A stretch of DNA of 64,000 bases, taken from contig CM059621.1 in the NCBI GenBank assembly GCA_030435675.1, forward strand, positions 5,518,001 to 5,582,000. The letters are read 5' to 3'. The stretch is from Steinernema hermaphroditum (lineage: Eukaryota > Nematoda > Chromadorea > Rhabditida > Steinernematidae). A model generated the notes under the pieces. The model did not search any database. It saw nothing but the letters and a program-made list of their open reading frames with translations, and had not been told where the DNA came from. A program made the translations under genes and the position numbers. Below, piece by piece: positions 1 to 64,000 of this stretch (positions are counted from its first letter, which is position 1; each line of letters begins with the position of its first letter).

Positions 1-119
1 GAACGTAGCGAAGTCCGGCGAGATCGGCATGGCCGACAGAACAGACTACGCGTTTGGAAACCGCTTTGGTGGCTTCCGTGGGCAGCGACAGCGAAGAAAT
101 AGGTGTAGATGGAGGAGTA

Positions 120-345
120 CAGCGGGCGGACAGGGATCCACCATTCTGCGGGCGACGCCGTCGTCGCTGTTTCGTGTAGTGGTGACGACCTTGTTGGCAA
201 GACGCTGAAACTACGGCTCCTAGCTGTTCCAGGTCTTCTGGGAGCCGGGGCGCTCATTTGGTCGACAACGACAGCCGAGGACGACCGCTCACTCAGCTCA
301 TTCATGGAATTTCACGGAGAGCGAGTGGACGACCCGACCAATCGC
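120..345 (+). repeat. Dispersed repeat family B, copy 1
   Basis: This block shares recognisable segments with sequence near 48,385-48,610 (same strand) and, inverted, near 39,945-40,030 and 40,245-40,480. Shared pieces include the run around 'cttctgggagccg' and a Ser/His-like stretch around 'gctcactcagctcattca'. An 83-codon open frame across it is judged incidental because the copies are open in different frames. Boundaries are approximate, and no terminal repeats were found. Confidence 0.4.
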
Positions 346-392
346 CACCGACATAAATGAAAAGGGACAAAATAACTTCGCACTGCGCAATA

Positions 393-1300
393 TCAATGTG
401 ATTGACGAACGTCAAGGCAGAATAATTCTAGAAGATCAGAAGAATGCAAATTGATCCATATATACACACGAAATCGGTCGCATTCAATTAATAACAACCT
501 CGCAACTAATCTTCCAAACGAGGTGAACGTCGTTTCTACATAAAGAACAATTGAATCAGACGAAAAATTAAGATGGGAACATACAAAGATTGAGAATGAC
601 ACCTTCAGTACGCAGAAAACACTGCCTTTCTAGTGCAATTTAATTCGAATTCAAATTAATCAAACATGGTTTCAAATCTGAACAAAAACGCCATCTAATT
701 ATGTTACAATGTGCGACCTTTATTCTAATCTAATGTCATTCAGGTTAGCGACATTTTGCAGCCGTCGCATGCAGATTTTGAGATGTACAGACTATTAGCT
801 TTTTTCAATATCAGTTAATTGAATTATCATTTTAACTTCGAAAGTGCTGCTGATAACTGAAATTCTTTTGAAATCAGAGGAGGGTGCTCCCGAGTTTTGT
901 AAATTCATGGAAACGGAGCAACGCAACCAGACCAATAAAAAAATGCTTTTAATGTAATTTCTTTTACTGTGCACTCGTCGTTGTGAGCGCTGTTTGTTTG
1001 GAGCACAGTCTGTTTTGCATCACACCTGACGTATTATTTTGGAAGTTCCTCATCAATCTATTTGCTGAAGCGTTCTTCCTCGACAACACAAGAAAACATG
1101 CACCAATGCACCTTTCAAGGCTTACGCAAATAAGCGATGACCAGGAAGTGGGATATCTGATTGTTCCATACATCCTGAATCGCAGGAATTAGAAGTCACA
1201 AATTAAGGCAACCCTGGTGTTCAGACCACATAGGTTAATACACTGAGATATCGTTCCGATCGGAGCCTTAACCGTGCGGAAAGTGTGATTGTGTAGGAGT
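393..1300. other. Intergenic, no recognisable gene
   Basis: AT-rich sequence with only short opposing open frames (about 60-70 codons) and no splice-compatible protein similarity that I recognise. The right end may hold the decayed 3' end of the adjacent receptor pseudogene. Confidence 0.4.
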
Positions 1301-1339
1301 ATAAAGTACAAAGAAAAACAGTATCACACCACAATCTAA

Positions 1340-2208
1340 TGGAGACGCCGGAAGAGAATCGCATCTTCAGTTCGGCTGTTCAATGTACATTTCTTTGCTA
1401 TCAGTTTTTTATCAGGTACAGTATTAGTTTGCATGAACCGAGGAAAGAGTCACATGCCAAAATTGTAAAAGTATGACAAACGAGATGTTCCTTATTCAAT
1501 CATAACAGAGGAGAGACAGTAACAAAAACATCAGATTTGTCCAACTTTCGATGTCCAGCGCATAATGCTTAAACCTGCCATGACCACCACTACCACCATT
1601 ACCACCATGACTAAACCGGCGAGCTGCACCACTAGTCTCACGATTGCTAAGAGCTCCTTCATTCGTGATGTGAACAGCTGTGGTCGCCGCGTACAGTAAC
1701 CAAACCATAGCCGACAGAATCTGAGCATATGCAGCTTTATGATGTTGTGATGAACTTACATAGAAAATCACAGGTTTTCCAAGAATTCTTAATTTCATTT
1801 CAGTGACTACGATGACTCTATTTAGGGCCAGAACGAAGATCATTCCTGACATGCCCAGCCACATGCTTATACGCAAAGATTGCGATGCCTGAAATTTTTA
1901 CTTGAATGGACATGTGAGTTTTGATACGAACCCTGTCTAAAGCTCTGTTCATGAAAATAGGAAGGAGGTCCATAAATCCTGCTATGAATTGTGAGAGAAG
2001 GTGGAGAATGTCTATGAGACCGGAGCAGATCATGATTTTGAAGGCAACAATGTTTCGGTACTCGGTTCTAGTGACAAAGAGCTAAAAGGGTGTTCATGTT
2101 TTCAGTATTTAAAGCAGCACGTACCCAGATCATGAGGATATTCAGAGGTAAAAGAGCAACTGAAATTACAAGTCGAAGAATGCTGACAACGCGCTCTTCC
2201 TCATACAT
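1340..2208 (-). pseudogene. Srt-like 7TM chemoreceptor, decayed 3' half
   Basis: Reading the minus strand, four exons can be joined by short introns: a TM1 exon starting MYEEERVVSILRL (2208), then a TM2 exon after 'ttttag', then a TM3 exon with ISMWLGMSGMIFVLALNRV, then a TM4-TM5 exon ending at a stop after LLLSLLCYD (1496). The intact paralogue at 3718-4864 continues past this point with TM5-TM7. Here only a frame-broken trace of the next exon survives near 1340-1385 (similar to the paralogue's KEIKIEQ region but with stops). A Gly/His-rich insertion sits between TM4 and TM5. The LNR motif at the end of TM3 and the general layout suggest nematode serpentine receptor class T. It could instead be a truncated expressed gene, but the decayed downstream homology favours a pseudogene. 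Confidence 0.6.
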
Positions 2209-2299
2209 TTCTTCTTACCGTAGTCAGCAGTCGTACGTCTTCGAATATGTCGGCAGCACAACACACGAATGTGATGTGCGCCCCGCCAAGTTAGAATAA

Positions 2300-3700
2300 C
2301 TAATTATCTTATTGTTTCTAACGCCTCAAAACAGCACAGAAATCATAACAGAATCATGACATTAGTTGTCGCTGCTCATTAGGGGGAAAAGCAAATAACA
2401 TTATTAACACAATAAATGCATAATTGAAGTTCTCTCTATTGTTTCCAGAATATGTTGCTACAAATCACTGAAAAGTGTTTTTTTGTATCACAGCTTTATT
2501 GTATTTGTCCACATGGAATTAATAAACAATCGCACCGAACGATAAAATGCTAGAATTTTCGTGTTATTTGGGAGGCATTATGAAGCTACTTCCTGGCACT
2601 CGCTCTGGCACTTTACATGCACAGTGAAGCGTGTTGTGACGCAACGTCGCTTTGTGCATTTATTTCAGAACGCACAGTGTCCGAAAATGCCAAGTAGTGA
2701 AGGAAAGTACAACAGTTAGGGTCTGTGATATCCGTATTGGGAGCAGGGCTGTGTACACTCTCGACTCTCGGGGGGTTTTTGGCCTCTTGACTATCGACTC
2801 TCGACAAATGGCCGAGAGTAGCCTTGGTCCTACCACGAAAATTCTGAAATTATGACATGCGGACACTGTATGGACAGTTTTTGTAGTGGCTACCGTTCAC
2901 TCGTCATCACTGTTCGTGTTAATCGCTCCGAGAATCGAGTCTTGCTCCGTTTGGACTTCGAGTCCGGCGAGGGTGGACTATATTAGGGATAATTATGTGA
3001 GCTTCGATGAGCAGGCGCCAAAAAAAGCAAAAATCCGAAGCTCAAAAACGCTAAAGCATTTTCTTCGTTTATTTGTTCCACAAGCAAACTATTCCACGAG
3101 GCGAATAGCGAGGGTTCCACTTCGATAATCTAAAGATTTATCGTTCTTTCTTCGTTCTTGCAGTGCTTCGATTATTGTTTTGTAGGCTGGCGTTATTGGC
3201 TCGAGCATACTTGCTTCGTTTGCTAGTTCTACCGAACCAGGGCAAGCGTTATCTGGTCTCGTTTCCAATGTCTTGCCATTAAAACCGTTAGTACTGCCCG
3301 ACTCCACCCGCACGGTGACAGCCGAACCGATAATGGCTCACCGCTCGGTCCATTATGCCCCACTGACGCGCCTGGATTGGAGTCGGCCTGTTCTCCTCTC
3401 CGATTCCCGCATAAAATAATGGGGCCACTGATCGTCCTGCTGGTATATCGTCACCATCCGAAACCAGAAGAAGATCAGTTCTTGTTTTTTTTTTGAATAT
3501 ATGAGACGTCTCGCAACGCACTTTGATAAGAACTGTTGTAAAGTATGCAAATGGGGAGATTCTTGCTCAGCGTATTCGACCATCTGTGTTACTTTAAATC
3601 TTTCCCAGTGAGATAAGTAGGGTCAATAGACCGCATTTTTATCGAGATTAGCAAATACGTTAGGTGCGAAAATATAACAAGACCGAAAGCACACAAAAAA
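2300..3700. other. Intergenic, no gene supported
   Basis: Several overlapping open frames of 60-80 codons occur on both strands, none with recognisable domains, signal peptides or splice context. A short imperfect repeat of 'ctcgactctcg' lies near 2758-2805. I see nothing else. Confidence 0.4.
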
Positions 3701-3717
3701 CCCCAAAATAAGAAAGG

Positions 3718-4864
3718 TTACGTTGAGGGCAGCTGACGCACCTGCACCACAACTGCCGTCGCCCACTTGTCGCTGTATCCGAAGGACTTGCATCCAAGTA
3801 ATCTACGAAAGTCCTCACGCAGGCGTCTAAAAGAAACCCATTAAAGAGACAAAGAATGGCATTTTTGCAGCGGCAGACCTAATGCTAACAGACCTTACCT
3901 GTTAAAACACAAGCATAATAAAGGATTAACTACTCCAAGCAAACAGGTAAGCACTGTCATTGAATCCATTATTACATTACTTTTCATATAGAAATGGGTT
4001 CCAAATTGCCAAAAACACCTCAACGCTGCCATGTAACCAAACATCCCGACAGCTGGAAGGAGGATCTGAAGTTCGCGCTGTTCGATTTTTATTTCTTTCG
4101 TTCTTACGCTCTTCTAAAACCATCGCTATCATTAACGGACAAATTTCAACATTTTACGTTTAGGATAATCCAAGCGACGATTCCAATATAACAAAGTAGG
4201 GCAAGGAATAATAAAAATAGCATGAGAGCCCACTCAATTTTCAGCGAATAGATATTTATTCCCTTAAAGTTCCACTTAAAGCCTTGACTTATGTCGAAGA
4301 GCGCCCCTGCGTCTGTCAAGTGAAATGTGATGCTGGCGATGTATAGCATGCATGCGAGTCCCAGCAATAGCTAAAATCGTTCTCTTAATCATATTACCGA
4401 GGCGATAGCGTACATAATAAACCCTATTCGATTTAAAATTTATCAATTGAGTGATCACAACAACTCTGTTCACTGCGAGCACTGAGATCATCCCAGCCAT
4501 GCCTATCCACATTCCTATATGAATTGAACCACTGATCTGCAATTTTGAGATCACCAACACCTAGTAGGTACTAAACCATACCCTGTGAAGCACAACATTA
4601 GAGTTCTTGTCAAAGAACATCAGAAGTGCATCCATGAAGTCCGCTAAAAGATGAAAAATATCGATAAATTCGGCACTTGTCATGATCTGGTAGGCCATGC
4701 AGTTGCGGTATTCACTCTTGCCAATAAACAGCTAAAATCATGGTAGAACAGAGGTCTACAGTACCCGAGGATACGCTCACCCAAAGCATGATCGCGTGTA
4801 GAGGTAGGGAAGAGAACGTTATTGAGAATCGAATAATGGTTGTGACACACTTGCTATTACACAT
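3718..4864 (-). CDS. Srt-like 7TM chemoreceptor, apparently intact
   Basis: A seven-helix receptor assembled on the minus strand from six or more exons with introns of about 40-50 bp. Exon 1 starts MCNSKCVTTIIRFSIT at 4864. The second exon begins LFIGKSEYRN and carries TM2. The third has IHIGMWIGMAGMISVLAVNRV, with an Asn-Arg end of TM3 resembling the DRY position of nematode Srt/Srx receptors. The fourth holds TM4-TM5 and reads to IIWL-type hydrophobic sequence before a gtaaaat donor. The fifth starts KSVRTKEIKIEQRE and holds TM6 and TM7, ending near CLCFNR. The last encodes RLREDFRRLLGCKSFG and stops at 3718. The short N-terminus and Lys/Arg-rich tail after TM7 fit chemoreceptors acting in sensory cilia. 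It lies 1.5 kb from a decayed paralogue in the same orientation. The Srt assignment is by pattern only; Srx is the alternative. Confidence 0.65.
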
Positions 4865-4899
4865 TTTCGTCCTGTGATACAAATTTCAGCATGATTCCA

Positions 4900-5700
4900 A
4901 GCTTCTGGAACGTTTGGCAGCACAACAATGCAGCGTCATCAAGATAACGCCGTTACCGTATGTTAACGAAAACAACAATTATGGCATGCTAGTGAGCTTC
5001 CTTAATCAGATAATCGCTGTTTATCAACCACCGGACGACAATTTACACGTGTTCGTGTCCAAAACAACCTTGCAATCGAAAACAGCGATCTAATTGCAAA
5101 CTGGTGTGCGAGCTGATGGCATCATTGTGTATATGTTCATGCGGAAGAGAAGGAACTCTGAGGATAATGGACGTTTAGGACTCATCTGGAATTAAAACTA
5201 CTTTGGGGTCAGCGGGGAGTTGTCCTCCCAGTGTTGGGACAAACTCGTTTGGTCATCTAATTCACTACTCACGATTGGAGGTAATCCGCGTGGACACCCT
5301 GCGTCAAGTGATCAATTCTCGGAAGCGTCTACAAGCCTATGTGGTGGTCATATCGAAAACAGGCGTTAGGACGGTACCATTTTTCATATTCCAACAACAG
5401 AAATCAGTTGTAGAGTAAGCTGTTATTCGCAAATTTTATACCACAGCGAACATCCTGGCAGTTTCGCTATTAAAAATCCAAAAAGCGTGACATCGTGCAT
5501 AAAGTGATTTTGCGGGAAGCCCTATTCCACAGCACTAGCTTCCCTTCTAGCATAAAAATGCACTTTTCTCTGTGAAGAAGTTCAATTTGCTAAATCCAAC
5601 AAGATAATCCATAGAAAATTCTTTGCTGAGCATTTTCCGACCCGACTCACTGAGGAACTGAGAAAGGAGATACATTTCTACGGAGTTGCTTTCGCCGATT
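4900..5700. other. Intergenic, no gene supported
   Basis: One 71-codon open frame (5203-5418) has no recognisable features. I see no repeats with clear partners and no splice-linked coding signal. Confidence 0.4.
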
Positions 5701-5734
5701 TTTTTTTTTTTTTCACGATTTTATTTCGCGAATC

Positions 5735-6215
5735 AAAGGCATTATGCCTTGCGCGACACCGAAAATAGACAAACAGAGGATGTCTGGAAGACGGCTTCAT
5801 CCCTGGCGCGGCGTAGATGTCGAACCGGTGGTTGGCGGAGAGCTTCATGGGGCTTCTGGGAATCGGCAAATATTCGGATTCAGGAGCGGAACATCGTTTG
5901 CGGCACAGCGCACGCTTCTGTGCTCGAATCTGATGGTCCGTGGTCCGGGAGTTGCGTCTTCGATGGTGGTGGCGTCCTCAGAGCGTCGGCGACCTTCGGG
6001 ATGACTTCTCACGTGGCCGGATTCTTGACGTCGGACATCTTGTTGTCAGCGGTGGTGGGACTACGGCTTCCGGGTGTCCCAATTCCCTCTGGAAGCCGGA
6101 ACAGTCACAACTGCCACGGGGTTTGCCATCTGACGTACCAGATACTCAGAGAGCGACCGGAGGGACCGACCGCTCGCCACTGCGACACGAGTGAGAGTCC
6201 CAAGTTGCTTTCGCC
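5735..6215 (+). repeat. Dispersed repeat family A, full-looking copy
   Basis: About 480 bp that recur, inverted, at 59,745-60,260 and 59,100-59,570, and partly at 28,560-28,800, 11,060-11,160 and 42,745-42,868. Shared landmarks are 'gacaccgaaaatagac' with 'ggcttcatccctggcg' at one end, 'ttgctgtcagcggtggtggg'-like sequence and 'cggcttccgggtgtcccaatt' in the middle, and a Ser/Arg-like GC-rich run followed by 'cgacacgagtgaga' at the other. Long open frames across it (184 codons in one frame, others overlapping) are not conserved between copies, so I treat the unit as a non-coding mobile repeat of unknown class. Confidence 0.6.
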
Positions 6216-6282
6216 ACGGACGCGAAAATGTCGGTCTTGACACGCCATGATTCAGGGCAATGATGTGCATATGGTAAAATCC

Positions 6283-6758
6283 CCCAGTGCAAACGCTTGT
6301 TTGTACTGGGTTACGGTAAAGGTTAACAGATGATTAACAGAAATTTCGCATGTTCGGCGAAGGTTAACATATGGTTAACGCGACCGCTTTCAAAAGATAA
6401 CAGAGGGCACTGCACACCCTAGCAGGGGACGCAGCTGAAGATTCATCCCTTGTATATAAACGGAGAACCGACGGGCCCGTTGGTCTGTTTGTGTGTGTGT
6501 GTGTTTTTCCGTGAGCAAAGGGGAACCGAACACGAGACGGGAAGGGGTGCGAGGGGAACCGAACTCGACACCGTCCGCTTACAAGCGGAGAACGTTCGCA
6601 ATGAGCCACACAGACAGTTGAGATGGTAGCGCTTTACTTCCACTATGTCTTTAGTGAGGCTTTTTTTTATTTTTTATTTAAGACCGAATCTACGACATTT
6701 CCGTTAACCATCTGTTAACCTTTACCGTAACCCAGTACAAACAAGCGTTTGCACTGGG
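6283..6758. mobile_element. 476-bp non-autonomous TIR element (MITE)
   Basis: The two ends are an inverted repeat of about 47 identical bases (cccagtgcaaacgcttgttt inward at 6283 and its complement ending at 6758), with further imperfect matching to about 65 bases. Subterminal 'ggttaacag' and 'ggttaac' words are repeated inside. No transposase is encoded. A clear target-site duplication was not found, so the superfamily is unassigned. A fragment resembling its 'cggttctccgtttatata' interior occurs near 59,071-59,097. The right end lies 75 bp upstream of the tetraspanin start, so it may form part of that gene's promoter region. Confidence 0.7.
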
Positions 6759-6833
6759 AACCCCCACCGTACATTTATCAGACATTTTGGGTGCAGGCTG
6801 TCCATCCATTTGCACTATTGCCGTCCATTTCAG

Positions 6834-9273
6834 ATGTCTAGACATTTTCTGCAACTATCATCGACGCAAGCAATGAGCTTCTCATTTCACTCGTCGTTTG
6901 TGACACAGATCGGTTGTAATGGGTCGTCCAAGATCGCCGGAAGCCGATTTACGAGGTATGCTAAGTTTTCACTCAATTCTATCGACCATTTACGCAATCC
7001 AGTGCCCGGCCAATTGAAGCAGAAACGGCAGCATTCCGGTGAGGTTATCTCAAATTCCAACGAACCCACATCGTCCAATGTGTTTGCTGAGGACGAAGCG
7101 CCGAAAAAGAAATCGAAGTTGAGAAGTAGTCCATCGGCGAAAGTGTCTATGAAGGAACGCACGAAAAAGATGTCAGAGAATTCACTACCCGGCCAATCGA
7201 AGCAGAAACGGCAGCATTCCCGTGAGGTTATCTCAAATTCAACCGAACCGACGTCGTCCAATGTGTTTGCCGACGACGAAGCGCCGAAAAAGAAATCGAA
7301 GTTGAGAAGTAGTCCGTCGGCAAAAGTGTCTCGGAAAGAACTGTCGAACAAGATGTCAAAGAAAAAGCAAAAATCCGCACAGAGCCCGGATCTGCAGAAG
7401 GCGAAATGCAAGAGGAAGAAAAAAGAGATCGAGAATCGCCCGTCGGAGAAGTCCAGGTCGTCCACTCACCGAAAGACACTTCAGTCGAAATCCAAGGCTT
7501 CTTCTCAGCCCAAGTCGCCATCGAGTCCCTGGAATCGCTTTAGGTAACTTGTTTTAATTTAGTCTTTCTTCAACCCTCTGTTTCTAGAAACTTGCCTGAA
7601 AAAAGTACATCCAAGTCTCCAGCCATTCTACTATTTCCGAGCCCTGCATCTAGTTCTCATAAAGTTCTCCAGTCAGTTTCTAATTTTACCCGATATTCTA
7701 TCCACTCTTCTCTAGGGGACATTCCAAAGCGACTCTGACCGAATCAGATGCGAATTTGCAACGTGGAAGGGTGGTTCGTAGGATGTCGGTTAGTTTTTAT
7801 TTACTTCATGAATAATCTAGTTGTTTAGAAACGGGAAAGAAACGCTCTGCGCGCATTACGGGACCACGCAAAGGAGGAATCGAGAGAAGTGCAGGACTAC
7901 TTCGTCGACCGTGGCCACAAAATCTTTGCTTTGGTGGTTTTTGCAGCCCTATTCTGCATCGCTAGAATAGCACTAGCCGCGAGCTTGGTTTTCTTTGCGT
8001 CTACGTTCTATTCGAAATCGTTGAGTCCCCTCTACAGCGCTCTGCCGAATGCTGATGCTCATCCTGTGGTAAGTTGTAAATGCGTTTGAAAATTCAGAAC
8101 CCATTTTAGCTGCTAACTGTGCTGAATGTCGTTGTCATCGGCACTCACATCTGTGCAGGGATGGAAATCGTCGGAGATATTTTCGTCGCTTTCGCTGTTG
8201 TCACTCGACGAATCCGTGCTATGGCTTATTCGCTGGTTGTTCTACAGATCAACGGTTTTCTTGGAATGTGCCTTTGCGTTTTTATCGGTGAGTTCGAGTT
8301 GTGTTGGTGGCTCATTGCCCCATATCAGCGGATGCTTTTTTTCATGTTGTCTTTTCAGTTTCCGTTGGCTACCATCGCGTCGAAATCTCATCTTCATTAA
8401 TCGGAAATGTGGGTTTCCACGAACACGACGATTCGAAAATTCTCCTAACAGTCGGAAAGCTGCAACAAGGTCTTCGGTGCTGTGGATTTGATGGAGGCTC
8501 GATGGATTGGATTCGACCCGTTTTTATGAAGTGGACTGAGCCGGTACGTGGATATGAGTGAATTGGAGTAACGTTTATAGGTTTAGATGAACGACGAGTC
8601 TCGTCAAATTATGAACAGTTTCGCGTGGCAAGCCGAATGTGACAATGGATTCGTTTGTGCCGCTCCGAAGACTTGCTGCGTAGATGTGAATGTGGAACGC
8701 TGTAATGAAGCGACGATTTCGGTCAAGGAATACGATGAGATTAGGATGCAAGATTTCGGACTACTTCAGCATAGATTGCTTCCAAAGTAAGTGGGAAATT
8801 TGATTATATTTGGTCACAAAAGGAGTGTTTAGGGACGAAAGCAAAATTTATACTAAAGGCTGTGTTGCTGCGATGGCGGACTTACTCGAGCAGTGGACAT
8901 TCCACTCGAAGATCGTTGCTGCTTGTTTGCTAGCGACTTGGGTGCTGCTCACCCTTATCCTCATTTTGACGGTCGCGCAACTGGACGGAATCAGGAAAGT
9001 AGAAGTGAAACCAAGAAAGAACGATCGCGCGAACCGAACAGAGTGGCCGGTAAAAGCCGCCAATGGATCGTAAGTAGGAATCGTGGGAATTGAGTAACGA
9101 GTAGATATGTGTTTAGATTGAGGTTTAGGAAGGCGATTCGTCGTGTTGGTAGATACAAGCACTCTTCAAGCGACAGTTCGCCCAGCTTCCGGATGCCAAA
9201 GTTTAGTGCCAGCATTTTGGACTTTCCATTGAGCACCAGTTCTAATGATTTGCCACCAAGGAGGAAAAAGTAA
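6834..9273 (+). CDS. Tetraspanin with long basic, internally duplicated N-terminal region
   Basis: Nine exons join without breaking frame: 6834-7543, 7588-7671, 7716-7788, 7829-8068, 8110-8287, 8359-8543, 8587-8786, 8833-9069, 9117-9273 (about 687 aa). The start MSRHFLQL directly follows tttcag, suggesting trans-splicing. The C-terminal half is tetraspanin-like: TM1 (ALVVFAALFCIARIALAAS), TM2 and TM3, then a large extracellular loop with the CCG signature (RCCGFDGG), PKTCC and a later GC pair, then TM4 (VAACLLATWVLLTLILIL). Tetraspanins organise membrane microdomains. The first ~290 residues are unusual: Ser/Lys-rich with two near-identical units of about 58 residues containing EAPKKKSKLRSSPSAKVS. 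If cytosolic, this region would be a large basic tail on a family that normally has a tail of about 10-20 residues. A fusion of two genes in my model is the main alternative, although the exon phases agree throughout. Confidence 0.7.
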
Positions 9274-9394
9274 CCTCCGTTACGTATGCATTTTGTGCAG
9301 ATAACAAAATCGTGGTAATTGAACGGTGGTGAAAGCTAATTTTGGACCGGCCAGATGCCACAGATACGGTTAAATAAGAATTTAAAATTCACAC

Positions 9395-10893
9395 TTAATT
9401 ATATGCATGATTAACGTGGCCATTCTGATATCTCACTCGTCGGTTGCTCGCTTCAGAAGCGGACGAGTGGCGACCACCATGACGGCAGCTCTCTTCGCCA
9501 CTCTCCTCCTCTTCCTCCGTTGACGAGGCATGTTTGCGTCCGTGGTGATCAAAGGCCATGTCCTCGAAGTGCGAATTGGGGTTCGTGAGGTGAAGAACCT
9601 CTGGAGGAAGGCGCCACCGGTAGATCTAACATTGGATCGCTTGAAATGTGGCGGTTAAGAGCAAACATACAAGATACGCGACGAGAGTGATGAGGACCAG
9701 GCCGGCCAGGCAGCCACCGACGATCACAGGAACGAGGTCGCTGACATGCTCATCAGCTGGGCATGTTTCTCCTATATGATCCTTGTAGTACAAATCAAAA
9801 AAGAAACAATAATACGTACGTTGCCTCCAATCCTTGGAGTTCCCATATGCTTGAACTCTGAAATCCTTGAAGGTGATACTAGCCGTCGGGCCGTTCTCTG
9901 TGCCAGTGATGATGTCGTAGGTTTGCTGGGAGGGGCAGAAGTAGGAATAGTGGTCGTTGGCGTAGACAGCATTTGCCAAAGCCGAAACGTCCTCGTGATC
10001 CTTCTCCAGGTTGACTTGTTCTTCATAGACATGTACTTGCTCGGCGGGTCGTTGGAACACGGATCCCATCGAAGTGTAGTTGGCTTTGATGGAGACTCTC
10101 CAGAGTATGAACTCGTTCTTGTATGCGCCAACGTCCTTTGATTTAGAAAAGTCGAACTGGACCCACCAGCCAGGAAACTGGAAAAATCGACCTGTTCAAA
10201 TAAGCTGTGCTTTACAGACGCGGCTTTTAAATTTCTGTTTACAGCATATATTGTCAGAATTGCAATAGAAAAGTATCTCGATATGATCTGATGTGAGCTC
10301 AACAACAGCTCCGATCATGTTGCTGTTCATAAAACATAGTCGTTTAGAGCTGTACGGTGATGTTGAGGTCATAAACAAGGTTACAATTCGAGAAAGCATC
10401 CTATTTTTAATTTTTGAAGAATCTTTTATCCAGTGGCTATTTTAAACAGACCGACCCCTACTTATATTAAACCTTTTACCTTATGTTCGTCGAAAGTGAC
10501 CCGCAGTGTTTGTGATGAGATCGAATGACCCTCCACGGCCACTTCCGTTCCACAACTTCCAGACGCTGTCGAATTCACAGGGACCGAAACGATTCCCCAT
10601 CTCTAAAGACGAATTCTTGCTTCAACTGGCTAGCTAAATCACCCACCTCAATTTCAGAGCCATCCAGAATGTAGGTCAAATTGAGATCGATCTGTGCCTG
10701 CATGCGGATGCACACGTTCCCGCTGGTCGGATCAGTAACGATCCAATCGCCTATCTTTGGATTTTTGTGACCGCCTCCATAGCAGATGTGGAGAATAGCT
10801 AGTAGAAAGGCTGAGGGGGAAAGTGGTTAGTAGCAAGATCGATCGATAACTGGACAAACCAAGAAAAGAAACGGAGTACATGTGACGCGCCAT
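9395..10893 (-). CDS. LAMP-family type I membrane protein, UNC-46-like
   Basis: Six exons on the minus strand: 10893 to about 10846, about 10796 to 10651, about 10607 to 10480, 10177-9820, 9771-9671, 9625-9395. The start MARHMYSVSFLAFLLA gives a signal peptide that is split by a 49-bp intron. The luminal part contains GDWIVTDPTSGNVCIRM, spaced cysteines (GSCG, FCPSQ, ETCPADE), and then a C-terminal helix VPVIVGGCLAGLVLITLVAY. That helix closely resembles the conserved LAMP transmembrane segment. Known LAMPs end in a short tail with a GYxx-hydrophobic lysosome signal. Here a 45-bp intron leads to a tail of about 75 residues, beginning IYRWRLPPEV and rich in Glu, Ser and His, that lacks this signal. 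C. elegans UNC-46 is a LAMP relative that sorts the vesicular GABA transporter and also lacks classical lysosomal targeting, so UNC-46-like is the best guess. LMP-type is the alternative. Confidence 0.65.
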
Positions 10894-10919
10894 TCCATAG
10901 GCGACGATGAGCAATCAGA

Positions 10920-11900
10920 AGAAGAGAAGCGACAACGTCGGTGTCATCGGCAGCTGATAAGACAACGAGTGAGATGTATGCATTTTACGGCCTCGTGCTT
11001 CTAAAAGGAGAGAGTTTATGGCCTAATTGACATTAAAAAGAGACGAATATTTCGGTAAGATTCAATGCAGGCGTCACAATCGACAGCAAGATGTCCGACG
11101 CTAGGCATCCGACTGCGTTAGAAGTAGCCCTAAAGGCCGCCAACACACCCATCTCTCTGAAGTAAATGCAAGCAGATGCAAGCTCCTCCAGGACCGACTT
11201 CTTATTCACCTCACCGAGCAATTATTAGTTTCTTACATGTGTTTTCCGATGGTCCATTTATCTACCAAGCAGAAGACATGCCTGACAGTGCGACCACCCG
11301 ATGACCAGATGGCTTTCCAATATATACTTGAACCACTGGGAACCACCGATGAGAAACGCCATGTTGTCCCATTCCATACGACAGTGGACTCCACGTCCGA
11401 AGTTCTACTTCAAAAGTTGGGCATCACAGTGATAACGACAATAATAGAGCGCTGAGGAAGCGTACAGTGCCTGGTTTTTGTGCCCTCAGATTTGTCTCAC
11501 ACGCACTTCTACCAGCTTTGGGAGCTTCGGGATGCGTCCCAACACATGAACGCTGTGTTAAAAGTCCGTTTCAGCTCAGAAGACATCGACAAACTTCTCA
11601 GATATCTTAGACACCTCCCAGTCACTTTATGCATTATGGGCATGGGTCACTAAAGAGCCTGCAAACCTTAAGTGCGTAGTTTAAGAAAATTTGAAGCAAG
11701 ATCGCAAAAGACCTCAGCCATCGATCATAGATGGTGGGAATATTCCAAGAGCTGGCGCGGTGATAAATGTGACGCCAATGACACCTTACTGTGAGATATA
11801 CGAGGAGGCCAATACGGAAAACTGATATGCGTTGACTATTGAATGTTGCTTGCAAATTTACTTTGGAAAATGATCCACAAATGAAGAGAAAGATGTCAAA
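10920..11900. other. Intergenic with repeat A fragment, no gene supported
   Basis: About 100 bp near 11,060-11,160 ('gacagcaagatgtccgac' and 'catccgactgcgt') match repeat family A. Open frames of 62-73 codons at 11,033-11,221(-), 11,237-11,455(+) and 11,634-11,855(-) have no features I recognise. Confidence 0.4.
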
Positions 11901-11912
11901 GATGTTCTTCCA

Positions 11913-12400
11913 TTAAAAGGAAGGAGCAACCACTTTTCCCACAGATCCTGCAGCTCCAGAGGCAGCATTTCCCACCTGATTGACGACACTGCCAGCAACA
12001 GGAATGTTTGCGCCTGCAAGAAGCGCACACCTAAACATGCGAAAAGGGAAAACGTACCAATTCCAGAAATGATTTGTATGATCTGCTGCACAAGATGGGC
12101 GATGTGCTTGAGCAACGCTTTCACGACGTCGATGTTGACGCCACCGCCAGCTCCATGCGCGATTCCTCCGACACTACCAACGACATTTCCAGCGGCACCA
12201 GCTGCACCTCCGGCAGCCTTGTTCGCTTCCTCTCCGGCACCTTTAGCCGCTTCTTCATCTCCTCCTCCGAAGAACTTTCCGAAGAGCCCACTGAAGAATC
12301 CTTCGTCCTTCTTACCTTCTTCGTTGATCGGCACTTCGTCTGCCTTGGCGACGAAAGCGCTGGAGAGAAGTAGGAAGGAGACGAGAACAACAACGTTCAT
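11913..12400 (-). CDS. Gly/Ala-rich secreted protein, acidic N-terminal variant
   Basis: Two exons, 12400-12058 and 12013-11913, joined by a 44-bp intron. The start MNVVVLVSFLLLSSAFVAKA is a clear signal peptide; an upstream in-frame Met at 12433 is less likely because it would bury that peptide. The mature protein has a Glu/Lys-rich segment with GFFSGLFGKFFGGG, a Gly/Ala-rich stretch, an amphipathic block NIDVVKALLKHIAHLVQQII and a Gly/Ala/Val tail ending APSF. The layout (signal, Gly/Ala-rich repeats, LLQ/VQQ helix before the single intron, short Gly/Ala exon 2) is the same as the four genes at 14.0-19.9 kb, so this is a more diverged member. The function is unknown. Secreted cuticle, matrix or antimicrobial roles are possible but nothing here decides. 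Confidence 0.65.
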
Positions 12401-12439
12401 GGTTCGATAGAATCCCGATCCTGTCGGAGTCATTGTTTT

Positions 12440-13925
12440 TTCAATCGCCCTCGGTCCTATTTAGCATATCAGCCACGTATGCCACGCACTTTTGGATAGT
12501 CATGTGATAGTGGAAACCTGCTCTCAACCACTGTGTCAAAACAACTGCCCACAATATCTATATTTGGCTCCGACCTTAGATTAAAATTATTGGCGTTTAA
12601 GTTGAAAACAATTGCACCGATTGTTTATGCACGTAAAACACAAGATTTCACTCTGGGTACCTTGGTCTGATCTTAATGAGAGAAGTGAAAGTTAACTGTA
12701 CTCCACAACTTTAACCCAGTGAGCAAAACTTGTAAAAATAGAAGATATTTACGGAGTTACCAGTCCTATATATTCTTTTTTTGTGTGTGTATGTAGCGCA
12801 CACAAGCATGCCTCAAACATCTTTGATGGGATTATGATCGACTCGGCAATCGTACAAAGAAAGAACGTCGATGTTCTTTGTCTACAGCCACTACTTTGTA
12901 CTCTGCGAACTCTGTATAGTCGATGCGTTGTTGTGCTGGAATATCAGCCGCGCTACTCAGGAATCAGTTCACCAACGGGACGGGGACGCTCATTGTAGCC
13001 TGTCGGCGCGCCCGGCTGGCCACCAATCCCCAAATGAGGAGTGCCAGTTCGCTTTTCCTCTGCCCGCCAACCGTCGGTCTTGTTTCCCCCTCTCTTTGCC
13101 TTGCTATGATGCACCGTTGAATGTGCTTTCTCCCAAAAAAAGGATAATTCGGAACCGTGTCTTATGTCTCCATTAGGGTCTCTTCTCCTCAACAACCGTT
13201 GGAACCGAACTCGGGAATGCACGGCTATACTCATAACGCTTGTAATCAACTTCCTTGTTAATGTTTCTCTAAAAAAGCTCGTGGGTTACGTTATTCAGTT
13301 CACGGCGTAGGTTCACACCAACCAGCATGCAAACAGCGATTAAAACAAAACAAAAATCAAAAATTCTTCGATTGGAGTTTCCTCTGGCTAACGTAACGGT
13401 AGTTCTCCTTGTGTTCGTGCCATAAAAAAATTGGCTACTGTACTGCGAAACAATGTACTCTAATCACCATTCGGTAAATACTGATGTCACATGTGCGTCT
13501 TCATGGAGGAGGACGTCTTCCGAATTGTGCAAATTTCTTCAGTAGCATCGTGGCTTTTCCTAATGACCTCAGCTCTTTTCCTTTTTTCACTACTTGTTTC
13601 AAGGTCGCTATGGATAGAACAGAGGAGGACGGAGACGCTTTAGGCCGTGCAGAAGAAAATCCATTGGGGGAATTTTGATTATTGGTGTTTTTGATCACTA
13701 TTTTACGGATTTTTGTTGAATATAGGTTGGCCATCTGATATTCTGAATGCTTCCATACAGGAATGAGAGGAATAAGCAATACGGCAACAAATAGCGTGGC
13801 TGACTTCTTCGGGAGAAGATTTCACCCACAATGAGCGTTATTTATTCTTACGGTTAAAGGGTTGCAGAGGGTTTCTCTGTTCTGTTTTCGACGGATTATT
13901 CGTTTTTGCACATTTAAACACACGT
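12440..13925. other. Intergenic, no gene supported
   Basis: Upstream of the acidic Gly-rich gene a block near 12,462-12,490 (gcatatcagccacgtatgcc) resembles the upstream motif of the paralogous genes. Other open frames (60-100 codons near 12,871-13,249 and 13,484-13,779) overlap on both strands and show no recognisable product. Confidence 0.4.
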
Positions 13926-14045
13926 TTTAATTGTGCTCCATTGACTGCTTATGTGTTTGATGTATACTTGAGCTTTGCTTTCACATTTATTTCTTCAGTC
14001 ATCACCAAACTCAAGTGACGAACAGAAAGTGGATGTGAGCTCCAC

Positions 14046-14555
14046 TTAGATGGAGGGAACGGCGCCTCCGGCAATTTTTCCGATGTTGCCAATGGGAAGC
14101 GCTCCAGTGGCTCTCGAGGCGATGTTTCCAATGTTTTCGATGGGAAGACCGTTAGTGATTCCTCCGGCTCCTCCAACTGGAAAGGATTTCTATGTATATT
14201 AGACAGGACCTGATGGTAACTTACGAAGACCGAGAACGGTGTGGAGGAGTTGAGTGACGATGCCGAGGATGGCAGAAATGGGATCGCCTCCAGCGAGTCC
14301 ACCCACAATGGGAAGTCCACCGAGCAGTCCAGTCACGGCACCAAGAGGGTTGCCACCAGCTCCTCCGGCGATACCTCCCACAACGGGAAGTCCACCAAGA
14401 AGACCGGTTACAGCTCCGAGAGGGTTTCCAGCGGCTCCAGCAGCACCACCAGCCGCTCCGGCAGCCTGTCCAGCGAGTCCAGAGATGCCTCCGATTCCTC
14501 CCTGGGCCACAACTGCGCCGACGAGGGCAAGAGAGAAGAGAACGATGGTCTTCAT
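14046..14555 (-). CDS. Gly/Ala-rich secreted protein (pair 1, left copy)
   Basis: Two exons, 14555-14225 and 14176-14046. The start MKTIVLFSLALVGAVVAQ is a signal peptide. The mature chain is a Gly/Ala-rich run followed by two tandem units of NPLGAVTGLLGGLPVVGG type, a hydrophobic helix ISAILGIVTQLLHTVLGL before the intron, and a second exon with GN/IG repeats ending GGAVPSI. It is the mirror image of the gene at 15,044-15,553, with which it shares almost all codons, the intron and the 3' flank. The arrangement is head-to-head, with 488 bp between start codons. A core motif gatACAAAAGCGG-type sits 44 bp upstream of the ATG. Antisense open frames rich in Ser/Thr or Pro are artefacts of the GC-rich codons. 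Function unknown. Confidence 0.75.
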
Positions 14556-14598
14556 GATTCCTAACTTGACTGAATGAGTGTCTTCTCCTCCCCGCTGG

Positions 14599-14610
14599 CC
14601 GCTTTTGTAC
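14599..14610 (-). promoter_or_regulatory. Conserved core promoter motif of pair 1 left gene
   Basis: The minus strand reads GTACAAAAGCGG, matching GATACAAAAGCGG upstream of the three paralogous genes. Its distance to the ATG (44 bp) is the same as in the others (43-44 bp). It probably acts as the TATA-type element. Confidence 0.6.
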
Positions 14611-14988
14611 TCTGTGCAAGGCACATTAACATATGGTCCACGTCGAAAGTGTGCCGTTGTTTTCGTACTCTCGTTTGATGGTGATCATCGTCAAAACAGA
14701 TTACAGGCACCGACAGGCTCAGCAATAACTTTATGCAAATTTTGCTTTCCGGATGCACCGCTTTAGCATATATTCAAGAACAGAAGATGCCGAAAACGAA
14801 GGATGCTAGATGGAAATCTTACCTTGTTCACACATTTAAGTCCTCAACTGTGAGTAATTATGTCTTTTAGTAATAAACGAACGCCGATTTAAGCAAATTT
14901 TGTTGGTGGGCCTATTTTTGGAGGCCAATGGACTCTTGCCGAAAACAACGCGGTTGGCGTGGCGAATATGGTAATGACGTTTCTAACA

Positions 14989-15001
14989 GATACAAAAGCG
15001 G
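14989..15001 (+). promoter_or_regulatory. Conserved core promoter motif of pair 1 right gene
   Basis: GATACAAAAGCGG, 43 bp before the ATG at 15,044. The same word at the same distance is found before the gene at 19,200 and, on the minus strand, before those at 17,295 and 14,555. Confidence 0.65.
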
Positions 15002-15043
15002 AGAGGAGCTATGGTGGAGCATCAACTGGATCCACATCGAATC

Positions 15044-15553
15044 ATGAAGACCATCGTTCTCTTCTCTCTTGCTCTCATCGGCGCCGCTGTGGCCCAGGGA
15101 GGACTCGCAGGCATCTCTGGACTCGCTGGACAGGCTGCCGGAGCAGCTGGCGGTGCTGCTGGAGCCGCCGGAAACCCTCTCGGAGCTGTGACCGGTCTTC
15201 TTGGTGGACTTCCCGTTGTGGGTAGTATCGCAGGAGGAGCTGGTGGCAACCCTCTTGGTGCCGTGACAGGACTGCTCGGTGGACTTCCCATTGTGGGTGG
15301 CATCGCTGGAGGCGATCCCATCTCCGCCATCCTCGGCCTCGTCACTCAACTCCTCCAAACCGTTCTCGGTCTTCGTAAGTTACCATCAGGTCCTGTCTAT
15401 TATACATAGAAATCCTTTCCAGTTGGAGGAGCCGGAGGAATCACTAACGCCCTTCCCATCGGAAACATTGGAAACATCGCCTCGGGAGCCACTGGAGCGC
15501 TTCCCATTGGCAACATCGGAAAAATTGCCGGAGGCGCCGTTCCCTCGATCTAA
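15044..15553 (+). CDS. Gly/Ala-rich secreted protein (pair 1, right copy)
   Basis: Two exons, 15,044-15,374 and 15,423-15,553, with a 48-bp intron at the same site and phase as the mirror copy. The start MKTIVLFSLALIGAAVAQ is a signal peptide; the adjacent upstream in-frame Met (15,011) would spoil it. The chain has a Gly/Ala-rich segment, two units of NPLGAVTGLLGGLP, a hydrophobic helix AILGLVTQLLQTVLGL and a C-terminal exon ending GGAVPSI. It differs from the left copy by only a few residues (for example GSIAGG versus GGIAGG). The near-identity, including intron and 3' flank with an aataaa signal near 15,608, suggests recent inverted duplication or ongoing gene conversion. Function unknown. 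Confidence 0.75.
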
Positions 15554-16069
15554 GAGGAGCTCACATCCACTTTCTGTTCGTCACTTGAGTTTGGTGATGA
15601 CTGAAGAAATAAATATGAAAGCAAAGCTCAAGTGTACATCAAACACACAGACTGTCCATCGAGCACAATTAAAACGCGTGTATAAATGTTGTGTGGATGA
15701 GATGAGATGGCCTACGAGGTTAGCCGAGCTATTCGTTATTCCTGCTATGATTTTGGTCAAGTAGTGGGAAACACAACGCAAGACCAAATTTTAACTTTTT
15801 GTTCCAATTGAACTCAACATCAATTCAAATTCAATTTATTTTTATTTTATTTTAAAATTACACAGTTATTTCAAGTATTTTTCCGGATATTTCGAAATGT
15901 TTAACCGAGTTTTGGTTATGAAGATTCAAATGGAAGGAATTCACAAATATCAAAAAATTTTGTCTGTAACCTACTTTTGGTAGGTTGGAGCAGTGAAGCA
16001 TGCGCAGTGAAGGTAAAAGAAATTGTCGACTCCGACTTTGCTCAGTTTAGTCGTCCGGAATACACCGTA

Positions 16070-16330
16070 CAGGGTGCGGCATAAATACTGTGACCATATC
16101 TCAAAGCGGTGAACGAATGAAAACAAGCAGCATATATCACAAGAAAGAACAGTAAAAGCTAACAGAGATTTCAGAGATTCAGTTTAAAATGACCACCTTC
16201 TGCAGCGAAGCGGGCCTCCAAACGCTTCAGAAAATTTCAAATGTGGACCAGCGGCCACGGCAGTTTGCAGCTTACGGTATTTCCCCACTAATTAAATTAT
16301 TATTGACCTTCCAAAGGCTTTTGTGCGCTA
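16070..16330 (-). mobile_element. Tc1/mariner-type element end, decayed
   Basis: Starts with cagggtgcggcataaatact after a TA at 16,068, the same terminal sequence as the 116-bp palindrome at 48,258-48,373. Inward, on the minus strand, a frame reads KRLEARFAAEGGHFKLNL, typical of the C-terminal end of Tc1/mariner-like transposases. An in-frame stop lies just upstream, and no further transposase is recognisable. The other end was not found. Confidence 0.55.
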
Positions 16331-16533
16331 GGAATTGAACTTTGCTTTTGACAAAGCCAGTTTAATCAATCTGGACACGTTGATCTCGCTCAGATTGGAC
16401 CACCTCCGAAGAACCCTTATTTCCAATTTTCATCATCGGCGTGCTAGCAGCCTCAAATGATTCGATGCTTGCGAATTTATTTCAAAATCCCATCCACAAA
16501 TAATGGACGCAAATATGAATGAATTTGCTTCGA

Positions 16534-17295
16534 TTAGAAGGCAGGGACGGCCTTTCCGGCGGCTCCAGCGGCGCCCTGGGCGACGTTTCCGATGGATCCG
16601 GCAGCTCCAGAAGCAGCATTTCCAAGCTGTCCGACAACGCCGCCAGCGATGGGGATGCCGCCAGCTAGAAGACAAGTAGGAGACCTTGTTTAGATTTTGA
16701 GTGTCCTACCGACTCCGGAAATGGACTGAAGAAGCTGTTGGACGATCTGAAGAATGGCCTGGAGGAGTCCCTGCACCACATTGAGGTTGACGCCGCCAGC
16801 GCCACCCTGGCCGCCTCCGAGGATGCCGCTCGCAATGGGTCCGGCGATAGGGAGACCACCCACGATTCCGGTGACGGGGGAGAGAAGTCCGCTGGCCATA
16901 GGGCCCACAATGGGAAGACCGCCGAGAAGGCCTCCAGCGCCCCCAGCGGCACCACCAGCTCCTCCAGCAGCTCCTCCGATCGCACCAAGGATGTTTCCGG
17001 CGGCGCCTTGGGCGGCGTTGGCTGCTTGACCAGCAGCCCGCTGTCCAGCTCCTGCAGCTCCTTGGCCAGCCCCCATGACACCTCCAAGGCTACCAAAGGC
17101 GTTGTTAGCAGCTCCCTGGGCAGCATTTCCAGCAGCTCCTCCGGCGTTCTCGGCCGCATTCTCACCACCTCCGAAGAGTCCTCCGAAGAAACCACCGCCT
17201 TCCTTCTTGTGTCCCTGCTCGTTGTCGCCCTGTTCGTTCTGGTCGGCGAAGACGGCCGAGAGGAGAAGGAGCGAGGTGAAGAGAACAGCTTTCAT
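16534..17295 (-). CDS. Gly/Ala-rich secreted protein (pair 2, left copy)
   Basis: Two exons, 17,295-16,710 and 16,664-16,534. The start MKAVLFTSLLLLSAVFA is a signal peptide. After it comes a short Gln/Asn/Glu/His/Lys segment and GGGFFGGLFGGG, then long Gly/Ala runs (AAQGAAN, GAGQGAAGAG), units of LLGGLPIVGPMASG, an amphipathic block VVQGLLQAILQIVQQLLQ before the intron, and exon 2 ending GAAGKAVPAF. It is the mirror-image paralogue of the gene at 19,200. The N-terminal QNEQGDNEQGHKKE segment is absent there, so the copies differ mainly by an indel near the signal peptide. A conserved core motif lies 44 bp upstream of the ATG. Function unknown. Confidence 0.75.
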
Positions 17296-17338
17296 GATTC
17301 TAGTTGCGCTGACTGAATGTTGTTCCACTGTACTTTTT

Positions 17339-17350
17339 CGCTTTTGTATC
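17339..17350 (-). promoter_or_regulatory. Conserved core promoter motif of pair 2 left gene
   Basis: The minus strand reads GATACAAAAGCG, 44 bp before the ATG at 17,295. About 15 bp further upstream (17,363-17,395) is a block with two CCACGT/GCCACGT words that is repeated before the mirror gene. Confidence 0.65.
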
Positions 17351-17409
17351 CACCTAAAGGGCCATTAGCATACCATCCACGTCGGCCACGTAGGAGTCAC
17401 GATGTGGCG

Positions 17410-19010
17410 ATCTTCAGTCGTGTCACAACAACGTTTGGGAAACACCCATTCGGCAACGTTCCAAGTGGAGGTTAGCAGAAATATTCTCCTCACATGACAT
17501 CACTGTTTATGACCCTTGGGCAGTTAGAATGCCGCAGAGGAAGAGGCTTTCAGGAAAGAAGACCTTCAAGCACCTATAATCACCTCGAAATCTGTAGGTA
17601 TGCTGGGATGAAACAAGAAAAAAGCGACGTTGCAGACGCAATTCCGTTTGAGATATCCAGGCTGACGCACCACACATTCGTCGTTTTGATAGACCATAGA
17701 GGAGTTTATCTCATGCAGCAGCTGACCAAACGCATATTGGGATAGTTTTACAAGAAACGCTGCCGATATGTTGTTTGTGTAGAGTTTGTTACGAAAAACC
17801 ATTTGCGGCGCTTTTACTGTTCCAGAGAGTCATATTTCATGCAACATTCATAATCCCCGAGCGGTAAAGTATCCTGGTGCGGCAATAGGCGCCTTGCGCT
17901 GTAATACGACATATGTACGACATAATCAGCAATAATTTTTGCGTGGTTGTTTTCGATCAGCTACGTAAATCAGTTACATCCAGCATTCTGTCAACTGTCA
18001 TTAGCATACAGAACAAAGAGGAGATTCCGAGATTCTCGAGATTTCCGAGAGACAGAGGTTACGACAGAGAGTGAATCTTTCTGAGACTTGGTTTCTGGGA
18101 CAGTGAGGTATTGGTCCATCGCTTGAGATGTCGAGATTGACATCTCCATTGGCCGTTTAGTCTGGCGTGTGCAACATCGTGTGCAACAGCAGTGGCTGAC
18201 CATACGCACATTAGCATACCGACCATGTTTTTGCGGTTGCCATAATGTAGCCAGCAATATTCCATGAAAACAGAATTTGAATTTGAACCAAAAAAGGGAA
18301 TCCCCGAGTAGTGGGGAAATGTCTTGGCGACAAAGAAAGTGCTTTTACGATTCCAGAGAGTCAGCATTCAGTGTATTCACTTCGTTGGGCAGCATGACTA
18401 TGTTAACCTACAGTGTGCATGATCACATAAATAAATGAACAGCATAATCAATGAACTCCTCATTTTTGTCCGGTTGTTTTCAGCAAGTGTGCATATTCTG
18501 TCAACTGCCATTTGCATATGGAACAAAGAGGGATATCCCAGAGTGCTTCTTTTGACTACACACAGATTTCTTCTGTTGCGTTTAGTTGTTCCACTTTTCA
18601 CATATCTTCAATGCAGTTGAGCTTTGAGCAAAAGCTCATCCTTATTATGAAAACGCTAAGAATTAAATTAGCTAAGCATGTGGAACGTCTCGTCTCGCTA
18701 CAACAACTATGGATGCGAGGATGAGGAGGAAGTGGTGGGCATTGCCAGAAATAACTTATTGCGATACTATAAACAAAATTTGCATAAGGACCGACGGTGA
18801 TCAACAACTATCCTGTCAACAGAAAGCTTTGGCGCCCTTACTGTTTACGCAAGTGTGGAACACATAATTCTTTGGGATTCTACGGCGAGAGATAAACTGA
18901 CGTTCTCCAGAATTGCAACACTAAAATAACCTGCGCTTGAGGTCATGTTGCAATCCTCTTTGACTCCGCAGTCTTACAACACCCCATAGGACTAAGGCAT
19001 AGGTGGAGAG
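17410..19010. other. Spacer between inverted gene pair 2, with a degenerate internal repeat
   Basis: No gene supported. A block around 17,940-18,030 recurs in degenerate form around 18,455-18,545 (shared 'ttctgtcaactg', 'cat.tgcata' and 'gaacaaagagg' words), and a related 'cattagcatac' word occurs near 18,208. These resemble pieces of the promoter-upstream block of the Gly-rich genes and may be remnants of older copies. Confidence 0.4.
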
Positions 19011-19101
19011 GGCTACCTTGCCAACTTCCACTTGGAACGGTGTCGAATGGGTGTTTTCCAAACGTTGTTGTGACACGACTGAAGATCGCCACATCGTGAC
19101 T

Positions 19102-19157
19102 CCTACGTGGCCGACGTGGATGGTATGCTAATGACCCTTGGGCAGATACAAAAGCGG
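19102..19157 (+). promoter_or_regulatory. Composite promoter of pair 2 right gene
   Basis: An upstream block with cctacgtggccgacgtgg (19,102-19,119) is followed by atggtatgctaatgac and then the core GATACAAAAGCGG (19,145-19,157), 43 bp before the ATG at 19,200. The mirror gene has the same arrangement inverted. The pair 1 right gene has a related arrangement (ggcgtggcgaatatggtaatgac at about 14,956-14,978). Confidence 0.6.
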
Positions 19158-19199
19158 AGAGGTACTGTGGAGCGACATTCAGTCAGCGCAACTAGAATC

Positions 19200-19874
19200 A
19201 TGAAAGCTGTTCTCTTCACCTCTCTCCTTCTCATCTCGGCCGTCTTCGCCGACCTCTTCGGAGGTGCCCAGAACGCCGGACGACCTGCTGAAAACGCTGC
19301 CCGGGGAGATGCTAGAAACGCCTTCGGTAACATTGGAGACATCATGGGAGCTGGCCAAGGAGCTGCAGGAGCTGGACAGGGGGTTGCTGGGCAAGCAGCC
19401 AACGCCGCTCAAGGCGCCGCCGGAAACATCCTTGGTGCGCTCGGAGGAGCTGGTGGTGCTGCTGGAGGCGCTGGCGGTCTTCTCGGTGGTCTTCCCATTG
19501 TAGGCCCTATGGCCAGCGGACTTCTCTCCCCTGTCACCGGAATCGTCGGTGGTCTCCCTATCGCCGGACCCATTGCGAGCGGCATCCTCGGAGGCGGCCA
19601 GGGTGGCGCTGGCAGCGTCAACCTCAATGTGGTGCAGGGACTCCTCCAGGCCATTCTTCAGATCGTCCAACAGCTTCTTCAGTCCATTTCCGGAGTCGGT
19701 AGGACTCCCAAAATCTAAACAGAGTCTCCTACTTGTCTTCTAGCCGGTGGCATCCCCATCGCTGGTGGCGTTGTCGGACAGCTTGGAAATGCCGCTTCTG
19801 GAGCTGCCGGATCCATCGGAAACGTTGCCCAGGGCGCCGCTGGAGCTGCCGGAAAGGCCGTCCCTGCCTTCTAA
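19200..19874 (+). CDS. Gly/Ala-rich secreted protein (pair 2, right copy)
   Basis: Two exons, 19,200-19,698 and 19,744-19,874, with a 45-bp intron in the same place and phase as its mirror copy. The start MKAVLFTSLLLISAVFA is a signal peptide. It then has LFGGAQNAGRPAENAARG, long Gly/Ala runs, LLGGLPIVGPMASG and IVGGLPIAGPIASG units, a helix VVQGLLQAILQIVQQLLQ and an exon 2 ending GAAGKAVPAF. Compared with 16,534-17,295 it lacks the charged segment after the signal peptide, while the rest is almost identical, including nucleotides in the intron and 3' flank. Function unknown. Confidence 0.75.
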
Positions 19875-19959
19875 TCGAAGCAAATTCATTCATATTTGCG
19901 TCCATTATTTGTGGATGGGATTTTAAAATAAAATCGCAAGCATCGAACCATTTCAGTTT

Positions 19960-20590
19960 TAACAGAGATAGCGGTGGAGTTAGCCAACTGGTCCCCTGTG
20001 CTCTTAGTATTCTTTCTGTCTCTCGCTTGATGCCAGCAAACTGGTCGATCTTTTGGAGCCTTTCGTCGATCTCCATCTCCCAGCTATCCAGACCAGCGAC
20101 CGCATGTTGGAACACATTCTGGTTGACTGAGCGGTGACTTACGGTCGCTTACGGTAGTGGCCGCTGCAAGAAACCAATCGACGACGCCTGGTTCGTGGAG
20201 AGATTCGTACTTGCTTCGACTCTTTCCCAAGAACTCTCCTTAACTGACTATTCAGCTCGATTCGCACCTTTGAATATGGAACATTCGATTCAATTCGAAA
20301 TTCGATGATTTTTAACTTTAAGTCTCCTTTATGTTCTTCACTAATGTATCTTCTTCTGTCGAGTAGATCGCTAACTGCTAATTACGGTGGCGGCGGTGCG
20401 AATTTTACTCCCCTGCCGCTAAAGTAAAGGATTTTACGGTACTGGTTTGGAGTGGGACGTTTTCTTTCTTTTGCTGCCTTTAGCTGTTGAAATAAGCGAT
20501 TGTCGTTTTACGTAAAAAGGTCGTTTTTTCATTTCTCTGCTTTCTTATGTTTAGCATTTCTACATCGTTTAATTTGCTTTGTTTCTCTGT
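19960..20590. other. Intergenic, possible small minus-strand ORF, unsupported
   Basis: A minus-strand frame at 19,900-20,115 reads a Glu/Lys/Arg-rich helix-like peptide (SWEMEIDERLQKIDQF). It runs into the antisense of the neighbouring Gly-rich gene and has no partner exon that I can identify. Otherwise nothing is seen. Confidence 0.25.
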
Positions 20591-20597
20591 TTTTCAG

Positions 20598-21878
20598 ATG
20601 AATACGACCGCCGAACGTAGCGCCAAACCTATAGCAAAGGCACTGCAAGAAGAATTCAGAAGGTTGAAGGCGCAAAATGGGAAAATCAAGCAGATGTACC
20701 TGGATGTCGCCGAACAGCAGGCGGTTTGTGCCATTTTCATGTTCGTAAACGTGCAGAATGTCTTGTAGAATGCCGAGGCTGAGATTTCATCGTTGTCGAA
20801 GGAGCTAGCGACGCTTCGGAGCGATAACGATCTCCTGAAGATGTCCAATAGTAACAGTAATAGCGAGTTAGCCGCGTTGCGAACCCAACTGAATGCCTTT
20901 GCCGAACGAGAACAGGTAGCCGCCGAAAGATATATCCTCCGTTATGTGTTACCATGGAATTTAGGAGACGGCTGTGCAATTTAAACACTTCTGCGAACAG
21001 ATTGAGGATCTGCAAAAAGAGAATAGCGGTCTCACGAAGGCAGTGACCAAGGGCGCCGACGAAATATCCTCTCTGAAAGCGAAGGTCTATGCTTCGAATC
21101 AGATCGATCAGGTTCCGAGAGAGCTTGCATAATCGCGTAATCCGTGAAATTCGTTTAGAGGAGGAAAGGGGAGATCGATGCGTTGTCCAAATTGCATGAA
21201 GAACTCGAGGTCGCCAATACTGAACTGAAAAGTTACATTGCCGATGTCGACAGCGAAAGATTCGCCATGCAGCGGCGAGTCGAATCTCTGGTCGACAAGG
21301 ATCAGGTATTGCCAGCTTCGCCTCAGAGTTTATTCCGAACGGTATTTGCAGAGGAACGCAATCAAAGTCGAATCCCTCACTGATCTAATCGCGAAGCTCC
21401 GAGCGGAGAACGCTGAACTGAAGAAATACGTTAGCACGAGCGAAGAAGAAATCGAGTTTCTGAAGATAGCCTTCTACGACGGGAACAACGAGTTGTCCGA
21501 TCTTCAGGCTCAGATTAAAGCCTTTGTCACACAAGAACAAGTAGGTTCAGACATGCATACGCATTTCTATGTTTTTGCACGCAGAAAACGGCCGAGAAAA
21601 TGAAATCAAATGCGAAACTCAATGAGGAGCTGCAAGGCACTAACGCAGAACTCAGGAGGTCGATCAACGAGTGTCGGAAAGAATTGACGGCACTGCAGGT
21701 CAAGCTAGATACCTCAGCCCACAGCGAACGGCAGAAGGAGGAAGAAAGCAGATCGCTTGCCGCTCTCATCGAGAAGCTTCGCATAGAGAAGGACAACCAA
21801 GCGAAGTGCATGTACATTGTTGTTGCTGCGCTGCTACTCCTTTTTTCCGTCGTCCTGGCAATTAGCCGCGCATTTTGA
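20598..21878 (+). CDS. Tail-anchored coiled-coil protein built of equal-length exons
   Basis: Six exons join in phase 0: 20,598-20,723, 20,769-20,915, 20,965-21,111, 21,159-21,305, 21,352-21,540, 21,585-21,878 (about 349 aa). The ATG directly follows ttttcag, pointing to trans-splicing. Exons 2, 3 and 4 are each exactly 147 nt (49 residues, seven heptads). Exon 5 is 189 nt (63 residues, nine heptads). Each of these ends in a Gln codon before gt (EREQ, QIDQ, DKDQ, TQEQ) and contains an EISSLSKELATLRSDN-type heptad block. The C-terminus is a hydrophobic segment MYIVVAALLLLFSVVLAI followed by SRAF, so the protein is probably inserted by its tail into an ER, mitochondrial or vesicle membrane with the coiled coil in the cytosol. 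There is no recognised family; golgin- or tether-like roles are only an analogy. Confidence 0.75.
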
Positions 21879-21899
21879 ATCTATGTTATTGATTAATTG

Positions 21900-22350
21900 T
21901 TGTATTCATGGTCTATACATAACTATTGTTATTATTCTGAGTATGAGATGAAAAACGTAACTACTGATGCTTGTTTTGCAGCTCTCATCGACCGTCCAAG
22001 TATTGGCAGACAATGCAGTGCGTCTGTCTGTGAGCCTTTTCTGTCCCAGTCTGTTTCCAGAAGTCTCCTGAAAAGTTCGCAGACATTGCAACAACTCACC
22101 AGCCGCCGTACGGAGAGTTTCCGTCTCGCAGACACTAAAGCATGTCTGCCAGATGTTCGCTATGTCACTCGAAACAGAGGATGCACCGTCTTACAGACAA
22201 ACAACTGTGAATGTCTGCTAGACAGTGCCACGTAGCAGTTGCTGTCTACAGACAGCTTCCGTTTTGCAGAGCCGCAGACTTTCCCATTCGCCCTCAGCGT
22301 GTTGTCGCGCAACGTCGTTTGTGTTCCAGTCGTTTCCCTCGTGCAGATTC
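21900..22350 (+). other. Region upstream of the CPEB gene, rich in AGACA words
   Basis: Between about 22,000 and 22,300 the words gcagaca, acagaca, tagaca and gtctg recur many times on the plus strand, spaced irregularly. Possible acceptors (gtgcag before 22,347) suggest part is 5' UTR or intron. Open frames across it are not convincing. Confidence 0.4.
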
Positions 22351-22358
22351 CCGCCAAA

Positions 22359-24526
22359 ATGGACGAAACGGCGATCTCCGCGAAGAACTGCACGCCCAGG
22401 ACGATTCGCGAGTTGGCGACGGCAGAGTACTTCCGGTTCGAGTACAAGGCGCCGATTCCGCACCGGACGGAGCTGGACAGATACCGCTCGGTGGAGGAGA
22501 AAACGGAGCGCATTTTGGAGACGATCGACGTGGTCAAACGAGAAGATGTGGACTTCGCGAAGCTGACGCCGTTCGATGTGTCCCAATTGATGGTGGCGTT
22601 GCAGCAGGATTTGGACTACTTGGCCGAAGAAGTTGATTTGAATATGTGTCAAACACAACTCATTTCTGAATTTTCAGGTCGTAAAAGCGACTAACTCGGA
22701 CATTGCCAGGACCGGGAGACCCATTCGGGTTTCGAGCTTCAGTTACGCAGCCATTGACGACGACGATCCGCAGTGTTCGGTCGCCACTTTCCACAGGCGT
22801 CTGCACGATTTGGGCAAATCGGCCGTAGTCATCAAACAACAATTTGTGAATCCTTTCCCCATTGCTGATTATACGAACATCGACCAAGATTACAAAGGTT
22901 CGTTTCGTACATGTAGTTCAGATACTTGTTCTGACCATTCGAATATTGATCTGATTGTGCAAATTATTTCTTTTTTCAGGCACATGGCGTGTTCCGGAAT
23001 TCGAATCGTCCTCGCAGACTGGTACTCAGATTAACAATGGTGACCGAAACGAATCTCAAGTCAGGAACAACAATAAGTCGCTCGTCAAAAAGACTGCGCA
23101 CCCGTTTAACTGTCTTCTAAAGGTTGAGTCGCCTTTAGAGCTATCCTTATGTTTGAAAGTGTGTTCTAGGAATGCGAAAAGTACATGAAGGTGAAGAAAG
23201 ATAACCTGGGACTTTACGCCAAACCTCAAGTCATTTCCATTCGCACACTGCGGAACAAACATCGAAGAGGTACTGTGCCTTGACAGCCCTATTCCATGAA
23301 CGTTTCACATTTGTAGAATTCAAAGAAGTGAGCAAAGCCAGCGCGGTTGAGGAGAAGCGTCGCGAAGAGGAAGAATGGTGTGAGCAAGGAATGCCCACTA
23401 ACGTAGAAGACATCTCTGAGTTGCCGTTGCAGTTTACGGGCGATTTGAAGACGCTTAGAAAGTTCCGTCTCCAGGGACCTCCCCGAGAGGATGAACACCA
23501 GTGGTACTGAGTGGCCGCTCTATATTTGCTATAAGGTCACATTTCAGCGCTGATCTTGATCTCGCCATGTACAACCACTACAACCCAACTCCGCATGTGT
23601 TTTCCCGCAAAATTTTCGTCGGAGGAATAGCCGCTGACTGGGAAGAACGTGAGCTGCGGCAAGTTCTCGGCAGATTCGGTCCATTTACGGTGGATTGGCC
23701 TGTGAAAGGAGCGGCGCTGAACATGAAAGAACGGGAAAGTAAGTTGGCCAGTTGCGGGTTGATGGTAAACAGTTGCGCTATCTAGGAAGCTTGGACTTTG
23801 TGTTTCTCATCTTCGAGTACGAGCAGAGCGTTCGCTCGATGATTGACGCGAGCGAGACGCGCGACGGAAGATACTACCTCTCGGTCACCCTCAAAACCGG
23901 CGAAGAACGGACTCTGCAGATCGGCCCTTGGAGACTCCACGACGCCGAGTACATCGTCAATCCACTCTTCAAAATACCTATGAGAAACATCGTTTTTGTT
24001 GGAGGAGTACCTCGAACGCTCCGCGCAGGTAAAAAAAGACTTTGTTATTCCTGCGAAACTGCCAAAACTTTAGTCGATATCGCCCATATATTCGATCGTA
24101 TCTATGGACCGGTCATCGAAGCCGGTGTGGACACGGACCTGGAGCACCACTATCCTAAAGGTGCCGCGCGGATCACGTTCATCGAACGGCGCTCGTTCAT
24201 ACAGGCCATTCGAGATCGCTGCATTTACATCAGCCACTGCGGAACCGAACGATTGGTAGGGTAGAAATGGTCGTGCTTCAAGTAGATGACATGATCTCTT
24301 CTAGATCGACATCAAGCCATACGTTCTGGACGACGTGCCTTGCGACGAATGTTTGGGCGCCAAGTGCAACGGACAGTACGCCGACTTCTTCTGTCCGGAT
24401 CTGAAGTGTCTCCAGTATTACTGTCGTCACTGTTGGGATTACATGCACAGCATCTCGTCCGACCGGCAGAGGCACGAACCCGTCATCAAAGAAGATCTGG
24501 CAACGCAGATGTACGCCAAGAACTGA
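22359..24526 (+). CDS. CPEB-family RNA-binding protein (FOG-1/CPB-like)
   Basis: Nine exons keep frame: 22,359-22,631, 22,678-22,897, 22,980-23,122, 23,170-23,269, 23,317-23,503, 23,548-23,738, 23,786-24,028, 24,074-24,255, 24,305-24,526 (about 495 aa). The N-terminal part is polar and charged. From about residue 220 the CPEB module begins: RRM1 with SRKIFVGGIAADWEERELRQ and FGPFTVDWP, then FVFLIFEYEQSV; RRM2 after the linker RNIVFVGGVPRT; and a C-terminal Zn-binding domain with CDECLGAKC, FCPDLKCLQYYCRHCWDYMH and H. CPEB proteins bind U-rich 3' UTR elements and control polyadenylation and translation. In C. elegans FOG-1 and CPB-1/2/3 act in germ cells. The first two donors (gttgat, gttcgt) are weak, so exons 1-3 are less certain. 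The symbol is left empty because I cannot choose among the paralogues. Confidence 0.85.
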
Positions 24527-24529
24527 ACA

Positions 24530-24955
24530 ACCTAATAATTCTTGTCTGTTATCGTTTATATCAGTATTTTCAAGCACACATAACCCGATATTATAGTTAT
24601 TTAGAGGAACAAGCATTTATAGATATTCCCGATTTTTGTTTCGAAGCGAACCTGCATCGTCATGAGCTTCTTTGTCTGCCTCGAAGTCAGCCCTTAACCC
24701 ATCAGCGTCGCGTGTTTTCGTCTTTGCCGATCCGAACTGATATTTGAATCGGGAACTGAACGCAGTTATTTGTCTTGTATTGCGTAAAAGTCTTTACTCA
24801 TCCCAGAGCAAAAGCTATAAATGTAGTAGTATTAAGCGTTTCTTTATGCTATTGGTATTAACTGAGAAGTTTGTTTTGACGGATTATATGTCAAAGCTTG
24901 ACACTGTATTGAATATAAAACAAGAACAGCTCCACAACACACGTGTCGACTCCGT
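24530..24955. other. Intergenic between CPEB gene and receptor
   Basis: AT-rich and no gene supported. In-frame Met codons upstream of the receptor (from 24,822) extend its first exon but add no signal-peptide-like sequence, so I start the receptor at 24,960. Confidence 0.4.
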
Positions 24956-24959
24956 AGAA

Positions 24960-26603
24960 ATGGTGGAGTTCAACACATACATCGCGGCCTACATCATCCT
25001 CTCGGTAATTTCACGAGTATTCCCAGGTAGTCCGAGGTGTAATGTTTCAGATTGGCTTAAGTGGACTTGCCATCAACATTGCTGTTGCGCGTGCCGTCCG
25101 AAAGAGCACTTTGTTCGGATACGCGTTCGGTGCGCTGTGCTTCTCGCAGGCCGTAGCTGACATAGGCATTTGTGGCACGTTTGTAACCTTCGTGGCGGGC
25201 ATTACTGTCATGTAAGTAGTCCATATCCCTCTGATTTATGTGTCGTGGCCTCGTAGTGGTCACGGGAAAATCGAAGAATGTACAAAAAAGCGAGTGAAAA
25301 AGGTGTGAAATGTACGATTCGGTATGAGGTGCCCCTATGAGCTGAGCTATCGTATGAGCTATCGTGGTAGGACTCCACGAGTCTTTTGCCCAACGAATAC
25401 ACAAATGATGCACGCTACTTTTGTAGGGAGCCGATTAGACTTGTCTGCCAACTGGCATGTATGGGTGTGTCCTGAATTGATTCGTTCACTTGAAGTTTCC
25501 GAGGTGTCGTTGTTCTTCCATGTTGCTATTGATAACAGTCCTCAACTCGAGACACACACGAACGCACAAATGTAGGAAGCCGACCGTCTAGACTGTTTGC
25601 CAAGGAGCATGTGCTGCATCTATTAACTAATTCTGAGATGAAAGGATACAAATGAATCTTTTCACAAACAATTATTGGAAGAGAAGAAGCAAAGAAGCAT
25701 GTTCTAGTGAGAGCATTCTTATAGGGAACCTTCATGGCACACAACCTATTTCGGCCGCCGCTCTGGTCAACTCCTCATCTTCTTTTGGGAAGGCTCAATT
25801 TGGACTCATCTCTTCGCCGCAGTCAATCGCTCTGCAGCGATCAACTTACCCATTCAGTACAGTCAAACATTCGACAAGCCTAAAACAACTCGTTTCTTAA
25901 TGGCGTTCATTTGGTTTGTCGCCACAATGCAAGCCGTTCCGTATTTTATACGTAAGACTCGGTGCTTTCACTTTTCCTCTAAAAAGGAGTATTTAGCATC
26001 GTGTTCCATGACTTTCGATCCGGTGAGCTTTACGTACGCCTACGGCGAGGGTCTGTGTGGCGAGATCACTGAGGACTACGCCGACAAGATCACCTCCATC
26101 ATAGTGGTTGCCACGATTGCCACTTTGGACATAACCACATTTCTCCGGCTGTTGCAGCGGAAAATGAACAAAAGTTCGAATACAAACGAGCATTCGCATA
26201 AACGTCGTGAATTGCGCTTTTTCTTCCAGGTAAGTTGAGCCACAGGAACGGTGTCATCGTGCCAATTGAGGCATGTGCTCAAAGCTCCGTGCTTATGGGC
26301 GGACTGATCTTCTTCTTCTACATTGTTTATCTAAACCTCGAAAGTCCATGGTACGTCTTTGGCACGACCACCGTCGTCTGGTTGTCCGTCCACGTCCTTG
26401 ATGGGTAAGCAAGCGATTTGCACGCCCGATAGTCAATGCTAGCCAATTGCAGTATCATCGTCATTATCTTCAATCGTGAGGTGCGCAACATCATTAGAGG
26501 AAAGCACAAGGTCATCATTGGAAGTTCTCAGTCTAACAACCACAGTAGCTTGGCAATGAATGCTTCACAAGTAGCCCCACATGAAGATAAGCACCACGAA
26601 TGA
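24960..26603 (+). CDS. Srx-type 7TM chemoreceptor 1
   Basis: Six exons: 24,960-25,004, 25,051-25,211, 25,725-25,951, 25,997-26,229, 26,271-26,404, 26,453-26,603. TM1 starts at IAAYIILS. Exon 2 (161 nt) has FGYAFGALCFSQAVADIGIC, the characteristic FG...Q/S pattern at TM2 of Srx receptors. Exon 3 has RRSGQLLIFFWEG and AAVNRSAAINLPI, the NR motif after TM3 with Ser-Ala in place of the usual Phe-(V/I)A. Exon 4 has the extracellular loop with paired Cys (PSCSMTFDPVS and GLCGE) and TM5. Exon 5 has TM6 and TM7, and exon 6 a Ser/His/Asn-rich tail. Intron 2 is 513 bp, unlike the other short introns. Srx members are nematode chemosensory GPCRs acting in amphid neurons. Most similar to the gene at 29,228. 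Confidence 0.75.
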
Positions 26604-26619
26604 CATACTATTCACACTC

Positions 26620-27105
26620 AGTGTATTCCATTAACCCTAACACACATATATTTCAATATTATGAACACTTTTTCATTGAAGCGCCCCCGTTCTACCACGT
26701 ACCACATACTCTTTATATCTTGGTCGTATATAATTGTTTCTATGGTTGCTATCTGATAAGTTATGAAATTGTACTTCTCGTTTCCTCATTTGAATTCCTT
26801 CTGCATTTGACGAACTATTTTTGCCTTGACGGTCCTTGACCTGACACGTCAACATTCCAAAATACTAGATGTTGTACGTGCTACGTATAGAGTCTAATGT
26901 GTGATAGATGACAAATACCATTATCTACGCATACCGCGGGACCGTAGAGACTGAAGTTGCCGATATCACCCCAACTTATCCCCAGCAACTCATCGATGCC
27001 TATATGTCGATTGAGACATGTCCATAACGCATATGTATGTCTTGCGCTCGAGTGAAGCGATCTCCGAATTCATTTTTTCGCGCTGTCCAAGATCCTTAGA
27101 CTTAA
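26620..27105. other. Intergenic, no gene supported
   Basis: Short opposing open frames only, and no repeats with clear partners. Confidence 0.4.
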
Positions 27106-27113
27106 GCTCTGGC

Positions 27114-27620
27114 GGCTCTATTATCAAACAGTTGCCGGAATGGCATGAGCGTTGCCGGATTGGGGGAAGCGTTGCCGGAATTTTCTTTGCCGGAAACTTT
27201 ATAAACACAACAAAGTACGACGTTAATAATACAGAAGCGATTCACTGGTGAGTCAGACATTGTATTACGGATTTTTGCGGTTGTTTAATGTCCTGGTGTT
27301 ATGTCCTTGTCTTGGTCGGAGCTGCCTTTGGGACTGATTTTGAACTGAGGAACGAGAAGGCGACGGTGGCGATGATGGTGGCGACGATTGGGAAGATGGC
27401 GAATGGGCTCGGCAGACAACGGCTGCTTTCGGGAGGATGACTGGTGGGATGAGGGGGCATCAAGGTCATCAAATCTCTGGCTTTGTGACAACAACACAGT
27501 TTCTGTGTCAAAGTTTTTGTCGTCTATTGTTGTTAAAGATTTGTTGTGTTTATAAAGTTTCCGGCAAAGAAAATTCCGGCAACGCTCATGCCATTCCGGT
27601 AACTGTTCGATAATAGAGCC
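27114..27620. mobile_element. hAT-like MITE, copy 1 (507 bp)
   Basis: The ends are inverted repeats beginning GGCTCTATTATCAAACAG at 27,114 and its complement ending at 27,620. The arms extend about 90 bp (imperfect, with one arm carrying an extra 'gcgttgccgga' unit). It is flanked by an exact 8-bp duplication, gctctggc, at 27,106-27,113 and 27,621-27,628. An 8-bp TSD is typical of hAT transposons. No transposase is encoded. Confidence 0.8.
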
Positions 27621-27639
27621 GCTCTGGCTTAGGGTCATG

Positions 27640-28550
27640 CCTACTGATTTTGCGCGAGCCCATAAGAGAATTCGCCGTTTTCAACGATAGCCATAAATTC
27701 GTAGCTGTTGTCATCCGGTATATCAGGTTTTCCTGGGATGTCGGACCGGTCGGAAGGTCGGACCCGAAGGTACCCGTTGTTATGTTTAGGACATATCATA
27801 GAGAGGCAAATCTGGAAAAAATTGACCAAGTCTATGATTATATTCTGTCATATCAACTTCACCGTTTCCAATTTGTTATAATAGGCCTATTCGAAAAAGT
27901 TATCAAAAAAGAAAACATCCTGTTCGACTGCGCAAGGCCAGATGTCCCCGTGCCGTTTTTCCACACATGCATGAAAACGATAAATACGTTCGGAGAACAA
28001 ATTGCAAGGTAGACTACATAAAAAATAATTCACGCTAAAGTGACTCATCACCAGAGATAGGCAGGAACGGATTGGATCGGATCGGCTAGCCGTTCAACCG
28101 ATTGACGGCTCACGGCTCTGGTTATCACAAGAAGAATGACCGCATTGCACTTTCGAAGAACAAACAACATGGCACATTACTTCTACGAAATGAGTTTCGA
28201 GAAGGCATTCATGGTCATTGCGTGTAGGTGCTCATCCAAATATTAATTCACAAAGCGCATTATACGGTTGGGACGAACATCGACAAAACTCGTCCCGTCG
28301 ATAGCTGATAATTCAAGTTACTCTAAAGTCCTCTACGTTGAATGTAAGATACCTCAAGTAGTTCATAAAAGTGCGAAGATGTCCTTAATGAAAAGGTTTG
28401 TCGGAAAAGGACGCATCGCTCCAGACGCCTACGATGAGATGATATTTGAGTAGCCGATTTGGAAATTCAATAGGCGAGATAACTTCATTTTGTAAGATGT
28501 TAATTCAAATGACCACTTTTGCGCGCTTTGACTAATTTTTGTGCATATGC
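27640..28550. other. Intergenic with one unassigned 120-codon ORF
   Basis: An open frame at 27,650-28,012 (+) encodes a peptide with FVAVVIRYIRFSWDVG and ANLEKIDQVYDYILSYQ, which I do not recognise. It has no signal peptide, clear start context or splice partner, and could be a remnant. The rest shows no coding signal. Confidence 0.3.
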
Positions 28551-28559
28551 TCAAGAAGT

Positions 28560-28800
28560 ATCATTCATGTCGCGGTCGCAAGCGGTCGGTCCCTCGGCCG
28601 TTTTCTAAGGGTGCGGTTGATCAGACGGCAAACCCTGTAAACCAGAAGATACCCATAAGCCATTACCATTGACAGCAAGATGTCCGACCCTAGGAATCCA
28701 TCTGTATGAGAAGTCATCCTGCAAACGCTCTTTTCGAACCTCGTCTGGTCTCCCGCCTCTCCGAAGACGATGCGATCTCCCTGTTCTCCCAACGCCCCGA
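28560..28800 (-). repeat. Dispersed repeat family A, partial copy
   Basis: Shares 'gtcgcggtcgcaagcggtcggtc', 'gacagcaagatgtccgac' and 'gagaagtcatcctgc' landmarks with the copies at 5,735, 59,100 and 59,745. It is diverged and truncated. Confidence 0.5.
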
Positions 28801-28809
28801 AAGAAGAGA

Positions 28810-29220
28810 CATTCCGTCGCCGTTTCTAAAGGCTCGACGATTACGTGTGTTGTGTCGTGAAGTGATCTGGTATCGACTGGTTGGGCATCGACCTGTTTGA
28901 TAATGAAGCCCCCTGTTTGTACTATTCGATGTTGAGTAACAAAAACGACAAAAGCCGCTGCATCGGTTGTCGTTTGCGGAAGCTGAGAAGCTATGGCGGA
29001 AAAAGGTTAAGCACAATATTCCCAAGCCGCTACCTTTGCGCCACTAGAATCGGAAATGAAAACAAGTATTGCTCACTTCTTTCTTGGAATCCGGAATTGT
29101 AGATTATGCCTATTCAAAACGCTAAGCACTCGTACATACAACCGCAAAGACAATAACTATGTGTGATACTCTCGCCCACATTGCACGGTCGGAAGTTACC
29201 ACCCTAATTTTTAAAACTGT
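28810..29220. other. Intergenic, no gene supported
   Basis: Only short frames. The receptor ATG at 29,228 directly follows a ttgcag acceptor, so its spliced-leader site probably lies at 29,225. Confidence 0.4.
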
Positions 29221-29227
29221 TGCAGAT

Positions 29228-30351
29228 ATGTTTGAATTTAGCACAAACATTGCTTCATGTATAATGCTGCTAGTAAGTTTAAGCTCATAAAATAACACCG
29301 ATTATTTCCTTTGAGATTGGTGGTGCTGGCGTTATGATCAACGTAATGATCGCTTACGCTGTACGCAAGAGTGATTTTTTCGGCTACGCTTTCGGAACGC
29401 TTTGTTTCTGTCAAGCCATAGCTGACGTGGGTATTTGCGGCACGCTCGTATTCCTAACCGGAGGGATAAGTTTGTTGTGAGTTAAAACAGGAATTAAAAA
29501 GTGGTTTTCACATGAATCGTTTAGAGATCCGTCATTTCACGCCACATATCTTGGTCGTCGGTCCGGTCAGCTCCTTGTATTCTTCTGGCAGGTCGCCCTA
29601 TGGAGTCACTTCTTCGCAGCCATCAATCGTTTCGTCGCCATAAATTTCCCTCTACACTACAAATGGATGTTCGGAAAACGTAAAATCATGCGATATGTGG
29701 CTGCAATATGGTTGATAGCCATGATCCAGTCGGCACCTTACTTCATACGTGCGTTCGTTTACGATTTTATTTAGCTCCATTTTTATATTAAGCTTCCTGT
29801 TCAAAGCTGTTTGACCCTGTCAGCTTCACTTACTTCAAAGTTGAGGGACTTTGTGGCAAAATCCTGGAACAGTACGACAACAACATCGTAATGTTCATCA
29901 CTCTTGTAACCATTGGAACGATCGACACTCTCACGTTTGTGCGCCTTGTGAAATTTAGGACGAAACTTTTGGAGAGGTCAAGTGAGCGACAAAACAAGCG
30001 TTCTGAAATTCTCTTCTTCTACCAGGTGGGACACCTCCGTTCGTTAATGCATGACGAGGGTTTCAGGCGACAGCGCAAAGTTCGCTATTTGTGTTTAGCT
30101 TAGTTTTCTTCTTCTATCTGGTTAAGTTAAACCTTCAAAGTAGGTGGCACGTTTTCTTCACCACAACGTTCGTTTGGTTAATGGTTCACCTCCTCGACGG
30201 GTTCGCGGAACAGACTTTTCCGTTTAAATCGCATTTATTCAGAGTAATCGTGATTGTATTTAATCGGAAAGTGCGAATGATCATCATAAGAAAGACGTCG
30301 GGAAATGTGGTTCACGTAAACAAAATTGGTAGCACGAGTGCCACTAAATAG
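29228..30351 (+). CDS. Srx-type 7TM chemoreceptor 2
   Basis: Six exons: 29,228-29,272, 29,316-29,476, 29,525-29,748, 29,793-30,025, 30,067-30,200, 30,243-30,351. The architecture matches receptor 1 exon for exon (exon 2 is 161 nt in both, exon 4 is 233 nt in both), but all introns are short. TM2 has FGYAFGTLCFCQAIADVGIC, TM3 ends AAINRFVAINFPLHY (a canonical Srx NRF-A-FPLHY motif), the second extracellular loop has PSCSKLFDPVS and GLCGK, and TM6 starts ATAQSSLF. The tail after TM7 is short and basic (RKVRMIIIRK). The start follows an acceptor directly. Likely a sensory-neuron GPCR of unknown ligand. Confidence 0.8.
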
Positions 30352-30359
30352 TTCTACCA

Positions 30360-30840
30360 TTCCAACGACCGAAACTATCGATATTGAATAAAGCAAATAA
30401 AGATGGACGAAGGAAAAGTTGATTTCTTGTCTGGCGTTTAAGAGAAGTGAAGCAATGAAAGACGAGATTTCCAATTTACAGGATTCTGAATTATTTAGCG
30501 ACATTCGACAAATACTTGACGTCCGTTAACAAAGGAATCTGAAAAATTCTGGACTTCTACCGACCGCTCTACCGACATTCTACCGAAAGAGTATCCAGAA
30601 GTGCTTAAGGGGATTCGGAAAACGAAATGATCTTCTAAGAAGAATCTGAAGCCCAATGATGTCTCACACTCTTTATCTGTAACACAATCCCTTTTCTGCC
30701 TGCGCTATTGAGTGACGGTAACATCAAAGCTGGTGACGGTTTCGATCGATCAGTCAAGTGAAGGGAAACAGCTTATAAGTGAAACAAACAGGGAATTAGC
30801 ACATAATACATGTAAACTGCCCTTCCGAGTTCAAGATAGA
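30360..30840. other. Intergenic, no gene supported
   Basis: 3' flank of receptor 2 (aataaa near 30,386). Short frames only. Confidence 0.4.
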
Positions 30841-30849
30841 GTGCGTCAA

Positions 30850-32060
30850 AGGAGCGGACCCCAGTCAGGGACAAAGAGCCAATATGAATTCCACAATATT
30901 TTATTAACTATAAAATAAACGGACGAGTAGATAAACAGGCGACTGACCGTCGCGGACACAGGGGTTAAGACTGGCGCTCGATGGCGCCACCGAAAGGTGG
31001 AAGCTGCGCGCGCAAGAGTGCGTGCTGCGGGCCTCACAATACATTAGAAACTTAGAAGCAGATCCAACGATGACCGGTCTTCACGTCCTCATAATACATG
31101 ATTGAATGAAGAAGCTTGAAGTGTCCTTTGTACTCGGTCATCATAAAACGGCGGCTGACCGCTGCCAAAGGTGTTTCTTGAGTAGAATCCGATTACTGCT
31201 CGCCAAACGACTGATGCACGATTCTTCTTCGAATAGACTGCACCGATCGCGCCACGCGGGATAATCCACTCCGTGAACCGTTGCACTAGCCAAAGCAACG
31301 GCCTCCTACAATATCACTTGCTCCTCAAGCTCACGACAACCCGAATGTTGTCGCTATCGAGTCAAGACAAGTGTCCGCAACCTAGAGTTTCACCACCTAG
31401 CTCGTACCGCCCGAATGCAATACTTATAGGTCCAGAAGACTCCAACTAAAACCAAGAATACGATGCAACGGCTACTTTACTTCGCCGACCACCAACACAC
31501 GCACAATAACGTTAAACCGCAGCAACACGAAACGACCAGCCCGCAGGTGGTATACACGAACAACAATGACCCAAAGAATCGATCTTGCAAACACGCTGTC
31601 TGTCTAGACTTCCTTCTCGAAGCTTCCATGAGTCTGGTCTTTCTCATCCGTTGTGTCGTCTCGTAGACATTTGTATCTGGTATTCATCGCGCTTTCGTCC
31701 CTCCGCGTCGCGTCATAGCTCATCCGTGGTCCGTGAAGTCAGTGTATCCCGTGGTTTCCGAAAGAGAAAAGGTCAGAAGCGACTGGTCGCGATGACAGTC
31801 CCGCCTCACACGATGAATATGTTCTGCTTCAAATCCCGAGATCGATACACCGTCAGTAAAACCTTGCACCTTGTACGTATCAGCAGTCGTCGATATCCTA
31901 ACATTGAACGAAATAACCGCCGCGAACTTTCCGAGAAATCTGATTTTCGATATTTGAATTGAACCGTAGACCGCGCTCGACTGGTTGAGCCCTCCCGCCG
32001 CCACACTTGAAAGACTTGTCCGTAACTTCCGTGATGTCCGCCCGATACATACAACATAAT
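30850..32060 (-). repeat. Probable 3' LTR region of the BEL/Pao element
   Basis: Below the coding region the plus strand shows a pyrimidine tract (about 32,096-32,215), which is a polypurine tract on the element's strand as expected before a 3' LTR. Further in that direction are a possible LTR start (tgttgtatgtatcgg, near 32,055), a TATA-like ctataagtatt near 31,425 and aataaaat near 30,897 on the minus strand. No second copy was found upstream of the coding region, so the call rests on position and motifs only. Confidence 0.35.
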
Positions 32061-32207
32061 ATTGAAACAAACAAAAAATACTTGAAATTTATCCCTTTTT
32101 TTTTCTCTCTCTTTTCCTTCTCATTTTCTATTTTTACCTTTTCTTTTCCTCGCATTTATATCTTTTTTTTTTTTTCATTTGTATCTTTTTATCATTTTTT
32201 TTTCCTT

Positions 32208-35200
32208 TTACCACTTCTTCCCGTAGTCCACCTTGTTCCGAGGACGAAGGTTGTACCGATGATTCCAGCGCTGTCCGTTATCCAAATTTGCATCACTGCT
32301 TGGCACAGCGTCCACTTCTGCTTCTCCCGAGTTGTTTTCGACTTCTTGTCCTTCCTCCGTCTTCTCCTCACCGATTTCTAATGGAATGATTCGATTTACT
32401 GGGCGCTTCACAGTTTCCCGATTCCCAAGCTTCAGCGTGACTTCTCTGATCTTGCCGTCCGAACCGATCGTCTTGTGTAAGATTCGTCCGAGCTTCCAGT
32501 TGCGCTTCGGCTGATTTTCGTCTTCTAAGAGCACCATCATTCCGATCTTCAGTTCCACGTTCTTCGTTCGCCCTTGCCGGATGCCAGTGCGATGCTTCTC
32601 TCTCAGACTTGTCAGGTATTCGTGGTGAAAAATCTTCCAAAACTTTTCGACGAACATTCGTGACGATTTGAGTGCTTCGATTGCTTCGTGCCGAGAACGG
32701 AAGGCTGGCGAATCATCGGAATCCATGTAAACAGACTCGTTCCCGTTATCTTCTCCATTTGGAAGCCGTAAGACCATGTCGCGTTGATAAAAGTCTATTG
32801 GTCGTAGAATCGGAGCTTCGTCCATGCTTGCGTTTAACATCTTGGATCAGCCGCTCATAAAATCCGCCTTGCCACGGACTGTACGGCGTAATCCGCTTCC
32901 ATTCGATCGTTTTTTCCGCAAAAAACCTCATAAATTCGGAGTCTTCTTCTTCTTCATTGAAAAGCGCTTCGATAACTTCCGCTCCCTGCTTGAAAGTCGG
33001 CGCATTATCGCACGTTATGGAATCTGGAACTCCTCTACGTGAAATAAATCGAGTAATTGCTTTCAAAAAGGTATTTGTCGTCATGTCCGTTACCACTTCC
33101 AAGTGTATCATGCGGGTAACCGTACACGTGATGATGAGACCGTATGCTTTCGCCGTGTCTTGACCGTGTTTGTAGTCCAAAGGACCAAAGTAATCTAGTC
33201 CGCAGTGCTGGAAAGGTCGAGCCCTAACGACTCTCCGCTCCGGAAGATCTGGCGAATTTGGATACGGCAGTGGTCCGTTGTTGTACCGCTCACATTCGAC
33301 GCATCGTCCGATGATCTTCCTGACGACCCGACGTAACGATGGAATCCAGTACGTCTCTCTGACTGCTGCCGTTGTTGACCGATTCGAACGGTGTAGAGGT
33401 CGTTCGCCCAGCGTTGAGTGTTCTTCTCGCACGATGAGTTCCGCCAAAACTGACTTTGAATCCACTAAGATCGGGAACTTCGTCGCCTCTGGGAGTTTTG
33501 CTCGTCGAAGACGCCCTCTGCATCGCCAGATGTTCCGCTCGTCCTTGAAAAGATCTAGATGCTTGAGTTCTTTCAGTCTTCCCTCCATGTCTGTTTCGTG
33601 CTGATGAGATCGCACGATGGTTTCCCTGGCGATTCTTATGTCTGACGCCGTTAAATTCCGTCCGAAACCGTACCGTTCGAGGTCTAAATGCAAGAATTTG
33701 GCTTTCGTCGTGTCCGATTGTCGTCGAAGGCAATTCCGCACGAAACGCATCACGTAGCCGACGATACTTGCGAGTTTACGAAGCGAATTTGTTCGATTCC
33801 AGAAGATTGTTTGCCGAACTTCTGCTGTTTCGCTGCACAGTACTGTTTCTACTTCTTCGGCGTTTGCTTCCTCCGTTAACGGTGCGATTTTGCAGTGTTC
33901 TGGCCATTTCTTGATGTCCTCTGTTATGTATCCGGGTCCATTCCACCAAATATGATCATTAAATTCCTGTTTTTCGACTCCTCGTGTTGCACTGTCCGCC
34001 GGATTGTTTTTTGTGTTCACATATCCGACAAGAATATCGACTTTTTGCATTGACAGAGAATGCGCTAATTCTCGAAATTTCCGCCACCGTCTTTCGACGT
34101 AAATTCCGCCTTCCGTAGGAGGTTTCGTCGCTTGAATCCATCCCCGCGCTATCTCCGAGTCCGTGAGTGCGATCATTCTTCGAACTATGATCTTTGTCCG
34201 CATTTCCTTATGAATGTCTGTGGCGAGTTGCATTCCGAGCAGAACCGCGTTCATTTCCATTTTAGGAATTGTTGCCTTCGATCTAATGCTCTTTAGTTTC
34301 GTCTTGGACATCAGAAGATGCGACTGGTCTCCAATGACGACGTATCCGCATGCTGCCATCGTGTCAACATTGGCGTCCGAGAAGATCACAAGATCTACAA
34401 CCGATTGAACGTCCGCAATTGACCTTGAAAGATGTTTCGAGAAGCCGTCTATCCGCTTTGTGATTCTGTTCCACGTTGCGGCTTCTTCTTCACTGAGCGG
34501 CTCATCCCATTCGTACGTTTGCCAGAGTTTTTGTTGAAATTGTTTTGCTGGCAGGAGCAGTGGTGCTAGTAGTCCTAGAGGGTCGTAGACTGCTGCTGCT
34601 TGACTGGCAACTGTCCTTTTCGTAATTTTCTCCGTCTTTTTGATACTCGCTGTCAATTCCATGATGTCCTTCGTCGATATCCATTTCATTCCGAGTATTT
34701 TCGGTTCCAAATTCTGCGTCTTGTCTTTCTCGTCGAATGAGTCGTTGATCTCTGCGTTGTTCGATAGAAACTCGCGCAGATTCATTCGGATGTTGTTGAA
34801 TTCTTCTTTTGCGCATTTGTAGAACTTTGTGCCGTCGTTATCTGTGTTGCAGGTGAATAGTACGTTGTCGACGTACGTGTTTCCGATGACTTCTTCTGCG
34901 AACCGCTTGTCTCCGTACTTCCGCAGGTGATAATTGATCGTAGCTGCTAGCAAGAAGGGACTGGCGTTGATTCCAAAGGGGATTGTCCGATACCTATATA
35001 CTACAACATTATTATCGTCCACGGGTTTAGATGCGTCTTTTAGCCACACGAATCTCACCGCATCTCTATCAGACTCTTGCAACTTCACTTGTAAGAACGC
35101 CTTTTCGACGTCACTGACTATCGCGATCCGTCCAGTCCGAAACCGTAGATGCATTCCGATGATGAGTGGAAGCATGGTGGGACCTTGATTTATAGCATCG

Positions 35201-36052
35201 TTTAGCGATGGAGCTCCCTTGAAGTGTGCCGACGCGTCGAAGACTATCCGGACTTTAGTAGTATCCTTCTGAGGCGTGATCACCGGTTGGTGTGCTAAAT
35301 AATGTACCACCGAGTTCTCTGAAATCCGTTTTGTTTCTGCAGTAACTTCCTCGATTATTCCCTTCTCAAGTTGATCTGCGAAAGTTTGCTTATATTGTGA
35401 CATCACCCAGTCATCCGATCCGTATTGCCTGATAACCGATTTTAACCGCCTAATGGCTATGGCCCAGTTTGTTGGGATCCGCATCTCTTCCGCTTTCCAA
35501 GGGAACTGCACATAATAACCATCTTCTCGCTTTTCAACCGTTTTCCGAAAATCTTTCCAAATCTTCTCCTCCAGTTTCGCCTTTTCTTCCGACGATGGGC
35601 CTCCAAACTCCGTTAGCTCTTTGTCTTCCTCCCATTCCTTCTCCATCTTTTTCACTGTTTCACGATGTAATTGATCTGTAACTACTTCTTGTTGTTCCTC
35701 ATTGTTTTCAGCGACACTGCAGATGATCATTCCTTCGTCTACCGACTTGATGACGTCGAATTTTCCCGTAATCATAGCTCCGAATGGTGTTGGAACGGCG
35801 TAGAGTCCGGACGGCAATTTGTGGGGTTTTCCGAGGATGAACTCCCAACAGTAGTCCGTTCCTATTAGTAAGTCCGGTTTGCGTATGATTTGCCGAGCTT
35901 TTTTGCTTCCCGATAACTCCAGTTTTAGCTTTTTGATCCGTTCCATATCTGTACCACTGATATCCGGTCTTGATATGCCGGTAGCGACGATTGTCTGCTT
36001 CTCCGTGGCCTCGAGCTGCACCTTCATGCCATTTGATGTCATGAGATCGAGG
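32208..36052 (-). mobile_element. BEL/Pao LTR retrotransposon pol, 5'-truncated and frameshifted
   Basis: A minus-strand frame of 1,098 codons (36,042-32,746) is followed by an overlapping second frame (32,840-32,208) that continues the same protein, so at least one frameshift lies near 32,840. In order: the end of the BEL-type protease region (LLIGTDYCWEFI), reverse transcriptase (KAFLQVKLQESDRDAVRFVW, TYVDNVLF with YVDN at the catalytic site), RNase H (FSDANVDTMAACGYV), and integrase with GRCVECERY, LDYFGPL, TCDNAPTF and GGFYERLI giving the D-D-E residues. The second frame carries the integrase C-terminal domain ending RYNLRPRNKVDYG. Gag and the protease active site (DSG) are absent upstream of 36,052, where the frame meets a stop. 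The copy is defective. Confidence 0.85.
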
Positions 36053-38090
36053 TGTCATCGCGACCAGTCGCTTCTGACCTTTTCTCTTCTGACCACATTC
36101 AGAGAAAGTTCTTCGCCTTTTTCGAGGCTTCTTACCCAATACTCTATCATCGTCTTCAGAGAAGTTGCTGACTTCAATATTCGACTCAACGCTGAATTGC
36201 GATTAAGTGAAAGTTCCCAAATACGCTCACATGAAGCCTTCACCATCAGTATTTTCATGAACAATCAGCATCCTGGAGTGTGAAGACGAGCGGACAGTGG
36301 CGCAAAAATCTGAGGTACTATGCAGTGGCGGATAGCTACTACTATCTTGTCTATCATCAGCGAGAGGGGCGCGATAGAGCACCGGTCACTGGCGGACACG
36401 CAGCAGCGAGTCGGCTAACGGAAATTGTGTTGTAACATACAAAAAACTGAAATTAACATTTATTAAAAATAAACATGCGGTAAGGGCTTACGTAGAATTG
36501 AAGAACTTTCACGAACTGAGAGAACTGAAAAGGGGGGAGATGGATAAGGGATGAGATACCTGTAGAATATTTCAGGTGGTTAGGGTTGGCACATTGAAAA
36601 TGTTTGTTTTTTGTTTGGTTGATATTTTCGAACTATCTATTCCCATGGCAAAGTGTGCGAGTTTTGTTCGTCACTCATGCACGCCATTTTGTGATAGAAT
36701 GGACCTGACCGTCTGTCTGAGCGTAATTCATTAGGTGCGTGGGAAATAACAAATCTGATGAATGAAGCGCAAAAAAATATGTGAAATTCATAAGAGAATG
36801 TCACTTTGAACGTTTTCTGATTGGCTCACTATAGCTACTACGGTTCATGTTGGTTTAGCACATTACAGCATATTGTAAAACATGGCACCCACCAAGGAAA
36901 GGTAAAAATGCTGAACATGATATTAAGACATCAACGTCAGCGCTAACTCACGTGCGTTCTAAGCATCACACGACGCTAAACGTTGGCTGTATTGTAAGGT
37001 AGAAGATCAGGTCCGTGGTACTTTTTGTTTTTGGCACTCAGGTCTTCGTCGATATAATGAACCAGGAAGGACCGAAACCAACGTAGTCTCAAATGCGTCA
37101 ATTCAACATCTCACAGACCACATTGAAACAATGAAAGCTATAGCGCACAGGCCGCACAGGATTGACATTTAGTATAGTCTCAAAAACCAATGCATACTTC
37201 CGGGTTTTAGGAGATGATCCTTTCTGGCCCGTATTTTGTGAACTGAATAATTAGGTTTTCATTTGAAAGATCATCAAAAATGCTCGATTACGGAAAACAA
37301 CAGAGAAATTGATGTACACAATATGACGTTAAGATGTACATCAATAGACGGTTAACTAGACCTACGATACAGACATCGTGGTTTTACGTTCCAGCTCGTC
37401 ACAAGGACGTTTCTGTCTTTTGTAACCGTTTGTTTTCAGTGATTCACAGTAAAGACGTAGACAAGCAAAAACATCCACATGCTCTTCGATCGTCACAGTT
37501 TTAATGACATGTTTAACGAAAGATGTCAGACGAGTGCGTTGCTCAACCTGTAATAACATGAGAACGGCCATTGAAATCTTCCAGAAAAACAACTGTGAAA
37601 GAGCCATAATTAGAATCACCACGTGTGACTGTGCTTTAGAATGCCGCTATAAAAGAGCCTGTATGGTGTGAATGTCGCAAACGGCGCCACAGCGTTATTC
37701 TACTGTGGCCTACTGTGAGCTCTATGATTCTATACCAGTATTTTGACATTTCTACATCCATTTCGTTTATATTTTTAGATACCGAAAAGTACGCTGCGAA
37801 ATCCGCGACATCAACAAAAGCGGCTTGAAGGAAAAAACGGTATATTGTCGCGTACCATCTAAGCCGCCTTCCGGGACCTGTGTCTGTCCTTCAATAACAC
37901 AATGCCATGCACAGGCAAACAATCCAAAATAGTTCGGAAGTACAAGCGTAACACCTTCCAACTGGACTATTTAAGCACTAGCGGTTTCTTCCTTGACAAT
38001 AACAAGATATGTAACACTGAAATCTTACGCTACGTGCACGTGATAATCCGCGGTTAAATATAACAAGATAAATGAGAAATTCTCTCTTTC
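36053..38090. other. Intergenic, no gene firmly supported
   Basis: The first 36 bp (36,053-36,088) are an inverted copy of 31,762-31,797. Beyond this are short frames on both strands. A minus-strand frame at 37,362-37,622 (86 codons, hydrophobic start MVILIMALSQLFFWKISMAV) has no recognised domain and no clear partner exon. Sequence near 37,790-37,900 has a diverged match near 40,840-40,925, indicating that upstream flank was included in the receptor duplication. Confidence 0.4.
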
Positions 38091-38109
38091 AGAGTAACGA
38101 AAAGCGATC

Positions 38110-39448
38110 ATGAATAACACTACGTTCGTCTACGGAAGTGAACTGCAGGGTCGAGGATATCCGACGAAAACCGACCTGATCGTCGGCTACATGACCGTTA
38201 TCGTAAGAAAACATTTGAACCTACCGTAAGAACAAAACTTTGCAGATCGGTTCAATGGCGTTCTTTGGAGCTTTTCTGAATCTTTATCTCATCGGAAAGC
38301 TCAAGGCATTTCACAACGCGTTTGGCTTCTTCTGGGCTGTTAGAAGCGTGGGCGAGATCGGTACCGACATAACGTTCGCCGTGTACAGCGGTCCTGTTAC
38401 CATAATGTAAGTCAGCTCGATGTTCTGCGAAGTTCAGAACTCTATTCTATTAACTCTAAACTTCCTATTGCATAAAAATCCGAACTCTATTTCATATGTG
38501 CACCTTAGGCAAAACACTGACATTTCCCCATACCTGGCGATCATCATCTACCACTTCTCTTACACGTTCGCCTACATCCAGTGCGTCATGAACTTCATCA
38601 TTGCACTGAATCGGTTTGTCGCTGTTTGGCTTCCCCTCCACTACCAGCGCATCTTCAACAAAAAGTTGTGCATCTTCGTGGCAGTGATGGTCGCCTGTCA
38701 GGCTCTCTCGGTTATCACCCTTTATCTTAGTAGGCCTTAGTTAAGTCTTCTGACATAAGCCATTTCCATTTAGTCTTCCCATGCCAGGAGGTCGGATACG
38801 GTCCTCGGTTCTATTCCCAAGTGTTTGTAAAGTGTGAGCCTGGGATAGAGCGGAACTACTCTATACTCGCCTACATCCTCAACAAGATCTGTTTCATAAT
38901 GGCTTGCTGTGGAACTGCGGCGATTAACCTGACCACCTTCCTCAAAATCGGTCACATTCGACTCGTACGTTCGGTTCATCCTGAATTTGCTGAACATTAG
39001 ATCGCTTTCAGTCTTCCAATGTGCGTTTCAACAACAAGGACTTCAAAAGAGATGTCCGCCTCTTCTCACTGGTACGTTTTCTCAACTAATTTAAAGGATG
39101 CTCATGTGGGGTTCAGGGTGTGGTCCAAGACGTGCTCATGATGATCATAGTGTTCTCGATCGTCGTATGCAACAATGAGCAGGACCTCGGAATCATCGGC
39201 ATTCTTCTGAGCTACGACGGACTCATCTTCATCTACATGTTCAACACGTGAGACGTTTCCTCTGGAAGAGTGTCCATAATGGTGATCACTATAGGTTGTC
39301 GATGGTGTTCTTCAATCCCGAATGTCGTCGCTTCTTGTTTGGAGGCAGAAAGGCGACCGTCTCTTCGGCCTATATCGCGAACACTGGAACCGCCGCGCAG
39401 TCGGTCACCGGACAAGTATCCGTCACTGGCACCAGTCATCATACCTAG
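38110..39448 (+). CDS. Srx-like 7TM chemoreceptor 3 (tandem pair, left)
   Basis: Seven exons: 38,110-38,202, 38,246-38,406, 38,509-38,729, 38,774-38,964, 39,012-39,071, 39,117-39,247, 39,295-39,448. Exon 2 is again 161 nt and carries TM1-TM2 (NAFGFFWAVRSVGEIGTD). Exon 3 has the third helix ending ALNRFVAVWLPLHYQRIF, matching the Srx NRF-A-PLHY motif, then TM4. Exon 4 has FPCQ and VKCEPG cysteines and TM5, with AACCGTAAINL-type residues in the helix. Exons 5-6 hold TM6-TM7 and exon 7 has MVFFNPECRRFLFGG and a Ser/Thr tail. The pattern fits a nematode chemosensory GPCR. The gene at 41,185 is a recent duplicate with the same exon sizes; this copy's tail ends TGTSHHT. Confidence 0.8.
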
Positions 39449-39449
39449 A

Positions 39450-41180
39450 CAAATATGTGGGATATTGAACCTTGATCGTAATCATATATGTTTTTGAATT
39501 TTGTGGAAAAATATTTCAATCTCTGGAACCTTTTATTTTGCTTTTGTTTCGCTCTGTTTCAACCTTTTTTCCTACTTCTCTGTCGTAAACCGACAATACA
39601 AATCCACTTCTGGCTGATTATAAACTTTTTACTGTACGCAACCATGTTTTTATAACTGATTGGATTTTCAAGATGTAATTTTGCATTTTGTTCAGGCTGT
39701 CAATAAATAGATTAAAAATGTGTATGTCGCTGATCTCATTCAGGATGGGCACAAAAGAACGTTAAATGGATCCTTGCCTTTTACAGAATTACTGAAATGA
39801 TTTTGGTGTGAACGTCTCTTCGACAAATTGTGTTGATTATGTAGACTTCTAGTGTGTCTGTTGTGCGCGTGTCTTAGCATATCAATTCCTCATAGAACAT
39901 AGCGTTGTCGTACTGCAACCAACGTTCTCCGATGCATTGAAAAGCAAGAAGTGATGATCGGCCGTTAATGCAATGATCGCCCCGGCTCCCAGAATGCCTA
40001 GAACACCAGGGAGCCGCAGTTCCAACGTGCACCAATGATGGGAGACCATATCGTTTGCCGTGCTCCACCATTGCGACACTACCGGATTCACAAGTTCGCC
40101 GATTGTGCCAAAACCAAAAATTCATGTAACCCACCTAAAGCGTCAAGAGGTTATTTTAATGAAGCAAACTTTTTTGAATTTTTTTACCATCTGAAAGTGG
40201 ATTGGTCGTCCGTTCACTATCCCAGAAATGATTTTAATGAGCCGTCGTTATTGTCAGCTGTTGTTGGTGTAATGATCGCTCCCGATCCGAGAAGGCTTGG
40301 AACAACACAGAGCCGTAGTTATGTCGACCTGAGCAACAAGACAATAGTGACAGCCCGACTCCACCGCGCCACCCACTCAAGCCGAAGCACCGTTGCGACT
40401 CCAATGACCACGTTCCCAGCGGATCAAATGATAGTTTCTTCTGCACTACGTCTGTTGCACTCCATTGCCTGCACTTCATTGACTACTGGAACCAGCCTTT
40501 GCGATGCCCGGGCAAATTAATGTACATTTTGGTTTTGGACATTTTTTTGGACATTTTGACCGCACGCCCAAATCCACAATGCTCATCTCGCCTAGTTTTC
40601 AGCTGTATCTTCGCTTATTTTCCAAGGTTCAAACAATCATTTGGCGATTCGTTCTCGAATTTTTTGTACTCTCCTTACGTTTGCCAGTCAGTGCATAAGT
40701 GCAAATTTTCGACCCGGAACATCTCGAAAATGCACTGAACAAAGTGTTTTTCTTCACATTGTTTTGTATTTTTCGGTCGCGACATATTTCATACCGTCTA
40801 GGCCGGTAAGTGCTCCCTAACTTAAGGCTTTGTATACCAAGTGGGCGACACAAACAAAAGCATTTTGAAGAAAAACAAGGAATCGTCGAGGTTCTTCTAA
40901 GGCGTCCTCCGGGAATACCGCATGTCCTCAAAGACAACAATACAGTCTATAAGCGCATAATCCGTTGCTCATTGTAAAAGTATGAAAAGCATCCAAAAGA
41001 GGTGACATTAAACACCCGACGTCCGAGACAGTATTTAAGTAGCGCATCTGGAGCAATAATGCTTGCTGGCCTTCCAGTGAAACGTTTAGTCCACGTTTTG
41101 GCTATGCTTGGCCAATTTACACATCCGGGAATATTGGACTAGTGCCTCAATCATAATATTCTTCATTTCAGAATATTCAC
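39450..41180. repeat. Intergenic spacer containing two inverted copies of repeat family B
   Basis: About 39,945-40,030 and 40,245-40,480 are inverted, diverged copies of the repeat at 120-345 and 48,385-48,610 (shared gaa/ggcttctcggga, 'actacggctc', 'gctcattcag' type words on the minus strand). Open frames there are incidental. Sequence at 40,840-40,925 matches the upstream flank of receptor 3. Confidence 0.4.
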
Positions 41181-41184
41181 GATT

Positions 41185-42505
41185 ATGAACAACAGTACGT
41201 TCGTTTACGGTAGCGAACTCCAGGGCAGAGGATATGCGACGAATACCGACCTCATCGTCGGTTATATGACTATTATCGTAAGATTACATTTGATCCTACC
41301 GTAAGAACAGACATTTTCTAGATCGGTTCACTGGCGTGCATAGGAGCTGTTCTCAACCTCTACCTTATTGGAAAGCTGAACATCTTTCAGAATGCGTTTG
41401 GCTTCTTCTGGGCTTCAAGAAGTGCAGGCGAGATCGGCACCGAAATAACGTTTGTCTTGTACAGTGGACCCATAACCATAATGTAAGGCGGTTTGATGTG
41501 ATTCAGAAGTTCAGTTCAGAACTCTACTCTGTTCAAACCTTACCATTATACGAAAATCCGAACTCTATTTCATATGTGCAACCTAGGCAAAACACCAACA
41601 TTTCCCCATACATGTCGATCGCCATATATCACTTCTCTTACACGTTCGCCTATATCCAGTGCGTCATGAACTTCATCATCGCGCTGAATCGCTTCGTCGC
41701 CGTTTGGCTTCCCCTCCACTACCAGCGCATCTTCAACAAGAAGTTGTGCATCTTCGTGGCAGTGATGGTCGCCTGTCAGGGTCTTTCCGTTATCACCCTT
41801 TATCTTAGTAGGCCTTAGTTAAGTCTTCTGACATAAGCCATTTCCATTTAGTCTTCCCGTGTCAGAACGTCGGATACGGTCCCCGCTTCTATTCCCAGGT
41901 GTTTGTAAAGTGCGAACCGGGAATGGAGCGTAATTACTCCATGCTCGCCTACGTCCTGAACAAGATCTGTTTCATAATGGCATGCTGTGGAACAGCGGCG
42001 ATCAACCTCACCACCTTCTTAAAAATCGCTCACATTCGACTCGTACGTTCGGTTGATCCTAATTTTGTAAGGTATTGGATGTTTTTTAGTCTTCCAATAT
42101 GCGTTTCAACAACAAAGACTTCAAAAGAGATGTCCGCCTCTTCTCACTGGTACCTTTTCTCAATTTCTGCAAAGGATGTTAATGCGGGGTTCAGGGTGTG
42201 GTCCAAGACGTGCTCATGATGATCATAGTGTTCTCGATCGTCGTATGCAACAATGAGCAGGACCTCGGAATCATCGGCATTCTTCTGAGCTACGACGGAC
42301 TCATCTTCATCTACATGTTCAACACGTGAGGCGTTTACTCTGGAAGAGTGTCTATTATGGTGATCACTATAGGTTGTCGATGGTGTTCTTCAATCCCGAA
42401 TGTCGTCGCTTCCTGTTTGGCGGCAGAAAGGCGACCGTCTCTTCGGCCTACATCACGAACACCGGAACCGCCGCGCAGTCGGTCACCGGACCAGCAACTT
42501 CGTGA
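41185..42505 (+). CDS. Srx-like 7TM chemoreceptor 4 (tandem pair, right)
   Basis: Seven exons with the same lengths as receptor 3 for exons 1-6 (93, 161, 221, 191, 60 and 131 nt): 41,185-41,277, 41,322-41,482, 41,587-41,807, 41,852-42,042, 42,090-42,149, 42,195-42,325, 42,373-42,505. The last introns are almost identical to those of receptor 3, as are most codons from TM3 to TM7 (ALNRFVAVWLPLHY retained). Differences cluster in the N-terminal region and TM2 (FWASRSAGEIGTE versus FWAVRSVGEIGTD, LSIAIYHFS versus LAIIIYHFS). The tail is shorter, ending GPATS. It is a recent tandem duplication of about 1.4 kb at a 3.07-kb offset. Confidence 0.8.
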
Positions 42506-42509
42506 CTGA

Positions 42510-42870
42510 AATGCGAAATTTTTGAATGCTTTCTATTCCCATATAATCGCAATTACATTTTTATTTATTTTGATAAAAAATCAGATATTTTGATTTCATC
42601 GAAAAATATTTCAACATGTTGTGAAAATTGTAAGCATTGTTTATTTTCCCAAATTTTAATTAATTCCTCGTATATTATTTATTTGTGGAATAGTAATGAA
42701 TTTTTATGAGCTGTTGACTTTATTCGAATTCGAATAAATTTGCATTCCACTTTCATTTCAATTTGCGCAGAACACCGAATAACATAGAAACAAAGGATGT
42801 CTCTTGCAGTGGGCTTCATCCCTGGCGTAGCGTTGAAGTGGTTGCCATCTACCGTAGGGAATAGACTTTC
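42510..42870. repeat. 3' flank and fragment of repeat family A
   Basis: After an AT-rich 3' flank, about 42,745-42,868 matches one end of repeat A ('gaacaccgaataacatag', 'ggcttcatccctggcg'). The match stops where the MITE at 42,871 is inserted. Confidence 0.45.
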
Positions 42871-43313
42871 GGCTCTATTAGCGAACACAGAATGTCTCGC
42901 CTTAGATTCACCATGTACGTGTACTTCCTTTTCATCTTCGTCGTCGCCGTTTCCCATCGTCGAAATAGTCGAACAGGATGGAAACGTCCTTGTCCGACTG
43001 CCGAGGAGGTACTCAATGCTTAGCCTTTACCGTAACCGGCTTCATAATTCTAGCTTAGCTGGAGGTCAACGTCTACGCCCCCCATCCGCTTCTGAAAGAC
43101 GTTCGAGAAAGAAGCCTCTTGTCTCCGAAGGTCTCCGAAGAAAGCTCTGAAGAGCCCGAAGAAGAACCCGAAAAAGATGATTATTGAGCATTAAATGTTC
43201 TGTTCTCATTTGTTGTTGTTGGTCATTGTGATAAAATACTTTTGGTTTTGACCACTCAAAAATTACTTTTGGCCACTCAAACATACTTTCCGCCACTATT
43301 CGCTAATAGAGCC
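42871..43313. mobile_element. hAT-like MITE, copy 2 (443 bp)
   Basis: Termini GGCTCTATTAGCGAA at 42,871 and its complement ending at 43,313. Flanking 8-bp sequences agactttc (42,863-42,870) and agaatttc (43,314-43,321) agree at 7 of 8 positions, consistent with an old TSD. The interior is unlike copies 1 and 3 except at the ends. It carries an open frame (42,797-43,150) that I regard as chance. Confidence 0.7.
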
Positions 43314-43329
43314 AGAATTTCTGTTCCAG

Positions 43330-44275
43330 TTGTCTAGCGACAACTTACCACAATTCTTTGTATGACAACCGTAGGAAACATGTCGCTAGCGTTATAGCAG
43401 TGCAGAAAGGGAAAAACCGCGTGACGATCGTAGTTGCCGACGGGTTAAGAGAGATCTTCGCTGTATGAACATTAACTACGTGGAACCACTTGTGATGCTA
43501 CGCCATATATCTTAGTCCGACCGGCTCTTTGTGCACCGCTGGAACGCTAATGACGCTTCCGATGCGATCACTAAATGTGATCCTGAAGGTCGAGAAAGCG
43601 GGATGTGCTGTTGAAATCGATACGAAATCGGAAAAATGCGTACATTCGTCCAGCGAACCAGCAAATAACTCTCCAAAACGGAGATGCGCGTGCGTATCAC
43701 TGAGCATTACCACTCTTTCGGTATTATAAACACTAAAGAAAAGAAAACGAGTCACCTCGCAGCGTTGGTGCTATATATAGACAACACCCTCGGAAAGAAG
43801 CTCTCATACGTCAATGCAAAGCGTTTCATTGTGTTTTATACTCAAACAAACACCTATTCACAAATCTTTAAAAAGAACATAAACGTCAATCGTCAGCGGA
43901 TGCAAGCAGCTTCATGTGAAGACGACAATCAGCGAAAATAGTACGGTAAAAAATGAAGATTCGAGAGGGTTCTGTATTCGATTTATCTTCTAAGTGGGCG
44001 CCATTGAAGTGCCACTTTTCGGAGGTGGCTATACACAGAATGCTGTCGCGACGCTATTGACAAAGGTTGAAAAACAGCTGTGAAATACCGAGATTAGAAG
44101 CGCCTCATCCTGTCCCCATTGTTCAAAGCGTATACATAAAAGAAGGATTGCATCTCAAGATATCATCTGCGGAGGCTGCGTCGTCCTCCTACGGTACCTC
44201 TTTGCTAACTGCTCCCATCCAAAACTGATTGTTTATTATATCCTGCAGGAGCTTTGCTTTTCAGTTGAAACTTGA
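43330..44275. other. Intergenic, no gene supported
   Basis: Overlapping frames of 60-85 codons on both strands, none recognised. Probably includes the promoter of receptor 5. Confidence 0.4.
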
Positions 44276-44280
44276 CATCT

Positions 44281-45579
44281 ATGGAGAACTCAACGGTAGC
44301 GTTCGAGTACGGTAGCGAATTGCAAGGTAGAGGATACGCTACCAGTACAGACCTCTTTTTTGGATACATGACAACAGCGGTACGTGCATGTTATAGAGTG
44401 TCCATAAAACTGCATTTTAGACCGGAATAATCGCCTTTGCTGGCGCTCTATTAGATCTCTATCTCATCAAGACACTGAAGGTCTTCCACAACGCCTTCGG
44501 CTTCTTCTGGGCCATCAGAAGCATTGGAGAGATAGGAACGGACATTTCTTTTGCCCTATATACAGGGCCCGTTACGATATTGTATGTGATGATGCTGCGA
44601 AAAAGAGCAATGACTTCTTTAGGCAAAGTACGAATATCAATCCGGACTTGGCCATTTTTATATACCACTATTCGTTCACGTTCGCCTACATACAATGCGT
44701 GATGAACCTGGTGATTGCTTTGAATCGTTTCGTCGCCGTTTGGTTCCCAATGCGGTACTTAGGCATTTTTGAAAAGAGGATCTGCTGGTTCGTCGCCATC
44801 TTTGTGACCTGTCAGGCTCTCAGCGTCTTTGCCCTTTACATAAGTGAGTCCATTTCAAGCACCTGTTCAAACTGTCGCTTCTCTAGTCTTCCCTTGTCAA
44901 CACATCGGCTACGGTCCGCGCTTCTATGCTAACGTTTTTGTTAGATGCAGAGCGGATTTGGATCGGGACTACTCGCTTCTGGCCTACATCCTGACCAAAA
45001 CATGCTTTATAGTTGCCTGTTGCGGGACTGCAGCCATAAATCTGTCGACTTTCTGCAAAATAGGACATATAAGATTTGTAGGGCGCACACTGGTTGGGTA
45101 TGAAGACGAGATACGACTATTTTAGACCTCAATAGCGAGATACAACAGCGACGAGTTCAGACGAGATGTACGGCTGTTTATACTGGTAGGGTCAGGCTTG
45201 ATATGACTAAATGAGAGTGGAAATTTAGGGCGTGGTTCAGGACATCCTCATGATGGTTATTGTCTTCTCGATCCTGCTGTGCAACAGCAAAACAGATCTT
45301 AGTATCGTCGGCGCCTTGCTGAGCTATGATGGACTCATCTTCATCTACATGTTCAACACGTAACCGTGCTTCTCTTGTTCGTGACATGTTTGTCCTAGTG
45401 CGTCAATGGTAATGTTCAACCCCGAATGCCGCCGCCTTCTCTTCGGAATGAAAACGGTGCGGGTGACGGCGAAGGCTGACGGTATCGAGACTACCGTCAT
45501 GCCACCAACTGTAACGCTGGGAACTAGTACTGGAATGCAGTTGGTAGAAGAAGAAGAAGAAGAAGCTCGTGACACTTGA
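44281..45579 (+). CDS. Srx-like 7TM chemoreceptor 5
   Basis: Seven exons: 44,281-44,379, 44,421-44,581, 44,623-44,843, 44,887-45,077, 45,126-45,185, 45,229-45,359, 45,399-45,579. Exons 2-6 have the same lengths as receptors 3 and 4 (161, 221, 191, 60, 131). It starts MENSTVAFEYGSELQGRG, which is conserved with them. TM2 has NAFGFFWAIRSIGEIGTD, TM3 ends ALNRFVAVWFPMRY, the loop cysteines are FPCQ and VRCRAD, TM5 has ACCGTAAINLS, and the last exon has MVMFNPECRRLLFG. The tail differs and ends in a run of six Glu codons (LVEEEEEEARDT). It is an older member of the same tandem cluster. Confidence 0.8.
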
Positions 45580-45589
45580 TCACAATTTA

Positions 45590-46180
45590 TTGTATTCGCG
45601 ATCATTTCCATTATATTTAGTCGACACTCATGAATCTGCGGCTTACGCCGTGCAAGGTGTCTCATAGAGTACAAACAAGAACAATATCACACCGTAGCTG
45701 ATGTTTCTTATACAATGTATACGATGGTCAAATCCGGTCGACATTATAATAATGTCTTATGCGATAATAAAGGCGTAAATCAGATGCACCTTCAACCCTT
45801 GATTGTAAGGCCTAGCACAGATGAATGCAATTCTCAACACATCAAGCCCGCAGGCGTTGAATGCACTATTCATGTATATAAACAAAGGTCACTCACAGGG
45901 GAACATTTAAAGGTGCACCCCGCTGATTTAGCCGATCTTTTGTGCATTAGTAGTGCTCATGGAGTGCGTAACTCCATTTGTGGTGCTTGCCGAAATCACT
46001 CAAAAGTTGATACAAATTTAGTCAGGTAGGGGGGTTCATTCGGACGAGTCGACGAGTTGAGTGAGCGGTTCCATTGTGGGTGGTATCGCCGGAGGCGATC
46101 CTCGCACATGACCCTGATGATCGTACCTTCCTAGCTTTTGCACCGTCTTCTTCCTATTCATGTTCAGCCGTTTTATTCAA
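45590..46180. other. Intergenic, one unassigned ORF
   Basis: A plus-strand frame of 104 codons (45,715-46,029) with VKSGRHYNNVLCDNKGVNQM has no recognised domain, signal peptide or splice partner. I see nothing else. Confidence 0.3.
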
Positions 46181-46184
46181 ACAT

Positions 46185-47740
46185 TTAACGGATAAAAGAG
46201 AGCATTCTACGGTTTCCCGGAGCAGATCTGCCCACCGTTTCCGATCCTTGACGGTTGCGTCGTTGCGGGGGCACTTCCACTTTGTACGTAGTCTTCTTGA
46301 GCACCTTGAAATAAAAATAGGTGCCGGCGAAGCATTCCGTTGCGAACCCAATAGCAGCGTAAGGTCCGATGTAATACGAGAGAGTTGCGTTTACCTAAAC
46401 ATATCGAGGATTTAGGGTAGATGGTACTGGCTATACGGTTTTTGAAAGAATCTGATCAATGATTACTGGAACGACTTCTAGAATGATTCGAAGATAGAAG
46501 ACACAATTCACCATTCTGTTGATCTGGAACAGAACGGTTTTATTTGCTCTTTCTCTGTTTCTTCGACACACCTTTGCGTCTGTTGTCGCTTTGTTCATGA
46601 GATGTCGCTTGTGGAGCGCAATGAGAAATGCACTCCCGACTACGACGATTGAAGAAGTGAGGATGAATCGTATAGCAACTGCAGTTGTGTGGTTGTTCAC
46701 CATTTGGCTCATACACAAAGCGGAAAAGCAGCCTAAATTTGAAGCAATGTTATAGGCCATTCGTTGCCAAAGTATCGACTTCTGACGTAAAGAAGCGTAT
46801 GCTTAATTTTTTTTAATTATGCTTAAAAAACCAAAAATGCGAGCACATTTCACACCTCTTATGCACATTTTTCATTGTTGTCCGAATCTCATTTTTATTG
46901 GGTATCCGTTCACATGGGAACGGTCGGTTTCAGAGAAAAAAAAAAGACTGAGCTCGACACTTAATCCTCACTAGCGCCAAGAAGAGGCAGAGAACCGAGG
47001 AAGCTATACACACGTAATTTTCGAAAGTTGTTTATATGGACAGGTGTGCGTATAACTAGACCTTTTGGGGATAAACTGGTGCGTGTCTATCTGTGTTCCA
47101 ATGTTGAGCCAGATCTGACGCGGACACGTCTGAACGCCTCCTTGTAAATGAGCATCTAAAACCACGAATCTTAGAAGAACTAAGCGCGTTTGCTTTTGAG
47201 ATCAAACGGATTGAGTAAACCACAGAACGTTTCACGTCGACATGACTTTCAAGCAAAGCTTTTGTTACCTTCGGGCACCGTAGCCGCGCTGCCGATGATA
47301 TTTGTTGCATACATTTGAGTCGTAGCAGCTGTGACAACAGCAAAAGTGGCAACTGTAGCCACTACATGGATCAAAGTGAGGAGTCTGGGTCTTTTTAGCG
47401 GAAACAGCAATATTGTAAGTCTCCTTGCAAACAGTGTCAATGTCGCCACGTCGTATAGAAATCTATTATTCTGCACGATCATGTCCAACGTCAGCAGCAT
47501 AATAGGATGGTGTCTCAGTGAGGGAACCTGCCCACATGAAATGAGCATCCACACAGGTAGAACGCACATGTATAGGAGTCCTGCTAATGAGCTGCTGAAG
47601 AACAGAAAGACCAAAGGCGGTGAATTGTTGTAAAGTGTGTGAATTGAGTTCTGGAAGACAATCACAGCGACCAGGGTCAACGTAGTTGACCATAGGGTTA
47701 TGGCGAGAAAATATTCGATGACGGCCACCATGTACCACAT
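46185..47740 (-). CDS. Unassigned 7TM receptor family, member 1
   Basis: Four exons: 47,740-47,269, 46,732-46,572, 46,523-46,437, 46,394-46,185. It starts MWYMVAVIEYFLAITLW. Exon 1 (472 nt) holds TM1-TM4, with NNSPPLVF before TM2, a NRFLYDVATLTLFARRLTILLFP segment at TM3 and VPEG at the exon end. Exon 2 (161 nt) begins in the motif CFSALCMSQ and has TM5. Exon 3 (87 nt) has INRMVNCVFYLRIILEVVP (TM6). Exon 4 has YYIGPYAAIGFATECFAGT (TM7) and a basic tail. The three other members, at 49,305, 54,255 and 60,540, share exon boundaries and motifs. I cannot place the family in a named nematode serpentine class with confidence. A sensory role is inferred from the neighbourhood. Confidence 0.7.
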
Positions 47741-47749
47741 ATTCGCAGA

Positions 47750-48250
47750 GCCTGACGTAACGTATTTGCTTGCTTGTTTTGCTCGATGCTCGTGTCGTTA
47801 TTGGAATGTGTTAGGTAATAACAAATTATGTAAAATCAGAAATAATGTCCTTGTTGATCATGCGCATCGCCGACGCTATCCACAAAGCAAAATAAAGATA
47901 ATTAGCGAACATATCGGAGGATATAACCTTCCCCGTTCAACGAAGATTGTTACTATCATTGCAAATTCTACAAAACCCAAAGCTTCTCATCCTAGTCGAA
48001 TAAAGAACTAGTAAAGCAGAATGATGCAACGTATGCTTTGAAATTTCGTGTTATGTCTCTCGAATGAATGGCACTAGACCATGAGAGACACCTATTATGA
48101 CACTATCAAGAGAAGCGGTGAAGAGGCTGGTTCAACTGGAGGCACGAAGCGGAAGCGCGGCGAATCCTAGCGGAGGGCCATTTTCTGTTGGCAGTGCAGA
48201 CATCTCAACGCGGTGGACTCAGGTGGCGGTGATGAGCTTCTTTGCCAGTA
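47750..48250. other. Intergenic, no gene supported
   Basis: Promoter side of 7TM member 1. Short frames only. Confidence 0.4.
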
Positions 48251-48257
48251 TGATATA

Positions 48258-48373
48258 CAGGGTGCGGCATAAATACTGTTACAAGTTAACGTACGAAAAA
48301 CATATCAAAGTAGGTAAAAATTCCCCAAAAAGTGCAGTTTTGAAATGTGTAACAGTATTTATGCCGCACCCTG
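48258..48373. mobile_element. 116-bp Tc1/mariner-type palindromic MITE
   Basis: Begins cagggtgcggcataaatact and ends in its exact complement at 48,373, with a TA on each side (48,256-48,257 and 48,374-48,375). The arms are about 30 bp and the core about 55 bp. The ends are the same as the decayed Tc1/mariner end at 16,070. Confidence 0.75.
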
Positions 48374-48384
48374 TACTGGTGACC

Positions 48385-48610
48385 CAGGCCTTCTGGGACT
48401 CGCCGCGATCATAGAGCCACCAATGACAATGCGGCCGAGAGCGGCCGCTCACTCATCTCATTCAGCGGACTTCATTTGCGACGTTTGCGGAATCATGTTT
48501 GAGTCATTTCAGTTGTGTTCCCCGCGATCGGTTCGATCGTCGACTCGCACTCCCTGAAACTCGCTGAATGAGTTGAGTGGACGGTCATTCTCGACCGTCG
48601 TTGGTGGCAC
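48385..48610 (+). repeat. Dispersed repeat family B, copy
   Basis: Related to 120-345 and inverted copies near 40 kb. It also contains a local duplication of about 20 bp: 'ccccgcgatcggttcgatcg' occurs at about 48,521 and again at about 48,654. Confidence 0.4.
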
Positions 48611-48619
48611 GATGATATC

Positions 48620-49300
48620 CATATCGCCTCGGCTCCCATAACGAAACTGTGATCCCCGCGATCGGTTCGATCGTCGAATCGGAAACATCAACGAAACGAA
48701 AGAGAATCAAGTCTGCGCAGCCAGCTGCTCCGATCGCCGTTTCCCCTTTTCGCTCGCAGTGCTCCATCGTCACGTGGGGAATTCACCGGGAATCAGCTTC
48801 GCTTGTTTGTTGCCCGCGCAAACGACTGGGTTGGACTCCCCTCTCCTCATGCTGTGCCTTTTTGTGCTTATGAGGTGTACTTCAGTTGAATCGGAAACAT
48901 CAACGAAACAAGAGAGAATCGAGAACCATTCCTGTTTTCTTTAACGACTTTACAGACACCACGATTATTGCTTAAAGCATTGGCTTCCGCGTAAGGCCGT
49001 CTTTTCTCCCAATGTTGTTTGGAATACATTTTATTGTATCACAGAGCAATAACATATTAGAAAACAAAGAAGATCGAACAACTTCTGCAATAACTAAGCT
49101 ATTGAAATATCACACCACAAGATTGTTCAGATTAACAACGAATCAGATCAAGCTTTTTTCGTAAGCACAATAAGTAATGTAGATTACCCATTGAATTTCG
49201 AGTAAAATGTCTGAAATAAATACAAATCTATGTAGAGATAAAATGTGAATACGAACAAGAACAGCGCAAGATCTGAGGACTGGGTCATTCGTAGCCAGGA
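48620..49300. other. Intergenic, no gene supported
   Basis: A 'gaatcggaaacatcaacgaaac' word occurs twice (about 48,674 and 48,890). Otherwise AT-rich with short frames only. Confidence 0.35.
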
Positions 49301-49304
49301 GTGG

Positions 49305-50751
49305 CTATTCAGTTGTGGTTGCCAACGTTCCTTTACTCCTCCACCACGCATAGTATTTCTTCGTCGTTCCAATTTTGTAGGTTTTCTTCGAGAGCACCTT
49401 GTAGTAGAGGAAAGTGCTAGCGAAGCACTCGATGGCATAGCCGACAACGGTGTAAGGACCGATTGTGGACGCGATGGAGACAGTCACCTAAACACCCTAC
49501 AACCACGATCTGCATTGTGCGCGTTACCGTATGCAGCAGAATCGTGTCGAGGAGAGATGGTATTAGCTCAATGACAATGCGCAAATAAAAGACGTATTGC
49601 AGCATTTTGTTGACCTGAACAGGAGCATATCTCTCACAGTGGCAAAGAAAAGGACTCACTCTCAAATCCGCTGCAGATTTGAAGACAAGGTTCTTCTTGT
49701 GGAGTAAAATCAAAAATGTGGTTCCAGCGACAATTATTGAAGTGGTCAGAACCAACCGTAATATGAAAGCCAGAGTGTATTTGCTTTTCATCTGCGGCAT
49801 GCAGAGTCCAGAGAAGCACCCTAAATTGAAGAAGTTGCCAACGAATCGCAGTTTTTTCGGCAAAATCATCGGGAAGCGTTGAACATGGCCCCGCCGATTT
49901 GGCTGCACTTTGGCACACTAGTAAGTCTTGCCAAGAGTTGTAATTGTGGAAAAATCAGCGGCCCGTACCGGGTAGATTGTACAGTGGTAAGAGTCTTGTT
50001 CAAAATATCCACAAAATCCACATATCCACAAAATATGAGGTTCAAAACTGTTACACCTCGACCACTCGTACAGTCTCAATGGAGCGGTGTCGAAGTGGTA
50101 CAATTGCAATAGTTTATCCAGAAGTTCATTTTTCTCGAAATCTACCTACAAGTTTGCCAAATTTCAGCTGGCCGCGGCCATGTTTGACAGCTCCTTTGTC
50201 AGTTAGTTTATCTTTTAATTTAAATTAAGACTGGTTGCCCTCTCTTATCTTTTCTACCTCGGGAAACCATTACCTTCAGGTATGGGAGTCGTGTCACCAA
50301 ATATGTTCAGTGCGTATAGTTGAACAACGGCGGCTACAACAGCGCATCCTATAATGACCGTTGCGACCACTTGTCCTGTCGTGAGCGCTTTGGGCTTCAG
50401 AGGATACAACAACACACTGATCCTTCTCACAAACAGACTTAGAGTGGCAACGTCATAGAGGAATCTACTGCACTGCACAAGCATGTCCATAATCAGCATA
50501 AAGTCAGGATATTCTCTCAAAACGGGGTGTATCGCCTCTAGAGTGAGAATCCAGAGAGACAAAAAGCACAATGACAGAACTCCCGACACTGAACAAGCGA
50601 TGAACACTGATGCCAGTGGAGGAGAATTCTTAAAGAGAGTACGGAGCGAGTTTTTGCGGAGGATTGCAGCAAACAGAATAAAGGTTGCTCCCCAGAGGGC
50701 GATGGCCAGGGAGAATTCAGCGATGGCTAGCACGTACCACATTGCGGACAA
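49305..50751 (-). CDS. Unassigned 7TM receptor family, member 2
   Basis: Four exons: 50,751-50,274, 49,820-49,660, 49,614-49,528, 49,487-49,305. It starts MSAMWYVLAIAEFSLAIALW (the MWY Met at 50,742 is an equal candidate). Exon 1 has FKNSPPLASVF, SRFLYDVATLSLFVRRISVLLYP and VPEG. Exon 2 is 161 nt and has CFSGLCMPQ. Exon 3 is 87 nt with VNKMLQYVFYLRIVIELIP. Exon 4 has GPYTVVGYAIECFASTFLYYKVLSKKTYK and a Lys/Trp/Thr-rich tail. Exon sizes and phases match member 1. Intron 1 (about 450 bp) contains an insertion of a palindromic MITE (49,873-50,184). Transcript intactness across that intron is assumed. Confidence 0.7.
49873..50184. mobile_element. Palindromic MITE in intron 1 of 7TM member 2
   Basis: Ends are related inverted repeats (aacatggccccgccgatttgg at the left, ccaaatttcagctggccgcg and gccatgtt at the right). 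Inner pieces (cccgtaccgggtagat; ttctcgaaatctacc) match the arms of the 1,976-bp TIR element at 60,640-62,615 (catgacccccgccgatttcg; cccataccgggtagatttcg). Likely a short derivative of the same transposon family. The exact ends are uncertain by a few bases. Confidence 0.55.
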
Positions 50752-50759
50752 TGTTTATA

Positions 50760-51670
50760 CGGAAAATGAGATGAGTGGCGATGAGCTCCAGCAATTATCA
50801 TCAATTTGGGGTAATAGACCTTAGAGTACTTCCATAATTGAGATAATAACAGAATTGCATATTTCCCCGAATGTGACATTTATGTCTACGTCTTGCGAGC
50901 AGTAGCCAAGGTGATCGAATGGTCAAACAGTTAAAGTACAAATTGCAGATATGAGCACAAAGTCTGCGTATATCTACGTATGCCGGAGTTGTGCAGGTTC
51001 GGATTTATCGGGCCGGGTTTTGGAGTTTGGGCTCGCTGAAGATTTATGCAGTTGGATTTGACCGAAATTCGCAGAACTATGGCCCATATTCAGAATGCAT
51101 GATGAGTATTCAACCTGGGAAACTATACAGAAGACCATCTGAATGTTTCAAAAATGCTATACAGATGTTCTCTGCTGTGAAAATTGCTGCGAACTCAAAA
51201 CTGCGAAGGTCAAAAGCGCTGAAGATGAACAGAATAACGCGGAATTTGGCACCAAGAATGGACCCTGAAACGAAGTCCGGCGGCCACAGTAAAAAAATGT
51301 TTTTTTAAAGCGTTTGGAGGCCTACATCGTTGCAGAGGTCTGTCACTTCGATTTTTTTTCGATTTTTTTCTTCGGTCTGTGAGTATTTCTGCCGCAGTCA
51401 GCAGTTATGTTTCAGAGGCGGTAATGGCCCTCGAGGTGATGTCTAAAAAAGCTCTTTGATCTAAGTGCTTCAGCTACAGAACGAAACGAAAACAATAAGT
51501 GCGTGGAAGAAAACTACAAATGGGAAAATTTGGTGAACAAAAACATTTGCATTTCCTGTGCACATTTCTTTTCTAGCCGTATTCGCCATTGCCGCACTTT
51601 CAACTGAATTCAGCAGTTGGTATTAATCAGGAACGACAATAATTATTTTCAATAAATATTATGAAATAAT
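50760..51670. other. Intergenic with a transposase-like remnant
   Basis: Around 51,308-51,350 a plus-strand frame reads KRLEAYIVAEVCHF, resembling the Tc1/mariner C-terminal end seen at 16.2 kb (KRLEARFAAEGGHF). No terminal repeat was identified and no gene is supported. Confidence 0.35.
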
Positions 51671-51672
51671 TA

Positions 51673-53659
51673 TTAGGTTGATGCAAAAGAAATGTCGATC
51701 ATGTTGATTTGGTGCCTGGACACTTGCGCCCCAGACATTTGCGCCCCGCACATTTGCGCCCCGGACACTTGCGCCCCGGACACTTGCGCCCAGACATTTG
51801 CGCCCCGAACACTTGCGCCCCAAACAGCGTCTTCAGGGAAAACGTGATGGGACCTTTCTGACGGTACCCACCGTGGTTTTCACTCCTTTTTTCGGTTTGA
51901 TGACAGCTCATACCGGGACAGCTCATATAACATCGTACATTTCACAGCACTTTTTAGGTTTTTTTGCAAAAGTGTGGCTGCACGCTTTGTAGCTATCCTT
52001 GCGGTCCAACGTGCGTACTATAAGTGCTACTTAAGTCAGCAGCTTCACGCACTTTGCAGCATTATACCTTGCAGTGTTACATAGTTTGCAGTGCCTTAAA
52101 TTTTACATTTGAAATAACATGCGTAATAAATACTGTAAGTTAACCAACTTTTCAATTTATCTTGATTTTTCGGTAATTTTTGTACCACTTCTGTTGTTAT
52201 ATTCGTATTCCTCGTCCTTTTTTGATCTAGGATTGTTGTTCCCCCTACATTTCTCCTTGTCCCTTAGATCAAATGGTATCCCAAAATTACAAGTCCAGAG
52301 TTTTGTGAAATGCTTTTATGAGACAGGTAGGATACAGATTTCCCAAATAGGTAAAAGAACTAGAACAGCCCGAAAAGCAATGAACAGAGCAGGATCAAGC
52401 GGAATCGGGCTCGAGCCTTGTCCGTGGCATCAGCCGTCCATAGGATCAGTTATCTGGGATCAGTTGTCCTGGGATCAGTTGTCTTTGGATCAGTTGCGAT
52501 GACGCCATTTGCATGTATCAACAAGGAGTGAAAACCACGGTGGGTACCGTCAGAAAGGTCCCACCGCATTTTCCCTGAAGACGCTGTTCGGGGCGCAAGT
52601 GTTCGGGGCGCAAATGTCTGGGCGCAAGTGTCCGGGGCGCAAATGTCTGGGCGCAAATGTCTGGGGAGCAAATGTCCGGGGCGCAAATGTCTGGGCGCAA
52701 ATGTCCGGGGCGCAAATGTCTGGGGCGCAAATGTCTGGGGCGCAAATGTCCTAGTACCGTTGATTTTGTTCTTTCTTTCATTATAATAAGTTTCTGTATG
52801 ACATGATTAATAGTTCTTGTAGAGGTTGCACTCGCGCATCGTTTGATATTCCGTCCCGCTGGCCCTTTCTAATTTTAATTTTACGTTAAACATGATCGAG
52901 AAAAAGTGCCCAGTGCGGATTTGCATACCACACAACTTCAAACAAAGCAAGTTTCCTGCCTAATTTCACAGTAGCCCGTGTTAAGTGCTGGAAGAAGATG
53001 TCCCATCCGAATGCATGTGCGAGTGGTGGGTTCAGCGATTCTGAGATGGAGATAAGTGCTTTAAAGACGAAGCACATGGAAAACGTCCCAAATTTTTGGG
53101 TGACGCAGCATTAAAAGAGGTTGTTGAGCTGAATCCGAAAGCAACCTGCTTGAGAACTCACGACAGCGTTTGTGAACGTTAATTAATCAACCACTATGAG
53201 ACGCTTGTATGCCATTTGAAAGATCAATAGGTGTGAAAAAAGGGTCGTTGTAGTCAGATGGCCCGAAAATGGTAGTGGAAATCAGGGGGCAAAATGTACA
53301 AAAAATCAACAACAATCACTATGATTGGAATCCTCCTTCGCAATATGAAGGATAGTTGTTTGACCGCCTTATAGCACAGACATCGCTCCACCTGACTATC
53401 ACTTATTCCTGTCGATGCAGTGCTCCTTGGCAGAAAAAAAAATCAAAAGATGTGAGGAAGACAAAATTTGAGTCACAAACTTTTTCAAGTCCAAACCACT
53501 ATGAATTCGTTCAGTAAGGCATTCACTCTCTACGTGGACATAGGCGACAACTCGTGAATACTAATGGTGAATGTCTTTTGGGTTCAGCTTTTGATTATTA
53601 TACTTTCATGATCAATTTTCTTTTTAACAAAAATCGACATTTCTTTTGCATCAACCTAA
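51673..53659 (+). mobile_element. mariner transposon, decayed, with a nested insertion
   Basis: Perfect 27-bp inverted ends (TTAGGTTGATGCAAAAGAAA inward at 51,673; complement ending at 53,659) with TA on both sides. The ends resemble those of mariner elements. Inside, on the plus strand, a broken frame near 53,000-53,160 reads the mariner helix-turn-helix region (DGDKCFKDEAHGKRPKF, with an in-frame stop in place of the Arg before it). Near 53,390 another frame reads APPDYHLFLSMQCSLAEKK, the region of the last catalytic Asp. Multiple stops and frame changes make it inactive. About 1 kb of its length is a nested foldback element (51,718-52,751). Confidence 0.75.
51718..52751. mobile_element. 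Foldback-type element with 15-bp tandem repeats in its arms
   Basis: Both arms are built of 15-bp units RRACAYTTGCGCCCC: about 7 at the left (51,718-51,825) and about 11, inverted, at the right (52,588-52,751). Inside these, about 65 bp of unique sequence (cagcgtcttcaggg... to ...gtggttttcactcc) is also inverted between arms. The core is about 630 bp, non-coding, and contains four 15-bp units of ggatcagttgtcctg type (about 52,442-52,500). No clear TSD was seen. Confidence 0.7.
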
Positions 53660-53680
53660 TATATTATTAATTATACATTT

Positions 53681-54221
53681 GGCTCTTTTAGGGAGAAGTG
53701 ACCAAAATGGCATTTATCTTGACAAAACTGAATTTAAATTGACGGAAACAAATTTCAGTGACACGTTCCGTAAATCTGAGTAGTCAACGAGTAGTACATT
53801 CTTTCGTTCGAAGCTGTTAAGACTACAGGGATCGCCCTTCGGTCTCGCTCTATATCAACAGGCGTAGTCCTAAGCCGGAGCCGGAGCCTAAGCCAAGCCG
53901 GGGTTTGCCGAAGCCATCACGACTACAGGGTACGCATAAAATCCATAGGCATGAGCCTAAGCCGGAGCCTAAACCAAGCCTGGATGTTCGGCCATGCGCA
54001 AAAATGAATGCGGTGCTTGCCTGCAGCTCGCTCACAACTTTAAATATCTAGCAGATGAAAAAAGTGATTTTGTTCTCTCACTTAAACGGGTTCTGTCAGT
54101 GAAATTTGGTTGTGTCAATCTAAATTCAGTTCTGTCAATTAAAAAATACTTTTGTCAGGATAGATACCATTCAGTGTGTTCAAGATAAATACCATTTTGG
54201 TCACTTCTCCCTAATAGAGCC
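53681..54221. mobile_element. hAT-like MITE, copy 3 (541 bp)
   Basis: Termini GGCTCTTTTAGGGAGAAGTG at 53,681 and the complement of GGCTCTATTAGGGAGAAGTG ending at 54,221. The arms extend at least 80 bp ('accaaaatgg.atttatcttga'). Flanking atacattt (53,673-53,680) and acacattt (54,222-54,229) agree at 7 of 8. The core has two partial copies of a 'cctaagccggagcc' containing unit. The element lies 21 bp from the mariner end and 34 bp from the stop codon of the next receptor. Confidence 0.75.
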
Positions 54222-54254
54222 ACACATTTTATTTGAACAATACATATACATAGT

Positions 54255-55340
54255 TCAAGAAATGCTTGCGACCTTCTTTGGGACTATACTCTTGCTTGAA
54301 AGTACTCTGTAGTAGAGGTACGTTGATGTGCAGCACTCCATGGCGTAGCTCGTCAAACCGTAGGGACCAACGAGGGCCGATAGTCTCGTATTAATCTAGA
54401 GGTCGAATGAATAAGCGAAGATGCAAAATGGAATACCGTAAGTGAAAGAGTCTGGTCCACAGACGCTGGCAGCAGCTCGAAAAAGACGCGCAAATAGAAG
54501 GCATATCGCACGAATCTATTTATCTGCAATTGTTTTCTAAGTTTGAGTGTTGCTTGAACTAACACAGAAATAATACCCTGGCATCATCTTTACAGGTGCT
54601 CAGAAAGCGTTTCTTATGCAGAACGACAAGAAATAGACTTCCAAGAATAATGATGCAGGTGGTCAAAGAAATTCTCGCGAGAAAGGGTAATATTCCTCGT
54701 TGAGATGAATGCTGTGCCATACAGGATGGTGCGAAACAGCCTGAAATTACAGAATCCGCTCCTGTATGTAGGTAAGTTTTAAAGATCGTCTTGAGCTGTC
54801 ATTACAAAGCAGCCGACCAAAATGATGTATATCTCCTCAGATCAAAAAACGCCTTCTTCAAAATTGCTCACCTTCTGGTACTGGAGCGTTAAACCGAAGA
54901 ATATTTCTGATGTAAAAATGGATGACACCAGCAGTGACACCAAACGAAAGGAGCGCTGTTAAGAACAGTTGACATTTCGTTACAATTCTGGGTCTTGTGG
55001 GGAAAAGTAGTATTTTGAGTCGCCGCACAAAGAGAGCCAAAGTTGCTGCATCGTACACATATCTACTACATTGCGAGAACATGTCTAATATGAGCAGAAG
55101 TCGAGTATTGTTCCTCAAATCTTGAAACATTCCGTTAGCAAAAAACATCCACAGGGGCAGAATCCACATGAAGAACATTCCAGACAGAGCGGTTATAGAA
55201 AATACGTAAAGAAGTGGAGGCAAGTTCTTCCAAAGTCGGCGTAGAGTGTTTTGATGAACTATGACGACGACAAGTACTAACGTTATTATCCAAACCACGG
55301 TAGCGAAGAAGTACTGCACGACAGCTATGAGATACCACAT
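54255..55340 (-). CDS. Unassigned 7TM receptor family, member 3
   Basis: Four exons: 55,340-54,872, 54,740-54,577, 54,523-54,437, 54,395-54,255. It starts MWYLIAVVQYFFATVVWIIT. Exon 1 has WKNLPPLLYVF, CSRYVYDAATLALFVRRLKI and VPEG at its end. Exon 2 (164 nt, one codon longer than in members 1 and 2) has CFAPSCMAQ and TM5. Exon 3 (87 nt) has INRFVRYAFYLRVFFELLP. Exon 4 has LVGPYGLTSYAMECCTSTYLYY and a short tail ending VASIS. All introns are short. A MITE ends 34 bp beyond its stop codon, which may affect its 3' UTR. Confidence 0.7.
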
Positions 55341-55349
55341 TCTGTTTGC

Positions 55350-57440
55350 GCTAGCATTGCCGCAAGAATAATAGGGACAACGCTAGAGAGAGCAGTACAA
55401 ACCCATTATGTACAATTGCAATTTTGACGTATTTGTATTCGGAAAAGACGGCGTAATGTTTGTGATGCAGTAGACGGACACACATCATCACACTCAAGAA
55501 GTTCGTGTGAATTAGCCATGTGTCCGGTAATTCTAGGAATTAGTGCCGCTAAGTGAATGAGATATATCACAGCGTACTATGAATCGCACGAGACCATATC
55601 TATGTAATTCTCGCTGCCTTCTTGTAGTGCTTCTATCCGATTTTCTCAATTGCGGGTGCAACCCTACGCTGTAAGTCTAAAACTGGTTTCAGCTGTCCAC
55701 CCAGTCTTAGTCACCCTTCGAACACCCAAATCTGAAAAAATGTGTATTTCGAATTGTGATCCCGATGGTGATATGTGTTCGGATATCGTCTCCAGTCGGA
55801 GCCAGAAGAAGATCAACGTTAACGGCGTGATTCGTTCTTCTTTGTGCATATATGAGACTTCTCTCAAGTAAGCCTTTCGTACGAGAGATAAACTAGAACT
55901 AGAAAAATAGATTTAACTCGTTGTCTACTTCCTCATTTTCTCGCAACTTTTACCCGTTTCGTAAAATTAAAACTGGGAAACAGCATTGTATTCTTGTTGT
56001 TATGACAACCCACAGTCACTGGAAGGCCTTCCCTTTCTTCCTGCTGACACATCTGTTTTTCCCGGTGCAAACAAAACAAACAGATATAAACTGTTCTCAT
56101 TATTCTATCCAGCAACGATTTCCCATCTTATTGCACTCCAATTACACAGGCTTTGTTTTGCATTGGCGGCTAGAACAATGGCGATCTGCATCACACATCG
56201 CACATACAATCGAACGAAGCGACATCACAACATGTTTTTAAACCAATAAAACGAATACAACGTGATGGGGCACATAGTCATATCACCATTTAAAATATCA
56301 AAAAAGGACAGAAATGGAGGTTGTTAGGTCTCTGTGCTCATGAACTGGATTCAAGTCGTCGAAGCCGGCGCATACTGCTAAGATCGCCGTATTCGACTCG
56401 TCCGTCGTCTCTACGACGAAGATCAAACAATGTTAGCAACTATGGTGTGATATTTGCTCTTTTTTTGTGTCATAATAGGTGCCTTGCACAGCGAAATACT
56501 GTTGATTTAAGAGATACACTGTAAAAGAGTTCTATTTGTGTTGCTGGTGATAGAGAAAAGTGCAAATGCTGCATTCAAGAGCGTAGCCCATGATACCATA
56601 TGGGCCTATCAATGCCGCGAGGGAGCCATTTGCTTAAAGCCAGATGGTCAAACACAACGAGAACAAGCTTTATGTATAATTCGTTTGCATAAAACTAAAG
56701 CGTTCCTTTTTAAAATCGATGAACTGCATTCCAATTGGAAGTTCTTTAATTGGGCGCGCGTATCCTACCTCGTCCTCTCGTGATGTTTGAAGCCTTTTCC
56801 AGAGTGGCTTCGGAACTTACATATGCCTCAGTGAGATGGCTCCTTAGATCGGAAGTTGTGTCTTCGACGGTGATGTGACCTTTAGCACGGTTTTTCGCGT
56901 AGTTCCGACTGCACGCTGCCACGATACAAGTGAAAATGCAGTGAATAGGTTAAGTAAAAACCTCGCTGGCAAAGGACGTATTCAGACGTTTTGAGTGTAG
57001 TACGTCACGTCACTATTTAAAAGTCTTCTGCGTTCTATCACTTCAATAACAAACGTGAACCCCTGGCTCGTACCATATCACACACGGAACGGGTATCACC
57101 CCTAATTGAAGCACTGAAAAACGCGTGAAGATGGATCACAAAAAAGCATGCAAGTATTTCAAGGTGATACGTCCTGCGAAAAAAACGTTTATCAACAAAG
57201 AACCCGAAAAGCGGCCGGTCGGGTTCGATTCGCGGCCGATGCATCAGTAGAAGCGACGAAATGCTGCTCGAGGGGGACCGGGAAACCGAACTCTCTTCTT
57301 CTTTTTACAGTAATAAATGATTTATTCGGCGGGGGCCGCACGGCGCCGTAAAGTCAAAACATAACACATTACAGAAAGGGTCGCGGGCGCCGCGACAACA
57401 AGTAAATTGAGAAATATGAAGTACAAAAGATCCTGTAAGT
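55350..57440. other. Intergenic, no gene supported
   Basis: Many overlapping frames of 60-105 codons on both strands, none with recognised features. A near-palindrome around 57,205-57,240 (gcggccggtcgggttcgatt) gave a B-box-like word but no tRNA fold. Confidence 0.35.
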
Positions 57441-57448
57441 CTATATCA

Positions 57449-58464
57449 TTATTGGCTTATCGACTGAACGGTAATCGCTGCGCCCTTCGGGCGAAACATC
57501 TTCTGGATTTCACTCCTATACAGAGCGCTCCGGAAGTAATATATGAAGAACGGCGAAGCCAAACTGACATTTGGGAAGATTCCGACAGTCACTTCAATTA
57601 TGATGTACATAAGACGGCTACAAACACGTACTGCATTTAAAGGTTGACCGATGTAACGTACCCTGGATAAAACATAAGTGCTACGAAACATAAGCAGAAT
57701 GGAATTAACCAACAAAATATGTATACTGATATGATGACGTTAAGCGATCGATTGATTCTGTGATATTCGGGATGGGCCGCTTGACAAGATGTATTATGAG
57801 CTCTCAAAAAAAACGTTCTTGTTTTACCTTTGGTCGCCCTTGTGAGGGCGATGTATGTAACCACCACCGCCATATTAACAAGTGTACCACTTGCGATCCA
57901 CACGTTAGCCATTAGTCCGGTCGCGTTTTCCGAGATCACACAGAAGGTTAACTCTTCTGTCAGGCTCGTGTAGGTCAACATTCTCATAGCCATCGAGTAG
58001 GTGAGGCAAATGAGCACAATTCCAAAGACATATCGCCGACCGGTAACTTTTTGATAAAACAGTGGATACTTTGTTGATGCCAGCCTATCGAAGGCGATGA
58101 AGAGCATCAGCAACGATGAGAAATCGATTGCTGTCACAGCGAAAAAGTTCGTTAGAAAGCACCTGTATAAGGTGATGACTGTTTCTGTATAAGAGTAGTA
58201 TAGTAGAAGTGGGTGAGCGGTCTGCATAATGATATCGGAGACGGCCTGCACAGCGATCAGCTTATTACATGGTGAACGCAAATTCTTTGAACTGAAACTT
58301 TGTGTTAGACAAGTACCTGATGAAACATTATAGTACCGTAATGTCACAGCGATGATCAACGCATTGCCGATCCATCCGATGACAGTGAGTGTGCAGTGGA
58401 AAGGCGATTCTATCTTCACTAAGAAGAAGAAAGTAGAAATGGTGAGATTGAGGTTGAGTTCCAT
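57449..58464 (-). CDS. srsx-type 7TM chemoreceptor
   Basis: Three exons: 58,464-57,828, 57,779-57,662, 57,617-57,449 (about 307 aa). It starts MELNLNLTISTFFFLV. TM1 contains IGWIGNALIIAVTLRY (the GN of TM1 in rhodopsin-like receptors), and the first loop has LRSPCNKLIAVQAVSDIIMQ, typical of srsx receptors. TM3 ends FIAFDRLASTKYPLFYQ, in which DR-A--P-FY matches the srsx D-R motif. TM6 is in exon 2 (INRSLNVIISVYIFCW). TM7 in exon 3 has SLASPFFIYYFRSALYR, and the tail is short. The open frame through the first loop includes an unusual insertion (SSGTCLTQSFSS) that could be a very short misread intron (25 bp), but such a size is implausible. Confidence 0.75.
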
Positions 58465-58469
58465 ATGAG

Positions 58470-59095
58470 AAAATCGATGCAGGGGGTGTACAAACTATAA
58501 AGCGCTGGGTCCCAATGGCAAAAAAAGAGTAAGGAAAAACTACGCGTATAGTTGACGCGTCGTCCTAGAAAACGGGCCTGCGCAGTGAAGAAACTACCAT
58601 ATCCAAAGCTCCTTAAAACCATTTGCTGGGAAACAATAAACGTGTGCGTGCTGCATAAGAGTCTAGGCCACAAGACACTAATAGCAAAGGACATAGGATA
58701 CCTCAGACCAAGTAGACCTTGGCATAATGCGATAAAAAAGACACTACAGGTGTTAAAGAATGAACAATGGATGCGGTTGGCGTCTTTGTCACGGTGTTCG
58801 GCCGTGACGAAGTTGTATCATTTCTTTGAAAGGTTTCGATTGTTAATTGTTAACAGAGTTTCTAATTGAATACAATACGAAATTGGAGTCTTAAAGCAAA
58901 CGCACGACGAGTGACTGGAATAATAGCTATCAACAACATAGTGCCGGGAATGTAAAAAAGGTGAGGCTTTAGGTTGGGTATAACATGGTATTGGCGCTCA
59001 TGGATAGGGCTGAAGTTGCGGCCTAAAACTGTAGCCCTGCGGGCGGCCAGACACCATAGCCCTGCGGGCGTCGGTTCTCCGTTTATATATAGGGG
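58470..59095. other. Intergenic, no gene supported
   Basis: Contains a short duplication of 'tagccctgcgggcg' (about 59,031 and 59,057), followed by a piece (cggttctccgtttatata, about 59,071) shared with the interior of the TIR element at 6.3 kb. Confidence 0.35.
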
Positions 59096-59099
59096 ATGG

Positions 59100-59570
59100 T
59101 GCCCGCATCAGATTCGTTTTGCGGTGGCAAGCGGTATGCTATTTTTTCTGAATGGGTCGGTCGCTCTTTGACCACGAATGGAAGGGTCGGTCGCTCTCTG
59201 AGTGTCCGGTTGGTCTGAAAGCAAAGCGTGCGGCAGTTGTGAGTCTCCCAGCTTCCAGCGGGAATTGGGACACCCGGAAGCCGTAGTCCCACTATTGCTG
59301 ACAACAAGATATCCAACCCCAGGAATCCGGCTGCATGAGAAGCTACCCGGAAGATCGCCGACGCTCTGAGGACACCACACCGATGAAGACGAAACTTCCG
59401 GACCCCTCTCACCGATGAAGATGTGTGCTACTTAGTCCGCTGTCCCGCAGCCGCCCAGAGAAGGAGAAGTTCTGCTGCCATTTCTGGAGGCTCGACGATT
59501 TCCAGATGCCCCGTGAAACGCGCCGCTGCTCACCAGTTTCGTACAAGGAAGTGGAGTTCGTATTCGTAAA
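59100..59570 (-). repeat. Dispersed repeat family A, inverted copy
   Basis: Reverse-complement match to 5,735-6,215 over the GC-rich part: 'cgctctctgagtgtccgg', 'attgggacacccggaagccg', 'aggaatccggctgcatgaga', 'agatcgccgacgctctgagg'. Diverged ends. Confidence 0.6.
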
Positions 59571-59744
59571 TTCATGGAAGGAAATTTTTTGGAAAGCTTC
59601 TTAGTAAAAATGAGAAACATTGCATTTTCCGTCCTGCGGTGCCGACTGAGTTTTTGCAATTTTGTGGTACTTTCCAGCGACTTTTGTCAGGATATTGTAC
59701 TTAATATTTCTATCTTTTATTTTGTTTCCTGAGTCAAAGCACAT

Positions 59745-60260
59745 TTGGTGCACCATGAGTGGATTTTTTGGAGTCTCACTCGTGTCGCGGTGGCGAGTTG
59801 CCCCGGTTGCTCTCTGAGTGTCCGGTCGGTCTGATGGCAAACTCTGTGACATGTATGAATTTTCCGGCTTACAAAGGCAATTGGGACACCCGGAAGCCGT
59901 AGTCCCACCACCGCTGACAGCAAGAAGTCAGACGCCAGGAATCCAGCTGCGTGAGATGTCATCCTGCTGCTCGCCGATGCTCTGAGGCGCCAAGACCGGC
60001 AGAGACACAACTCCCGGACTACGGATCTCTCCGAAGCAGATGCGAGCTCAGAAGCATCGACTGTGCAGCAAAACGCCCCGAGAAGAAGAAGTTCCACCGT
60101 AATTTCCGGAGTTGCGCCAACTTCCAGATGCCCCATGAAGCGAGCCGTCTACGACCCGTTCTATACCAACGCCGCGCCAGAAATTAGCCGGCTACAAGTG
60201 ATATCCCTTGTTGTCTATTTTCGGTGTCACGCAAGGCGTAACGTCTTCGATTCATGACGT
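59745..60260 (-). repeat. Dispersed repeat family A, second inverted copy
   Basis: The longest copy, in inverse orientation to 5,735-6,215. It shares 'actcgtgtcgcggtggcgag', 'attgggacacccggaagccg', 'agaagttccaccgtaatttc' type internal words and ends with 'cttgttgtctattttcggtg'. It lies 175 bp from the neighbouring copy in the same orientation. Confidence 0.6.
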
Positions 60261-61358
60261 AAAATTGTGAAATTGTGGGCGGATGTTTACTAAAGGTGCA
60301 TCATGGGAGTTTGAGTTCGATTATTCCTCGAATTCAGCTATTACTATTATACACACTTGTGGTTTTCGTTGATGTATGTCCTTACACTTTGCTTTACCGT
60401 TTTCTTTCAAAACACTTGTGACGGAGTAACGTTCCCACACAATTTAACGTCGATTTCAATAATTTGTTTGTCTCTTGGATGTCTACTTAGTGCTTCAGAA
60501 TTAAATGAACATTGAATAGGCTCCGCCATCCTCGAAGAGATGTGGCCGGTGGTGGCTGCAATTGAATACTTAACATGTATTCTGCTCTGGATCGTCACAC
60601 TCTTCCTTGGCGCCGCCATTATTCATCACACCACACTGACAAGGGAAGTACACAACATGACCCCCGCCGATTTCGATTTCGATTTCGAGAGTAGTAACCG
60701 TGCAAAAAATTAGCTGCCCATACCGGGTAGATTTCGAGAAAAATGCAGGTCTAAATTGGCTATCGGGGTTATAGCCTTCCGATGTAAGCACAAAATCTGT
60801 GTGCGTGTGGTTTTTTTATTTTTTTATTTTTCCTTTTTGTGTTGTGCGCGGTGTGATTTTTGGCGAAGTCACCTATGTACTCTACATGAACGCATAGAAA
60901 AAAACTGTAACAACAGCAGTCAAGACGATATTGGCGCAGTTCAATTCATCATCTCAACAGATAACTTCCACATTTCCACTAGTGTTTATGAGTGCAATAA
61001 TGCATAACAGATCATTGTCCCCTCTTTGTCCTTTAAGAAGATGACAAAGCCGATTTTGTCAGCGACAGACAGCCCGCTGCGCAAGGGCATGTACAATAAC
61101 AAGATCGTAAAAAGCATTCTCTCACACTAGCTGCTCCTTAAGAGGAGATGCCGAATGGTGGCGTTGCCGACCGCTTTCCTCACATCCCTCACATCATCGT
61201 GCTTTTTACTTCCTTCTATATTCATTCCTTATTCGGGGTTTCGCATATTTGCGCGTATTATTTTACGGTTAATAACTAAAATTTGAGATCTCGCTTATCC
61301 CGTCGTAAGCCTCGTGATGAGTTCAACTGCTGAGGACGCGATCACTTTGTAGATAATC

Positions 61359-62022
61359 ATGGCAATGAAAACAAAATCTCGGGGAGCGAAAATTCCAAAA
61401 ATCAAGTGTTACAAGGACACGTTAGAGACTGATTTGCCTGGATGTTATTCACGTCAAAACTTCTTATTGGCGCCCGCTATTCAAAGAGCTCCGCTGGGAA
61501 CTGTTCAACTTGACGCTGCTCTGGCAGCGGCTCGTAAAGAAGAAGAAAGGCGATTTATGCAACAAGTAAGATCAGTCAATCTGATATTGCAATGTTCCTT
61601 TATGTTTAGGTCAGTAGTCAGCCAACAATAATGAACAGCGTAGCAGTGGATGATATCCCGAGGAGGCCTCGACGGTCTCTAGTTAGCCGTTTCGTAAACT
61701 TTCTTCGGCAAAAATTTGGAGCAATGAGAGTGAACGACGAAGTTGCAATCAATACCATGCCCAATATACCAAAGAAAACATTTGTTTGTCAAAAGTGCGG
61801 AATGTCCCTTGAAACTGAAGAACAATTGGAGAGACATCGGAATTTACACATCAAAGAAGGATCAAAGCGGAAACTGTTGCAAAGTCCACCGTCCGAGGCG
61901 TCACGAAATGAACAGAACTTTAATGGGAGCAATGTTGTTTACATTTTGTCCCAACATTTTCCACTAAACAAGGCGACAGCGCATATTTCCGAGGAAGAAG
62001 TGGATTTCGCTAGAGAAATAAT
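61359..62022 (+). CDS. C2H2 zinc-finger protein inside the TIR transposon
   Basis: Exon 1 at 61,359-61,565 starts MAMKTKSRGAKIPKIKCYKD. A 44-bp intron leads to exon 2 at 61,610, which reads on through RRPRRSLVSRFVNFLRQKFG and a C2H2 finger (FVCQKCGMSLETEEQLERH, then NLH) to about 62,022, where a gtaag donor follows. Further on, near 62,087-62,190, a frame reads KCSVCESGSHIRCAHC, YFCLIHF and EEHCC, a Cys/His cluster resembling the C-terminal finger of some transposases (piggyBac type). It may be a third exon, but the joining phase is unclear. Probably an element-encoded DNA-binding protein; host-gene capture is the alternative. Confidence 0.45.
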
Positions 62023-62365
62023 AAGTAAGAAAAACCCGCGGATTTCCAAACCCCGGAAAATTTCTGCTTTAATTTTGAGGGTTTCGAAAAATGTTCTGTG
62101 TGTGAGAGCGGCTCTCATATCCGCTGCGCTCACTGCACGTTGTATTTCTGCCTCATTCATTTCGTTATCGAAGAACATTGTTGTGTGTAAGGTGCTTCAT
62201 TCTAGATGTTTAACCGTTTTCTCTATGTATTCACTGTGGATATCTTAACAGTGTTGTTATTTGATCATGTGTTACTTCAACAATAAAGTGTTTTAGAATC
62301 TGCAAAGCTATGAAAGTGTAAGATATGTACCCCGCACAACACAAAAAGGAAAAATAAAAAAAACA

Positions 62366-62434
62366 GCTTCCTCTGGGATTCGAACCCGGATCCGAAATCT
62401 GGCAATCGGGAGCCTTACCCCTCGACCACACGCA
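62366..62434 (-). repeat. tRNA-derived module in the right arm of the TIR element
   Basis: On the minus strand it has an A-box-like tggtcgaggggtaagg and a perfect B box ggttcgaatcc, followed by a T run. The acceptor stem does not pair, so it is not a working tRNA gene. It is more likely a tRNA-derived internal promoter or SINE head. The left arm has the same flanking bases without it. Confidence 0.5.
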
Positions 62435-63886
62435 CACGGATTTTGTGCTTACATCGGAAGGCTATAACCCCGATAGCCAATTTAGACCTGCATTTTTCTC
62501 GAAATCTACCCGGTATGGGCAGCTAATTTTTTGCACGGTTACTACTCTCCCCAAGATCTATCAGTCCACCAAATTTCAGCGAAATCGGCGGGGGTCATGT
62601 TGTGTACTTCCCTTGTGAGAGCGTTTTACAAGAACTCGCCTACACTGGCATTGCTATTTGCCGCCATCTTCTGGTCGGGCGTCTTCTATCTGTGTGTGCT
62701 TCCATTATGGATGCTCATTTCAAGTGGTCTACTTCCCGGCTTGAAAAACTACGTACAATTTTTACTCACATTAGACATGTTTATCCAGTCTAACCGATTC
62801 ATATACGACGTTGCTACTTTATCTCTGTTTGTGAAGAGACTTCTGATTGTATTGTTCCCCCTGAATCCGCTCAGGACGGTCACCAAATGTTACAATCTCC
62901 TTGGGGCTCTTGCAGTCTTAGCCGTTGTCATCGGTGTTGGTCGAGTCTACATTACTGATATTATCAGCAACGGTGCACCAGTACCCGATGGTATGCTTTA
63001 GTGAGCGAATCTACTTGTCTTTAACGTTTATTGGGACGTGTACAGTTTAATCAGAGAACTCGACAAAAAATGGCAGTTTTCACAATTACACTGGGCCCTC
63101 TCTTGCCAAAACGTTGACTGTAGTCGTGTTTCGAAATCGCTAATGACGTACTCCTAGATTGTTTCGCTCCGTCCTGCATGTCTCAACATAGGATCAATCA
63201 AACAATCTTCACAATACGACTGATTTTGACGTTATCAATTTTATTCTCAGGAACTGCTCTTCTCGTTGTACTACGAAAGACGCCACTCATGCAGAAACCG
63301 AACGAAGCCAAAGTAATATTGATTTTTACCGCTCCACTGATGATTACTTATCCTTCAGGTTAACAAAATGGTACGCTACGTCTTCTATCTGCGCATTATA
63401 CTCGAATTCCTACCAGTCGTCGTGGATCAGATGCTAGCGATAACGGTAAGTATCACACAGTGATTAGAGGCGTATTAAAGTTTCAGGCAAGTAAGCCGTT
63501 GTCATTTTACATTGGACCCTACGGCGCTATGGGTTACACATTGGAATGCTGTGTCGGCACCTTCTTCTACTTCCGAGTATTCTCGAAGAACACGCTTACA
63601 GTTGCGTCTCGGTCAGCAACCTAGACTGTTCCGTGAAAATCAAAACAGAAAGAACTATCCCGCAGGCATCTGTAGTGATAGAAAAGATCAACCGCATGGT
63701 AATATATCACAAAATGTTGCTCTGCAGCACCAGAATCATTATTTGGTGTTTTAACACAATAACACCGGAGTTCATTGTTCTTGGCATACTAATGAATGTT
63801 GGGCTTTTTCCTAGTATTAATTTTGCTGACGATGTCCAATGGTGCTTGTTACAACAGTAACTTCTAAACAGAAAACAAAAGAAACA

Positions 63887-64000
63887 TTAGAAAATCATGA
63901 TCATACCTGTAACCGCTTTCAGTCCGAGCATGCGAAGGACGTGCCGACGAATGGATCGATTGAAGATGAGGTAGACGAATGCTGGAGCTCCTGAAAGTCG
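63887..64000 (-). CDS. 7TM receptor, C-terminal end, cut by the window edge
   Basis: A minus-strand frame entering from the right edge reads GAPAFVYLIFNRSIRRHVLR, then MLGLKAVTG. This is the end of TM7 and start of the cytoplasmic tail of a nematode serpentine receptor (NR-IRR pattern as in Srt, Srx or related classes). Either it stops at 63,887 or it splices at the acag/gtatga donor near 63,906. Confidence 0.5.
   Translation of the reverse strand, partial: RLSGAPAFVYLIFNRSIRRHVLRMLGLKAVTGMIMIF

Follow-up and report, generated by a model that had tools for sequence, protein, structure and literature searches.

A non-autonomous Tc4/Tc5-type transposon in the first exon of a putative Srbc-like receptor gene of Steinernema hermaphroditum

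The Tc4/Tc5 transposons are a known exception to the TA duplication within the Tc1/mariner superfamily. The title of the Tc4 paper speaks of an 'unusual fold-back structure', and to our knowledge no tRNA-type A and B boxes have been described in the inverted repeats of Tc4/Tc5 elements. The published Tc4 target rule (PMC11071193) is CTNAG, with the central TNA duplicated; the main text of PMC7325037 makes no mention of Tc4/Tc5.

Here we describe an insertion found in a 64,000-nt stretch of the Steinernema hermaphroditum genome, referred to below as the window. The lineage of the inserted element resembles the Tc4/Tc5 elements of Caenorhabditis elegans and its relatives (TcMar-Tc4) in its CTNAG target and TNA duplication, its DDE_1 transposase domain, its Tc5-type C-terminus and its long inverted repeats. 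The A and B boxes in those repeats would be a difference from the C. elegans elements, which are not known to carry them. Taken as a whole, the locus is very probably best explained by an internally deleted Tc4/Tc5-type transposon that inserted at CTGAG within the first exon of a receptor gene of Srbc-like type. The identity of the element, its target site, its deletion and the intact state of the flanking exons are all read from the sequence.

The interrupted receptor gene

The host gene lies on the plus strand, and its first exon is present as two pieces on either side of the insert.

60540..60639, plus strand: exon 1a of the receptor gene, 100 nt counted from the ATG with the left TGA included; aligns with the N-termini of five paralogues
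62619..62990, plus strand: exon 1b of the receptor gene, 372 nt, with donor GTATGC
63158..63312, plus strand: exon 2 of the receptor gene, matching public model P0014
63359..63445, plus strand: exon 3 of the receptor gene
63487..63624, plus strand: exon 4 of the receptor gene, stop codon included

With a single TGA copy counted, the two pieces of exon 1 again total 472 nt (100 + 372), the length given in the initial annotation. The same annotation proposed that excision of the insert with one TGA would restore the frame, and this is indeed the outcome: the four exons form an 852-nt open frame of 283 amino acids with no internal stop. The remaining exons, which had been described as intact, are joined across introns with GT/AG borders in all three cases, and we see no coding damage to the gene other than the insert. 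The public model of the gene, QR680_016332 (P0014, 197 amino acids), is an exact suffix of the 283-residue translation, beginning at residue 87. It starts downstream of the insert and does not include the interrupted N-terminus, which is thus missing from the public model as a consequence of the split exon.

The homologous site is uninterrupted in five paralogues from the same genome, three of which are found on the minus strand of the window. In each of the five, the matches to both exon pieces overlap within one open frame. The distance from ATG to donor is 472, 472, 469 and 469 nt in four paralogues; in the fifth, L083, the homologous codon is not an ATG, and the distance measured from the next ATG is 466 nt. 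A DNA search of the genome for an intact allele elsewhere returned, besides the locus itself, only one match (69% over 152 nt), and the empty site that the initial annotation had suggested looking for was not found as such in the genome. We infer the empty-site state from the paralogues.

The gene belongs to a tandem cluster, and the search with the receptor protein matched four proteins, three of them from S. hermaphroditum. Paralogue P0015 aligns with almost the full 7TM_GPCR_Srbc chemoreceptor model (PF10316; positions 5-272 of 273, E = 0.0012), but its 18.8 bits fall below the 22-bit cut-off; the Pfam profile search gave no match to this model for paralogue P0016. We regard 'Srbc-like serpentine receptor' as a reasonable but unproven name for the host gene.

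If the insert is retained, the frame opened by the ATG closes after 57 codons, and the allele in the assembly would therefore most likely yield no normal receptor. An alternative that we consider unlikely is that the insert is tolerated, being either spliced out of the pre-mRNA like a newly gained intron or able to provide a 5' end of its own in the right inverted repeat; the N-terminus of the receptor would then be altered or shortened. Tc1 is known to be removed from C. elegans transcripts by splicing, and for the present insert the frame stays open in 17 combinations of donor and acceptor. The right inverted repeat contains a strong acceptor-like TTTCAG before position 62580, and the ATG at 62597, 17 nt past it, is open in frame into exon 1b and could start a shortened receptor. 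The donors, however, are poor. By a splice-site weight matrix, for which one yardstick acceptor (63251) differs from that of the public model, the best in-frame donor scores -2.3 and the four donors within exon 1a score -6.4 to -1.6, as compared with 1.6, 1.5 and 6.2 for the three donors of the gene itself. The public model, moreover, begins downstream of both the candidate acceptor and the candidate ATG.

It is very unlikely that function had been lost before the transposon arrived, which would make the gene an older pseudogene and the element a late arrival. Loss of one member of a tandem cluster may be easily borne, yet this member retains its 283-residue open frame and its splice sites intact apart from the insert. 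That exons 1a and 1b represent two separate genes, or that the split is an assembly error, is hardly credible. Both pieces align to a single continuous exon in the five paralogues, and at the junctions the family termini are exact and flanked by a duplicated TNA, as expected from transposition. The initial annotation had itself named separate expressed genes for exons 1a and 1b as an outcome that would count against its reading; the five continuous paralogous exons argue against this.

Elsewhere in the window, two tandem arrays of 15-nt units (51718-51826 and 52585-52751) share the same motif (GGACACTTGCGCCCC / TGTCCGGGGCGCAAA); they lie about 0.8 kb from each other and apparently run in opposite directions.

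The inserted element and its relatives

The insert had been annotated as a 1,976-bp element with terminal inverted repeats (TIRs) and a 3-bp target site duplication (TSD), and these boundaries hold to the base. Coding remnants in the list are compared with the sister copy L010 and with the transposase QR680_009504 (P0001), both described below.

60637..60639, plus strand: left TSD, TGA, preceded by C (CTGA)
60640..62615, plus strand: Tc4/Tc5-type transposon, non-autonomous, 1,976 bp
60640..60811, plus strand: left TIR, 172 nt, lacking 19 nt near position 45
61359..61565, plus strand: transposase remnant, first coding exon, from ATG to an apparent donor GTAAGA; boundary set by eye
61610..62027, plus strand: transposase remnant, second coding exon up to the deletion junction; matches P0001 residues 6-43
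62027..62028, plus strand: junction of the internal deletion (1,475 bp relative to L010)
62029..62187, plus strand: C-terminal transposase remnant, Pfam Transp_Tc5_C (E = 9.9e-11, 42.3 bits, cut-off 27.4)
62425..62615, minus strand: right TIR, 191 nt
62616..62618, plus strand: right TSD, TGA, followed by G (CTNAG target)

The element bears CAAGGGAAGTACACAAC ends. The left and right TIRs are 88% identical with indels, and their longest ungapped arm extends over 125 nt at 99% complementarity, far above chance. Just inside the left TIR, the window copy is missing a 55-nt tRNA-type stretch that is present in L010. The TTTCAG acceptor of the right inverted repeat (window 62575-62615) faces outward, with the in-frame receptor ATG 17 nt further on.

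L010 (C1:2124816-2128359, 3,544 bp) has TAA at both sides and is a candidate full-length element. One of its exons contains both DDE_1 and Transp_Tc5_C, each above the Pfam cut-off, and further exons align with P0001. The motifs NTDQT, LDSWS and QPLD, whose D residues we presume to be catalytic, can all be read in the L010 exons. A protein search with the transposase exon of L010 returned 13 proteins, the best of which is QR680_009504 from S. hermaphroditum itself. This protein is 54% identical over 70% of the query exon and carries HTH_Tnp_Tc5 and DDE_1, but within this genome it forms a lineage of its own, diverged from that of L010. HTH_Tnp_Tc5 was not detected in the L010 exons, which were scanned unspliced, and comparison of the L010 exon with solved structures gave no match.

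Aligned with L010, the window copy shows 22 mismatches, of which 15 are confined to two slippage tracts (element positions 37-47 and 172-179), leaving seven substitutions outside them. There are five gaps, of 19, 55, 18, 1,475 and 1 nt. L010 DNA is 98% identical to the first coding exon of the remnant. Only P0001 residues 6-43 can still be aligned to the window copy, in an exon that also contains a C2H2-like finger under the Pfam cut-off (E = 0.0025), and the catalytic part of DDE_1 is gone. Because the 1,475-nt deletion took the catalytic domain, the window copy is non-autonomous.

The family includes rearranged members as well. L009 (C2:13532592-13533812) is a 1,221-bp fold-back composed of inverted copies of the 3' end, about 581 and 586 nt long, around a 54-nt spacer; judged by the title of the Tc4 paper, it is comparable to C. 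elegans Tc4. The 3' 590 nt of the window element are about 99.1-99.5% identical to both L009 arms. In L014 (C2:17620300-17625100), a hAT element (Dimer_Tnp_hAT) sits inside a Tc5-type copy, where it apparently interrupts the B box. We dropped the notion that L014 is a hybrid of Tc5-like ends and a hAT transposase: the copy aligns with L015 over 1-239 and once more from 2646 onward, and since the match resumes past a hAT bordered by inverted CAGGGATGTGCG ends and an 8-bp duplication GTTCGAAT on both sides (by eye), the hAT is nested.

The near-identity of the window copy to L010 and to the L009 arms points to recent activity of the family, and these identities would bound the age of the insertion only loosely. 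In the reading that we prefer, a non-autonomous element was cut from elsewhere and pasted at CTGAG in exon 1, whereby TGA would have been duplicated. It was most likely mobilized in trans by the transposase of a full-length element, for which the 3,544-bp relative on C1 is a candidate. The insertion appears to be recent on an evolutionary scale. A recent TIR insertion with a 3-bp duplication in an otherwise intact exon is also what the initial annotation described, in keeping with the few differences from L010 and the lack of further coding damage.

Target site and family assignment

A DNA search of the genome with the left end gave at least 40 matches (40 of 69 first-look candidates scored). 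A search with the 17-nt terminus, allowing up to one mismatch, located 22 ends, 17 of them exact, and none with the reversed control. Altogether 41 ends were read from the window and 29 genome stretches, which are a subset of the copies of the family. CTNA precedes 40 of the 41 (CTCA 15, CTGA 10, CTTA 9 and CTAA 6), and 34 of 35 when only distinct flanks are counted; the sole departure is the right end of L010, with TTTA. The same trinucleotide is found by eye on both sides of 11 of 14 two-ended elements, a set in which three were paired from end-search positions and from which L016, whose right end was not recognized, is excluded. The trinucleotides are unequal in L011, L012 and L088/L089. 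L011 and L012 share flanks and should probably be counted once among the mismatched elements, while L088/L089 adjoins an inverted duplication.

Members of the family duplicate TNA, and the TGA at this locus is one instance of it; the TA duplication of strict Tc1/mariner elements is not seen. The initial annotation had held that its interpretation would fail if TGA were not duplicated at other insertions. Taken literally, this is what we find, as other copies duplicate TCA, TAA or TTA; yet all of these fit TNA within CTNAG.

Duplication of surrounding DNA is suggested at two places. L011 (C5) and L012 (C4) are located on different contigs and have both flanks in common, and an inverted pair at C3:8273279-8294368 has one flank in common. 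The three elements with unequal trinucleotides are among these copies.

Transp_Tc5_C in the window copy, DDE_1 together with Transp_Tc5_C in L010, and CTNA ends that fit CTNAG lead us to assign the element to the Tc4/Tc5 group of the Tc1/mariner superfamily. The initial annotation had found its family not obvious; the domains and the CTNAG/TNA rule now provide a name. PIF/Harbinger, the best-known group with a 3-bp TSD, would share that length and the palindromic CTNAG core, but its duplication is TWA whereas the TSDs here include TGA and TCA, and it is refuted by a transposase that matches DDE_1 and Transp_Tc5_C, with no Harbinger-type domain reported. A hAT identity is ruled out by a duplication of 3 rather than 8 bp, the hAT dimerization domain in L014 being that of the nested element.

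tRNA-type boxes in the inverted repeats

The right inverted repeat of the window copy contains one further feature.

62375..62428, minus strand: tRNA-type A and B boxes with a following T-run, directed inward within the right inverted repeat

In the typical inverted repeat of the lineage, an A-box-like TGGTCGAGGGGTAA and a B-box-like GGGTTCGAATCC are spaced about 41 nt start to start, point inward and are followed by a T-run. Eleven elements provided 22 repeat arms, and 17 of these show the pattern when one mismatch is permitted per box. The arms that do not have it are the left arm of the window copy, which carries the 55-nt deletion, the left arm of L014, which carries the hAT insertion, and the right arms of L013, L015 and L026, which are rearranged or partly deleted. 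The exact pattern is found at 29 places in the genome, counted irrespective of the element in which they lie, and at none with the reversed control.

Over the 17 arms, two subfamilies have the same majority base at every one of the 14 A-box and the 12 B-box positions, a comparison that favours the boxes in that the five arms without the motif were removed beforehand. In the stretches between the boxes and just outside them, agreement falls to 56% and 58%. The outer 130 nt agree at 83-89% between the subfamilies, so conservation in the repeats is not limited to the boxes.

We reject the motif as a tRNA, given that neither ARAGORN (bacterial settings) nor Rfam at the gathering threshold recognized one in the window. 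In a permissive Rfam scan of five copies, the B box gave only 9.7-bit tmRNA matches, and hairpin matches below the gathering threshold were also returned (e.g., RUF6-5, 41.9 versus 70). The A and B boxes would thus be a promoter-like motif at most. Possibly, and we put this forward tentatively, the repeats carry working inward RNA polymerase III promoters that have been maintained by selection in two diverged subfamilies and yield short non-coding RNAs, one of which promoters the window copy would have lost. Literature searches showed no title clearly concerned with A and B boxes in such repeats, which is no proof that they are unpublished. If transcribed, the boxes would be an unusual feature for the Tc4/Tc5 group.

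The insertion of a non-autonomous Tc4/Tc5-type element into a receptor exon is a known kind of mutation, and the A and B boxes are the less ordinary part. S. hermaphroditum is an insect-killing nematode that is being developed as a genetic model, and the locus offers a specific instance of recent Tc4/Tc5 activity in this species that can be put to the test, together with a likely full-length relative.
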